Positions 1-64,000 of a DNA stretch of 64,000 nucleotides are shown here, in pieces. A program made the position numbers and the translations under genes. Source of the DNA: Obelidium mucronatum (taxonomy: Eukaryota > Chytridiomycota > Chytridiomycetes > Chytridiales > Chytriomycetaceae); assembly GCA_025765595.1 (NCBI GenBank), contig JAIVFH010000025.1:288179-352178 (forward strand). The letters run 5' to 3'. The notes below the pieces were generated by a model that worked only from the letters and a program-made list of their open reading frames with translations, did not search any database and had not been told where the DNA came from. Numbering within the stretch: position 1 is the first letter of the stretch; every line of letters starts with the position of its first letter.

Positions 1-90
1 TCTTTAGTTACTTTGAACTCCCAAGTCATTAACGGTTTGGTTCTTTTTTTTTGTTGGTTCTTTTCCTTGGCTGACTTGTTGTGGTGATAG

Positions 91-599
91 ATCCCATTCC
101 TGCTGAAGAATGGTCAGACGAGGAAGAAGAACATCAACAGGATGTTCGCGAAAAATCCGCCGCACGACACGCGAAAGCCCGAAATGCACGAAAAAGCAAC
201 ACCACCACACAACAACAGAAACTACCAATGAGCACATTATTCAATGGGGAAAAAATAGCTGCTTACGTGATTCTCCCTCTCCTTGCAATGTCATATCTGT
301 CTTTGTCTATTACGTCAACAAGGGGCAATCTTGATGGCGTAATAGCAACCTCAAGCGACGCATATCTTCTTCAGCAACGAGGAGCAGCACCTGGCCGCCC
401 GTCTAGTTCCATGACACCGTTGTTCAACAGTGGAGGAATCAGTGGTGAGGCAGGGCCTGGACTTGTGGAGCGGGTAGATCAAGCAATGGTTGTTGTTGAG
501 GGAGCTGTTCGTCGTGTGGTGGGATGGGGCTCATCAAGTCAGGTATCAGATGAATTCGGACAAAGAGAGGCGTCGTCGCAAAGACCGCGAATCATGTAG
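91..599 (+). CDS. 3' exon of a single-pass membrane protein, 5' end outside window
   Basis: An open frame runs from a likely 3' splice site (AG at 89-90) to a TAG at 597-599. Only the C-terminal part of the protein is in the window. It begins with an acidic stretch (EEWSDEEEEHQQD), then a basic Arg/Lys-rich patch, then one hydrophobic helix (KIAAYVILPLLAMSYLSLSI) that should span a membrane. A Ser/Gly-rich tail follows. I do not recognise the family. The first 90 bases look like an intron end with a T-rich tract. An in-frame ATG at 228 could start a shorter protein, but the acidic and basic segments before it look coding, so I prefer a spliced upstream exon. Confidence 0.55.
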
Positions 600-808
600 A
601 TTTTTTTTTTATTGTTGTCCCCTCGTACAATCGCTGGCACTGTTTTTATCTTTTGACCTTTGCGTTTTATTTTATACGAAAATAAATTTGTCTGGTTTGC
701 GAATTACTGTGGGAGATTGGCGCGGTTTTGTACTGGAGTGGACAAACGTTCAATAATGGAAAAAAGAATAAAAGTACACGGTATTTTTTTTTGTAGTAAA
801 AACGCAAA

Positions 809-2237
809 ATGTCTCTCTTCATTGGTCGTCTTCCAAGCGAACTCAAGGTATTTTGGATGGATAACTGCTTTCCAATCTCACATTTAACCTCGCTGCTTTT
901 GATTAGGTTCGCGACTTGGAGGATATCTTTCAGAAGTTTGGGCGAATTAGCCGGTATGTCTAAGCTGCTGGACTAGACCCACTGACTGACTGACCACCAT
1001 CACAAATCTGCCACTGTTTTATGTCAAAAGACTTGATATCAAGCGTGGAGCTTCGGTAGCTACTACTTCTGTCCCCCTTTTTCTGTTGTTGTTGCTAAGC
1101 AATCTCACATCTCTTTTAAACAACAGTTCAACTTTGCTTTTGTTGAGTTTGAGGACAAGCGGGATGCTGAAGATGCTCTTCGTGAGACGGATGGCAAGGA
1201 GGTAAAGCACGGGGAGGGGTGGCAGTGGTGTTGTTCCTACGGCGGGACTGACTTTCTTTGCTGTACCACCACCATCAACCAAAAAAAAAAAAAAATGTAG
1301 CTGCCTGAGTTTGGAACTCGTCTTGTCGTAGAACTTGCCAAGGGCGGTTCCAGACGTGAAGGAAACTCCAACGAATGCTTTAAGGTGGAGATGACAAAGA
1401 TATTTTATCTTATTCTAACCTTTCTTTTTTTTATGAATTCAAGTGTGGCCGCGAAGGGCACTGGGCTCGTGATTGTCGTGAAGGCGGAGGCGGTGGTCGT
1501 CGGTTAGTATCTGCTTTGCTTGCATTTGGACCTTTCCTAAACCCGCCATTTTTTTTCGCTCTCGGTAGTGGCGGTTCTCCACGTCGCAGGTATGAATGTA
1601 TCCCTAGCATGGCCTTCAAAAAGCCATTTTTTCCCTCTAAAATACCAAAAAGACTTATTTTATGGCTCTGACCCCCGAAGCCTGTCGTCTTGATTACATC
1701 CCCTCTCCCATCGCTTTTTTTCATTCCCCTTGTATGCTGCTTGTGCTGTTCCGGTGGCTTTGCAGATGCTGCTTTTATGCGAGATCCGTGCTGATTCAGA
1801 AGCATTGCCCTCTGGTCTAAAAAAGAAGCCCGAAAGCTGCAAGTCCCTTCTCATTTGATCTTGCCCGCTCGTCCACCTCTTCTTCATTATTCTCTCATGT
1901 TTTGTCTCTGTAGTCTGGCAACGAGTGATTGCTGATTCAGGGGCCTGCTTGATTTCATATTCCTTTTTCTTTTGCAAGCCGACAATCCAATGCTGATGAC
2001 TGTTCTTTTCTTTCACGTCTTTACTCTCAACAAAGACGTTCTAGATCTCGCTCCAGATCTCCTCCACGTCGTAGATACGACAGTCGATCTCCTCCTCCAC
2101 GCAGAAGATATGATGATGACCGAAGACGTGATGACTCGCCACCACCACGTAGACGCGATGACTCTCCACCACGTAGACGGGATGATTCCCCACCACCACG
2201 CAGACGTGATGATTCGCGTTCACCAAGACGTGATTAA
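809..2237 (+). CDS. SR-family splicing factor (RRM + CCHC zinc knuckle + RS domain)
   Basis: Eight exons (809-847, 907-953, 1031-1055, 1127-1201, 1301-1384, 1444-1502, 1569-1589, 2036-2237) give about 183 residues. The N-terminal RRM starts MSLFIGRLPSELK and has an RNP1-like FNFAFVEF at the third intron junction. A CCHC zinc knuckle (CGREGHWARDC) follows, then a Gly/Arg hinge and a C-terminal Arg/Ser/Asp/Pro tail of repeated PPRRRDDS units. This order matches SRSF7 and plant RSZ proteins, which bind exonic enhancers in pre-mRNA and recruit the spliceosome in the nucleus. The last intron (1590-2035, 446 nt) is about six times longer than the others and may hold regulated splice sites. The family is clear; the exact species orthologue is not. 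Confidence 0.87.
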
Positions 2238-2417
2238 AGTAAGATGTGGAGGGGGGGTTTGTACGGATGAAATTGTACGGGGTGATGTTATGCCGCCTGT
2301 GTGAGTTTTTTTTTTAAGTTGTTGTTTTGGGTTTTGTTGTGGAGGTGAATTATGTGTCCTATTTTTGTGGAGTTCATAATAAAAGAGGGACTTTATAATC
2401 GAAGATTTCAAATTGTG

Positions 2418-4060
2418 ATGGAAAGTGATTCTGACCCCGACTGGATCGATGTCGATGAGCATCAAGGGACGCAACGAGGCGACGACGAGACTGAATCGAG
2501 CCGCGAATCTGAATCTGACGAGGAAGAGTATTGGGATGCAGAAGCAGATGATGATGATGGTGATGATGACGTAGGTGGAGAACAAGCGGCAGCACTTGAG
2601 CCCAACAGTCGCTCCACGTTCCCAAAAGCAGCTTTATTCAACCATTTCCGCTCGAGAGACTCTGCAATTGTCTTTTCTCCCTTTGCAAAACAGCTCCTTC
2701 TTTCAAAGTTTCTGCCATCAGCAAAATTGCTTTCTTTACCCCACCACTTGCTGTGGAAGGAATACACTGCAAAACCATACTGTGCCCAATTCAGCGACGA
2801 TGGTTCGCTCTTCTACAGTGCAACTCAGGACTTTCAGCTGCATCTTTACAATGCCCACAACAACTTCTCCAAGATTGCTACAATTAATGCGTGTCCTGGT
2901 CGCTGGACTATTACCGACTGCGATATGAGCAAAGATTCACGCTCTCTTTTGTACAGCTCGATCCACCGCACTATATTCTTTGTAAATCTGGCTCCTCTTG
3001 TGAACAACGAATATGTAACAGAGGATGACGATTATTCCTCGCATATTCCCCTTTCGATGGGAGAGAACTGTGGTATTTGGTCTATTCGGTTGAGTGATGA
3101 TGGCAAGGAAGTCGTTGCTGGGGCGTCTGAAGGTCTGATTTTTGTATACGACGTGGAATACAAGCGCGTTCTTCATCGGTGAGGGAACTTACGTTTCTTT
3201 TCCTTGCCTCTACCCTTACCAGCTCTTATTCATACTCACTGATTAATCGTTACAGTGTTGATGGCCACCAAGATGATGTCAATGCAGTAACGTTTGCAGA
3301 TCAGTCCTCCAACCTCCTTCTCAGTGGTTCAGACGACGGTCTTTTGAAAGTCTGGGATAGACGTAGCTCTCTTCAATCCAACACGCCTGCCGGAATTCTC
3401 CCAGGCCATACCGAGGGAATCACTTTCATCACCACAAAGGGACGTGATGGACGCACAGCCGTTTCCAACGCCAAAGATCAAACAATGAAACTTTGGGATC
3501 TCCGTAAACTGGTGTCTGCTTCGGGTGAAAAAGCGCGTGCCCTTTCGCGTGTTGATTATAGCACTGGATTCGATTATCGTTGGCAGCCGTACCCCAAAAA
3601 CCATGCGAGGACGAATCCTCATGATGTCAGTGTGGGTACTTTTAAAGGGCATTCCGTGTTGAGAACTTTGATTCGATGTCATTATTCGCCGGCGTCTACT
3701 GGGCATCGGTATTTGTATACAGGTAGTGCAGATGGGAGTGTGTACATTTATGATCCAGTGTTGAATCCGTCGGGTGGAGAGCCTATTCGTGTTCTTAATA
3801 GTTCTCCACTGAGAAGCAATGAAGGTGCAATGACTGCTGAGGAAGAGGAAGCGGTTTTGGAACGTTTTGCTCCTGACGATAGAGAAATGACGGCTGCAGA
3901 GCGGAGCTATCTCTTGAGACTGTTGAGACAAAGGCAGCGACAAATATCTGGAAGAGAAGTTTGTGTACGTGATGTTGCTTGGAATCCAGATGGTCCACAA
4001 ATTATTGCAAGTGTTTGGAGGAATGAGGAAGGTGGATTGGAATCTTTTGAATATCAGTGA
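2418..4060 (+). CDS. DCAF11: DCAF11/WDR23-like WD40 protein, CUL4-DDB1 substrate receptor
   Basis: Two exons (2418-3178, 3256-4060) encode about 521 residues. An acidic N-terminus (MESDSDPDW, then runs of Asp/Glu) precedes WD40 repeats with the family's diagnostic segments: DDVNAVTFAD, SGSDDGLLKVWDRR, SNAKDQTMKLWDLRK, DYRWQPYPK, LRTLIRCHYSP and CVRDVAWNPDG. In animals DCAF11 presents substrates, including NRF2/SKN-1, to the CUL4-DDB1 ubiquitin ligase. That role is inferred here from family identity. I chose the ATG at 2418; an in-frame ATG at 2352 would add 22 residues. An insertion of about 45 residues rich in Glu/Arg (roughly residues 435-480) lies before the last repeat. The gene converges on the Groucho gene, 145 bp away. 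Confidence 0.87.
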
Positions 4061-4205
4061 GCAATACATAAAGGAGTTCTTAAAACAATTTCTATTCTAC
4101 CAATCAAGCCTATTTGGGAATATCCAAAACGAAATAATATAAAGGCAGGGGATTTTTTCTTTTGACTTAATGCAGTTGAACAACGAAGAGGGGAATGAAG
4201 AATCC

Positions 4206-7193
4206 TTACGGTGTTACGCGGAATACTTTCGCGGTTTTGTCGCTGCAACCCATCACAACAAAGTTCCCACACGATGAAACTTCTGTACATATAATAGAAA
4301 CTGGATCATCCTTTCCATCAGCTTTAGCCAAAACTGTACACATGGAAACAGCTGCTCCACTTGCCCCATTGCCACTGGCGGTCAAGTTTCCCTCCTTGAA
4401 CACGCACATTTTTCCATTCATACCCGCAACAGTAAACCACAAGCCACTACGACTATAGCGGGCACATCCCCACGGTGCAGGTTTCCCATCAACATCACCG
4501 ACATCGAGATACACACTCCCATCATCAACCCCATTCCCTAACCTCCCAACATCTCTCGTCAAATATCGTTGCGCAACACCATCCTCCAAACCAACCGTAA
4601 GAATTGGAATCAATGGATTCAAGTCAAACCCATGAACCCCACTTCTAAACCCAAACCGTTCCAAACACTGTCCACTGGAAACATCCCATAACCGAACACT
4701 CCCATCACAGCTCCCCGAGTACAGTTTTTTCCCATCGCGACTCAAGGAGGTGCACGTGACGGCGCCAGTGTGGCCTGAGAAGGTGAGTTTGTGTGTGAGG
4801 CTGTCCATGTCCCAGAGATGGATCTTGTTGTCGCTGCCTCCGACGAGACAGGTTTGGCCGTCGTGGGATAGCGTGATTGAGTATGTGTCGTGGCCGTTGG
4901 TGGGTAGTTTTGCTGTTACATGGGGTTGGGTCTGTTTTTTTTTGGGGGGGTTTTTTTTTTAATATTTGTTTTATGATAATTTTATGAAAAATAAAACGCG
5001 ACTTACAGTATTGATATTACAGATTGATACGTCTTGGCCTTCTCCTCCTGCTACCAGAGTTTTCCCGTCGGATGATATTTTGATTGTTCGTATGTAACTG
5101 CTTTCATTGTGGTTATACTGAATGTGTTTTTTTAAATGGGTTGTTAAGAGAAGAAGAAGAAGAAGAGAAAAAAAAGGAAGACTTTTACGTTTAGTTCAAT
5201 TGTTCCCACTTGAGGTGCTTCTGGTAATGAAGTACTGATATCCCAAATTTTGATCGTTCCCTAAAAGAGACACAAGTTAAAAATTGCCAGACTTTTCTTT
5301 CTTCAATAACAGCAAGAACAACAACAAAAAAAAAAAAAGTTTGGATTCTTTACCCCACATGCTGTAAACAGGTACTTGAAAGGCCTGCTTAACGCCATCG
5401 CACAGACTACATTCTTGTTTACGACTTTTGAATATTGTGTGTACCCTGTTGGCGCGTTCACTTGCATTATCGCAGGCAAGCTTTTGCGTGTGATTGATGG
5501 TAGTTGATTGTTGTCATGTGTTGGTGGTGGTGGTGGTGGGAGAACAGACATGGATACTATTGTGGAGCAGCCCATTGTGGATCCAGGAATATGCATTGGT
5601 GGGAATTTTTGATGATTTCTTGGATGCGCGTTTTGTTGTTGTTGGTGTTGTTGCTGTTGTTGTTGTTCTGGTGGAACAGATCTGGTGTTCAATATTGGGC
5701 TTTCTCCAACAGTAGGTACGGTGACTTGGGGGAAAGCAGTATCGGCTTGTTCGGGCGTGGCGGACTTCCATCTGATTTGTAAACATTTTTTTTTTTTTTT
5801 CGTCAACAAACACCACACAAATTGATGGATGAAATGGGGGAGGATATAACCTGTATTCCAATTCTGGACTTTCAACGGAACCAACACTGTCTCCTGCAGC
5901 ACTATTTGTACTGTCTCCTCGCATTCTTTTGTCTCCAAGAACAGACATTGGACTTCCACTTCGTTTTCCAAATGGATTCACTGAACAATCTAGATGCTCA
6001 AACGACTGCTGTCGTGACGAAAACTGATGTGGATGCTGCATATTCAGTGCTGAAGAAGCACCCGACATTGTTCGTACCGGCGCAGAAGCAGCCGCAACCA
6101 ACGGTGGTGGGCCACCACTTGAAAGCGCAACCTCTGATCGAGAAAACCTCTCAATCGCCTCCAAATCCATCTTCACACCCACACGAACGTTTTGTGGAAC
6201 AATGCCTACAAGCTGCCTCAAAATTCCTAGATATTTGGCTCCAATTTCTTGGTGTTTCCCACACTCTTGGACCAACGCGCGGCTTATTTCGAGGAACTGG
6301 TTTCGTTCCTTGACGGCTGCGAGGATGAGGGCATCGCATTGTGTGAAGGCGCGGCGATGGGCTTCAGAGAGGTCTGTTTGTGGCTTCAAGTTTGCTTCGG
6401 CGAGGATGTTGGAAGTCCATGAGACTGTGGGACCAAGAGTTGGGTGGGTATAAGTCTGAGGGGGTGGGATTTGAGTTGCGTTCAAGTGTAGCTGTGTTGT
6501 GATGGCTGTCATATTGAGAGTGGCTGTTGTGGCGGATTGTACTGCAGGAGGTGCCTGTTGCCATTTCAAATGGATGGGTTTGTGAGTTTGCGTGGTTTCT
6601 TGCTGATAAATTTCTTGGGGCTGTTGTTGAAGTGGCGGGAGTGTGTGGTTCTGATAGTTGCTGTAGTTTTGAGGAATTTGGGTTTGGGAAGGGGGAGTCT
6701 GGCTCGGCTGAGGCTGTGGAACAGGTGTATTTGATTCAGGAGCCAGATAAAGGTTGCTTAAAGAGTTGGCTTTATGGCGCAGTGGGGGTGGCGGCTGCAT
6801 AATAGATGGGGCGGCTTGTGGGTGGAGTTGAACTTGGTTGGGATGTGGCCGAATTGCCTGAAATCCCCCATCTTTTCTCTGGCCGACTGGTTGCATCAAC
6901 GCTTCCAGACGGTGGACGGCAGATGTAATCCTTGGGTCTCCGCCATCGGCCGGTGCCCGTGTTCTTATCTGTTCACACTCGACATCAGGCAAAGTCCTCC
7001 GTCCTCTCGTGTAATCATCCCTAACCATCACAGATGGCTCGGCAGTGGCTGCTGCATCGGCTATCATGTTCAAGTTTGACAGTGGGCTGTTGATCAAATT
7101 ATCAAAACGCGGAGACGCGTTGAGGACGACAGCGGCATGAGCAGCTGCACTTGATTTCTTTACAATCGCCGCTTTGGTTTCGTCGCTGATCAT
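4206..7193 (-). CDS. TLE: Groucho/TLE-type WD40 transcriptional corepressor
   Basis: Five exons on the minus strand (7193-5851, 5771-5354, 5260-5189, 5117-5007, 4931-4206) give about 889 residues in frame. The first 270 or so residues are Pro/Gln-rich. A helical segment around residues 275-350 (FTQCDALILAAVKERNQFLE, then KYLGILRQLVGIVPQ) resembles the Groucho/TLE Q tetramerisation domain. A low-complexity linker with a His/Gln tract leads to a C-terminal beta-propeller from about residue 560. Its blades follow the TLE pattern: VVCAMALSRPFKYLFTACG, GTIKIWDIS, SSYIRTIKISSDGKTLVAGG, GHTGAVTCTSLSRDGKKLYS, and a terminal DKTAKVFRV. Such proteins tetramerise and are recruited by DNA-bound repressors. 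Tup1 is the usual fungal relative, but blade sequences and the Q-like domain favour Groucho. The long N-terminal extension before the Q-like region is unusual. Confidence 0.83.
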
Positions 7194-7878
7194 GCTTGGA
7201 GAGTTGTGAAAATATTTTGTTTGTTGTTGTGGCAGTATTTTGACAGCAATCTACAAAGATCTCGTCTGTCGAATGAAAAGTGTATTTTTAGCCATGATCT
7301 AGGGACATCGTACTTTATGAATCAATACCTTGTCTTCTTTGTGCTTATATTCAGATGTCGAACGGCGGGTAGGTAGGTGACAAACCCTGAATAAGAGACC
7401 TTGTGGCTTGACAGGATGTGTATGAACTTGATTTGTCAGTGATGTGGAAGAGACTGGTATGGTCCGTGAAGAAAGGTCCAAGTCTCTCGTGTACTCTTTC
7501 AAGTTTTTGAAGAGTGCTGAGGTTGAATTTCGTTGACTGGAGAGCGAGAACTGGCCAGACGTCAAAAAAATTGTCGGTCGGAATATGAAAAAATCCTTGC
7601 CCTTTTAAAATTACCTGCAAGGAAAGATTTCCTAGCGATAAAAACAAAGAAGCTCCCGTTTTGGAGTTTTGATCGTATTTAGTGTTGGTTATTGTTTGAA
7701 GTCACCGGCCTTTTGGGGGGGTCCGTCAAGTTTGACAGCTGAGAGTTAAGAAATTTTGAAGAATTGAGATCATAGAGACATGTATGAGTTTCGTGTGGAC
7801 CAGCAGCGTAGAAGACGCATTTGAGGATAGAATTTGTCCAATTCAGTGTTTTATTATTCATTCATCACTATCAATAAA
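7194..7878. other. Divergent intergenic region between the corepressor and VPS15
   Basis: About 685 bp separate the two start codons. I see no credible coding segment; the short open frames here lack protein-like composition. It should hold both promoters. No clear TATA box or tandem repeat was found. Confidence 0.5.
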
Positions 7879-10800
7879 ATGGGCAACCAGCAGTCGCAGC
7901 TCGCGCAGCTGTCGTCGGCGACGGCGTACTCGTCGTCGAACGCGGCGGCGGTGTTTGTCGCCGACCTGGGCGAGCACGGGATTTCGTACGAGAAGAGGTT
8001 TGGCGCAGTGTGACTCGGCGGTGCTTGTGCGGCGCTGACCTAAACAAAACAACACAACGCAGCCTCGGCGCGTCGCGCTTCCTCAAAACAATAAAGTGCC
8101 GCCACGCCGCCGACGGCGCCGCGCTGCTCACGAAGGCTTTTCTGAAGCCGCTGGTCGCCGCCGCCTCCGACGACGCCGCGCTGCGCCAGCCGCTGTCGCT
8201 CAAACTGACGCTGCGCGCGATCCAGGCCGAGTCGGACATCCTGGTCCACATCCCAAATGCCTTTCCCTACTTGAAGGTCGTCGAAACTGCACGCGCGGGA
8301 TACATGATTCGCCAGTTTCTATACAGCAACCTGTACGATCGCATCAGGTACTCCTTCAGTGTCGGATTCCTCGGTCCATGGGGATAGGGGATATATCTCT
8401 GATCCACAAACCCGTTGTTTCAATTCAGCACCCGCCCGTTTCTCACTACCGGAGAAAAGATTTGGATAGCCTTTCAGATTCTGGTCGGAGTGTCCCAAGC
8501 TCATGCAAATAATGTAATATCATCTGATAAACTGCAACGCGTTGGTGCTTAATTCAATTTGGCAGATATTCCATGGTGATATAAAAACTGAGAACATTCT
8601 GGTCACAAGCTGGAATTGGGCTTATCTTTCGGACTTCTCAGCATATAAACCTGTATATTTGCCCGAGGTAGAACACCTCAAAAAAGTATCATCAACGCGC
8701 TTGAATTGAAAAAAAAAACCCCCAGGACAATCCCGCAGATTTCAACTTTTTCTTTGACTCAAGCTCTCGAAGAAGCTGTTATTTGGCACCGGAGCGATTT
8801 TTGGCTCCAGGCGAAACCTTGTTTCATGCAAAGCGTGCAGAATTGACACTCGAAATGGATATCTTTTCTGTTGGGTTAGGAGATGGTTCTTGTTCCCGCT
8901 TGTTTGCTCAAGAATGTGAACAATAGATGTACCATTGCCGAAATGTTTCTTGAAGGGACTCCGTTGTTTACACTTTCTCAACTTCTGCGATACAGAAGGG
9001 GGGAATTTGATCCAACTGTTACTTTGGACAAGATTGAAAATACCCATGTCAAGGTTCTGCTTTTTTTTGAAGGAGACCCACATTCTAACAATCATCCGGC
9101 TCTTTCTTTCAGATAATGCTCAAGTCCATGATATCTATTGATCCAAAGGCGCGAAAGTCCGCAGACACATATCTCAATGAATTGTTAGTGGATAATAAGT
9201 CCGTCACACATTGTTTTTGACATTCCCAAAAACACACAGCCGCGACTTGATTTTTCCTTCTTATTGCCACACGTTTCTGCATTCTTTTATCCACAGTCTC
9301 TCACTAGTTCGCTCCGCTCCAGGTGAAGGAGCAATTCCAGTGAACGCAGTTCCTCTTGGAACAGATGCCAAAGTTGGACGGATTTACAACGAATTTTGGA
9401 AAATTGCTGAAGCGACTGGGATTCCTAATGTACATAGTGCTCGTTTTCATGAGATAGCAAAGGGCAAGAAACTCAAACGTAGGTGTCCCAACATGTTCAT
9501 GTTTGTATGAATCAACTTTTGCCACCTTTTTAGGCTCTCCGCTTTCCGGGGTTGGCCGAACAGTGAGTTGTAAATTTTTTATTGACCGGCAGTCGTCTTT
9601 AAGAATAAGAACAAACGCAACGCCCAATAGCACGCAATTCCGTTGAAGCTTAATATACCAAACTATACAACCAATTCAGAGGATATTGAAATTGTAGAAT
9701 CCTGTCGTTAAGTATCGACCGCTGCTACATTTTTTTTTCCTCCATGCCTGACTCGACTCTTTTTTCTTGTAGATGATGTTTGTTTGATTCTTACAACTGT
9801 TCTTTGCACCGCAATTCGCAACACGCATTATCCGTCATCTCGTCTTATGGCTTTGGAACTGTTGCTTGTTCTTGGTATTCAATTGACAGACGAAGATCGC
9901 CTTGATCGTGTTGTACCGTACCTTATTCAGTTGCTCCAGGATGAGAATGCGGCTGTTAAGGCGGAAGCCATTAAAGTATTGACTCAACTGGTCAGTTACT
10001 TTCCTCCAACTCTCAGTTGAGCTATTTAAAACTTGCATCTAAAAGGCTTTCTTGTAGTTGTCAATGGTCGAGAGCATAACGACGGCTGATGTGAATATTT
10101 TCCAAGAATACATTTTGCCCGTGTTGAAAACCTTGGCATCTTGTCCCGATGCGCTCGTGAGAGTCACTTATGCGGCTTGTATAGCAAATATAGGTTAGAT
10201 ATTGTTTTGAGTATGGTTGTGAGTGCAGTCACTGAGTATCCTTGTAGCCGAAACTGCCATGAGATTCCTGGAGATATCTCAGTTATTTCAGCAAAACTTT
10301 ATCGATAACGAAGGGGATGGAAATGTACATCAAGTTGAGTGTTTTCTATTTTACTTATTTTTATTTTTTATTTTTGGATTTCTGGAAAGTCGGTTCTTAA
10401 AAGTCCAGTTGACAGCTTTCATACGACGTTGCCCTTTATGAGCTTCGAGAGGCTATTCAAGAAGATGTCGTAATTTTTCTCAGTGATGCTGATGTAAATG
10501 TGAAACGTGCATTGCTTGGAGACATGCCGCGGCTTTGTATCTTCTTTGGTCGGCAACGCGCGAATGACGTTCTACTAGGGCATATGATCACTTATTTAAA
10601 TGATCGCGATTGGAGGCTAAGAAGGTGAACGGATTTTGGAAAATATCGGACTACAAAATTTTTTTTAACGGGAATTCTTTTTTTTATATTATTTTTCGGG
10701 TGGTTGAATGCAGTTCTTTCTTTGAAAGCATCGTGGGTGTAGGCACATTTGTTGGAAGCCGAAGCTTAGAAGACTATATTCTTCCGTTGATGGTGCAGTC

Positions 10801-13800
10801 TCTAACAGACTCGGAAGAGTTTGTCGTGGAAAAAGTGTTGAGCAGTCTGACTTCTCTTGCTGAACTGGGATTATTCCAAAAACCGAAATTGAAAGAACTG
10901 GCGGGGACTATTTTGCCGCTCTTGTGTCATCCAAGTCCTTGGATTCGTAACAGTTGAGTAGTAAATTCCATGACAAAAAAAAACACACACACACCGTAAA
11001 CCAATGCCAAAAAAAACAAACAAATCAAAATGAGAATAGGTGCGATTTCATTTATTTCTAATTGTGCGAAAACTCTTCCATTGATTGATGTGAGGTGCAT
11101 TCTGTATCCTCTTTTGAAGCCGTTTTTGAAGAATGGTATTGGTGAAATCACCGATGTGAATCTCTTGTATGCGTTGAAAACTCCCGTAAGTAGCGAGAGA
11201 AAGAGATAGAAACACAGAAATGACGGGTTTTTCTTAAACATTATTCGATATTCTTAGTTAAGCCGGATTCTTTATGACCAAGCTCTGCTTTTGGCGTCCA
11301 AGACCCCTGTGGTGCCTTACAAAAAAGATCAAATTCAGGATTTATTGGATCTATCAGGAGAGAGGGATTTTGGAAATGGAAGGTGTGTGTGTGTCACAAA
11401 GTGTTGGTGAAACCTCCTGTTGTTATTTTTTTAAAAGAGAGAGCATTCTTAGTACGGAGCTGATTCTACGCCTCAGGGAGTTTGGTATGACCGACGATGA
11501 CAAGGAAAAGCTTTTCGCTCTCAAATACTATATTTCAAAGTCGACTCAGAGAAGAATTGGTGCGGCAGCTGGCAATTCTGATTCAGATGAGCGAATTATG
11601 AGGGTATTGCAAAAAAACGTGTCGGGGATTTCTTCTTCCGCTAACCTGATGATGTTTAGAAAATGCCAATAGCTCCCCACACAGTGTTTTTGACGCCCCC
11701 AAAGTACATGAGCTCTGGATTTTCGGTGGTTGATGTAGCATCATCATCTAAACACTCTCGCCAATCTTCTGAAGCGCTGACAATACGTAGTACAAAGTCA
11801 CCAGAACCAGGCACTTCCAGGGAGTGGACTCCATCATCCACCTATCAAATTCCCGCTGCGCGACATATTCGCCATAACTCTACTGCAAGTTCTGACGGGG
11901 GTTCCGTTGTTTCGGGAAGCCTTCCACCCCGATCGGCAACACCATCTTCCCTGAAACAAAGAAATTCCGGAATGAGACTCGCTGGACCTTCTCCTCGACC
12001 TACATCGTCGGTCGCAGCGGCGGAATCTAGTAGCAGGAGTTCTATTGTTGCGTTTGTTCCGAATTACACTGAAACTGAGGTGGATCGGTATTCAAGTGTT
12101 TCCGGGGATCTCGATGGTGGTAGTGTGGGGAAAGGGAAAGGTCGTATTGCTCCGAGTGTTGGGTATGCTCCAAGTAGTGCGGTGCATCGGGGTGCTGCTT
12201 CTGCGTCTGGTAGTTTGCGGAAAGTCGCTAGTGCTGTCAGTGTGGCTGGCGGCGGCGGTGGTGGTGGCGGTGGTGGTGGTGGCAGTGGTGAAAGCAATGG
12301 TAGTGGGATGGGATTGAATACTGTGAGTGTGATATCATCTGGAAGTGAGTTTATATCCTTTTTTTTTTCTTTTTTGGTTATTTAATTTCTTTTTTAATTA
12401 GTTGATGGTCGCGATGATTACGTGAAGGCTTTGATTGATGCAAAACGGATTGAGTTGTTTCCACCTCCGATATATGGTAAAGATTTTTCATCTGTTTATG
12501 AGTATTATGGAAGGTTTTTTTTTTTTTTGACTTGAGTTCATTCAGAACTTGGTGCAAGAGTCCAAACACCAGTCTTCAAAAGCCGGCGTCCTACTGGAGC
12601 AGTTGGGAATGGATTGGATCTCAAGACATGGAGACCGAAAGGTTTGTGCTGACTCTTGTGGGATTTTTTTTTAAAAAAACTTTTTTTTTCTTCTGTTTTC
12701 TGGGTGCAGGAATTCTGGCAGCACATTTGACAGAACACCGTGCTTCAGTGAATAAGATTTGTGTGGCTCCGGATCACAGCTTTTTTGCGTCTGCTTCTGA
12801 TGATGGTACAAATTAAGTTTCTGTTATATATAAAAAAAAAAAAGAACGGTGGGTCTAAATTTTATGGGTTTAATTTCAGGTACCATCAAAATCTGGGATT
12901 GCAAACGGCTGGAGCAAAATGTGACAAATAGGGCGCGATTGACGTATTCACAGCAAGGTATTTGTTCAGGCGTAGTAGTTTGGAAATTGTGAAGTGTAAC
13001 CGTTTCAACTTTTGAACGACAATAGGCGGGAAGATTAAGGATATCACTTTTTTACAAAACTATCATACAATTGCATCGGCATCGGACAATGGAACCATCC
13101 ATCTGGCTCACGTGGAGTATATGAGTGTGAGTGGGATCAGCAAGAGTTCTCCTGGAAAATACTCTGGTATCAATGTTGTCAAACACGCCTCTGTAAATGA
13201 TGGTGATCGGGCTGCTGTGCTGGATCATTTTGATTCGGGTGAGTGTTTTTTTTTGTTGTTGTCGTTTGAATGTGAGATGCTAACTCTGGGTCATAGATCA
13301 ATCGTCATTACTTGTCTATGCAACAATGCAAGGAAAACTTTGCGGCCTAGATCTTCGCTCCATGAAGCCTGCATGGACTTTTGAAAGCCCACCCCATTTG
13401 GGGGTAATAACTTCGTTTGTGTCGGATCCACGAAATTCATGGATTTTAACGGGAACACATCGTGGTGTCTTTGTCCTGTGGGATATTCGCTTTGGTGTGC
13501 GTGTCAAGTCATGGGCTCATCCGTCTGGAATGCCGATTTGTAGCCTTGTTCGAAGCAGATTGAGCAACTCGCCCGTGAATAGACGCCCAACCACAACGTC
13601 GCAATCTTCGCCATTATCAAATTCACATAGTTATTCGTCAAAATCGGTGCTGGCATCTGTGGGCGGGACAACAAGTGAATTGGGTCTTTGGGATATTGAG
13701 GCGGGAGAGTGTCAAGAAGTGTGGTGTGCATTTGGAAGTGGCGGTACTATACAGCGTCAACAGCAGCATCAACAAAATGCGGTGTCTGCTTTACAGTCAG

Positions 13801-14448
13801 GCTCGAATGCAGATGATGTGTCCAAGGAAATGAACCGCATTTACGGAAAGGGGCTTAAAGCTGTTGTACCGTCACCGGGATCTCAATTCTTGGCGTCCAT
13901 CAGCGAAAAAGTTGCGATTGATTCACCTCAAACAGAATCCAGTCTTTCATCCATTTTCTCGCCAGCAGATTCGCCGTATATTCTGACTGCTGGAACGGAT
14001 CGGAAGATTCGGTATTGGGATCTAGGGACCGTTGGAAATTCTTATATTGTATCTGGGTTAGAACCATATGATTCCAAGCCGCGTTACAGGTTTTGTCCGT
14101 GTTTTTTTTGTTCTGTTTTGATTGTATGAAGCAACTCACATGCAACAAAAAAAAAATAGCTCCCACCCATACAAGGATTTAAACTTCAACATTGAATATA
14201 CACCTCCACCACCTGCGACATCTACTACCCCTGCGCGACCATCTTTTCATTCAAATGCTTCTGGATCATTCCAGAACCAGCAGCAGGTTGGCGGAGGAAT
14301 CAGCGAGCTGCTTGAAACTCCTCCTCAAATGGCAAGTCCGAGTATCATTAACCATTTGGATGCCATTAATGATATGGCCGTGACTCAAATTCCTTATCCT
14401 ATGATCATTTCGGGAAGCAGAGATGGTGTCATCAAAGTGTTTAGTTGA
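7879..14448 (+). CDS. VPS15: VPS15, regulatory pseudokinase subunit of the VPS34 PI3-kinase complex
   Basis: Twenty-six exons keep frame throughout and give about 1626 residues: 7879-7997, 8063-8347, 8429-8513, 8566-8667, 8726-8874, 8927-9053, 9113-9183, 9240-9478, 9534-9562, 9682-9706, 9773-9990, 10058-10193, 10248-10333, 10416-10624, 10714-10952, 11040-11185, 11258-11382, 11438-11603, 11660-12344, 12402-12476, 12546-12641, 12710-12805, 12880-12957, 13026-13238, 13297-14089, 14160-14448. The start MGNQQSQ is an N-myristoylation signal. Residues 1-310 form the protein-kinase-like domain ([36 protein letters not shown]), then HEAT repeats ([39 protein letters not shown]), a Ser-rich linker with a poly-Gly run, and a WD40 propeller ([33 protein letters not shown]). 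The protein anchors VPS34 to endosomes and autophagosomes. The 29- and 25-nt exons near 9550-9700 are the least certain part. Confidence 0.92.
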
Positions 14449-14598
14449 GTGAAAAATAAAATCAAACAAAAAGCAAGACTCTGTAGCACAAGAATACACG
14501 ATGGGCGAAAGTGGAGACGTCAGAACTTTGACCTTGTTATTTTTTTTTTTTGTTTGTTTGCAACGTGGTTGGAAAAAAAAACGCGGTGGAAAATGGTG

Positions 14599-14611
14599 GA
14601 AATTTCGAGAA
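14599..14611 (+). promoter_or_regulatory. Heat-shock element upstream of the sHSP gene
   Basis: The sequence GAAATTTCGAGAA is a perfect nGAAnnTTCnnGAAn array, the binding site of trimeric HSF. It lies 36 bp before a TATA box and 113 bp before the ATG of the small heat-shock protein, the expected place and target. An AP-1/Gcn4-type TGACTCA follows at 14618-14624. Confidence 0.8.
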
Positions 14612-14617
14612 TCCTGA

Positions 14618-14624
14618 TGACTCA
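14618..14624 (+). promoter_or_regulatory. TGACTCA AP-1/Gcn4-type bZIP site
   Basis: A perfect TGACTCA heptamer sits between the heat-shock element and the TATA box of the sHSP gene. It could give stress or amino-acid-starvation input. A 7-bp match can occur by chance; the position is what makes it credible. Confidence 0.45.
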
Positions 14625-14634
14625 TCAAAAGAAG

Positions 14635-14643
14635 TATAAAAAG
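14635..14643 (+). promoter_or_regulatory. TATA box of the sHSP gene
   Basis: TATAAAAAG lies 77 bp upstream of the ATG and directly downstream of the heat-shock element. It is followed by a pyrimidine/A-rich leader containing repeated CAAAAA units, a plausible 5' UTR. Confidence 0.65.
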
Positions 14644-14711
14644 GGAGGCGTTGTTTCCTCTACACACATTCAAAATCAAAACAAAAAACAAAAACAAAAA
14701 CAAAAACACGC

Positions 14712-15433
14712 ATGAAAATGTTGAATTCTGTACGTCGCAATGCAGCAACCAATGCAATGTCCAAACGTTCCATGTTTGGTCTCTCAAGAGCTGCTCAACT
14801 TAACCCGGTGGCGCGTTCTGTGGCCAATGACCCCTTCTTTGAGCCTTTTGCCGCCATGGAAAGACGCATGAATAACTTATTCGGAGATTTCGGTTCTGTT
14901 CGTCCTTCCCTTCTTTCGAATTCTCCTGTTTCCTCGGGGGGATGGACGTCTCTGATCAACACGCCAAGAATGGATGTCAAGGAGACGGATAAGGCGTATA
15001 TTGTTAGTGCAGATTTGCCAGGCATTCAGAAGGTAAAAAAATATACTTGGAATTTCATTTTTAACTTGAATGATAAACATATCGGGAAACAAAAACAACA
15101 GGAGCAAGTGTCTGTATCTGTGAAGGACACTGTCTTGACTATTTCTGGAGAATACAAGACCAGTTCTGAGGAAAAGAATGAAGTGGTGAGTGTTTGTTTT
15201 AATTTTTACTTAATTTTTTGACACTTTTATGCATAAATTTTAAACCTTTTCTTTTCATACAGCACCATATTATTGAACGCGCCAGTGGATCATTCTCTCG
15301 TTCCATTGCACTTCCTTCAGATGCATCGCCTGATGAAATCAAGGCTTCGATGGTTGATGGAGTTTTGAAGCTTGAAATTTCAAAGAAGGAAGTGAAACCT
15401 GAGGAAGGAATCAAAAAGATTTCAATTGAGTGA
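14712..15433 (+). CDS. Small heat-shock protein (Hsp20/alpha-crystallin), probably mitochondrial
   Basis: Three exons (14712-15032, 15102-15185, 15263-15433) encode about 191 residues. The first 40 residues are rich in Arg, Ser and Ala with no acidic residue (MKMLNSVRRNAATNAMSKRS), which suggests a mitochondrial presequence. DPFFEPFAAMERRMNNLFGD is the usual sHSP N-terminal arm. The alpha-crystallin domain runs from about residue 85 to 180 (TPRMDVKETDKAYIVSADLP, VSVKDTVLTISGEY, GSFSRSIALP, DGVLKLEISKK). The protein would form oligomers that hold unfolded proteins for refolding. The upstream heat-shock element and TATA box predict induction by heat through HSF. An in-frame ATG at 14718 is an alternative start with little effect. 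Confidence 0.92.
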
Positions 15434-15708
15434 CGAGGTCAAAGACCCCCCAAAAATGCATGATGTTCTTATATTTGTTATTAATGAGTCAAATAAAATA
15501 TGTAAAAAAGAAACCGATATAGTTTTGCTGTTTTGGGTGGAGCCTTGTGTGGCTGGTTGAACATCGCCGTTTAAGTGTTTTTTTGATTAAATCGCTTTTT
15601 TCGTTCTTGATTTCACTTGCCGTTTAAGTGTCTTTTTTTTGATTAAATCGCTACAGTATTTATCTCGGCTCAAAAATCCCATTTAATGGTTAAAAAACCA
15701 ACAAACCA

Positions 15709-17619
15709 ATGAAGCTTTCTGTGTTGATATCTCTTTCAAGCGCTGTTCTTGCTGCTGCTGCAGACTCTTCTGCATTCAAATGGAGTTCATGTCCTGGCAA
15801 GGATGAAGTCAACTGGAAGTGCGGAGCCCTTCCTGTTCCATTGGACTACAGCAACGTAAGTGGTGATCCATCCAGTGCGCCTCTTCTCTCTCTTTCGCTC
15901 TCTGTTTATTCACTTCAACTTTTTGCAACTTTTGGGGAAAACAGAGCACATCCAGAAAGATTGAGATTGCGGCGGCAGTGTACAAGGCGCAAGTTCTCCC
16001 CTCTCTTGGAACAATTGTCTTCAATTATGGTGGGCCTGGTGCACCTGGAAAGATGATCCACTTGTCCTCAGCAGAATACTTGTCCTACGTGACTGGTGGC
16101 CGCTACGATATTCTTGGGTTTGATCCTCGTGGAGCTGGTGAATCAGCTCCAATCGTTTGCTTCAAGAGTGCGCTCCACCATGCTTACTACAATGCGCAAT
16201 CCGCACTCTTGACTTCACCTTTTATTGGGGGATCAACCACCAGTTTGGAGGCGTATGCTGCGACAAAAGAATCATTGGCACATGGTTGTGGTTAGTACTA
16301 CCAACAAGCAATAGTTCATTTATTTATTGCAATGCGTGTTGTATACACTGAACATGGAATGAACAGGGGACTATTCCAAAGATATCTTGCCATTTCTCGG
16401 AACCATGAATACTGCCCGCGACATGGACGAGATTCGGAAAGCGCTTGGTGAAGATGTCTTGAATTACTACGGATTCTCTTACGGCACAAGTTTGGGGGTC
16501 GTGTATGCCAACATGTTCCCTTCGAAGCTTGGACGTGCTGTTATTGACGGAGTGATGAACGTTGAAGCGTATGTTCCTTTTCGCTCTGGACCTTTCAACA
16601 GCATTCGTTCTAATATCTATCCCATCATCCCTGCTGCAGATACATGACTGGACCGCTGTTCAACATGCAAGACGATACTTCCGACCTTGACGAACTGGTC
16701 GACGCGTTTGGCCGCGAATGCGACAAGGCCGGACCCGCAGCCTGCCCGCTCGCACGGGCCGGCGAGAAGACGGCGAGGCGCGTGCGCCAGTTCCTGCGCA
16801 CGCTGGAGAGCGCGCCGCAGTCTGTGAAGGGCGGCGCAGTGCCCGGGGTGCTCGGCGCGCCGGCCGCCGCCAAGGCGCTGTACCTCGCGCTGGCGTCGCC
16901 GGCGGCGCTGTGGCCGAGCTTTGCGGCGGCGCTGGCGGCGGCGATGGGCGGCAGTCCGCAGGCGCTGTTTGCGCAGGGCTTGGCGCAGACAAATCTGGAC
17001 GCGTGTCCCGCCGCGGACGAGTCGGGCTTCGAGGCCTTCTACGCGGTCGCGTGTCTCGACTCGACGGGGAACGACGCCGACTTCAAGACATGGAAGGCCG
17101 CTGCCAAGAAAGTCGACAAGGTCAGCTTCATTGCCCAGAACATGTTTTGGCAGTACCTGCCATGCAAGTACTGGCAAGCAAAGACAGAGCGATTCAAGGG
17201 CCCTTGGAACCAAAAGCTGAAGAACAAGGTAAACTATCTGATTTAAAATATATATAAAAATATATTCCTAACCTGCGTGCCGTGCCACCACATCATTCCA
17301 GCTCTTGATCATTGGTAACACGTTGGACCCAATCACTCCTCTCCGTCATGCCAAGGAAGTTGAGCGTATCATGGGCGGAAACGGAGTTGTTCTTCAACAC
17401 GAAGGCTACGGCCACATGTCGATCGCCCAGCCAAGCTCATGCACCACTGGTCACATTCAACAATTCTTTACCAACGGCACATACCCAGAAAAGGGCACCA
17501 AGTGCAAAAGTGATGGTATTCCTCCTTTTCCAGGCGCAAGCCCATTGAAGACGGCTGCAGGAGAAAAAAGCGGCGCCGAGTTGCTTCAATCCCTGATTAT
17601 TAAGTACAACGTTTTTTAA
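15709..17619 (+). CDS. Secreted alpha/beta-hydrolase peptidase, S33 tripeptidyl-aminopeptidase type
   Basis: Five exons (15709-15855, 15945-16290, 16367-16568, 16640-17228, 17302-17619) give about 533 residues. A signal peptide (MKLSVLISLSSAVLAAAADS) is followed by WKCGALPVPLDY, the oxyanion-region NYGGPGAPG, GFDPRGAGES, and the nucleophile elbow GFSYGTSLG. The C-terminal TAP-like part carries the acid in NTLDPITPLRHA and the histidine in GYGHMS. Family members release short peptides from the N-terminus of proteins outside the cell, fitting nutrition by secreted enzymes. A helical lid encoded at about 16680-17110 is strikingly GC-rich and Ala-rich compared with the rest of the gene, although the frame stays open. 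Substrate choice cannot be read from sequence. Confidence 0.88.
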
Positions 17620-17785
17620 AAATGAGGTTGAAAAAACAAGGCTTCCTTGCTTCTCCGTTTTTTTTTCTGCTTCTTTCTTTGTCTCTTTTTTTCTGATGGT
17701 AATGCAATTTCTTGGTGATTTCTATTTGGGAATAAAATGTTATTCGGTGTTTGATTTATTCGTTTTGAGAATATCTCACTGCCTT

Positions 17786-18644
17786 TTATTTAATGTTAGT
17801 TACTTCTCTGGAAGTTGTTATATCGTCCAACGCATCCTCAAAGTCTTGATTTTCCAGTATTACGTTTTGAAAGGGTTGCTCGTCCTTTTTGTTTTTAAAA
17901 AAAAGGCGCCGTAAGTATCGAATAAGATGAAGAAATAGCAAAATAATAAAGACTCACCATCGTAATGCCTGCATATTCCTGCCCTCTTTTTCGAGTCAAT
18001 CCCACCAACTTTGCTTTTCGAAAGAGCTCCGCAATCCCAGCCCCACTAAACCCCTTCACTCTTGCCGCCCAATGACTCCAATCAATCAACGACGAACACC
18101 TTCCTCCTCCTCCGTCTACTTCCATTTTTTTGGCAAGCACTTGAAAAATAGATATTCGTTGCGCCAAATTCGGAGAACGGACTGCAATCAAACGATCAAT
18201 TCGCCCTACATTTTTTTTTTTTGTCGAAAAAAAATTTTTTTAAATAAAAAAATTAAGAAGACTTGAAAAAAAAAAAATGTTAATCTTTTTTTTTTCTTTT
18301 CTTTGAAACAAACCTGGTCTCAAAAGAGTTGTATCCATCAACTGCGGATAATTTGTCGCCGCAAGAACAACAACTCTTGTCGTCGAGTTTGATTCTCCCG
18401 CCGCCGCCGCACCACCACCACCACCACTAGCATCCTGTTTCCCTGAATACGACAATGCATCCATCTCTTGTACAAGCTGTGCCAAAATCTTTTGTGAAAA
18501 GTCACCAGAGTTTTCGCGGGACGTGAATATGGATTCAATCTCATCCAGGAATATTATGCATGGACTTGTTGCTTTGGCTTGAGCAAATAAAGATGTGATT
18601 TGCTTTTCTGATTCTCCAATCTGTTGGTCGTGTGTGTGGGTGTG

Positions 18645-18693
<49 letters not shown>

Positions 18694-21076
18694 CAAAAAA
18701 AAACAACGTACATGTCCCTTTATAATAGCAGAAACAGATATCGAGATGAAATTGGCCTTGGTTTCTGTTGCAATCGCCTTTGCCAGAAGAGTTTTACCAG
18801 TTCCTGGCTGAATGACGAGATTGAAAAAATGTTTAACCAAAGAACACAATGGATAGAGAAGAACACAAGAGATAAGAGAAAGAGATAACATACTGGTCCA
18901 TATCTAACAAAGGAGGGAAAAAAAGAGGGGGGCATTTCAGAAATCGTCATAAAAGCACAAAAAAAAAAAAAGTCTTGAAACCACTCACAACAAAACACCC
19001 TTGGACGGCTGAATACCAAATCTCTCCAACGCGTCTGCTTTCCCATGAAACCAGAAAAGACTCTCCATCAAAAGCTCCTTGACTCCTTCGAGTCCTCCAA
19101 TATCCCCAAATTCAATTCTACCCCGTTCTTGAATCTCAACGCCATGGGTTCCCGTTTTGCGAATGTGTGATTTTACTTTGGTGATTCCATCTTGGATGTC
19201 GTTGGATGAGATGATTCTTGGTTGGCTTGTTGCTGTTGATATTGCTGTTGTTTCTGCTGTCCTCGTTGTCATTTCAGCGTCTGTTCTTATGGTAGCTGAA
19301 CAGTTGGCATAGTTCCAGACGGCTGCGAGGTCAGCCAATGTGAAGCCAGAACAGTCGCGCGCAAACGCCGCAACTTGATCTGCTGTCAAGTCTGGACTAC
19401 ATTCGGTAGTGGGGTTTCCGGAGGATTGCGATAATAGCGTTTTGAGAATATTGGCACGTGATTCGGTAGTGGGTTGAGAAATTGTCATTTGTTCCTGTAT
19501 CATTTTCGGTAAGAGGTCCAAAAAAGTAGAAGAAATTACAATAATAATAATAATAATAATAATAGCAAACCGGGAAACAACCGGATAGAGACTGCATATT
19601 TACACGCTCAGGATAAGCCGTAACTCCAATTAATAGAACTTGTAGTTTCCCCACCGCAGCTAGTTGCTTGATTGTGTTTATTGCCTGATATAGAAGCAAG
19701 TAGATTTCGCTCATAGTTTCCGAAGAATGTGATGGAAGAGATTTTGGAAATAAAAGCTCAAGTTTATCTAAAACAACTATAAAAAAAACGGGGGTGAGTG
19801 TTGGTTATTCTAGTTGCCTCCTGGAAATTATTTTACGAAAGGGTGTACGAAACTGATACTCTGTTGAGATGAAAGCGCGCGATCAATAATGCTTGTTAGC
19901 TCTTTGACTTGGTATCGAGAGGGTACAGTGAGGAGCCTGGTCATGCTGATCAAATGCGGTGTGACTCCATGTCCAATACAGAGGCTATTTATGAGAGATG
20001 ATTTCCCTGAAAAAAGTGTGTGAGAGAAAGAATGAAGGTGAGGTTTGGATGTATAAAAACAGGTATGAAGGGTGATGATTTACCTGATCCTGTCGGCCCT
20101 AGAATCAAGGCACCGTAAAAGGCATCAATACATCCCAATTTGAACAAGAGAAACAAATCATTCAATCTAAAAAAAATGTTGAACAATAAACTTTAATGTC
20201 TACTGGCGAAGGTGGAATGGGAATACATATAAATGTTTTTAAAAAAGGAAGAAAGGTTTACCGCCTGCGGCGGTATGGTTCCGAAATGTCATCAAGAAAT
20301 TCAATCGATCCGCCTTCAGCATATCCGCCTTCAGCGGCGTAAACAAATAAAAACTGAGGAAATCCACCGCCTGCGGCGATAGGGAACCGCCTACGGCGGT
20401 ATGAACAAATACCGAAAGCCAGTGGATCCAAAAACATTATAATGAAAAAGAGATTTTTCACGGTCAGGCTCAATAGAAACGGACGAAAGACTTGGGATCA
20501 AAATAACTGTCTCATCAACTACAAGCCCGAATTCGCAGGCAGAGGAATCCGACGACAGTTCAAGATTGACAATATCAGCATTGACAGCGACACCATCCAA
20601 CGTAACGAGAGAAATAGAATTCACTGAATCAACGACGCTTCTTGCATCCAGAACGACATTCAGGAGTTGGTGCTTGATCCAGTCTTTGGGGAAAGTGTCC
20701 AGGAACAAGGGGCCCACGCTGTACGCCAGCTCCAGCTTCCTGACCCGCGGAATAGAGTTTCGCGAAACAATGTCAGCGGCGATTGGTGCCTTGTCTTGCA
20801 GCGCTGCAAACAGTTCCGGCGGAAGAACCAGCGTTGCGGGCGCAGCGCCGCCGCCCAGCTTCGCGATTTCGGCGTCGGCGACAAGATCGACGGCCAGCGG
20901 GGCGCGCGCCGGGCCGTGCAGCGCCACGTGCACGGTGCCCTGCGCGCCGACGTGTGCGGCGGCCGCCTTGGCGCTGCGGCGGCGAGTCAGCGCGGCGGGC
21001 ATTAGTCAGCAGCATTCGCTTACCGCAGCGGGTGCACGTGCGGCGAGGACGCCAGCCCAGAAAACGTGAGCGGCAT
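17786..21076 (-). CDS. Two-module AAA+ ATPase, CDC48/AFG2 type with degenerate D1
   Basis: Twelve minus-strand exons give about 796 residues: 21076-21024, 20973-20436, 20353-20262, 20166-20084, 20006-19854, 19776-19571, 19494-18989, 18903-18894, 18807-18712, 18620-18314, 18205-17958, 17884-17786. An N-domain of about 230 residues is followed by D1 with Walker A GPTGSGKSS but a weak Walker B (IIVLDKLEL). D2 is canonical: FGDIGGLEGVKEL, YGPPGTGKT, IIFLDEIES, then TTLLRPGRIDRL. The N-domain plus weak D1 and strong D2 recalls PEX1/PEX6, while D2 reads most like AFG2/SPATA5L1, so the exact orthology is open. It would unfold or extract protein substrates using ATP. The exon boundary around 20354-20435 is uncertain because GC-rich hairpins lie there. 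Exon 18903-18894 is only 10 nt. Confidence 0.8.
18650..18692. repeat. Long A homopolymer in an intron of the AAA gene
   Basis: About 43 consecutive A residues on the plus strand (T on the gene's sense strand) fill part of the intron between exons 18807-18712 and 18620-18314. The length may be a sequencing estimate. Confidence 0.8.
20260..20400. repeat. Cluster of short GC-rich hairpins inside the AAA gene
   Basis: Three near-identical 15-bp palindromes lie here: ACCGCCTGCGGCGGT at 20260-20274, ACCGCCTGCGGCGAT at 20366-20380 and ACCGCCTACGGCGGT at 20386-20400. A related CCGCCTTCAGCGGCG lies at about 20325-20339 and a half-copy just before it. A similar GCCGAAGGC hairpin is at 21812-21823 in the FAD synthase gene. 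Surrounding DNA is AT-rich, so the cluster stands out. In the AAA model some copies are translated (YAAEGGYAEGG, EPYRRRR) in the N-D1 linker. Confidence 0.75.
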
Positions 21077-21124
21077 TTTGTTGGCAAAAAGAAATAAATA
21101 CTGTGCGGGAAATACAGGAACACC
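21077..21124. promoter_or_regulatory. 48-bp divergent promoter between AAA ATPase and FAD synthase
   Basis: The two start codons face away from each other across only 48 bp, so transcription start sites must overlap the opposite gene or share this segment. It contains an AT-rich AAAGAAATAAATACT core that may serve both directions. Confidence 0.55.
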
Positions 21125-22329
21125 ATGGCTCTTGCGCGCGACGCCACACACATTGCACACGCCGGGAGAGTAATCAGCGAAGCTGTGTCCCGCTTCGGGT
21201 TGGTTTGCTGCTTCGTGTTGGAGACTCGAAGATTTGGACAAAACTGAACCCAAAAACACACACATACATACATACACACACACCCTCTCTCTATCTCTCT
21301 CTCTCTCTGCTTCAGCATATCTGGCCTAGGAATGAGCTTCAACGGCGGAAAAGACTGCACAGTCATGCTCCATATTCTTGCCTTGGTCCTGAACCAACAC
21401 CAGCAAGGAGAGTCTGACAGTTCAAAGCTCACTGCTTCATCATTACCGAAATCAATCTACAAGATGCCTTCGCTTTATGTAACTGCAACGGATCCCTTTC
21501 CGGAAGTCGATGCATTCGTTGATCATATGGCAGACTTGTAAGTGATGGAAACCCTGCATTAGTAATTGCGCCATTTTTGACCCTCCTTCTCTTCTCTTTC
21601 AGATACAATCTTGAAGTATACAAAACAAGTGCATCCATGAAGGATGGTCTCGAAGACTTTTTGGGAAGGTATCCGAATGTGAAGGCTGTTTTGGTTGGGA
21701 CAAGGAGAACAGATCCGTATTCCAGTTGAGTATTCAGATTTCGCTGTATTTCTGGACGCATACCGCACCAGCCACCGCAGGATGATTTTTCTCTTTTTTC
21801 TTTTATCCATTCCGCCGAAGGCGTTTGGCTGTTACTGGATCCATCGAGGGCAGATGCATACTTCGATACGTACTGCCGTAGCCGGACCAATTTCTTTTTC
21901 CGGGTTTTCTCTCTTTGTTCCATTCCACCTTTTGATTCTATCAGTTTTTCACGACACACTCATCAACAAGAACACTATAGATCACTTGAAAGAATTTGAT
22001 CCGACAGATAACGGTTGGCCAGACTGTGTTCGCGTACATCCTATCCTCGATTGGTCATACACTGAGATTTGGGACTTTTTGAAGGACTATAAAGTGGAAT
22101 ACTGCTCCTTATATGATAAAGGGTAAGCCTTTCTTTTTCACCACCGTAAGCATTGTCGTTTAAACATTCCTTTGTGTTATTGCTTTTCATATCCAGATAT
22201 ACTTCATTGGGTGGAATTCACAACACATTACCAAATCCCGCACTCAAGAACAAAGACGGAGGCTATCATCCAGCATATTTATTAACTGACGGTCAGCGGG
22301 AACGCGATGGTCGTCTTGTCAAACATTAA
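21125..22329 (+). CDS. FAD1: FAD synthase (FMN adenylyltransferase)
   Basis: Five exons (21125-21198, 21316-21537, 21603-21724, 21981-22122, 22197-22329) encode about 230 residues. The PAPS-reductase-type nucleotide-binding fold is shown by [17 protein letters not shown] (PP-loop-like motif), [20 protein letters not shown], and a C-terminal segment [16 protein letters not shown] then [14 protein letters not shown]. It transfers AMP from ATP to FMN to make FAD, the last step of flavin cofactor synthesis, in the cytosol. Length is a little under yeast Fad1. The third intron (21725-21980) is 256 nt and carries a GC-rich hairpin at 21812. The stop codon is only 20 bp from the convergent thioesterase stop. 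Confidence 0.92.
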
Positions 22330-22349
22330 AGGAAAAAATTACTCTCCAC

Positions 22350-23432
22350 TCAATTCTCCAATCTTCGCTTTCCCTCCAAATACAGCATGCAGTCATTATA
22401 CGACCTTGGCATAACACGATAATCAATACTACCCAATTTGGCCCGATCCTCCTCCGCAACCACAAAAGTGAACCAAAACTCATTACTCAACAATCGACCT
22501 TCACTGGCAGGATCAACTATATGCGCAACAACTTTAATCACCATTTCTTGGCCTCGTGTGTAGACCACTTGACTGTGTAAATCAAGGATCGCACCAATCT
22601 CCACAGGCTTCCGGAAGGAAATATCATCCAGTGCTTTGAATTGGAGTGCTTTTTTGCAAAACGTCATTCCAGTGACAATACTGAGTTCATATGCTCGACG
22701 CATTAGGAATCCACCAAAGATTTTATTGTGCAGGTTGCGGTCTATAGTTGATGTGGTAAAACGTGTCAGCTTCATTTGCCAAAGAAGAAAAGCGAAAAAT
22801 CAAAGAGACCTTGTGGAAACGTCAAGTTGATCTGCTGAAGGTTTGTATCCTTCATCCAAACGACATTCGATGGCTTCTTCTCCGTCACGGGAGGTGGGGC
22901 GCTGGTTTCTGTCATTTCGTGGCGCGTTGTTCTGTACGCGCTGTATTCCTTGTACAAATCATGAACCAGTGTCATTTCTTCAACGCTGGGTGGGCGTAAT
23001 GAGAGGGATGTCTGGGTCTCGACTTGTTTCCGAGCCTTGTGTTCTGCTCCTTGTCGGAATAGTGAGCGTTCCTGATCGGTTTCGAGATTGAGTTGATGGA
23101 CAGAAGCAGCTTTTCCGGTTTCGGAGTCGCGGGCAACTTGTGATCATCTCGTTTTAGTGTTCGTTTTTCTCCATGTTTGATTTTTGTTTTTACCCATGAT
23201 AAACTTTGCAGAAAGGATCAAATCGCCAGACAGCATTTCAGCAGGAAGCTTTGACCGTCTGTAAGTGGACGCGTCGACTTGATCTGGTGTAACGCCACTA
23301 TCTGGCAACACTGTCTCCATCTGAACAGTCACTTCCATTGACGACTTTCCAACGTACGTGACGTAGGCAAACACGGAGATATCGCGGTCTAGCGGGATTT
23401 CACTCAACATTTCCATTCGATCGACGCTTGCT

Positions 23433-23481
<49 letters not shown>

Positions 23482-24000
23482 AGTGTTTTTTCAGTGTTTT
23501 TTTTTTTCAATCTCCTCAAATCCAAACAAACCCGTAACAATCGTCAACGGCCGTTCAGACCCAGCACAATGCATATACGCAGCAGTGGCCGCAAGGCAAT
23601 CCAAATCCTCCAAAACCATCCCCACTCGAATCCGGTTGTGTGAATTGATATATTCCTCCTTCAACCCAGGATCACTTCTGAACGGCAAAAAGGCCTGCAC
23701 AAACGAATCCTTCATTCTTTTCTCGCCAGAAATAATAGTAGAACCCGCAGCAGCAGCAGTAGAAGCAGAGGAGAGAGAGCCTGTAATTTTTGCATTGGTG
23801 GATCTCAACTGGTTCAGCCGGGATGTCATTCGATTGACCCATAGCTGTGATGTCTGCAGACTTCTTTCCCGGACTTCTGGTAGGACTGCATCCGGTTTTG
23901 GTGGTGGTGGTGTGAGAGTTGAAGCTGTGTTCAAGAGCCTCCTGGCGCAAAGTTGCCGGTGGTGGTGGAGCGTGGTGGTCGTCGCAGTCAAACGGAACAT
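22350..24000 (-). CDS. ACOT9-like acyl-CoA thioesterase, mitochondrial-type paralogue
   Basis: Four exons (24000-23532, 23430-23194, 23136-22810, 22741-22350) give about 474 residues. An Arg/His/Thr-rich N-terminus (MFRLTATTTTLHHHRQLCAR) reads as a mitochondrial presequence. Two hotdog folds follow, each with ACOT9/BFIT family motifs: YMHCAGSERPLTIVT and SVDRMEMLSEIPLDRD in the first; DRNLHNKIFGGFLMRRAYEL, LDDISFRKPVEIGA and LSNEFWFTF in the second; ending SYNDCMLYLEGKRRLEN. Family members hydrolyse acyl-CoA to free acid and CoA. A second copy lies at 44062-45483 without the presequence. The intron at 23431-23531 holds a long T run on the plus strand. The start codon is only 49 bp from the stop of the next upstream gene on the same strand. 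Confidence 0.9.
23434..23476. repeat. Long T homopolymer in thioesterase intron
   Basis: Over 40 T residues on the plus strand (A on the sense strand) directly precede the CAG 3' splice site of thioesterase exon 2. The intron therefore has a poly(A) tract where a polypyrimidine tract is expected. Confidence 0.8.
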
Positions 24001-24049
24001 TTCGGGGCGAATCAAATTTCAATTGCAAAAACAACGAATGTGCGTGAAA

Positions 24050-25757
24050 TCACCACCTCTCATGTGGGCCACAGTATTCTATTCCAAACACGCTTTCAAA
24101 CAAATACCTCTCACTGGTTATTTGAACCTCTTCCATCCTTTTGAATGCAGGGTCCAGTTTCCAAACACGATTATTCACGATATCAATTTCAAACCGCCTC
24201 AATTTGCAGTATTCAATCATTCGATTGACAAAACTGGTGGACTGCGTCAAATGAAACATTGCGACTCCGAGCTCATGGAACTTGACAACTCTTAGTTCGA
24301 TTCTAAATCATGTGGGGTGTAAGAAATAAATAATGAAGTACAAAACTCACGGTATCTTTCGCGCCAAACTCTCGAAACCTACGAATCCCAGAGCCGCATT
24401 ATCCTCTCGAGAGTGAACTGAATAGATGGAGGAACTTAATACACCATTCCCTTTTTTTTTGGAAGTTAACAATACCTTCCAATTCAAAAGAATGTGTGAA
24501 AGACTCCATGACACTAGTAAACAGCAATGATATCTCATTTTCATCTCTCAAACTGCCTGTCACAAGCGTATTCATGCACGTCTGGCATGGACAAACGCGT
24601 TTCGCATCAACAACACTAGGTTCTTTACAAATCAAAATGTCCAGATAGACAAGCTGAGAGTCCCCGCGTCTTCTAGCCCCAACTGGAAGACAAAACATTC
24701 CAAGCAATGACAGGCGGTTGTTGATATGAAACAAGCATTGGTCATATTCAGTTCTTGAAATCAAACTTTCGGAATTGACGGATTGGGAAACTTTGAGACC
24801 AAATTGTTGCCTTGGCGTCAATAGAAAGCAAGGAGGAGGTGTGCATTCCGTCGTTCGAACGCGCTTGAGCTTAAGTGTAATGAAAAAAGAATGAAGGAAG
24901 GAAATCAAGGGAGAACAAAAAATTACAAAAAAAAAACCTCATCAACCAGCGAAGATGCGTTTTCTGCTTTATGAAATTCAATCAACCTTTTCGTTAGATT
25001 CATATCCCATCCGAGTATGTTGGATATGAGGATACTTTCTCGTCCCAAGAGCTGTTCCTGCGTCTGGTCGGGAATCGCGTCGAAAAGACGCGAATCTTCA
25101 ATTATATCTTCAATATTGTTTCGCATTTGATGGATGTGAGGCATGGAGGATGGCGGCGCGGATGACCCAACCGTTTCCATTCTTTACATATCATGTAAGA
25201 CAAACAGAATTACAGAAAGAAAGAAATGCAGAAGAAACAAAAGATTCCAAACTTGATTAACGCTAGAGAGTCTTCTAAAGCCCAAAACGCGAGTTGAAGA
25301 TCAGCATCATCTTCCAAGTTCTCTGCCTTTGCGAGCAGCCACCCCACCACGATGGCACACCGAGCTGCAAGCTCAGTGCCAAGTGCATATGTCTCATAGA
25401 TAGTAGCGCTGGTTGCCGTGGAATACGATGCAACAGCCTGGCAGACTGCAGTCAGTGAAGTCAGGTCCGTTTTTTCCTCGACCCACCCCTAGCATCCATC
25501 GTCGGCGCCAAGGACACCTCGGGTTTTCCTCCGAGTATTATTTCGCGGGACTCGTCAGGCAGCGCTTCTGCCAGGGGTTCGGTCAGGGGCAGATCTTCAG
25601 TGGCCTGGGAATCAAGCGACGCGTGGTGGGCAATTGCATCAAGTAAAGATGCTCCTGCAAAGAGCCCGTGATTTGCAGCTGGAGGAGAGGCGTTGTTCCT
25701 TGGTGGATGGGGGATTGAGGCGTAGTCTTCAATGGGGAGTGTGTTCAAAGAATCCAT
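24050..25757 (-). CDS. Protein of unknown function, six exons
   Basis: Exons 25757-25487, 25445-25253, 25181-24938, 24869-24476, 24417-24351 and 24302-24050 join in frame to about 473 residues. I do not recognise the family. The N-terminus is Pro/Ala/Leu-rich and disordered. Residues 90-240 look helical (ARCAIVVGWLLAKAENLEDD; RNNIEDIIEDSRLFDAIPD). The C-terminal half is mixed alpha/beta and includes a Cys cluster (CPCQTCMN) and a closing segment RYLFESVFGIEYCGPHERW. There is no signal peptide or membrane helix. The stop lies 49 bp upstream of the thioesterase start on the same strand, unusually close. A decayed member of a known regulator family is possible. Splice junctions are inferred from frame and GT-AG rules only. 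Confidence 0.6.
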
Positions 25758-25945
25758 GATAAAAAAAACGATAGTATAAATACCGTTATAAACCATTTAT
25801 TTGATTCGAGAAAAAGGGCATTAAAAACTAAAAATCCTCCCCCCACACCACTTTAAATTCCATCCATACTCAAATTAGTTTCTTTGCTGAACTCCAGACG
25901 AGACTAAAAAGACTATTTTTTGGAATAAACAACAAATACTATTAT

Positions 25946-27497
25946 TCATAGACCGGCTTTTGTCAAATTTCCTCTGAAAATAAAGTCAGTTTGAAGGTTT
26001 AAGAGAAGCAAATGGAAAGGGTAGATCCCACCTTAAAATACTGTGATTAACGATGGCCAACACCGCTTTTATCTGCTTCGTGTCAGTCGCCCAAGTAAAA
26101 TGTAAATAAATGCTTTTTTCTGGAAATAGATTCAATGCAATGAATCGGGAGGCAAAGTATTCTGAGCAGCTCTCATATGTATTCGGGCCTATTAAAAAAT
26201 TTAAGATTAGGTAAATTCTTTTGGCTCATGATACTCGTTTCTTACCTTGGTATGTTGGGAAGTACTGTGATATGGGTTGTTTTTCTAGTTTTTCCTTGAA
26301 GAGGTCAATTTTGTTCATGAATACTATCATTTCCGTCATTTTGAAAAGCGGATGGTTGCAAATCGAGTCAAATAGATTCATTGATTCGACCACTACACGT
26401 CCAGTTGCGTCAGTATATCTGAGGATGGCGACGGATGGGCTGTACTTACTTCGATTTGTTGAACTATCTTCTAGACACACTTGATCATACGAACTGATTG
26501 CAACAAGATAAATAATGGCGTCCACATCGTCAAAGTACGGAGCCCATTTTTTTCGTTCCCCTCGTTGACCTCCGACATCAAAAATGCGGAAAATTTTCTT
26601 TTCGACCATAATTCTCGTCTCCGATACTGTGGTTGTCATTTGACGCGTGTTTAGGATATCTTGCTCTGTCGGATTATATTCTGGATTACAGACTTCTTTG
26701 GCTCGATTCAAAAAACTGGGCTCAGATGTCAGTATGTCTTTCCACGAAATAAAAAAACTCAACTATCCACAGCAATCAACAAGTTGATATTCATTTGCTC
26801 GACTGAAGCAATATTGAATCCCCGGATCTTTCCAAACCACCTCCACGGCACCCACGATTTCATCCGGCAGCGTTTCGCCCGGTGAGATACCGAAACTCAT
26901 ATCAAATGATTTGACTACTTTTGCTGCGTCTACCCCTGTTCCAGTTTGTCGACTCCGCCCACCAGCCCGTTTATACATTTTGGCCGCATATTTTGCCATT
27001 GGGTTTTCAATTTTAGGTATCTCACTTTCTATTAGTGCCATTCGATCCGATACTTTCTTTTCCTGATCGGGCTCATATTCATTCTCGTTTTCAAACACTT
27101 CCTCAGCAGAACCACGGTCGTCTCTGATCTTATCGTCTTCTGTGAGCGCGTTGTCATCATCTTCATCATCCACTTCCACTGCTGGTAGAGTCACTGTTGC
27201 CGGGTCAAAACCATAGGGAATCTTAAGCATATCCATCGCGTTGATGAGGGATAGAGTACAGGTCATAACGTTGGTTAGGATTGTTGTTCGGAACGCCAGT
27301 TTCTCATTTGCAGTGTATCCCTCGCCATATATCAGTTTAAATTGTTTCAAGACTGTGGATTTTCCTGTTTCACCGGGACCCAGTAGTAGTAGTTTGATGT
27401 TTTGCTGTATATTCTTTTGCTCGAGTTTCAGTTGTTTGTCAATCTCGTTGCTCGCAACTACAGCCGCTGCCGACTCTGACGATCCACAGTTTCCCAT
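25946..27497 (-). CDS. Heterotrimeric G-protein alpha subunit, paralogue 1
   Basis: Five exons (27497-26764, 26715-26450, 26392-26246, 26188-26032, 25973-25946) give about 443 residues, some 90 more than a typical G-alpha. MGNCGSS supplies a myristoylation and palmitoylation site. P-loop GPGETGKST, switch II DVGGQRGERKKW, NKID guanine-specificity motif (FMNKIDLF) and ATDTKQI are present. The C-terminus is short (GNLTKAGL). Departures from the family include a very acidic insertion in the helical domain (about residues 95-160; VEVDDEDDD), GPGETG in place of the usual GxGESG, the Gly after the switch I TT replaced by Thr (RQMTTTVSE), WAPYFDD after switch II, and FTWATD for the usual FTCATD. It would couple a seven-helix receptor to effectors at the plasma membrane. 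It is head-to-head with a sister gene. Confidence 0.9.
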
Positions 27498-28031
27498 CGG
27501 ATATTTCGTGGAGCTTTTGTTTGATTGATCTTATGAAGTATAGACTGTGTGTGTTGGGGGAAGTGGGGGCAGAGGTCAGGCAGACGTGGGGAAACCGACG
27601 GGTTTTTTCTCCTTTGTTCAGAGGCCACTGAGAGCAAAATAAGCTCTGTTGATCGAGAACCCTTTGACGCGTCTAAAATAGCTGTCTCTAACCGAGCCGC
27701 GCGAGAGAGAGGCGTCTCTGTTTTTGAAGAATGGGATTTGCAAAACTTGGATCTGGACGCAAACCGCGATCAGGAAGTGGGACTAGACTGAAAAATTTTG
27801 TCAATCCAACAATAGAAAACTACTTCTTTGCTCAACTGGCAGCAGCAGAGCAGGAACGAAAGATAACCTTCAGTCTGATCTTTTGTGTTTTTGAGACGCG
27901 CTTCTATCAGGGCCCTTCTTAGAAAGTTTGGAGAGGAGAACAGACGTGATCCTTGGAAAAGCGGGAAACCTTTGGCTGTTTATATTTGATCTCCAACGCT
28001 CAACAAAAAACTATCATCAAACAACAAAACC
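27498..28031. promoter_or_regulatory. Shared divergent promoter region of the two G-alpha genes
   Basis: The 534 bp between start codons show no convincing coding sequence. They contain a GACGCGTC palindrome at 27666-27673 and a GAGAGAGAGGCGTCTCT segment near 27704-27720. Both promoters must lie here, so co-regulation is plausible but untested. Confidence 0.5.
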
Positions 28032-29676
28032 ATGGGAAACGTCTGTTCTGGGACATCTAAAGAAACTATAGTCGCAACAGCAGCTGTTGTCGCCAATAGC
28101 AAGGAGATTGATAAACAACTGAAGAAAGAGGAGGAAGCGAATCTGGACACAGCAAAACTGCTACTACTCGGTAAAAAACGCGTATTTGGCAAAATAACAC
28201 CAGTGCGTCCAGCCTAAACTCGGTTTTTTTAGGCACTGGAGAGACGGGAAAATCAACGATTCTGAAGCAAATGAGACTGATACATGGCGTCGTATTCACC
28301 GAGGACGAATACGTTGGATTTAGATCGGCAATTTTCATGAATATTATTACGTGTGCCAAGTCGCTTATACATGCTATGGATACATTAAAAATTCCATATG
28401 GCTTCGTGCCACCTCCGACAGCAGCAGCAGATCCTGAAAACAGTGAAGGGGGAGAGGGAGCCCTGCCGCCGAAAGATGACACTTCAAAACGAACCCCATC
28501 ATCATCAACAGACCCTGCGAATCCTGATGATCCCAATGATTCTAACCCTGCCGAACCACTCGTTAAGAAAAATGATCCAGTGGCAATAGCAGCAAGGGAG
28601 GCATACGCGAAAATAGACCCCGATCAGGGTCAAGTAGGGCCGACTTCAGAAGCAGCAGCGCTAATTCGAGGAGTCAACATCAGATTCGGTTTTGTAAAAG
28701 GAGAAACGCTGCCTCAAAATATTATTGACGCAGCAAAAATAATTTGGAAAGATACGGGAATACAATATTGCTATACGCGAGCAAACGAATATCAATTGAT
28801 TGACTGTTGTGCCTAGTACGTTTTTCTTGGGGGCAAATCTATCAATGATTTTTAACTCCTCTCACTCTCTACATCTAGTTTTATGAATGATATTGATCGA
28901 GTGTGCAATCCAGATTATATGCCGGGGGAGCAAGATATTCTGAACGCACGTATGATGACAACATCCATCACAGAAACTCGATTTGAAGTACAAGGAGTTA
29001 CATTCCGAGTTTTCGATGTGGGTGGCCAACGAAGTCAACGGAAAAAATGGGCACCATACTTTGATGATGTCCGAGCAATCATTTATTTAGTCGCCATGAA
29101 CTCGTACGATCAAGTTTGTTTTGAAGATAGCTCAGCGAATCGAAGTGAGTTGTTGGGTTTCTTTATTTTCAGTTTGCATCGGGACTTCTGATTGATGTTT
29201 CTTTCCTTTCGGTACCAGTGACTGAATCATTAAACGTCTTCAAGTCAATGTGCAATCACCCAATGTTCAAATCTACAGCAATAATCCTGTTCATGAACAA
29301 AATTGACTTGTTTCGAACAAAGCTAGAAACTGCCATGATAACCAATTATTTTCCCGAGTTTCAAGGTATTTGCTCAAATATGGGGAGGGTTGTACAATGT
29401 TTTGGCTGAACAGGATCTTATTTCAGGACCGAATACGTATGAACGTGGATCAGAGTTTTTTGCACGCCAATTCCTGACACTAAATAAGAATCCGGAGAAA
29501 AAGATTTACGTACATTTCACATGGGCAACTGACACAAAACAAATCAAAAAAATTCTTACTATGGTGAATGAGATTATACTAAGGTGCGCCTTTTAATTCT
29601 TTGACTTAAATTGTTATTTAACAACTTTTCTTGTTTTGTTTACAGCTCAAATATGGCATCAATTGGGTTAATGTGA
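28032..29676 (+). CDS. Heterotrimeric G-protein alpha subunit, paralogue 2
   Basis: Six exons (28032-28170, 28233-28815, 28879-29144, 29219-29365, 29427-29583, 29646-29676) give about 440 residues. MGNVCSG gives lipidation sites. The P-loop GTGETGKST is split by an intron that paralogue 1 lacks. DVGGQRSQRKKW, FMNKIDLF and FTWATDTKQIK match paralogue 1. The helical domain carries a long Pro/Ser/Asp-rich insertion (about residues 105-160) where paralogue 1 has an acidic one. Switch I reads RMMTTSITE. The C-terminus is SSNMASIGLM, so receptor specificity probably differs from paralogue 1 (GNLTKAGL). Four intron positions (after DCC-x, after the EDSS-x-NR motif, after YFP-x-x-QG, and near the C-terminus) are shared, supporting local duplication followed by divergence. 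Confidence 0.9.
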
Positions 29677-30221
29677 CACAAAGACAAATCAGTAGTTTTA
29701 AATCTTCAAGGGACATTTTTTTGTTTTTCTACAGTAAAAAGGTTTTCATGCGGGCGGTGGGGTTTGGTTACAATAAACTTCTGTAGTTACCAGAATCGAC
29801 CGAAAAGTTACCAGAATCGACTGAAATTGAATCTCACAAAAAAAAAAAAAAAAAAAAAGCGAAACAACCCTGCCTGAAACAACCCCGCCCTGCCTACTTT
29901 TGTGATTATTTCGCACTTAAGATAACATGTAAAATTTCTTTTGCTCTTTTTTTTAGTTAATTTCTCCTGTATATCAATCTCTCCATAAACTTTTTCTCTT
30001 CAGTGTTTCCAAAGAAACGAAACTCATTTCCCACCTCCTCTCTCACAAGGTTTCAATTGTATCACAGGTTAGCGTTTCCTACAGTGAGAGAGTGCATGTA
30101 TTTTCCAGTTGTTAATAATCACCCAATAGGTGCCAGTAATACATTAAACAAGTCTCCTTCTTCAAAGCTTCAAAGTTAAAAGCCAAACTAACGAACCAAC
30201 CAGCCATATACATAATAGAAA
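29677..30221. other. Non-coding stretch with short direct repeats after G-alpha 2
   Basis: I see no gene. A 21-bp unit (AGTTACCAGAATCGACYGAAA) is repeated twice in tandem at 29785-29826. It is followed by a run of about 20 A near 29838-29858 and a GAAACAACCC-type direct repeat at about 29862-29890. Confidence 0.6.
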
Positions 30222-30266
30222 TGTCCAATATGACGACAACAGGGAACAGCAGTTTGGAGCAAAAAC

Positions 30267-30850
30267 TTGTCAACACCACTTTCACAGTGTCCTGCTTACA
30301 AGAGAATGTTGAAGGCTTACAACTCTCCAGCTGCTCTTGACATTTTCCTGACAAGCCGAAATGAGGTTTCGGTTGTTATGCCACGAATGGTGCTCTCACT
30401 GGAGCACCCGGAGGGCGAGAGGCCTTGCCCACAAGTTCATGGCGTTCGTGGTTGGCCAGGTGGCGAGTGCAATCCACTACATCCACGGGATTGAAATGGC
30501 ACATAAACACGTGAAGCCAGCCAACATTCTTGTTGGTAATTACGGCTCTGTCAACTCGATAAGTTTTTTCAAAAGTTTCAAATTTTTTGTTAAAATTCGA
30601 ACTTTTAAAGCCGATTTTGTTTTCACAACCAGTACTCGGTTATCCAGTCATTACTTTCAAGTTCTCAACTTTCTCAAGCTTCTGTCCGACTTCTGCCAAA
30701 TCTCACTTCTTTTGTCGGCTTCTGATTCGTTGCCTTGCATTCCAGGTCATGCTGCATATTTTCCCAGATACAAGGTTTTCTGTGATGGAACGGTCTTGTA
30801 CTATGCAAACAACCAAAAAGAAAGAGAAAGAAGATATCAAATTGTTACAA
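30267..30850 (+). pseudogene. Decayed protein-kinase fragment
   Basis: One frame reads RMLKAYNSPAALDIF then RNEVSVVMPRM, like the alphaC to beta5 part of a kinase. A second frame from about 30450 reads FMAFVVGQVASAIHYIHGIE then AHKHVKPANILVG, like helix E and the catalytic loop. The usual HRD is HKH, so the catalytic Asp is missing, and the two parts need a frameshift near 30400. No DFG or substrate lobe follows. A further patch (RYKVFCDGTVLYYANNQKE, about 30768-30825) resembles a PH-domain strand pair, but weakly. I read this as a kinase relic; an unusual spliced gene is less likely. Confidence 0.5.
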
Positions 30851-30861
30851 ACAAAACGCAT

Positions 30862-33701
30862 TTACGCTCTATGAGCATCCTCGACAAACCGAGCCACCTT
30901 CTGATGATCCTTAATTCCCTTTGAAGCCTCAACACCACTGGCAACATCCACACCTGCTGCCCCAATCAATTTAACTGCTTTTCCCACGTTGTCTGGGTCT
31001 AATCCACCAGCAACCCAAATCGGAACACCCTGCTCCAACACAATCTGTCGGGCCAAGTCCCAATCAAATGTCGTGCCGGATCCACCCTGTTGAAGAAGCC
31101 CCTTGATTCCAGTGTCCAAAAGTGCAGCAATCAAGTTCCCGTTTCCACGTTCAAGTTGAGCAAGAATAGTTGCTGGAGTGTCTCCAGAGTGTACATGGAA
31201 AGCCTTGATGACTGGAACACAAATCAAAGGTGCAATCAAACTTGGGTCTTCGTTTCCATGTAACTGAACAAGGTCGAGGCCTGTCTCACGAACAATTTTG
31301 TTGATTTGTTCAAATGGCGTGTTGCTAAACACTCCAACAAACAAAGGCCTATTGCTTGGCAAGTGGGATCTGAGGTACGATTGACCACGTGTGTACCAGT
31401 CTTGGACTGTGCAGAGTGGGGGATGGCTGGGAGTGGTGAGTTTAGCTCGTTCCGTTTCGCCACCAGAAAGAGTCGTGATAATTTCTTTGGCCTTTTCAGG
31501 TGTCACTTGGCGAGGACTTGTTGCGAAAATTAGACCGATAAAGTTGGCGCCGGCTGAAGCGGCTGCCTGAGCATCGGCTACGTTTGTGATTCCACACACT
31601 TTAACCAGAGTCTTTTGGTGGCTGGCGGATTCAGTATTACTTGGAGTAGAAATATCCATTGGCGTTGGAAGACCAATCAAGTCGCGAATAAACAACTTCT
31701 TATCCTTGGATTTCATCAAGTGCTCGCCAACAAGAACTCCAGCAGCACCACTGGCAACATACTTTTCAACATCAGCACGGCCAGTAATACCACTCAAAGC
31801 AATCAAAATGGTGTCTTTAGGAACCATGGTCGCGAGAGAAGAGGTTCTGGACATATCAACAGTAAAAGTGTGCTGAAAACAAGAACTAACTGTCAGACTC
31901 TGGTGACATCATTGCCATTCCGTTCAAAACTCACCAGATCACGATTGTTCACACCGATTACTTTAGCGCCAATATTGACAGCAATTTGCATTTCAGCTGC
32001 ATTTGCAACTTCAACAAGAGGTTCCATCCCAAGCGACCGTGAAACGCTCAAAAACCTCTCCAAAATGCCATCATCTAGCAGAATTGCCACAATAAGCAAT
32101 ACAGTGTCTGCACCGGCCAAGCGAGCTTCGTAAATTTGATACTCATCAACAATGAAATCTTTACGAAGAATCGCTGGACGGTTGGCAAGTCCATCAACAG
32201 CCTTTCTGGCCAACTTCATGTCTTCCAGTGTGCCCTTGAACCAAGTTGGTTCTGTCAGAACAGAAATAGCGCTTGCACCGCTTGTTGCATACAAGACAGC
32301 TTGGGACGGAGCATGCGTAGTCATATCAATGGCACCCTTTGAAGGAGAAGCTCGCTTAATCTCCGCAAGAACAGCAACCTCAGGAGCAGCAGCCAAAATT
32401 CTTGCCCCAAAATCAATCTGTGGCGGGGCCAATCCAAGCGCCAACGCATTCATGACATCCTTCAAAGAGTGACCAGGTTGTTTCACAGTTTGCTCTACGT
32501 CCTTCAATCTACGCTCTGCAATTCTCTCGAGGATAGTTTGTTGGGCAGTTGGCTTTGGGGAAGCAGAGATTACAGAGTGGTGGTTGTGTTCTGATTCTGT
32601 TCCTGTACTGTTCATTTTGGAAATTTTTGAGAGAGGGATTCCGGCGCCGACGACTCCACGCTTTCGTTCGTTCTTTGGAGTGGGTACATAGATTGGCCTT
32701 TGAATGGTTGCGTTACTTCAAACTTTTATGTGAGTTGAGGAAAAAAACCCCTTACTTTTCAACCAATGTGTCCCAGAGCCCTCCTTCCCAAGACAAAAAG
32801 TTTGCAATCAAGCGATGACCCTCTTCGGAGGCGATGGATTCTGGATGGTATTGAACACCTTCCATAACATATTCCTTGTGACGGACGCCTGTATTTCTTT
32901 TTCAACAAAATGGTAGAGCTTCTAGCGAAAATATTATTTTACCCATAACAACTCCAGAAGGAGTGGTGCTGGTAATTTCAAGGCAGTCTGGCAAGGTGGT
33001 CTTGTCCCCTAAAAAGCAAACAAAATCAGTAACCGAGACGAAAAAACAAGGAATAATCTGCAACAAAAAAATGAGTCCAACCAGCCAAAGAGTGATATCT
33101 GGTAACTTCAATCCCTTGAGAAACGCCCTTGTATAGCCCCTTTCCGTCGTGGGTGACTGGGGACGTCTTCCCGTGAACGATTTCGCCCGCATACTTTACA
33201 GTTCCTCCGTATACTTCGAAAATGGATTGTTCACCCAAGCATACTCCAAGGATGGGAACCTTTCCGGCAAATTCCTTGATGACAGCCATGGAGATTCCAG
33301 CGTCTCTTGGGTGTCCAGGACCTGCATTTATGCAAAAGCAATTTTAATTCAAGTTTCGATTGCAGAAGGATGTGGGACAGTGAGTGGGGTGGATGATTTG
33401 GAGAAAGGGTGAAACGGCTGATCAAAAGATAGATAAAGAAGTTCTTACCAGGGCTAATAACAATGTTCTTTGGCTTCAACGCCTTGAGTTCATCAATAGT
33501 AATTGCATCATTTCTAAAGACTTCAACGTCGGCACCAAGCTGGGACAGGACTCCATACACGTTCCAAGTGAACGAGTCATAGTTGTCGATCTAGCAGGCA
33601 ATCGCATTTACTTCTCTGAATCATGAAATGGCAAACATGCGTTGATACAAAGATACTCGTGGACTTACCATGATGGTCTTCCCGGTTGCAGTTGCAGTCA
33701 T
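30862..33701 (-). CDS. TRP1: Trifunctional tryptophan synthesis protein (GATase-IGPS-PRAI)
   Basis: Seven exons (33701-33669, 33590-33449, 33321-33082, 33008-32943, 32888-32756, 32697-31935, 31872-30862) give about 795 residues. Domain 1 is the glutamine amidotransferase of anthranilate synthase ([12 protein letters not shown], nucleophile in [19 protein letters not shown]). Domain 2 is indole-3-glycerol-phosphate synthase ([42 protein letters not shown]). Domain 3 is phosphoribosylanthranilate isomerase ([44 protein letters not shown]). This order is the classic fungal arrangement. The GATase part partners TrpE to make anthranilate, while the other two domains do later steps. A linker beginning [14 protein letters not shown] joins domains 1 and 2 in frame across an intron. 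The start is 152 bp from the divergent ALG7 start. Confidence 0.95.
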
Positions 33702-33853
33702 TATTGGTTGTTTTTCTTTGTGTAATTTTTCAGTGTTGACTTTAACCACAGACTTACAGAGAATTATCGAATGATTTCATCTTAAAACTTCGCTTGGAAG
33801 CCCAATTATCGGATTCCTTATTTCATCAATTATTTATATTGTTTTCAAGTTTT

Positions 33854-35588
33854 ATGTTAAAAAGCGATACGATTGCGTGGACATCTGTGCCTTTTGCGGC
33901 AGGAATCGCCCTTGTCCACAATGCCCTTGCAGTCTCATTTTCACTCGCAATATTAGCTTACTATGCTACCTATCGCTTCATACCCCTGGTACAGCAGGTG
34001 TTTGTCAAACACGGACGCTTTGGGAATGATCGGCTCAAGAAGGACACACCTGTAGTGTACGATCAACGAAAACCCCCACACCTTATTTTAATAATTCGAA
34101 ATTTATCTCTCTCAGAGCCGAGAGCATGGGACTTATTGCTGGTTGCGTGTACCTTGGCGTCATGTTCTTGTTCATCCCTGTTCCATTCGTTCCATTCTTT
34201 CGTTCATCGCAGCTGTCGAAAGGACAAAGTGGATTAGATTTCTTGGGAGTGCCGATGTTTCCGCATGAAACTGTTAGTTGGTTTTGGCTGAGGTGTGGCT
34301 GATCATTCTACTCACAGCTAGGACAATACCTGGCTGGTCTTTTATCTCTCTTTTCTATGTTATTTCTCGGATTTGTTGATGACGTCGTTGACATAAAGTG
34401 GAGAGTCAAGATCTGGATGGTAAACAAAAGAGTTGAGAGTCAACAACTTTGGAACCGACAACGTGTTTTCTTTTGTATAATTGCAGCCTCTTATCGCTTG
34501 TATTCCGTTGCTTATGGTCTATATGGTAACACATAATGTTACTCATATTGTCGTTCCGATTCCATTCCGTGGTTTATTTGGACTAGGGAACATCGTGGAC
34601 TTGGGTAAACAATTGCTGATCGATGTCTGTTATTTTTTGTTTATTAATCTCTGCTTCCTTATTGAAATCAAGGAATTCTGTATTACGGATACATGGCTGC
34701 GCTTTGTATCTTTGCCACAAACGCCATCAATATTATTGCTGGAATGAATGGAGTAGAAGGAATTCAATGCCTTGTGATTGGCTCTGCGCTCTTGTTGAAC
34801 AGTCTGTATCAAGTATCTGTTACATCTTTCTTGACCACCAAAGAAGCCCATTTGATTGCAATATACTTTTTGTTGCCTTTTTTGGGCGTCACTATCGGTT
34901 ACTTGCGACATAACTGGTAACGACTGTACCCCAAACAAAACATATGAGAGACAAAACGGTGCTTTATTTTTAATATTGTTTATTTTGTGAAGGTATCCTG
35001 CAAAGTGCTTTGGCGGCGACACCTATGTCTATTTTGCAGGCATGACTTTTGCAGTTACGGGAATCTTGGGTCGATTCACAAAAACCGTTCTGTTATTCAT
35101 GGTGCCACAAATTTTTAACTTTTTGTATTCATGCCCCCAATTGTTTGGGTTTGTCGAGTGTCCTCGGCACCGTATGCCACAGTGAGTTGTTTCTCTGTCT
35201 CTTTATCTTCAACAATAATCGAAACCAAAAAACAAACAGGTTGAATGAGAAGACAGGAAATGTTGAACCAACTCGAGTATCACTGTCAAAAACAAAAAGC
35301 ATGGGGAAGGCAATGATTTTGTTTTTGGAACTGCTTTCTCTTGTTGACGTTGAACGGGACCCGAAAACTCGTGAAATGGTCAGCTGCAATAACCTAACTC
35401 TCATCAACCTTCTGTTGGTGAAATTCGGACCTACTTCTGAGGCTAATGCGACATTGCGCGTTGGAGCGACGCAAGTTTTGTTTTGCGTGGCCGGGTTTTG
35501 TGCCCGCTATGGTTTGGCATTTTTGTTTTATGGACCTGAGTTGGAGAGGAAACACGCTGGTGGAAGTGGCGGCAGAACCGAGTTGTGA
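33854..35588 (+). CDS. ALG7: UDP-GlcNAc:dolichyl-phosphate GlcNAc-1-P transferase
   Basis: Seven exons (33854-34056, 34116-34272, 34318-34419, 34487-34604, 34673-34916, 34993-35181, 35240-35588) give about 453 residues. The protein is polytopic, with about ten hydrophobic helices. Family motifs include [16 protein letters not shown], the Asp pair in [47 protein letters not shown] and [11 protein letters not shown]. It catalyses the first step of the dolichol-linked oligosaccharide for N-glycosylation at the ER membrane and is the target of tunicamycin. The first splice junction is slightly ambiguous: exon 2 may start at 34116 (giving VAESMG) or 34118 (VPESMG). N-glycans made by this pathway would be substrates of the GnT-I encoded at 56491-58268. 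Confidence 0.93.
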
Positions 35589-35987
35589 TTCAATAAATCA
35601 AAACCAAACTGAAACAGTCCCGAGTTTAAAGAAACCGACCGGACGGTTGAGGCGCGAAACTCGCGACGACCAATTAAATGGTTTGATTCTCTAGCGCCAA
35701 AAAGCCGCTGTGAGGGCGAAGGTGCGTCAAGTGTCAAGACGCCAGAGGTTCTTGACTGCCAGCCCTGACAGGAAAGATTCTATGATCGAGCTCGCATAGT
35801 GAGCTTGATCGAGCTCGCATAGTGAGCTCTTGTTAACGGCTGTAGACGCGTAATTGGTCCTGAAAAAAGTACTGAAGTGGCAACTGCGGACACGTGCCAG
35901 TCACGCGAAGAAATTATTGACCGAGTCACGGGGCCGGGGAAACTATTTAAAAACGAATCCAAACGCCCTCTTCAGGCTGTTAGAAGT
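35589..35987. other. Intergenic region upstream of multicopper oxidase with a 23-bp tandem duplication
   Basis: No gene is visible. A 23-bp unit (GATCGAGCTCGCATAGTGAGCTT) occurs twice in tandem at 35784-35829 with one mismatch; each unit contains GAGCTC and an AGCTC...GAGCT inverted repeat. The copies sit about 160-205 bp before the oxidase ATG and could be a duplicated regulatory site. Confidence 0.6.
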
Positions 35988-38231
35988 ATGCAACTCTTGA
36001 AATCGGCGCTTCTGGTTTGCCTGTTTGCGATCTCCGCTTTGGGAGCAACCAGACAGTTCACTCTCAATCTTGCTTATGGCCGCTTGGCACCTGATGGATT
36101 CCCAATGGACATGATGCTAGCAAATGGCCAGTTGGACTATCCTATCGTTGTTAGCAAGGTTTGTCGTTCAAAGGTTGCTTGTAGCTGCTAATACTTTTGG
36201 CACTGCGGGTAGGGAGACACTGTTGTTGTCACTGTTATCAACAAGCTGAATGTATCTACTGCTATTCACTGGCATGGAATGTATCAAAAAGGCACCCAGT
36301 GGATGGATGGGGCATCAATGGTGACTCAATGCCCGATTGGACCAGGAGGTTGGTTACACATCCCGCCAATCCAACTGAAACTGACATAACCCATTAAACG
36401 ACGTTACATTTTCAAAAGATACTTACATCTACAAATTCAATGTTGGAACGCAAGTGGGAACCTATTGGTGGCACGCTCATCATGAATCGCAGTACATCAA
36501 CGGGCTACGCGGTCCATTCATTGTCAATGACCCACAAGATCCATACAAGTCCAAATACGATTACGACGTCACTATCACACTCTCTGATTTCTTCCATTAT
36601 GGATCGGACTATATTCTTAACACACTCTTTTTCAACGAAAACAATACACTGGCGTATGAACCAATTCCAGAGGCTGGTTTGATTGGAGGGGTTGGACAAT
36701 ACAACTGCACATTCACGAAAAACAAGGGCTGCAAGTCCAACAACCCGCTCAAACGATACAATGTCATTCCCGGAAAAAGATGTGAGCCATGCAATAAGTT
36801 TGTCCTATGTTGTCCTATGTTGTTAAACGATTTCATTCCAGATCGTTTGAGATTAATCAACACAGCTGCTCAAGCGCACTACAACTTCTCCATTGATGGC
36901 CACGATCTCACAGTTATCGAAGCCGATGGATCTTACACGAATCCAACAATCGTCAATGAGATTTCTATCCATAGCGCACAACGATGTGATTAATTTCATT
37001 AGTCTCGTCCTTTTTCGTTACTTAACACCTCGTTTCAGACTCTGTGATTCTTACGGCCAAGGCTGCTGTAAGCAACTACTGGATTCGTGCCGTTATGTTT
37101 GACACCTGGGGCCCAGAGTTTATCGTGAATGGTGTGCATTTTGCCTTGTTACATTGAAAGTTCTAAGTCTTGGTTAGGGCTGAACATGGATGTTCGGGCT
37201 ATTCTTTCCTACAACGGAGCATCAACAACTACATCTCCAAAGTCTCTGAAGCAAACTCAAGTGGTACCACTGGATCCATGGTTTCTTGGTGAGCTCAATG
37301 GTATCACGGAAGCAGATCTTCCAGACTTTTGGAGCTACAATCAAACGCTGTACATGTAAGAAAAGATTGTTTTTTGGGAGGATATCAAACCGCAATTTCA
37401 TTTAGATCTTTCTTCTACGGTCCACCATTCTACACCTACCCGCTTGCCACAATCACGCTTGATAGTGTTCAGCAGCGCTTTAAGGAATCTACATATGTGA
37501 TGCCAATGATTGGAAAAGAGGCACCGACTTTGTCAACACTTATACGCAAGAAAGACACTGAGTTCCCAGCATCAATCAATCCCATTTATGTCAATAACAA
37601 TCAGTGGGTATTCATAATGATCAAGAATCAAGGTGCGATGGTTTTGATGTTTTGTCCCCATTAAGTATGCAACAAAGCACTTATCATTTTATTTTGAGAA
37701 AGATGCCATGGAGCACCCCTTCCACTTGCACGGACACTCCTTTTACGTTCTGAATTACGGTGAGCTACTGATAATCGATATACTTTTGTTCATCGTCTTT
37801 TTGAATTGATGATCTTTGGTTTTGGTAGGAAACTTGAGACACCAAACAACACCACCAACAACAACACTTTCCAGGAGAGATACAATCCAGGTTCCTGCCT
37901 GTACTGGAGGCACTGGTCAAGGTGGTGAAATGGGATGCAACATTGGTTTTGTCACAATGTAAGAAGTCTCTTGTTTTTCTCCTTTTTCATCTATTCCCTC
38001 TAGTGCGGTGAAATTCGATAACCCTGGGGCATGGCTTTTCCATTGTCGTAAGTTTTCTTTCACTTGTTGGCTTCCGGACTAAATACTAAATTTTTCTCAG
38101 ATATTGAATGGCACATGGCTGCTGGCATGATGATGACTTTTATCAACAAAGGAGATGACGGCAAGAATCCACTGCCCGATTTAACAAAGACTCCAGATGC
38201 GATTCCATGGTATGCGTTTGACACTTGTTGA
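35988..38231 (+). CDS. Secreted multicopper oxidase (laccase/ascorbate-oxidase type)
   Basis: Eleven exons (35988-36158, 36213-36348, 36419-36781, 36842-36985, 37039-37131, 37178-37355, 37406-37632, 37703-37759, 37829-37958, 38004-38047, 38101-38231) give about 557 residues. A signal peptide ([19 protein letters not shown]) is followed by three cupredoxin domains with all four copper motifs: [28 protein letters not shown] and WLFHCHIEWHM. The residue ten after the T1 Cys is Met, typical of low-to-medium redox potential enzymes. There is no C-terminal membrane helix, so it is not a Fet3-type iron transporter partner. It would oxidise phenols, metal ions or ascorbate with O2 outside the cell. 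Several N-glycosylation sequons are present. The exact substrate cannot be read from sequence. Confidence 0.92.
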
Positions 38232-38577
38232 GCTCTGATTTCGGTATCAATTTGAAGGAAATGGTCTATGAGTGTTTAATTGCTGCCGTTAATAAATAAA
38301 CTGATTTTTCGGGGGTTAAATTAAAGAGAATATGTATAAAATCAAAGGCTGTTTGATCCGCTGACCCCAATAGTCCAGCTGGCACGATCACGGACAACTC
38401 AGGAAGACGTTAAGATTCCGTTGTTGGATGTTGCAGGATTTCTTTTCCCCCTTTGTGGTGGTCTTAGAATATTAAAAACTTTATTACGGGTTGAAGCGCC
38501 AGTCCCCTTCCACAAAGGTGCAGAGTGTATCGTACAAAAAATAAAAAAGGGTGAAAACTCAAACAAAGGGTGAAAAT
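38232..38577. other. Convergent 3' intergenic region
   Basis: This lies between the oxidase stop (+) and the Cys-rich protein stop (-). It holds AATAAA-like signals near 38293 and no recognisable coding sequence. A GGGTGAAAATTCAAACAA-type direct repeat occurs at about 38549-38585. Confidence 0.45.
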
Positions 38578-39375
38578 TCAAACAATGAAAGTACCAATCA
38601 GGCAAAGCAAAGAAACTAGCAGATTCATCGCGCCCGGCCTCAATCTCGTGGAACTGTTTGATTTTGTCATATTCCCACCAATTGTTGGAGCATTTTGGTC
38701 AAACGCAACAAAGCCACACAAGGGATCGTTGATCATGTTTCCAGGTCCTCCCGGATTGCAATACAAACTGGCATCCTCAGGCTTAGGGAATCCCGCCTGA
38801 TTCTTTTCCGAAGAAACCACGTCGATGCAGTCTTTTCTTGGTAACTGCACACAAACAGTATCATACGCGGTCAAAGTAGAACTTCGACTGGCAGCAACAT
38901 CTTGATTTGGTGACTGGTTGCAGAATTGCGAGCTTCCAAAGATAAAAGAAAGCGACATTTTGGCATCCTCACAAGAAGATTGGCAGACGAAGCGGGATGC
39001 ATCTTTGTTACTGGTTGTGCAGGGATTCTTGTTGTTTTGTGCAAGTAACGTAAGCATTCCTTGAAAATAAGTGCTGTGGAATCGCTGGCTTTGACCCATC
39101 CAACCAGGGCAATCGTAGTTTGATTGAAACTGCTTCTGGTACTCGAGATTATCGTCCATGTTTTTGAGTATGAATGCATCGAGGGAGGCAGTGTCGGTGA
39201 CCATGTTTTGCTGATCGATGAAGAGAGGATAACCGATAAAGTCGGGCATCGTTTTCGTTGTGCCATCGATGGAGAAGCAGTTACTGGAGGTGGTTGGCGT
39301 GGCCATTGCTAAAGGGGTGATGTCGATTCCTCGACATTGGAAAGGAAACAAGGACCCGCATTTATTGCCAAATAT
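38578..39375 (-). CDS. Cys-rich surface protein with GPI-type C-terminus, 5' end unresolved
   Basis: One long minus-strand exon encodes about 265 residues. It has around a dozen Cys (KCGSLFPFQCRG, SNYDCPGWMGQ, FVCQSSCEDAK, VCVQLPRKDCID), a Ser/Asn-rich linker, and a final hydrophobic stretch (GAMNLLVSLLCLIGTFIV) preceded by small residues, as in GPI-anchor signals. The open frame has no ATG near its start and no signal peptide, so the first exon is missing from my model; a splice acceptor at 39376-39377 is likely. I do not recognise the family. An extracellular wall or membrane role is inferred from the Cys content and tail. It is convergent with the secreted oxidase. Confidence 0.55.
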   Translation of the reverse strand: MFGNKCGSLFPFQCRGIDITPLAMATPTTSSNCFSIDGTTKTMPDFIGYPLFIDQQNMVTDTASLDAFILKNMDDNLEYQKQFQSNYDCPGWMGQSQRFHSTYFQGMLTLLAQNNKNPCTTSNKDASRFVCQSSCEDAKMSLSFIFGSSQFCNQSPNQDVAASRSSTLTAYDTVCVQLPRKDCIDVVSSEKNQAGFPKPEDASLYCNPGGPGNMINDPLCGFVAFDQNAPTIGGNMTKSNSSTRLRPGAMNLLVSLLCLIGTFIV

Positions 39376-39381
39376 CTTCAA

Positions 39382-39786
39382 TTATTCATTACCGTTTCAT
39401 TTCATGATTGAATGAGTTTTGCACCAAATTTTTTGCAAAGCGATTTTTTCCACAACTTCTCAATGAATTTGAAAGTTGTCACGAAAGGGAACAGGAAACG
39501 CAATGGCAGAAAAGGCGCGATCGGATGCTTCAAAACATCATCCACCGAAATACCTTATAAAAGAAGTCATACTGCACAAGCGCACTGTGTCTGGTCTGTT
39601 AATTTTGGTACATTTCCTGTGGCAATCAATAAAGTTGTTATCTCACCGTCACCGCCGATGAGAGCTCAATGCTCCTTAGCAAATCTGTAATGGAAAAGTG
39701 CATCACAACTGCTGCATCCAAATTTGGAAAGTGGAACATGATTCTATAAATAGAACACCCAGGTGACGGATCAATAATAGCAAAAA
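39382..39786. other. Intergenic region before the acyltransferase
   Basis: A TATAAATAG box at 39746-39754 lies 33 bp before the acyltransferase ATG. On the minus strand an open reading of about 55 codons (including AIIDPSPGCSIYRIMFHF) overlaps this region and the first codons of the acyltransferase. I could not connect it to a gene. A missing first exon of the Cys-rich gene may also lie here. Confidence 0.4.
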
Positions 39787-41163
39787 ATGGGCCATCCAAA
39801 GTCCAACACTCTTCACATTCCTCCTCATATTCTTCAGTTCATCTTTCGATTCTCTCTGATTCTCAGCATATTCTTATGGCGATATGGCTCATTCTCCCGT
39901 TGGTTCATTGTCACCCTCATTTGTGTTGCCACAGATCCAAGCAAGTTCGTTATCGCTATGCTTGAAGCGATAGAGCTCATTAATGTCTTAAACTCTTTTT
40001 CATTGATTAGAAATGCGAACAAGCTGTACAAGGCTTTCATGGCTTGGCCGGAGTATGACATTCGGGAGTATGTTCCTCCGTCTGAATGGATCATGAAGCC
40101 CTTTATGACTCCTCTCAACTTTCTGTTTCCTCTCAAAGGTTGAAATTTCGTATCGATCAACCGTTTTTATCCTCTAGAAGCTCATGTTTCCCTTTCCCCC
40201 TTAGCTGAAGGCGTTGAGAATATTCCTGCAGATGGGCGCTACATAATGGTAGGAAACCACCAAAATATGATCATGGACACATGTTCGTTCTTTACTTTTG
40301 TTTATTGGAGTACCGGCAAATGGGTTCGTCCAATGACCGATCGAGCACGTGAGTTTTCTTCATTCATGCCTTTGGAATTGCTTTTAAAAGTTGCTACTTT
40401 CCAGACTACACGATTCCTTTCTTCAAACACTACATTCAATATGTCGGGGGATTTGCGGGGACACCTGAAAACTGCGAAAAGATGATGGAGGCAGGAAAAC
40501 CACTTCTCGTTTATCCAGGGGGAGCAAGTGAAGTTTTCAAAGACGAAAGAATTGCTCCTTATACTCTCATGTGGAGCGATAGGGCCGGATTTGCAAAACT
40601 AGCAGCAAAGCATAATTACACCATCATTCCGTTTGCAGTTGAGTTTGTGTACAGTGAATACCACAATTTGATGGCGCGAAAATCTTACTATTCTTTTATC
40701 ACCTTCTTAGAGTGTTGGTTTTGAAGACGTGATGAAAATTTGGTTTTCAATACCCGCGTATTGGCTGTTTATGCTTCTTGGTGATAAACGGGGGAAATCA
40801 GAATATGCAAAGTTTAAAGCAGCTCAAGTCGGATCGCCCGTGTCTTCGCCCACATCTGAATTCAGTAAAGGCTACATTCCGTCACCTGTGCCAGACTCAA
40901 GGATTCCTGTCTATGCCCCCTGGACATTCATGCCTCAATCCAACTACATTGTGTTTGGACAACCAATTGACACAACTTCTTTTGATGCGTCAAACAAAGA
41001 ATCAGTGTTTGACTTGCGCGATGTTACGCGTCATGCCGTGCAAGGTTGCATTGACAGGGCGAAAGAAATGCAAGCCGCTGATCCTGAGCGATTCACAAAT
41101 GTACTGGCTGGAATAATCGGTGAAAAGCCTGATGGAAAGAAGGGAAAAAATAAGGAAGAATAA
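39787..41163 (+). CDS. TMEM68/DGAT2-like membrane acyltransferase
   Basis: Four exons (39787-40138, 40205-40348, 40405-40637, 40711-41163) give about 393 residues. An N-terminal hydrophobic region (FIFRFSLILSIFLW; WFIVTLICVA) anchors it in a membrane. The PlsC-type catalytic motif is VGNHQNMIMD, with His and Asp five residues apart as in TMEM68 relatives, not four as in bacterial PlsC. LLVYPGGASEVFKDERI corresponds to the SPGG.RE block, and IIPFASVGFEDVMKI to the following strand. Relatives make triacylglycerol or ether lipids in the ER. The acyl acceptor is not certain. The C-terminus is highly charged (KKGKNKEE). Intron 40638-40710 was placed because it restores the conserved IIPFA-VG sequence. 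Confidence 0.82.
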
Positions 41164-41220
41164 CAGAACCCTTTTTTCATCTTCTCTATTTTTTACAAAA
41201 GACCTCATAATTAATAAAGA

Positions 41221-42759
41221 TCACCTCAGTATATTTATTCGCTCCTTAAGCTCTATTCGTGTTCGTCGAATTTCTTCGAGAGTTCCGAATTCTGGCGTAT
41301 CCAGCCGTTGGTCGTTCTAGATATGATGAAAGTTAAGCCCAATTTACTTTCAACTTCAACTTACGAGCATTGCTTGAATAACAGCGTCGGTTTTTTCCAC
41401 AATCAGTTTTGCGTGATGGAGTAAGAACAAACCGCAATCACAATTATTCAGCTGATTCTGCACCTGGGCGCAATATTACCAACCAATAGCAGTCGAATAG
41501 AATCATGTAACTTACTTTTGCATGGACAAGGTGCAATTTTACTGGTGTTGGGACGACGCGACCCAACTTATCCAACGCCTCCATTTTCAGATAATCAGAA
41601 AGAGTATCTTGAACACATGGATGCTGTCCATTAAGTGAGTCAAATATAAAAACCGTTGCTTGAACTGCATTCGTGTCATATTGCAAATCACTGTCAAGCG
41701 CGGCTAAAAAGGCCCAAGGATTTATGATTACAGCCAAATACCAATGAAGATTTTCGTTTATAGGAATAACCAAGAACCGCTTCATGAATAGGTTGAATTT
41801 ACTGGTCCATTTGCGCACACGTTGATAGCATTCATTGAATGGAATTTTCCTGTAAGAAACTGTTAAACTCTCTCGCGACAAAGAGTTTAGAGTAAAATTA
41901 CACACCTTTTGTTTTGGTCAACAGCCGTCAATTGCGAGTAGAAAAAAGTGTTGAAGAAATGAAATTGGTGGTTCCTATTGCTTTTAGGAGTTCCATGCAG
42001 AAGGAAGCGGAGCTGAAATTCAATCAGGGAATCATTCAGAAATTCGCCATCCGCGAGACGAGTTAAATCGTGTTCGTAGAGGGTGACGGCATTGATTCCA
42101 GATGAAGGATATATCAAGACTTTTTTATCGGAAATCCCAAATCCAACGTCCACTTTTTCACTGTCTGCATCGTCACAATCACTGTCAGAGAGGCAAACGA
42201 TCTCAGAAGTTCTGCTGTCTTTGGAAAACTCAAGCTGCTCTATTTCTTCGAAGAGTTCACGTGTCGGCTGTATTCCGGTCACTTCAAACGATTGAAACAT
42301 GCTAATATAATGCGAAAAGGCGACTTCGCTGTGTATGTGTGAGGCAAGACAACTGTCAATAACAAGAACAACGGAGATACCTCAGAAGCACACATTTTTC
42401 ATGAATTATTTCGAGTACTTGATTTGTCGCTTCGTAATCGTAATAGAACCCAAGGACAAGAGTTTCTGAAGAAGTTGGATCAGGCAAATCAGTTGTCAGA
42501 ACAAAGATCCCACAACCGCGTTTCGCATCAAGACGCATCTAAGATGAAGTATAAGAAGATCTTAAAAGCGAAGATATCCATTGGAGGTAAGAAAGCAGGA
42601 TACCTTTGCATTAGTCCCTTCCAGCCGACCGCCAACACCATCGTCCAAATAGAGCCATATAGCGCCGTCTTCGATGGTGAGACATAGCTTCGATGAGTTT
42701 TTCTGCTGTGTGATTTTCAGAGACTGCTTTGATGCAGCAAACGCCAACTCAAGAGACAT
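41221..42759 (-). CDS. ULP/SENP-type SUMO protease (C48 family)
   Basis: Six exons (42759-42604, 42538-42381, 42301-41906, 41849-41516, 41463-41365, 41316-41221) give about 412 residues. The catalytic triad segments are in order: His in INENLHWYLAVI, Asp in FIFDSLNG, Cys in NNCDCGLFLLHH. LADGEFLNDSLIEFQLRFLL is the substrate-groove start typical of the family. The insert between the Asp and Cys segments and FFYSQLTAVDQNKRK are closest to Ulp2/SENP6-7. The N-terminal 100 residues resemble a PH-like fold seen in Ulp2 relatives, but that is a weak reading. It would remove or process SUMO in the nucleus. The C-terminus converges on the acyltransferase, 57 bp away. Confidence 0.87.
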
Positions 42760-42980
42760 TATTATACTTTTCAAGAGATATTATTTTTGATCGACAAACG
42801 CCACCCACGTTCTTTCCATGCATAGAACTAACGCGAAAATAGAAATTGGATTTGTAACTCTTTTGGGCGATGCGTAAGACATGAGAGTATGAGGCTTGGC
42901 ATTGGAGTTCAACCCTTTCAGCAAATTCATTTTCAACTTGAAAAAAAACTTGTGTTTAAAAAACATTACCCGTGCCAACA

Positions 42981-44003
42981 ATGCCACTTGGATTCAAGGA
43001 AAAGATCGAAGAGAAGATTGAAGAGAAGATTGAAGAAAAGGTGCTAGAGACGATCCTGGAGCCATACGTTGGGGAGGAAATGGGCGACAAGATTGCAGAG
43101 TCGTTAGTCGAAGAGTTGAACGATGGCAAGACTGGAATTAATCTCGTGGAAGTGTATACGGAAGCGCATGGTAAGTGTACCATGAATGGTGCCTGATCGG
43201 ATGTTTGCTGAACCGTTGCAATGCAGCGCCTCCAAAGAAGCATGGATTCGATGCCTTTGTGGACAAGATCTCTCGCCCTCACGGTGAAAAGCCCCCAACC
43301 CCTCCTCCTGCTGATCCTGCACTGGCGCTTCTTCAGCATGCTCTTGGGGGCGAGCAAGAAGCCGGTATGTTTCAGACTCAACTCAGATTAAATTGCTAAT
43401 CGATGAAACCACCCGTTGAACAGCACCTCAGCCGCCTAAAAAGGAAAGTTTCTTTGAAAAGATTTTCCAGCAGGAAGAAGCGAAGCCTGCGCCTCCTCCC
43501 CCCAAGAAAGACCAGAATCTCCTTGAAGAGATTTTTCGCCCTGAAGAAGCAAAGCCTACCCCCGCTCCACAACCAAAGAAAGACGAAGGATTCTTTGGCA
43601 AAATTTTTGGCGGAAGTTCGGAACCTGGTGAGTGACCAAATGATTTCTGTCTCATCCACCATATTAAGAAATTTGCGTAGCTCCTCCTCCACCTCCACCA
43701 AAGAAGCCTGAGGGATTCTTTGATCAATTCACCCATCACGAAGAAGAAAAACCGACTCCTCCTCCACCCCCACCAAAGAAGGATGAAGGCTTCTTTGGAT
43801 TCTTCAAGCAACAAGAAGATGAAGCAACTCCTCCACCACCTCCTCCAAAGAAGGAAGAACCCAACTTTTTTGGGTTCCCATCATCCTCGTCTCACCCGCA
43901 GAACCATGTTTCGAAGCCTTCCGCAACTGCCCAACCTGTGGCTGCTGATAATCAGGAGTCCATTGCAGAAATGCTCCAAGAAACATTTTTAGGAAAGAAA
44001 TAG
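42981..44003 (+). CDS. Proline-rich repeat protein with PPPPKK..FF modules
   Basis: Four exons (42981-43170, 43227-43364, 43424-43627, 43681-44003) give about 284 residues. The N-terminus has a tandem IEEKIEEK repeat followed by an amphipathic segment (VLETILEPYVGEEMGDKI). From about residue 110 the protein consists of six or seven copies of a 20-26 residue module: a Pro run, KK, an acidic or Gly residue, then a paired aromatic and hydrophobic core (ESFFEKIFQQEE, EGFFGKIFGGSS, EGFFDQFTHHEE, EGFFGFFKQQED, EPNFFGFP). No known domain is recognised. The regular spacing suggests a multivalent binding protein, for example for SH3 or EVH1 domains or actin regulators. That is inference. Confidence 0.75.
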
Positions 44004-44061
44004 AAGTGCAAGTTTGAGCGGGTTTTATTTTATTTTTTTTTTGGAGAGAATAAAACAAGTA

Positions 44062-45483
44062 TCAGTTCGCAGAAGTTTTCCCACCTTCCAATCGTCGCTT
44101 CCCTTCCAAATACAACATGCATTCATCATACGATTTGGGAAGCACGCGATTCATGGTGTCTGATGGACCAACAGTTTGAAATGTGAACCAAAATTCATTG
44201 CTGAGGAAACGCCCTTCCTCCACAATTCGAACCACCTACAGTACAAAATCGATTAAAACCACATAACCACCAAATACTGAAGCAATGATAGCCTACATGT
44301 GCGCTAACTTTGACAACGACTTTCCCCTCAGCTGTTGCATACACTGCTTGGGCAGACAAATCCAAAACGGCTCCTATTTCGACTGGTTTACGGAATGTTA
44401 TATCGTCGAGCGCCAAAAATTGAAGTGGCCTCTTGCTGAATAAAGCACCGACAGCGTATCCAAGTTCAAATGCCAGTCGCATTAAATGACCGCCAAAGAT
44501 TTTGTTATGAAGGTTTCGATCTTGAGGAAACGTGAGAACCAAGTTCTGAAAGCGCGTTTCCTTCATCCAAATCACGTGAGCGGGTTTCAGCTTCGAAGGA
44601 CTTGGTTCCAGGTATTGCTGTGACTCAATATAGAGAGCATGGACTAATGCTAGTTCTGATGGCGTTGGAGGAGTATGTTGAAGGGACTGTTGCAAGGATG
44701 CTTGCTTTCGCGATTTGTGTTGGGCACCTTGTTCAAACAGATGCTTATCTGCCTCTGTCAAAATCAGCTGAGGTGCAGGAGAAGCTCTGCCTGAATCTGG
44801 ATCAAGAGAAACCATGATGAACTTGGCGGATAGAATGAGTTCCCCAGTCAAGGACGTGGCTGGCAGGGGAGTACGAAGATACTTGATTGATTCCATGTCT
44901 TCCTTCGAGATTCCACTGTCTGGAAGAATTGCCACTAACTTGATTGTCACCTCCATGGATGATTTGCCGACATCTGAGTGGTTTGGTTTTTGAGATGACG
45001 CGCGGAAGAAGCCGGATCTCCCACTCTATGGATTCACTTACACGTAACATGGCCGGAAAGGGATATGTCTCGATCCGTTGGAATTTCGTTTGTAAGCAAG
45101 TCCATGCGGTCGACGCTGGCTGATTGCAGATATATTGGTTAAAAGCCTGCAATGGGACAAGGAAAATGAGCAGTGGCAGACTGACCTGTTACCAATGCAA
45201 GGTCTTTCTCGGCACCAGCGCAATGAACATAAGATATATATCCAGCTAAAGCATCTAGATCCTCGAGCACTTTTCCAACGCGGATCTTGCCAAAGTGGCT
45301 CGAGTATTCATCACGAAGGTGTGTGTCAGTGCGGAAGGCGAGAAACACTTGGACAAACGAGTCTTGCATGTACTTTTCAGTCACTGGTTTTGTAGCATTC
45401 GAAGGGTCTCTTTTGGTGAGTTGGGCGAGACGTTGGTTGAATCGGTGGACCCAGAGTTTGTTGGTGAGAAGAGTGTCCGACAT
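44062..45483 (-). CDS. ACOT9-like acyl-CoA thioesterase, second paralogue
   Basis: Four exons (45483-45186, 45119-45042, 44973-44297, 44235-44062) give about 408 residues. The double hotdog architecture matches the gene at 22350-24000 closely: YVHCAGAEKDLALVT, ASVDRMDLLTNEIPTDRD, TYVGKSSMEVT, DRNLHNKIFGGHLMRLAFEL, LDDITFRKPVEIGA, LSNEFWFTF and SYDECMLYLEGKRRLEGG. The N-terminus (MSDTLLTNKLWVHRFNQRL) has no mitochondrial presequence, so it is probably cytosolic or peroxisomal. The C-terminus TSAN is not a clear PTS1. Intron positions differ in part from the first copy, and the two lie 20 kb apart, so the duplication is not recent. Confidence 0.9.
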
Positions 45484-45601
45484 TACTTGTTTTGCCTTGA
45501 AAAAATATTTTGGTACTCTGCCGGCTTTATTTCACGAAAACCGTCAGTGTAAATATCATTTTTCAAAAGTATCAACGAAAAGTGACCTTCTTTGTGAAAT
45601 T

Positions 45602-48206
45602 TCAATAATGATCTATGGAAAAAAGACATCAGCACCACCAATGAAGAAAGAAAATAACAAGTCACCTCCTCCGAAATCACGGCTAGGGCTGGACCTGCTC
45701 ATATCCCTCTGTGGGGAAGATTGTTTGCTCTTTGGCGTATTATGCAACGAAGCACTTGACGGTTGCATCCGATTCAGCAGCGCGCCATCAATCGGAATCT
45801 CCAAAAGAGCCATACTCCCTTTAATAACCCTCTTGAGCTTTGTTTCTGCCGACTTTCGCAAACACACTTCGTCTTCAAACTCTTTCTCCAATTGTCCAAT
45901 CCGCGACACAAGAGCATCACGTTTGGTTTTCAATCCTTCAATCGACTTTTCTTGGGCTTTGCATTTCTCGTCCAGTTGTTTCTCCGAGTGAGATAGAGTA
46001 TCTAGTTGAGTGTTGAGAGATGAGAGGGTCTCTTGCGCGTGGGTTAGCTTTTCGCGTGTTTCTTTGAGGATTGAGAGGAGTCTTGTGAAGATTCCGTCGA
46101 AATTGATTAATCTCGCTGGAAGTTTCGTTCCACCACTGCCACCACTGCTGTTTGCTTCTATTTGTTGTAGTAAATGGGCTTCCACTTGTAGGTGGTGCTC
46201 CGCTTTGATGTCAAACCATTCAGAGGCAATCAGTTCAATGTGGGCGTACTGCGAAGCGTAGTTGGTGTTGAGGGAATGAAGGTATTTGGATTCAACGGTT
46301 AGACGGGTAAATTCATTGGTAAGGGCATTATGAGCAGTTTGAAGTTGCGTATGTGTGGATTCGAGTTCGTGAGTGGAGGCATTATGTGCTGCTGTTGTGG
46401 TTTCGAGGGTTTGTTGTAAACTTGAGACGTCGGAGAGAGCTTTTTCGAGTCGCTTATCTTGTTCTAATAATTATTTGTTAATAACGGACAGACAGAAACA
46501 AAGAAAGAAAACACACCTTCAAGTCGAATTGCAGTCGCACTCATTCGTTGTTTCAATTCGTTGTTCTCGCCCAGAACTTTCACAAGCTCGTCAAAATCGA
46601 CCAAGCTTCTTTCCACTGTTTCATGTAAAGCCTTTACATGGCTTGATAGAGATTGTTTGTCTCCGTACTTTAAGCAGGACTCCATCGCCATGCCCTCCAC
46701 ATCCAAGGACCCATCCCCTGAATTCTCACTGTCGCCAATATTTTCTCCCTTGAGAGCTCGAATCACTTCCCTTGCTTTCGCATACTTTAGTTTCTCGTCT
46801 TCCAAAATAGTCTGCAATTCTTCCACCTCTCTTCTCAACTTTCCTACCTCCTCTGCGTTCCTCCCAGACACGCCTCCTCCTCCACCTCCTCCGGTCCCAC
46901 TCAATTCATCCACCATTCTTCTCAAAACTTCATTTTCACTCTTCCAGTCAGAAACAAGACCCTCCAAGGTAGCCTCCACCCCCTTCAACCGATTGCATTC
47001 AAACTCCAAACCCTTCATCTTATCCAAATACGGCTTAACATCCACCGCGCGCGTGTCCGGGTCTATGATGGGGGGTTCAGCCAGTTTCTCGGCAAGCGCT
47101 TCTTGAGCACTATAAGCCTCACGTTTCCAGTCATCTCGTTCCGACTGCGCGGTGACGGTTTCCTGGGCCAAGTATTCCATTTGGGTTTGGAGGGTTGTGA
47201 TTGTTTCTTGGACGGATTCTTTGAGGTGGTTGTAGGAGTCGAGTTCGGAGATGTAGAGGGTGCTTAGATCGGTAAGGAGTTTGAGGGTTTCTGGTGGGAT
47301 TTGGGGGGGTGGGGGAGGTGGTGCTGTGGGTGGGGATGTGGTGTATTGGTGGATTGTTTTGTCGAGGGTTGATAGGGCTGTGGTGAGGCTTGGGGGGATG
47401 GATGATGTTGTTGTTGAGCTTCGGGGATGGTTGTGGGTGTGGTTGGAGGAATAGTGTTGTGGTGGAGGCCGATTGGTTATTGTACTCAAGAACGCGTCAG
47501 AAAGGGAGTCAAGCATGTGTATTACATCTGATCGTGGAATACTGTTACTGATTGCATTTGCGCCATTTGAATGTAAATTTCTACTGCTTCCTGGCTCTAT
47601 TGTCCGAATCAAATCTTGCTTTCTTTTGAGAATATGGCCAAAGTCTGATTTCAAAGCTGAAAGAAGTAGTTCTTCGGGCCCGGGGATTGGAGGAAAATCA
47701 TCTTGAGTTCCAACACATTCATCAACAGGCATTTTATCTAATTTTGGTGGTTCTTGGACCTCATCTACGGCAGCGAGTAGCAGCGTTTCAAGTTCCATTG
47801 TACGTCCCCGCAGTCGTTTATTTTCGGCCGCTAGAATTGTGCATTGCGATGCGAGAGACTCTATTTCTAACGTTTGACGACGAAGTGGCAGCGTTGGATC
47901 ATGGTTTGACTGCGATAGTTGAGGTTGGTGTTGCCATTGTTGGAATGCTGGTGGCGTTTGATGTTGTGGAGGGAGTGGTGGTTGTGGTTGCGGTTGCGAC
48001 CTTTGCTCATATAAAGGTCCCGTATGCTGGAATAATAAATGTGACTTAGGGGCTGCCAGTAGATATTAAAAAGAGGAGAGAGAGAGAGAAACCTGAAATG
48101 CTGACTGCAGAGGATCACTTGAAAACTGAGCGCGATTGTCCTGAAATTGAGAGCTCCGGCGGTCAGGAGAAGAAGAAACAGCTGATGTAGTTTGTTTTGG
48201 AGCTGG

Positions 48207-48253
<47 letters not shown>

Positions 48254-48677
48254 GCTGTTGTTGTGTCCGGTGGGAAGATGTCACAAGAGAGGACGCAGGC
48301 GGAGGCTTGATGTCAATCAGAGTTGATACAAGAGCCGCCTTCTCAAAATGAAGCCTTCTGTTTTGCTCTTCCAAGGTTTTAAGAGATTCCCGCATTTGTT
48401 GTGTGCTGGCGTTTTGTTGGAGCAGATAGAGATGATCACGCGTTCCCGAGTCTGAAACTGGTGCTGGTTGCTGCTTATTTATTACAGCTGGCTTTGCGTC
48501 AAATACATGTGGATCTGAGAATATTGAGGATGAATTCTTGTTTTGAGGCGGAGCCACTTTGACAGGTAGTTCTGGAAGAGCGTGATGATGGTCCGACGAT
48601 TCATGAAGGGTTTTTGAAATAGTAGCGACTGTGTTGAGTAGCTGCTGTTTTCTGCTGCCAGCAGAAGCAGCTGTCAT
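45602..48677 (-). CDS. Large coiled-coil protein with polyglutamine tract
   Basis: Four exons (48677-48093, 48026-46517, 46463-45666, 45612-45602) give about 967 residues. Residues 1-190 are low complexity with a run of about 19 Gln encoded by the CAA/CAG repeat at 48209-48264. A His/Gln/Pro-rich section follows. From about residue 370 there are long heptad-rich segments (EEVGKLRREVEELQTILEDE; DALVSRIGQLEKEFEDEVCL) broken by Pro-rich and poly-Gly (GTGGGGGGG) spacers. The C-terminus is Ser/Pro/Arg-rich. Composition suggests a centrosomal or cytoskeletal scaffold, but I recognise no family. The last coding exon is only 11 nt (three residues plus stop); if it is wrong the protein ends a few residues later in the intron. 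Confidence 0.72.
48209..48264. repeat. CAA/CAG trinucleotide repeat (polyglutamine)
   Basis: On the plus strand a GTTGTT...GTTGCTGTT array of nearly 20 units encodes polyglutamine on the minus strand in the coiled-coil protein. CAA codons dominate, with one interrupting CAG. Confidence 0.85.
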
Positions 48678-48851
48678 TTGGTGTTAAACGTGGGACAACC
48701 CAAAAGAACTTGGGGAATGTTTTTATTTTTATTGTTATCACACATTGTCAACAATGGAAAGCGACAAAGGCGCGATCGATATCTTCCAACCAATTGGATA
48801 CACTTGTGTCGACTTTGAGCAGTTTCAGGCAGTCCTGGATAGGAATGCATC

Positions 48852-51767
48852 ATGTTATTTTTTCGCTTTTTGGGACATCACCGCACCATCAAGCTTCGCG
48901 CCCTGACTTCTCTAACCCCCGCCACCGCCCCAACCCGTCTCTTTCCGCTTCGTCTTCTTTCCACGACAATGGCGCAATCGCTGAAGCCCAAGTACTCGTA
49001 CGAATCCATCACTGCGGCCGCCGAGCAGCAGGACCTCGTGCTGCGCGGCGCCAAGGCCATGGCGCGCAGCGGCTACGCCTCGAGCGCCTCGAGCGCCTCG
49101 AGTGGCTCGAGCGCCTCGAGTGCGTCTGCTTCCAGCACACCGAAACCCGCAAACAACAACGCCAACAACAGCAACAACAACGCTGCCCCGTTCGCGTTCG
49201 CAGCAATCGCAGGCCGCGACGCCCAGGCGCACCAAGTCGCCGAGGCGCTGAAGGACATCAGGCGCCACGGCGGCTACAAGGTCGGCGCGCTGGCGCCCTC
49301 TTCAACGCCGCAAGCACAAGCACAACCACAACCACAACCACAAACTACGGACAACTCCGACATTGCCGTGCAGATCAGATCAGTCACCGAACGAATCAAG
49401 GTGCTCAAGTCCGAGAAGGCGGACAAGGCCCTGATTGACGAACAAGTGGCGTTGCTCAAAGAACTCAACCAGCGCAAGGCTGCCGGCGGTTCCGAAGATG
49501 CTTCAAAAAAGTTTGAGCTAAAGACTCCAAAGGTAAACTCGAGAGAGTCAGATTCTCCTGGAATAATGACAACGAAAAAAAAAAAAAAAAAAAAAAGGGT
49601 ACACGCGACTTCTCACCTGAAGAAATGGCCATCCGAGAGAAAATGTTTACAACAATCACATCCGTCTTCAAACGTCACGGAGCTGTCACTATCGACACTC
49701 CCGTCTTTGAACTCAAGGAGATTCTTACTGGAAAGTATGGTGAAGATTCCAAGCTCATTTACGACCTCAAAGACCAAGGGGGTGAGCTCTCATCTCTGCG
49801 CTACGACTTGACTGTTCCATTTGCTCGTTTCTTGGCCATGCACGGAATCTCAAACATCAAGCGATACCACATTGCCAAAGTATACCGTCGTGACAACCCA
49901 TCCGTCAACAAGGGGCGTATGAGAGAATTCTTCCAATGCGATTTTGATATTGCTGGAGAATATGGATCCATGATTCCAGACGCTGAAATTTTGAAGGTGG
50001 TTGTTGATGTTTTGGATGCCGTGGATATCGGAAAGTTCAAGATCAAGGTAAAATTTCTGATGCAGTCGGTTTTTTTTTGGAAGGCCGTGTGTCGTCTAAA
50101 GCGCTTTTTTTTTCCCTTTTTCTGTTTGTTTTTATAGATAAACCACAGAAAAATTCTTGACGGTATGTTTGAAGTCTGCGGTGTCCCTGCGGAAAAGTTT
50201 AGAGCCATCTCGTCTGCGGTTGACAAGTTGGACAAGTCTCCATGGGCTGAAGTCAAGAAGGAAATGGTTTCTGAGAAGGGTCTCGATGAAGAAGTAGCAG
50301 ACAGAATTGAACAATATGTCAAGCTCTGTGGTGAGGCAATTTCTCAATCGCCTATTCTTTTCTCAAACAATCGATTCATATCAGGTGCCGTTGAAATTTG
50401 TGATACACTTGAGGCGGACGCCAAATTCAGCTCCAGCAAACGCGCTATGGAAGGTGTTGCAGACATGCGCTTGCTCTTCAAGTACTTGGACCTCTTTGGA
50501 GTCAGCAACAAAATGTCCTTTGACTTGAGTCTCGCGAGAGGTTTGGACTACTACACTGGTGTAATTTACGAGGCTGTTTTCGAATCAAGTTGAGTCTTTT
50601 TATTTATTTATTTATTTATTCTTTTTACTTTCATCTCACCTCTTGGCCACCCGCCGTTTTTTTTAAAGCCTCCGATGAGACCAGTGGAGTCGGATCCATT
50701 GCAGCCGGAGGTCGTTACGATGAACTCGTTGGAATGTTTAGTCCAAGCGGAAAAAAGATTCCTTGTGTCGGAGTCTCTGTTGGAATCGAACGTGTCTTTG
50801 CCATCCTCCTTGCCAAAATGCGTGCAAACAAAGCCACCTCGAAGCCGCGCACAACTGCCACGGAAGTCTACCTAGTCGGTCTTGGGAACGGACACTTGGA
50901 AGACCGAATGAAACTCGCCAAGACACTGTGGGACAATGGTGTGGCTACTGAGTTCACATTCAAGGAAAAGCCCCGACGCGATGCTCAATTCAAGGTTGTT
51001 GGTGAAGAAGGAATTCCAGTGAGTATTGTGTTTGATGATGCCAAGTTTGGGGCTGGTAAAGTTCAGGTTGAGGATAATGTTGGCGAGGCGAAAGAAAAGG
51101 TTGTTGTGGAGTTGAAGGATGTTGTCAAGACTGTGGAAAAGTTTTTGGGACGTGGTGGTAGTGTTGGCGGTGCAGTTGTTGTTGTTGGGAAAGCATCCCG
51201 TTCGCGCAGCGCATCTCCAGCGAAACCTGCCGCCGCCGTACCGGCGGCCAAGAAGGCCGCGGAAGAAGATGACTTTGACCTGTTTGCTTCTGAAGACGAA
51301 GAAGAGGATGCGGAAAAGGCTGCCCTTGTTGCTCAGCGTCTCAAGGAGTACAATGAAAAGAAGGCTGCCAAACCAAAGCCTGTTGCCAAGTCCATGGTTA
51401 TTCTTGATGTTAAGCCGTGGGATGATGAAACTGATATGAAGGCGTTGGAAGCGAATGTACGAGGTATTGAGATGCCAGGCCTTGTCTGGGGAACTTCTAA
51501 GCTGGTTGCCATTGGATGTAAGTTGATGAATTCATTTTTTTATTTTGACTGTTTATTTATGTGGTATTTGATTATTTGTAGATGGAATCAAGAAGCTCCA
51601 GATCACTGCTGTAGTAGAAGACGATAAGGTATTTTTTTTCTTTCTGGAGACAGTGATGTTAACCCTTGTTTTAATGACAGGTTGGAGTGGACGACTTGAG
51701 TGAAAAAATTGAGCAATTTGACGAGTTTTGCCAGTCTGTGGATGTTGCTTCTTTCAACAAGTTATAA
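48852..51767 (+). CDS. HTS1: Histidyl-tRNA synthetase fused to eEF1B guanine-exchange domain
   Basis: Seven exons (48852-49532, 49598-50047, 50138-50330, 50385-50588, 50669-51517, 51582-51628, 51681-51767) give about 836 residues in one frame. Residues 1-39 look like a mitochondrial presequence; Met40 (ATG 48969) would start a cytosolic form, as in yeast HTS1. A WHEP-like helix pair lies at about 175-215. The class II core has [10 protein letters not shown], motif 2 ([20 protein letters not shown]), His[14 protein letters not shown], and motif 3 [10 protein letters not shown]. The anticodon-binding domain ends near residue 690. Without a stop the same exon continues into an acidic eEF1B-like region ([16 protein letters not shown]) and a full eEF1B GEF domain ([44 protein letters not shown]). 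It would both charge tRNA-His and recharge eEF1A with GTP. Confidence 0.9.
49576..49596 (+). repeat. A homopolymer abutting a 3' splice site in HisRS intron 1
   Basis: About 21 A residues lead directly into the G of the AG acceptor at 49596-49597. The intron has no polypyrimidine tract next to its 3' splice site. Confidence 0.75.
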
Positions 51768-51846
51768 GTATTTTTTAGGTGTACAAAGTGCCCAATAAAG
51801 TGATGCTGCATAATGCCATAACGATTCTTAATATTTACGGGTCCCT

Positions 51847-54800
51847 TTATTTCCTGTGTCGTTTCCTGAACTCTGCACTCAATCCACCTCTTTGCTGCTC
51901 TATATATGCCATGTTATCAGCACCACTCAGTGACTTCATGGACGCAGCAGTTTGAGAAAACCTGGAACCACTGCTGGATCCTCCTCCTCCTCCGCCAGTA
52001 TATAAGCCGATCGCATCTTCATCCTCTACTTCTTCTTCAAACTGGCTGAGATCAATCATATCGTTCGAAACTAGAATGGTTGCCAATAGCTCCAGCCTTT
52101 CGTTGATGGTTCGGTATACTAATGGCGCAACGGTATCCATTCCTTCCATTTTTGTGATTATATCATAAGAATACCCTGATATTTTTTTTAAGTAGCTGAA
52201 TCACAAAAAAATACAAAAACAAAGAAATAACAAAAAAAAACCTTGATCAATCAGAAACTGCTGTCGCTTTGCACAGTAATATACTTCCTCCGTATCTCTG
52301 CTGACAAGGGTATAAAAGAAGGAGTTGTACCCATCATCCCCGCCACCGCCGCCTGTTCCTTTTTTGGCACGGAGAATTCGTCCTAATCTTTGCGCTTCCT
52401 GTCGACGGGAGCCGTAATGGGAGGATATTTGAATCAGACATGATGCCTCTGGTATATCAATGGATGTGTCTCCAACTTTTGAGAGGAAAATGGTATTCAG
52501 GGACGGGTTGTACTAAAGAGTGCGTTTTTAGTATTTTTTTTTTCCAACCAAAAAGGAACAGCTGTGTACCTTAAATTGTTGAAGCGTTCGTAAACGATCA
52601 GCTGTCGACGAGCCACCATAGATGTAAGGCCGATTCAGCTTTGTGGCATAATGCTAAATAAAAATTAGATTTTGGTTTGGTTTTGGACAAAACCCCCACC
52701 TTCAGGGCAAACACATTATCCGAAAATACAATGACCTTGTCCCCACGCTGCTCGTGAAAATCAATCAAATACTGACATGCTTGGATCTTGTTTGGGTTCA
52801 TGACGTAGAGTAATTGTCGTTTTCTATGGAAAGACAAATTAAAAATTAAAAATTAAAAATAAAAAATAAAAAATAAAAAATAAAACCTTGAACTCTGTCC
52901 CAAATACTCCTTATAAAATTCTTTCGTCATTGTGCACCAAACCTCTGAACATCTCACATTCGCAATGTGCCCCTTCTTTGCTAAATCCAACCAATTGGCT
53001 TCATACAATTTCGGGCCAATTAAATAGTTCAAGTTTCCAATTTTATCGTCTTCTCGTACAAGTGTTGCTGTTAACCCTAGCTTCGAATGCGCCGCTACAA
53101 TTGTCAGCACTTTACGAAACATTTCCGCCGGAACAACGTGCACTTCATCAAGGATCAAAAGCCCCCATTCGCGCGAGCAGATATAATCCATCATTTTTTG
53201 AGCATCATAGGCGCGTTTGCTCGAGAAAGTTACCATAGTGTACGTTGATATTAGAATACCATTATCGTTTGCAAGCTATGCCGAAAATAAAAAAAAGGGA
53301 GTCAACACCAAAACCAACATAATTCAAAATCAGAAACGAAACGAACCAGTTCCTTATGCTGAGAAGTAAATTTTGCAACTTCATTATCCTTTATATTCGT
53401 CCAACTCCGAAACTCACGGGCCCATTGCTCCACACTCACGGCACTTGTACACAGAACCAGCACTCTTTTTTTAACGGTGCATGCTGCAGTAACACCAACA
53501 AGGGTTTTCCCGGCACCGCAAGGCAATACGATAATTCCACTTCTAGCTCTGCCGTTACCAAACATTTTGTTCAAACTCTTTTCCTGATATGGACGCAGAA
53601 TCGCAGCTGGACGCAACGAAATATCCAGCGTGGGGAGAGTGTTGTCGTTCCTAAAGTCGTATTCTTCCAGGATGGGGAAACCCTTGTCACTACATGCCTT
53701 TCGAACGTGTTCAGACTGAAGACGATTGATTTCAAAAGAGGAAATGAGAGTTGGGTTGTTTGGATTATTCGTGAGGGAAGAAGTTGGATCTGTGATTGAC
53801 CGAATGTCCAGGTTAAGCAAGTCCTCTGGAGTTTTATCCAAGTCTGACAGGGGTATAGGTGGTGCCAAATCAACACCGATTGGTTGAACAGTATCTATTG
53901 GTGTGCTAGGGTTCTCGCTGGTAGGATGTGTGGGTGGATTCGCTTCAGCTGTGGCTGAATTAGCTGCAGGTCTGGATCCTCCATCTAAAAGAGCATTCAG
54001 TTTCTCCAGCTCTTGTGGATCAATGTTCTCAAACGGATCATCCATAACATCAAACGGATCTTCATCTTCGTCAAAAAGATCAATATAGTCCTTATCAATA
54101 GCCGCATATTCTGCTGATAGTGATGATGGCCCAACCGTAGTGGGGGCTGTTGATTTTGGTGCTGATGAAGTATTCATAGAGGCAGGAGCATACGCGGGAG
54201 CAATATTGGTCGTAGATATGGCGGTCGAAGCAGATGATGGACGACCAGAAGCACTGGTCGTCGGACCCACTGTTGGTCTGGTGAACGTAACAGGCACAAA
54301 TGTTTGAACTCGAGTCATGAACCCATGAATTTGGTCCACGATGACGCCCTCGTCGCCAGATCCAGACGGATTCATGGACGACAAATTTTGGGAATCAGGC
54401 AGCAATACACGCGCATCTGAAATAACTTTGTCTTGTAACAGCAGTCGCAGTACATCTGGGAATGCGCTCTCGACATATTGATGATTGTCTTTTAGAACTA
54501 ATTTAACTTTCCCGTAGCTTTTGGTATGCAGGCGGATGAAAGCAATTAGTCGTTCGGGTATCTCCGTTTTACAAAGTTTGTTGAGTACGGATATAATCGA
54601 GTCTGCTTGAATGCCGACGCTAGTAGTACTATCAAGTCAATACAGCTGATATGAAGTTTATACAAGCAAACCTGACTGCTGCGTAAAGGGAGTATTCAGT
54701 AAGAATGTATTCGTGAATCAGCTTTGGACGAGAAACGGGTTCCGCCACTACAACAGTTTCAGCGAAATGAAAAGCAAGACAAAGGGGTTAAATCAACTCG

Positions 54801-55151
54801 AAGCACTGCACCAGCAACGAGAAAGTCCACAGCCTGGTCCGCAATTGGCGAAAACGCCTCCAGCCACAAGCGACCTCGTTCGTCAGCAACAATTGGACGC
54901 AGCAAATGGTCGCTCTTCAGATTCAAATCGAGAAACGGAAGAAATGATTGCTCTTGTTCGACTTGTTCTTCTTGCTCTTCATCTTGTTCTTGTTCTGCTT
55001 CCTCATCCTCCTCATCTTCAACTTCTTCACCGTGTTCAATGTGGACACTTCCTTCTTCATCGCTAAACAGCGGCTCTTCATCGACGGTTTCCGGTTCCTT
55101 TTCGCTTTCAGGTTCAGGCCTTAACCGCTTGCTGCGTCTGGTGGGAGCCAT
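51847..55151 (-). CDS. SSL2: TFIIH helicase XPB/Ssl2
   Basis: Eight exons (55151-54812, 54747-54672, 54628-53347, 53275-52887, 52823-52700, 52653-52570, 52512-52242, 52175-51847) give about 964 residues. After an acidic, disordered N-terminus come the damage-recognition-like domain ([32 protein letters not shown]) and the SF2 helicase core: [20 protein letters not shown], Walker A LPCGAGKT, Walker [33 protein letters not shown], and motif [23 protein letters not shown] is a DNA translocase of TFIIH that opens promoters and acts in nucleotide-excision repair. A long insertion (about residues 240-340, Thr/Ser/Pro-rich) precedes the core. The convergent HisRS-eEF1B gene stops 79 bp away; the divergent BBS4 start is 38 bp away. 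Confidence 0.95.
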
Positions 55152-55189
55152 CTTCGAGTTTATTAAGTAAAAATCCTGTGGCAAAGCAA
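55152..55189. promoter_or_regulatory. 38-bp divergent promoter between XPB and BBS4
   Basis: Only 38 bp separate the XPB start codon (minus) from the BBS4 ATG (plus). The segment is AT-rich (TTTATTAAGTAAAAATC). Shared core elements or overlapping 5' ends are needed unless BBS4 has an unseen upstream exon. Confidence 0.5.
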
Positions 55190-56450
55190 ATGATCTCTCT
55201 CATACACTCTCTGTATTCTTCACAAAGACACGAAGAATGCGGCAAAGTCATCGACTGCCTTCTGAAGAATCCGAAAAGCGCGTCAAGAGACGCGGTTCTG
55301 CAGGCTCAGCTCGTGAAAGGCGGGTCTGTTCTCTGGCATTCCTCAACTGACGATTCTGTGCACGATCTAGGCCTTATTGCACGTCATCAAGGGAAAATTT
55401 CAGATTCTATTGGAATCCTTTCGGCACTGAAGAATTCTGGCAGTCCCAGCATAAATGTCTTGAAACAACTCGCGAAGTATGTTTCGTTGGAAACATAAAC
55501 ATTCTGATTGCCCAACAGGTCTATTACGTTGACCGGAAATTATGAAGAAGCTATTACGCTATATGACGAGGCACTCGCTCTCTGCTCTGATGATTGGGTG
55601 AGAAGGTTTTTTTTGACAGTTTGTAATAGTTGCGTTAATTTGTGTTTAACATAGGTACTACATTTTGAAAAGGGTCAATGCTATAAGCATCTTGATGAGC
55701 CACATAATGTTTGCACAACTGGCGTGACCTCGTAAATAATCAATCCACTAAAACGTGTACAATACCAGGCAGAAAAGTGTTTCTTGGACGCCCTTGCGTT
55801 ACAACGCCACGAAGCGATCGTACTGGAGCTTGGAAAATTATACATTCTTCAAAATAATTTTGATTCTGCGTTATATGTCTATGAGGGGGCTATCAAGTGA
55901 GTTCCTTTAGACGTACTTGGAGCTCTTCCCTGAATCACGAATGTACAGATCGCTTCCGTCGAATGCTGAGATAATTTTGGCGCTTGGCTTACTTTACTTG
56001 CGAGCTGGAGACAGTGAAAAGGCTCTTAATCTCGCCCAGTTGGTTGTGGATAAAGACCCGAAAAACTTGGGTGCCTTGAAAACTGTGATTACGGTCCTCC
56101 AACAACCGTACTCAAACCAACAAGTAGATACCCTCCTTTTGCATAAGAATTACAAATTGTCTCTTGGGGAATCTCCGGAAAACTCTACACTGTGGTCCAA
56201 CTTGGGAGCAACCCTTTTGAACAATTCGCGAAAACCGCTGGCGGCCCTTTCATCCCTTCAAACCGCGCTACTTCAATCTCCATTGGAATCTTGGGAAACT
56301 CCATACAATCTTGGATTGGTGTATATCGAATGTGGAATGTTTGTGGGAGCATTTTGCTCGTTAAATCTGGCTGCGGTCTTGAATCCAGGCTGTGTACAAA
56401 TATTGGAAAGGTTGCAGTTTTGTGTTGCCTCATTGAAAAGCATCAAATGA
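55190..56450 (+). CDS. BBS4: BBS4, TPR subunit of the BBSome
   Basis: Five exons (55190-55476, 55519-55597, 55655-55708, 55769-55896, 55949-56450) give about 349 residues made almost wholly of TPR repeats. Segments match BBS4 in order: GNYEEAITLYDEALALCSDD, CFLDALALQRHEAIVLELGK, NNFDSALYVYEGAIK, LALGLLYLRAGDSEKALNLA, SPENSTLWSNLGATLL, and SWETPYNLGLVYIE. BBS4 helps the BBSome carry membrane proteins into and out of cilia, so the organism should make a flagellum, as chytrid zoospores do. Human BBS4 is about 170 residues longer; here the N-terminal basic leader and the disordered tail are absent. The ATG at 55190 gives a short N-terminus, and an upstream exon is possible. Confidence 0.82.
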
Positions 56451-56490
56451 ATATAAAAGAATATACTCGCGAGTGACAAATAAACAGGCT

Positions 56491-58268
56491 TTATTGCCCA
56501 AGTTCATACATGATTTTGATAACTCTTTTGCTTTCATCCACTAATTCAAGTTTTGAATTCATTATTCTGGCTCGAGCAATCTTGCTTGGTGCTATGAAGA
56601 TAAGAATCCGCCCATCATATACAAACTGCGTAACGCCTCTACATCCAGATCTAGGAATACCACTGCGGACTTCAGACATCATTTTGGACCCGGCCAAATA
56701 TGCTTGCATTTCCGCTACAGACTCATACTCGAGTCGCAATGATGGCATTGAAGAGTAAACAGCGGCTTCATCGACTGCGCCCAATTTTGTCGACGTGAAG
56801 ACTTTTCCAATCTTGTTGACGTTGCTTCCAGCAGATTTTACAAAATCGTTCAATATTTCTAAAGTAATTGGCCAATCCGGTTGCAGTGCCAGTTCTTTTC
56901 GCACAATCCTTTCGGCCTCCCCGTTTGTACTGCCGAAATCGACTGTCATATACTTGCTCTCGAATCTTAAATCCCATTTTGCCAATAAAGCATCATCATA
57001 CACCCCCTTTTCAAAAAGACTATTATACTCTGGATTCGCCAAATTTGCAATGACTTTTCTTCGAGTGGAGAAATCCACCATGTTGTTGGCTGTTGGTCCA
57101 TTGGCAACTTCTCCTTCCCCAGCATATGCAATCAAAGCAATATGTTCCTCAAAAAACTGACCCCCACTAACACCTTCACTGCCGAAATTTCTGTTTCGTG
57201 AGACTTCAGGGATAAGGCATTGTCGACCGCGACGTTGCTCGCTTCGGCGTAACCAATCGTCCCACTCCGTTTCAGGCCATGTGGGAGCAATTTGGGAGTA
57301 CAGGTCTCGTGTAAGGAGCCATCCCAGACCGGGGAAAAAATCTGTACGCATGATTCGAGTCGAACTTAGAGTGCCGTTCGCATATTTACTGACGTGTGAT
57401 TTTTTGCCTTGGTCGTTCCACGAAGATATACAAAAAAGTGTGGGATCCGAGTAGAGGAGTGGCAGAGTTTCTTCAAAGTAACTGAAAAAGTCGGGGCTGA
57501 TTTCCATGTCGTCTTATGTGAAATGTTAGGAAGGGAGAAAACAAAAACAAAAACAAAAAAACAACCTTCTAGGATAATGACGTTATTGTATGATTTGTTG
57601 CTGAATACTTTCGCAAGAGCCCATTTATAATGCGTAGCTAGTTTGTAGTAGCCTGTGTGTTTCATATCGATTTCTGATTGAGGAATCACTTCTTGGTGGA
57701 GGTCAACTGGGGTCTTCCATAGCGTCAGTTTGCTTCCATATTTCGTCGTGATTAAGTCTTCTACAGCTTGTACGCCACAATCCTATCTCTGCGGGTCAAC
57801 AAAAAACAACGGCAAGTGACCATCCACATACCAAACTAACAATAATTGGAAACTTCATATCGTTCTTCCGATACTTGATCAAGGGGTCCAAGGCTCTTTC
57901 AATCGAAACACGATTGCACCCAATGACGATCACAGGTAGTATTTCCGATTGGAGTTCTCGTGCTTTCATCAAATATTGGAGGCTGCTGCGAGGAACAGCG
58001 ACCTTTTGCAATATCAATTGGAATGGTTACAATGCAAAACCAGTTTTCTGCCAATGCGGCTGACATCTACCTTGCTAGAAGGAGGCAGGGCAACTGTTGG
58101 CACCAGGTTAAGGTCGCCATACATCTCCTCACCATACACTCTTTTGAATGATCGGCCAAAGATAAAGATATTCAGGAAAAGAAAGACAATAACTGCTGCG
58201 AGAACAATTCTGCGGTTGAAGAAACCCCGAAAAAGTGGTGGTGCTGTTTTTTGGTGTCGTTTCATCAT
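56491..58268 (-). CDS. MGAT1: GnT-I, alpha-1,3-mannosyl-glycoprotein GlcNAc-transferase (GT13)
   Basis: Four exons (58268-58071, 58002-57832, 57782-57566, 57512-56491) give about 535 residues. A type II membrane layout is clear: short basic N-terminus, one helix (IVLAAVIVFLFLNIFIF), then the lumenal catalytic domain. Family motifs include LPVIVIGCNRVSIERALDPL, HYKWALAKVFSN, the metal-binding ILEDDMEISPDFFSYF, FCISSWNDQGK, FFPGLGWLL, TWPETEWDDWLR and GRQCLIPEVSRNRNFGSEGV. GnT-I adds GlcNAc to Man5 N-glycans in the Golgi and opens the path to hybrid and complex glycans. It is standard in animals and plants but absent from yeasts and moulds. An in-frame ATG at 58265 is equivalent. Confidence 0.9.
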
Positions 58269-58587
58269 TTGGTTAAAATATTAATAGAACGTTCTGAAGA
58301 AGGAGAAAAGTCGTGACTTCCATAACAAAATTTGCGTGTGCGTTCCTTCTTTGGCACAAAGGAGATTCAAATTCATCATACAAAGCTTTGATTGCGCCAA
58401 CAAGCTCTCTCATTGCTTGTGGTGGATACTTTTGAAGGAATCAGAAGTCAACGTCCACAGAAAAAATCTGATGAAAAAGGAGTTAAGGCATGAAAAGTCG
58501 ATTTTTCGATTCTTGTTTGACAAACTTTCGAAGGTTATTTCTCCCAAACCTTGCTTTATGGTTCCTCTGGAAATGCTGATTTTGGCT
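58269..58587. other. Intergenic region upstream of GnT-I
   Basis: About 319 bp lie between the GnT-I start (minus) and the stop of the Crinkler-like gene. I see no gene, repeat or distinct promoter element. Confidence 0.45.
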
Positions 58588-59615
58588 TTATTCTTTCAAC
58601 ATTCCATATATCTTTCCAGCAATACGCATCAGCGATTCAGGTGTTGGATGACCTCCATCGGCAAGCTCCAAAGAGCACTCCTCTAAGTCAATACGTTCAT
58701 CAAGGCTGCGAAGAAAGTTCCATTGAATGTAGTTTGTCACTATTCCCATCACCTCATCCAAATTATCAAGCTCTGCCGCCACCTCACAACCCAACAAATC
58801 CTGTGCCATTCCCTGTTCAATGTCATCCTTCTTCGCCTCAACAATACACACGCGCTTGTTCCCTCGACGCATTACAAATTCAAAGTGGCCATTCGCTTTG
58901 AGAATGTCGCCGTCCATATCTTCTTCAACCTCGATGGTAACATCTCCATTGAATAAGTTCGAAACACAAATAAGAATTGGGGCAATGAAATGAAGCCTTT
59001 GCGCTTCCTTGCCAGTGGTGATAGGGCCGAAGCACCTTGTGGCCACAGCAAGGTATTTGGTAAGAAGCTCAAACGCATCATTTGGGAGTGGTTCGATAGG
59101 CAGTACAAACGGAGACGTCTTGAAGACCGATTTGACGTCATTCCAAGTTACATAGGAGTAGCCAACCGAGCCACTTGCTTTCATCTTCTTGTTCTGCGAC
59201 AAAATCTTGTTCAACTCCTCCCATCGCCGCTTTCTTGAAAGGTGAGGTTGTTTGATGGATAAGCTGGATTCGGAAGAACTGCTACTAGACGACGCTGTTT
59301 CGACTGTTGTTATATCAAGCAAGCACAAAAGCCTCGCCTCCTACCTCTATTGATAACGAGCGGATTGTCGTCAGTCTTTCCACCGGCGACGTCAGAGAGC
59401 AGGAGGCCAGGGCGCAGAGCGTCGCTTTCGACTCCATCCACGACAGAATGGAGTGTGTATTGGCCCAAGTCAGCAGGGGCCAGTCCAGGAAAGAAAGCCC
59501 CGATCAAGTGAGCGACTGTGAGGAGTGCAAGCGATTGTTGTGGGCCTCGCCCATACGAGGTGTCGATGGCCACAGCGGCATGTGTCTTGTAGAGTATGTA
59601 AAGTTCTTTATCCAT
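58588..59615 (-). CDS. Crinkler-like protein: Ubl-type header plus PD-(D/E)XK nuclease-like domain
   Basis: Two exons (59615-59345, 59303-58588) joined across a 41-nt intron give about 328 residues. The first 90 residues resemble the ubiquitin-like header of Crinkler (CRN) proteins: a secondary-structure-like pattern ending LRPGLLLSDVAGG then NPLVI. A Ser-rich linker with a basic patch (SRKRRWEEL) follows and could be a nuclear-localisation signal. The C-terminal domain contains HFEFVMRRGNKRVCIVEAKK then DDIEQGMAQDLLG, fitting the D...ExK...Q pattern of PD-(D/E)XK nucleases. CRN-like proteins are known in oomycetes, chytrids and Rhizophagus, where some enter host nuclei and others act in genome conflict. 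No signal peptide is seen. The header assignment is moderate; the nuclease fold is better supported. Confidence 0.58.
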
Positions 59616-60054
59616 TTGTGTTTATAAGTTTTTTTTTCCTACCAACCAATATTGGCTGTTTTTTTCGAAACTGGATTTTTGCGAAATGAAATTACAGCAA
59701 CGGAGGAGGCTCAGGTCTATTTTCAAAAAAAAAAATCGACCAAAATGTTTGCCAACCAAATAGAACTTCAAAAGATGGTCTGCATGAGGCATATCGCAAA
59801 GCAGCCAAGATGGACTGCAGAACAAAACTAGATATTTTATTCGAAAACAATCACTAACGCTCCCTACTGATACTACGGGGCTTAGTTGTAGTTGCTCTAT
59901 GGTTGCTTTATTGTACCAATAAAATATAGAGTTCAGTTATGGATAAACCGACGCTCCCGGGAGGGGTCCCCGCGGGAGCGTCGGCGGCCTGCGCTGAACC
60001 ACAGACCCATTCTTTATTGCACTCATGTTATCCTGCGGTTTTTGTGTGGGGGTT

Positions 60055-60085
<31 letters not shown>

Positions 60086-60499
60086 AAATAAGGGATGGGT
60101 ATGTGGTTCGGCGTGGGCCGCAGATTGTGTGAGGGAGGCGGGTGGGTCGCTTCGCTTCGCTCCCGTTTCAGGAAAAGAGAAGATAAATCTATAAATTGAG
60201 TCATACGCAATCTCAGTTGCCGGAAGGTCGGGTCTATCTACCCGTTCCATTCTGGTTCCTTCCGATGTGCATATTAGTAAAATAAAACGGCAATACACAC
60301 CTACTACTATGTGCCTCAATGGCAGGGACCTTAGATGCTTGTTTTCCAATGCTGTCTGCCTCAGCAGCTTTCCGACGTCTTGCCGCTAGACTCTCGAGCC
60401 GACCATTTCAATCAGAGTTCGTTGCAAGGTTCATACACCCTTGGTTCGTTGTCGGTTATAGGATTAGGGTTAAGGAAGGAACAGGAACAGGGCAAAACT
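59616..60499. other. Accessory intergenic stretch with GC-rich hairpin and long T run
   Basis: No convincing gene. It holds a 37-bp GC-rich hairpin at 59948-59984, a T run of about 28 at 60053-60080, a CTTCGCTTCGCTCCC segment near 60151-60165, and at its right end an ATTAGGGTTAAGG telomere-like motif near 60465-60477. Confidence 0.55.
59948..59984. repeat. Perfect GC-rich inverted repeat (hairpin)
   Basis: CCGACGCTCCCG (59948-59959) and CGGGAGCGTCGG (59973-59984) are exact inverted copies. The 13-base spacer itself contains GGGG-T-CCCC, so the stem can extend further. The flanking DNA is AT-rich. It could be a terminal structure of a small transposon, a transcript terminator or a recombination relic. 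Confidence 0.8.
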
Positions 60500-60649
60500 A
60501 GAGTTAGGGTTAGGACTTTTTTTTTTTTTTAATGTTAAAGTTTATTGCCTCCGGTAACCCAAGAGGATAACAACCAAAGATGTAAGTTAAAGAAGAAGAA
60601 GAAGTAGAAGAAAAGTTAAAGAAAAAGTCGATAAGAAAATAAAGTCAAC

Positions 60650-62536
60650 TTAAGAAATTTCGCCAAGAAAATAGAGTCGAGCATACGCCTCCGGTAGTTT
60701 GTTGGTAGCAATGAGCCGAGGTACTTGTGAATCGGCAGGGAAGTTTCGAGCCAGGTGGTGTCGAACAAGTTTTTGATGTTGGTCGAGAGAGAGAGTAGAA
60801 TCCCGCAGAACGTTGGCCATACTGTAGGGTGGGTTGAAGATAATAGCTTTCGAAGAGAATCCATCGAGCTCAGCCTGTTTAGTGAGTAAGTTTTTGAAGT
60901 GGTTGAAGATAGCAGTTTTGATGTCAGAGTCGACAGGTCCTTTGCGGTAAGTAGAAGAAATGGATTTGATGGTTTTGTTGCTGATGAGTGCTGAGTGAAG
61001 TTTGCAGTCATCAGCAGGAATAAGTTGTGGCATCTTGGAAGCCATTCGACAGGTAATGAAGTCAGCCCGGTCCAAGAAGCTTGGGAGAAACAGAAGACGA
61101 CGGATAGCAGAAGACTGAAGTGGAACTGGTGGTTGCAGTGGCTTGAAGATCCATTGGCAGATTTGATTGGTAAGCCCAGACCCAGCAGATCCAAGTGCAA
61201 GACGTTCTGATTGAGAGATGGTTGCGTTAGCGAGAGGTAAAGAATATTCCCACTTTGGTCGGATAAGAGAGACAAAGATGGCCCGGCGAGACTGGGTGGT
61301 CCATGAAGAAGCATGTGGAGAAGCGGAGATGGTTTCAAAGGAGCGACGAGCTTGATGAATTTTTCCCATGAAATAGTTGAAGAATTGAGAACCAGCAGTG
61401 GAGAGTGGCAGCCCAAGGTAGCGGTCTCGCTCTTTAGCAGGAATAGTGGTACCGTTGTAGATGAGTGGTGGCCCAGTGTAGTTGATGGTGGTACACTTGG
61501 ATGGAGAGAGCGTAAGTCGACTCGAGATACAGAAGTTGACAATAATGGCAAAAGCCTTTTGAAGAAGAAAATCAGAAAAGGTGCGAACAGAAATATTGTC
61601 GGCAAAGAAAGAAGAAGGTGTAGTGCCGCGAGTGGGAGGGAGTTCAGAAACTAATTCAAAAGCAAGAGGATCAATAAAAATGTTGAACAAAATTGGAGAA
61701 AGAGAAGAGCCTTGTGGTAAACCACGCGAGCGAGTGATGATACGAGTATACTTGTCACCATAGAGAACCCTGGTGTAGGTACGGTGGAAGAGTTGGTGGA
61801 CAGAAGCCAAGATGTTGAGGTGGAATGGACAGTTGGACTGGAGAAGTTTAGACTTGAGGCGGTCGAGTAGAATTGGAATGTCAACAGTGTCGTAAGCCTT
61901 GTAGAAATCAGTGAGTAGAGTGCGAGTATCCTTGGAAGCAGTGTTGGCAGCCCAGGCTAAGTTGGAAGAGGTGGAACGACCTGGTTGGAAACCTTGTTGT
62001 GTAAAATGGACAGTAGTAAAACGACGGAGATAAACATGGAGACACTTTTTGTAGAGTAGACGGAGACAGTTGCCGACCCCGAGCGGTCGGAAGTCGAGGA
62101 GAGTTGGGTGGAGCGGTGGAGTCGAGGACTTGGGAATGAGGATGGTGTTGAAGGCCCTCCATTGTTCAGGAATAATACCATTGGAGAAGCAGACTTGAAA
62201 GAGACTGGACAGAGCAGGGAGAATATCGGTAGAGTGGACCAATTGTTTGAGCAGATTCCAAGAGATTCCATCAGGCCCTGACGCCTTATGGAGTGGATAA
62301 GCAGTGATTAGAGCTAAAAGTTGGTCAGTGGTAGCAAAGACAAAGTTTTCCGGTAGATCTGGCGGGTTGGCAGGGTCAATGAGTGGAGGCGGCGACTGGT
62401 AGAGAGGGTCCATGGAGCGGTAGAGATTTCGAAAAGTACTTCTGGCTTCATCGAGTTGTTTTGGAGACGGAGAGAACCCATACTGGAGAGTAGTTTTTGG
62501 ACTGGAGGAAGACTTTGCCTGGCGAATAGCATCCAA
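60650..62536 (-). CDS. Reverse transcriptase of the LINE-type element
   Basis: About 628 residues. RT motifs occur in order: KASGPDGISWNLLKQL, FNTILIPKSS, DFRPLGVGNCLRLLYKK, TQQGFQPGRSTSSNLAW, the first catalytic Asp in LLTDFYKAYDTVD, GLPQGSSLSPILFNIFIDP, the motif C FFADNIS, and YLGLPLSTAG. The RT of such elements copies its own RNA at a nicked target. Motif C is FADN where F/YADD is usual; the second Asp is replaced by Asn, which would be expected to weaken or abolish catalysis. The C-terminal 250 residues resemble the thumb and connection region of fungal LINEs. Coding probably begins upstream in another frame (see the 62540-63343 entry), so the listed start is only the first in-frame Met. 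Confidence 0.82.
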   Translation of the reverse strand: MDAIRQAKSSSSPKTTLQYGFSPSPKQLDEARSTFRNLYRSMDPLYQSPPPLIDPANPPDLPENFVFATTDQLLALITAYPLHKASGPDGISWNLLKQLVHSTDILPALSSLFQVCFSNGIIPEQWRAFNTILIPKSSTPPLHPTLLDFRPLGVGNCLRLLYKKCLHVYLRRFTTVHFTQQGFQPGRSTSSNLAWAANTASKDTRTLLTDFYKAYDTVDIPILLDRLKSKLLQSNCPFHLNILASVHQLFHRTYTRVLYGDKYTRIITRSRGLPQGSSLSPILFNIFIDPLAFELVSELPPTRGTTPSSFFADNISVRTFSDFLLQKAFAIIVNFCISSRLTLSPSKCTTINYTGPPLIYNGTTIPAKERDRYLGLPLSTAGSQFFNYFMGKIHQARRSFETISASPHASSWTTQSRRAIFVSLIRPKWEYSLPLANATISQSERLALGSAGSGLTNQICQWIFKPLQPPVPLQSSAIRRLLFLPSFLDRADFITCRMASKMPQLIPADDCKLHSALISNKTIKSISSTYRKGPVDSDIKTAIFNHFKNLLTKQAELDGFSSKAIIFNPPYSMANVLRDSTLSLDQHQKLVRHHLARNFPADSQVPRLIATNKLPEAYARLYFLGEIS

Positions 62537-62539
62537 GGT

Positions 62540-63343
62540 GGTAGTGGTTTTGGTTTTTGGGAGGGGGGAGTGGTGTGGAGGTAATGTTGCCTTCTTAGGG
62601 CCTGACGCAGTTTGTCACTGATTTGGTTATACAAATCATCAATGACAGTTTGGGGAGGAAATTGAGATACAGAAAGTAAAGGGATATTCGAAAAAATATT
62701 TTTGTGGAGTGGTAAACGAGTGAGTTTTGGGAGGCGATGATAATTAAAACGAACGAGATGTTCAGGGTTAAAAGCTAAAGGGGATTGTAAAATAGTTTTG
62801 GGGGAGGATGGATGCATAGAAGCAAAATAAGATTCAGAAGAAAGTGGCACAGCAGTACTGGATAACCCAGCTGAAGAAGAAAAGGATGGAGAGGCAGGTG
62901 AAGGAGCGGCACTAGAAGAAACGGCCAAGAAATTAGAAGAAGAAGAAACAAAAGATACAGAAGAACCTGAGACCAGTGGACCAGAAGGAGACTTAACCAT
63001 TGACTTGGGAAGGAGCTGAAGATTCCATGGCTCCGTCATCGACAAAAGTAGCACGACCTTTTCCCTTGGGAGATGGACCAGGAGGAGCTTGCTTAGAGTT
63101 TTCTTCAGCAATGAGAGCTCTCAGTGCTTCAGACTGGGTGTGTTTCTCGTACAAGTGTTCGGCCCAACCAGCAAAGTAGCCTTGGACCCGGACATAAGGA
63201 GAAGACTCAGCAATCTTGTAGACCCTCTTGTAGTTCCAGAGCAGTTGCTTGGCAGATACAGAGTCCTTGTCCATTTGGAAGTTTTCCAAGACCTTAAACC
63301 CCAGCTTAGTAAGTTTCTGAGCAATGAAACCGGCAAAAGTAAT
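62540..63343 (-). pseudogene. Frameshifted upstream ORFs of the LINE-type element
   Basis: Two overlapping frames read as one broken protein. The first (63343-62993) contains FAGFIAQKLTKLGFKVLENF and KQLLWNYKRVYKIAESSPYV and ends in a Pro/Lys-rich stretch. The second (about 63000-62540) is Ser-rich, then VRFNYHRLPKLTRLPLHKNI and DLYNQISDKLRQALRRQHYL, which should lead into the RT. Shifts are needed near 63000 and near 62550, the latter within a CCAAAACCACTACCACC tract. Programmed frameshifting or short introns are alternatives to decay. No zinc knuckle or endonuclease motif was seen. Confidence 0.5.
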
Positions 63344-63382
63344 GTTCTTTACTCATGGGGGAGGTTGGGGAGAGTTAGGGTT

Positions 63383-63783
63383 TCTCCGGAAATTTTTATG
63401 ATATAAAAGTTGCCTACCGGGGGACTTGAACTCCTGGCCTGCACACCCCATGGATGTGCCTTACCAACTGAGCTAAGGTGATGTGTTTTATGCTGGCAAA
63501 TACAAGGTGTAAGTGGAGACAATAATTCAAACTTTGCTGAAATTTTTTGTACAAAAACACATAACTTCTATGAATTAGTCTTTTTAAACCTTACCTTGAC
63601 CAAAAAAAAAATAATTCAGTTTTCTACTTTCTGTTTCAAAGTGAAAAACCTAAAAATCCAAGATGGAAGCGGGGATTGAACTGGCCCCCCACTGGTTCAA
63701 AAGCTAATGACACATCAGATGTGCCATAACTTCTATATTTTTTACAAGAAAAGCCAGTTTTATTATATACAAAACCACAAGCC
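63383..63783. other. tRNA-like segments near the 5' end of the retroelement
   Basis: No protein gene is visible. On the minus strand 63412-63483 resembles a tRNA, with an A-box-like TAGCTCAGTTGGTAAGG, a hairpin GCACA...TGTGC in the anticodon-arm position, and a B-box-like GAGTTCAAGTCCC. The acceptor stem does not pair and the anticodon loop lacks U33, so it is not a functional tRNA by inspection. A second, more decayed copy with AGTTCAATCCCCG lies at about 63660-63730. Both may be tRNA pseudogenes or SINE heads. Confidence 0.5.
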
Positions 63784-64000
63784 AAATTGGGCTGCTTTGG
63801 AATTGGGCTGCTTTGGAATTAGGCAGCCTAATTGGGCTGCTTTGGGGAATTGGGCTGGTTCGGAATATTAGGCAGCCTAATTGGGCTGGTTCGGAATATT
63901 AGGCAGCCTAATTGGGCTGGTTGGGAATATTAGGCAGCCTAATTGGGCTGGTTGGAATATTAGGCAGCCTAATTGGGCTGGTTCGGAATATTAGGCAGCC
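63784..64000. repeat. 31-bp minisatellite continuing past the window end
   Basis: From 63848 a 31-bp unit (AATTGGGCTGGTTCGGAATA plus TTAGGCAGCCT) repeats with starts at 63848, 63879, 63910, 63941 and 63971. Small changes (GGTTCGG, GGTTGGG, GGTTGG) and one 1-bp deletion mark the copies. Upstream, 63784-63847 holds shorter related units with GGGCTGCTTTGG. GGGCTG and GGCAGCC are near-inverted, so each unit can fold. The array is cut by the window edge. Confidence 0.9.

What the first reader, a model, noticed from the sequence alone, without database searches (positions are those of the whole stretch)
48852..51767. Histidyl-tRNA synthetase fused to the eEF1B GEF domain
Seen: a single exon (50669-51517) runs without a stop from HisRS motif 3 and the anticodon-binding domain into an acidic eEF1B-like region ([16 protein letters not shown]) and the GEF domain, which then continues through two introns with frame kept to FNKL-stop. 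There is no ATG between the end of HisRS and the acidic region, which argues against a separate internal gene. Known: eEF1B subunits normally carry a GST-like N-terminus, and in animals valyl-tRNA synthetase associates with eEF1B; I know of no HisRS-eEF1B fusion. Inference: the HisRS takes the place of the GST-like module, which would link charging of tRNA-His to GTP loading of eEF1A.
Basis: partly seen in the sequence, partly recalled or inferred. Interest (0 to 1): 0.93.

Follow-up and report, generated by a model that had tools for sequence, protein, structure and literature searches.

The report
Histidyl-tRNA synthetase with built-in eEF1B exchanger
In a family of water fungi (chytrids), the enzyme that loads histidine onto its tRNA has been joined end to end with the protein domain that re-arms the next factor in protein synthesis, and copies of that same domain have also been attached to several unrelated enzymes.

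Summary
The window (Obelidium mucronatum, Chytridiomycota) encodes one open protein: HisRS with two in-frame starts, a 41-residue linker, the eEF1B acidic region and a complete eEF1B GEF domain ending FNKL. I add one intron (50331-50384); the 797-aa form equals the deposited protein model. Six taxa of four genera in Chytriomycetaceae share the architecture; the HisRS models of the sister taxa Physocladia and Entophlyctis end where the extension begins. It is the only HisRS found in the genome. A canonical eEF1Balpha, eEF1Bgamma and eEF1A are also present, so the fusion is an extra exchanger.

The larger finding: the linker-acidic-GEF tail is portable. In the same genome it also sits on an acireductone dioxygenase-GST protein and on a short novel N-terminus; in relatives on UDP-galactopyranose mutase. 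The three fused tails here share two introns that eEF1Balpha lacks and are under strong purifying selection. In several lineages, though not all, tails resemble their own eEF1Balpha more than the same fusion elsewhere.

Most likely it is a working exchange factor tethered to HisRS, recruiting and recharging eEF1A where His-tRNA is made. Hand-off itself is inferred. No description turned up in the searches made.

The parts
48852..49532 (+). Exon 1. ATG 48852 opens a 39-aa presequence (0 Asp/Glu, 5 Arg, 1 Lys: mitochondrial-signal-like); ATG 48969 ([13 protein letters not shown]...) opens the presumed cytosolic form; also a Q/N/S-rich stretch and a WHEP-like helix pair
   Evidence: WHEP-TRS match is weak and below its cut-off (20.8 v. 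32.5 bits); human HisRS aligns from P0002 residue 135. Use of both ATGs is inferred
49598..50047 (+). Exon 2: start of the HisRS catalytic domain (GTRDF...)
50138..50330 (+). Exon 3: HisRS catalytic region
   Evidence: intron 50331-50384 is spliced out in P0002, and the P0004 protein has no insert there
50385..50588 (+). Exon 4: HisRS catalytic domain with ARGLDYYTG
50669..51517 (+). Exon 5: HisRS AAGGRYD stretch, anticodon-binding domain (to about 51147), linker, acidic region, first half of the GEF domain; no stop and no intron at the junction
51148..51270 (+). Junction linker, 41 residues (GRGGSVGG...[14 protein letters not shown]...AAEED), with an SASPAK stretch as in eEF1Balpha; predicted disordered
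   Evidence: alignment: the sister HisRS models end at ...RFL just before it; AF2 pLDDT < 50 at P0002 635-682; C16 eEF1Balpha linker
51271..51393 (+). eEF1B central acidic region and connecting helix ([33 protein letters not shown]...)
   Evidence: PF10587 6.1e-10
51394..51767 (+). eEF1B GEF domain, coding pieces 51394-51517 / 51582-51628 / 51681-51764, stop 51765-51767; penultimate Lys of FNKL kept
   Evidence: PF00736 profile 1-88 of 88; aligned to the last residue with yeast eEF1Balpha chains 1f60_B and 1ije_B
51518..51581 (+). Intron, phase 1 (IG|Y), at the same place in the fused tails on C54 and C146 and absent from eEF1Balpha on C16
51629..51680 (+). Intron, phase 0 (DDK|V), likewise shared by the tails on C54 and C146 and absent from C16 eEF1Balpha

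Best explanation
The gene makes a bifunctional protein: the only histidyl-tRNA synthetase found in the genome, carrying at its C-terminus the eEF1Balpha linker, acidic region and catalytic GEF domain. Shown by sequence: one frame, complete domains, the same architecture in six taxa, strong purifying selection on the tail. Inferred: the flexible linker lets the GEF bind eEF1A-GDP and exchange its nucleotide while HisRS makes His-tRNA, so eEF1A is recruited and re-armed at the synthetase. The catalytic C-terminal Lys has to stay at the chain's end, which would explain why the fusions I take as real have the GEF last. The tail derives from eEF1Balpha as a portable 3'-terminal block (linker-acidic-GEF) added at the C-terminus of several enzymes in Chytriomycetaceae; on HisRS most simply once, in the common ancestor of Obelidium, Siphonaria, Chytriomyces and Podochytrium, after which tails were kept alike within some lineages (old gene conversion, re-capture, or common adaptation to eEF1A). 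Direct hand-off of His-tRNA to eEF1A is possible but is the least supported step.
For: Open junction and complete domains. Deposited model identical. Orthologous fusions P0002, P0004, P0005, P0006, P0008, P0012; P0127, a partial model, runs into the acidic region and leaves it. HisRS core tree: these 7 rows are one side of a branch, support 85/78; Physocladia and Entophlyctis next to them. Junction alignment. One HisRS locus: 2 matches, both exons of this gene, 4 of 4 candidates scored. eEF1A present. YN00 dN 0.054, dS 1.23 for HisRS tail v. eEF1Balpha, and dN/dS 0.02-0.06 over the 5 pairs that gave a value; ARD-GST and short-X tails identical in 126 of 126 residues with 43.7% of third positions changed. 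Penultimate Lys in 37 of 37 tails, fused and free, of the tree set.
Against: No RNA, proteome or biochemical data. Free eEF1Balpha is retained, so the tail is not needed for bulk exchange. Other fusion partners (acireductone dioxygenase, UDP-galactopyranose mutase) have no evident use for GTP loading of eEF1A, which weakens a tRNA hand-off story. A long form sent to mitochondria would carry an idle tail. HisRS tails as one clade are rejected (p-AU 0.027), so repeated acquisition is not excluded; the HisRS fusion clade (85/78) is not starred. That Physocladia and Entophlyctis are unfused rests on gene models, and P0127 shows that a model can lose its tail.
Confidence: 0.75

Rival explanations
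1. Tether or dosage, not hand-off (a narrower form of the best explanation, not exclusive with it): the tail is a mobile eEF1A-binding module kept because it adds exchange activity or attaches diverse enzymes to the abundant eEF1A; HisRS is merely one recipient.
For: Same tail on ARD-GST, UGM and a short peptide; strong constraint on the tails.
Against: HisRS is a translation enzyme whose product is eEF1A's substrate, and among chytrid enzyme fusions in the listing the HisRS one is in the most taxa (HisRS 6, ARD-GST 2, UGM 2).
Confidence: 0.45
2. Two products from one gene: alternative 3' ends, internal start at ATG 51394, or cleavage of the linker give separate HisRS and GEF.
For: In-frame ATG at 51394, the first residue of the GEF match; long low-confidence linker.
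Against: No intron or stop at the junction; the acidic region upstream of that ATG is kept in the six complete fusions.
Confidence: 0.15
3. Gene-model or assembly artefact joining neighbours.
For: Such merges seem to exist in the databases: P0007 (C. hyalinus, partial) joins an eEF1Balpha tail to an FYR-domain protein, and a 67.5%-identical FYR gene lies next to eEF1Balpha on C16 here; P0015, P0060 and P0062 also have the GEF before another protein, P0095 resembles P0062 by its domain list only.
Against: Here the join is inside one stop-free exon of raw sequence, and five other taxa have it, with the GEF last.
Confidence: 0.03
4. Neutral appendage: the tail is tolerated and not used.
For: Canonical eEF1Balpha retained.
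Against: dN/dS about 0.02-0.06 at near-saturated dS, and retained catalytic C-terminus.
Confidence: 0.05

Closest known systems
eEF1Balpha (eEF1B GEF subunit; Pfam EF1_GNE + EF-1_beta_acid)
   Same: Acidic region and GEF domain complete, the GEF colinear with yeast chains 1f60_B/1ije_B to the last residue; linker with the same SASPAK stretch
   Different: In place of the N-terminal GST-like module stands a whole HisRS; two introns inside the GEF that this genome's eEF1Balpha lacks
Cytosolic/mitochondrial HisRS of opisthokonts (HARS1, HTS1; names recalled)
   Same: Aligned with human HisRS 4g85 over P0002 135-631; two in-frame starts
   Different: C-terminal extension of 167 residues (41 linker + 126) beyond the usual end
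Vertebrate ValRS-EF1A/EF1B complex
   Same: A synthetase held together with eEF1B (passages of PMC4394549: ValRS needs its GST-like N-terminal domain to bind EF1Bbeta; the domain could be restricted to Deuterostomia)
   Different: There it is non-covalent and by a GST-like domain; here the catalytic GEF itself is in the same chain, on another synthetase
Archaeal LeuRS-EF1A association
   Same: Synthetase that binds the elongation factor, suggested to help tRNA cycling (passages of PMC4394549)
   Different: In those passages no exchange factor and no fusion is involved
eEF1B-kinase fusion of Thecamonas trahens
   Same: A precedent for an eEF1B GEF fused to an unrelated enzyme (one passage of PMC3938643: 'apparent eEF1B-kinase protein fusion')
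   Different: Kinase partner; only mentioned in the passages seen

Membership tests
Histidyl-tRNA synthetase | Complete class II HisRS catalytic core and anticodon-binding domain | tested here: met
   PF13393 profile 1-308 of 308, PF03129 2-93 of 94; human HisRS aligned over P0002 135-631, E 1.9e-174
Histidyl-tRNA synthetase | HisRS signature stretches ([16 protein letters not shown]) kept | tested here: met
   identical to human in the alignment; that these are signature motifs is recalled
Histidyl-tRNA synthetase | Charges tRNA-His | not testable with these tools
   only HisRS locus found, so presumably essential
eEF1B GEF subunit | Full EF1_GNE domain and acidic region | tested here: met
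   PF00736 1-88 of 88, PF10587 1-28 of 28
eEF1B GEF subunit | Catalytic Lys as penultimate residue (yeast K205, recalled; [quoted passage not shown]
   FNKL end aligned with the yeast QKL end; Lys in 37 of 37 tails
[quoted passage not shown]
   no such match on P0002; HisRS stands there. So it is not an eEF1Balpha proper
eEF1B GEF subunit | Exchange activity on eEF1A | not testable with these tools
   eEF1A gene present
Gene-model merge of neighbours | Separate stop/start or intergenic gap at the junction | tested here: not met
   stop-free single exon

The most novel reading that the evidence does not exclude
In Chytriomycetaceae the catalytic end of eEF1Balpha has become a portable plug-in: a 3'-terminal exon block repeatedly attached to unrelated enzymes (HisRS, acireductone dioxygenase-GST, UDP-galactopyranose mutase, short peptides) and often kept alike with the lineage's own eEF1Balpha, wiring those enzymes to eEF1A; on HisRS it makes a one-chain charging-and-loading machine that hands His-tRNA to an eEF1A it has just re-armed.
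Probability: 0.3. Interest if true: 0.92.

Novelty: new variant of a known kind. Interest (0 to 1): 0.82.

Why it matters
Whether aminoacyl-tRNA passes directly from synthetase to elongation factor has mostly been argued from non-covalent complexes. A natural covalent synthetase-GEF fusion, shared by several genera with apparently unfused sisters, gives a clean test: the same HisRS with and without its GEF. That the same catalytic tail also sits on metabolic enzymes, under strong selection, asks a new question: why would eEF1A's exchanger be worth attaching to methionine salvage or galactofuranose synthesis?

Tried and rejected
Considered and rejected: (a) fusion as an annotation artefact: rejected at DNA level, though likely artefacts of this type exist (P0007, with an FYR gene next to eEF1Balpha on C16). 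(b) C146/C432 as a Pus10-GEF fusion: Pus10 (PF21238, two exon pieces) ends with its own stop about 200 bp before the acidic exon; the GEF there has a short start of its own, MTVIEQYVWVGWGW-KSGA, whose donor site I chose and whose peptide recurs in Siphonaria P0287, so I take it as a separate gene. (c) Recent gene conversion as the sole cause of lineage-wise likeness of tails: synonymous differences inside Obelidium are near saturation, so any conversion is old. (d) ThrRS-eEF1Balpha of Nowakowskiella (P0119): carries a whole eEF1Balpha and odd insertions, may be a merge; not counted as a fusion. (e) The N-terminal SYES motif elsewhere in the genome: HisRS itself and one hit at E 1.99 on C636. 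(f) Literature: no row of the listings (2 of 2 papers; 20 of 36; 9 of 10; 12 of 818; 15 of 36; 12 of 92) names, in its title or the start of its abstract, a HisRS-eEF1B or ARD-eEF1B fusion. Of five papers passages were seen; no paper was read whole. (g) AF2 model: pTM 0.51, and the superposition on HisRS is poor (rmsd about 12), so no relative placement is claimed; besides the linker, HisRS stretches 221-258 and 285-296 and the last five residues 793-797 are below pLDDT 50. Rows left out of the GEF tree (37 rows: 36 database proteins plus the Obelidium short-X): among others P0007, P0011, P0015, P0018, P0060, P0062, P0095, P0314, the five NDK rows and the eEF1Bdelta rows; canonical rows were a choice from the 120. 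HisRS tree: 25 of the 120 listed rows, chosen by taxon. Rhizoclosmatium HisRS did not appear among those 120; I could not look further.

Full report
What is there. Reading of the window between 48852 and 51767 gives a seven-exon gene on the + strand. All six introns are GT..AG. My first model missed a 54-nt intron, 50331-50384, which the deposited protein and the Siphonaria protein show; the corrected model contains the deposited protein P0002 exactly, starting at the second in-frame ATG (48969). P0002 is named Obelidium mucronatum BDR26DRAFT_933577 and its contig length equals that of the window's contig, C25, 352178 bases. Obelidium is placed in Chytriomycetaceae, Chytridiales.

Domains. On P0002, Pfam finds tRNA-synt_His 189-513 (full profile), HGTP_anticodon 537-628, EF-1_beta_acid 675-702 and EF1_GNE 713-797 (full profile). 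Human HisRS aligns over 135-631; the GEF aligns to its last residue with yeast eEF1Balpha chains 1f60_B and 1ije_B, and the penultimate Lys is kept. The Lys is in 37 of 37 tails, fused and free, used in the tree. That a key lysine governs exchange is taken from the title of Pittman et al. 2006, seen in a reference list; its number, K205, is recalled. A passage of PMC8807479 says that eEF1Balpha disrupts the Mg2+ pocket of eEF1A. Exon 5 (50669-51517) has no stop; its in-frame ATGs are at 50734, 50818, 50908, 51394, 51436 and 51472, i.e. none between HisRS and the acidic region.

Two starts. The 39 residues before ATG 48969 hold no Asp or Glu, 5 Arg and 1 Lys. With a single HisRS locus found (two matches, both this gene) this looks like one gene serving cytosol and mitochondria, as recalled for fungal HTS1; that is inference.

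Conservation. A search restricted to the tail, with candidates of 0.55 to 1.75 times the fusion's length, gave 692 proteins, 120 listed. Six listed are HisRS-GEF: Obelidium P0002, Siphonaria sp. JEL0065 P0004, Chytriomyces hyalinus P0005, C. confervae P0006, Chytriomyces sp. MP71 P0008, Podochytrium sp. JEL0797 P0012. A search with the HisRS core (7155 hits, 120 listed) shows EF1_GNE on the same six and on no other listed row; P0127 (C. cf. hyalinus JEL632, marked partial) runs into the acidic region (KKDDDDDFD) and then leaves it. In the HisRS core tree of 25 rows these seven lie on one side of a branch (85/78, not starred), next to Physocladia obscura and Entophlyctis luteolus (90/90), inside a starred group of nine. 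In the junction alignment those two end at ...KRFL and ...RRFL, while the fused ones continue through a variable linker into a conserved DFDLF. So the tail seems to have been added at the native C-terminus. The caution is that unfused status rests on gene models.

Not the only exchanger. The genome has a canonical eEF1Balpha on C16 (GST-like N-terminus, 246 aa, equal in length and contig to P0235), an eEF1Bgamma on C86 (EF1G domain), and eEF1A-like genes over the family cut-off on C16 and C70. The fusion is therefore additional.

The tail elsewhere in the genome. The GEF family hits five places and a DNA search adds a 35-base remnant on C434. C54 encodes acireductone dioxygenase, then a GST whose pieces are 56-68% identical to this genome's eEF1Bgamma, then linker-acidic-GEF: 564 aa in my model, 559 aa as P0003, which places one exon start differently. 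Rhizoclosmatium sp. JEL0117 has the same triple fusion (P0009), and C42 holds two further ARD matches. C146 and its 97% alike copy C432 carry a short N-terminus joined to the tail, recurring in Siphonaria (P0287: MTIVEQYVWVGWGWQKSGA...). The C432 copy reads out of frame in the last exon. The three fused tails (C25, C54, C146) share two introns, phase 1 at IG|Y and phase 0 at DDK|V; eEF1Balpha on C16 lacks both and has another, phase 1 before KPKP. In C54, and by my splice choice in C146, the tail starts right behind a phase-1 intron; in HisRS no intron marks the junction. A common intron-bearing tail ancestor moved as a 3'-terminal block is the simplest reading.

The tail in relatives. UDP-galactopyranose mutase carries it in Entophlyctis (P0010, P0011) and Physocladia (P0013, a shorter model); identity of the mutase by PDB hits for P0010, residues 273-763 on 6-496 of 3ukh, then the GEF. 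Rhizoclosmatium P0278 joins two copies of a SYES motif, also seen at HisRS N-termini, to the tail. Outside chytrids, JGI contigs encode a nucleoside diphosphate kinase-GEF protein (5 of 120 listed rows; only P0014 was read and scanned). Rows where the GEF comes before another protein (P0007, P0015, P0060, P0062) look like merged neighbours; for P0007 this is supported by an FYR gene lying next to eEF1Balpha on C16.

Selection and likeness. Over 126 codons the HisRS tail and eEF1Balpha differ with dN 0.054 and dS 1.23 (YN00); HisRS v. ARD-GST 0.037 and 1.54; HisRS v. short-X 0.046 and 1.73; ARD-GST v. eEF1Balpha 0.072 and 1.13; short-X v. eEF1Balpha 0.069 and 1.73. ARD-GST and short-X are identical in 126 of 126 residues while 43.7% of third positions differ (YN00 failed on that pair). 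This is strong constraint; dS is near saturation and should not be read as a date. In the tail tree (37 rows, 126 columns kept) many tails group by lineage: HisRS of Podochytrium with its eEF1Balpha (99/95), Chytriomyces hyalinus/confervae HisRS with their eEF1Balpha (98/89), the Obelidium and Siphonaria tails with Obelidium eEF1Balpha (98/91), UGM tails with Entophlyctis/Physocladia eEF1Balpha (95/91). Not all do: the HisRS tail of Chytriomyces sp. MP71 is unplaced, and the Rhizoclosmatium rows fall apart (ARD-GST tail beside Podochytrium at 89/68, SYES tail beside the Obelidium group, R. globosum eEF1Balpha unplaced). HisRS tails as one clade are rejected at p-AU 0.027 and the two ARD tails at 0.0058; the UGM pair does group (95/82) and HisRS of Obelidium and Siphonaria group weakly (63/74). 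If HisRS was fused once, this points to old conversion or re-capture within lineages, or shared adaptation to the lineage's eEF1A; the alignment is short and these cannot be told apart here.

Structure. AF2 with 40 aligned rows gave mean pLDDT 71.8, pTM 0.51; residues 635-682 (linker and start of the acidic region) are below 50, GEF strands and helices are formed at mostly 70-80, the last five residues are below 50, and a helix (11-33) of higher confidence covers the N-terminal SYES motif. The 50 rows shown of the Foldseek listing are HisRS and GCN2 HisRS-like entries. This fits folded units on a flexible tether; no relative placement is claimed.

How it likely works. HisRS is a dimer (recalled for the family), so two GEFs on linkers would surround each enzyme. 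eEF1A-GDP would be caught and recharged beside the site where His-tRNA is released. Shown: the parts, their completeness, their conservation. Inferred: activity, recruitment. Speculative: direct hand-off. The same tail on enzymes outside translation speaks against a purely tRNA-based purpose and for a more general tethering to eEF1A.

Known context. PMC4394549 (passages) describes ValRS bound to EF1A/EF1B with need of its GST-like domain, and LeuRS-EF1A in archaea; PMC3938643 (passages) mentions an apparent eEF1B-kinase fusion in Thecamonas. No row in the listings names a HisRS-eEF1B fusion in its title or abstract start; several of those listings were capped, and the library holds open-licence papers only. 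The architecture is visible in public protein records (one labelled simply histidine---tRNA ligase, P0006), so the sequence is public though I found no description.

Noticed in passing
L010 2309-4633 (C54): Acireductone dioxygenase fused to an eEF1Bgamma-like GST and the eEF1B GEF tail, a triple fusion also present in Rhizoclosmatium (P0009).
   Followed up: partly
L008 3748-4423, minus strand (C146) and C432: Short novel N-terminus (MTVIEQYVWVGWGW) joined to the GEF tail, downstream of Pus10; similar protein in Siphonaria (P0287). The C432 copy is out of frame in its last exon.
   Followed up: partly
L024 3978-4012, minus strand (C434): 35-base, 97% match to the last codons and stop of the GEF tail, isolated just downstream of a tRNA-Trp gene; perhaps the remnant of another insertion.
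   Followed up: partly
P0014, P0019, P0021, P0027, P0077 (JGI contigs): Proteins with a nucleoside diphosphate kinase domain and an eEF1B GEF, organism unknown: a GTP maker fused to a GTP loader. Only P0014 was read.
   Followed up: no
P0010, P0013: UDP-galactopyranose mutase with a C-terminal eEF1B GEF tail in Entophlyctis and Physocladia, the two sister taxa whose HisRS models lack it.
   Followed up: partly
window 48969-49100; P0278; P0010: An N-terminal motif around SYES/SYEA shared by HisRS proteins, the mutase fusion of Entophlyctis and a Rhizoclosmatium protein in which two copies are joined directly to the GEF tail.
   Followed up: partly
window 48754-48906: Upstream ATG opening a 50-codon reading frame that overlaps the first HisRS ATG and ends before the second; could bias start choice.
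   Followed up: no
P0119: ThrRS followed by a whole eEF1Balpha in a Nowakowskiella gene model; may be merged neighbours or a second synthetase fusion.
   Followed up: no
L025 about 2871-2893, minus strand (C86): The eEF1Bgamma GST region matches in two frames that overlap without an intron, as if a base were gained or lost there; left unresolved.
   Followed up: no
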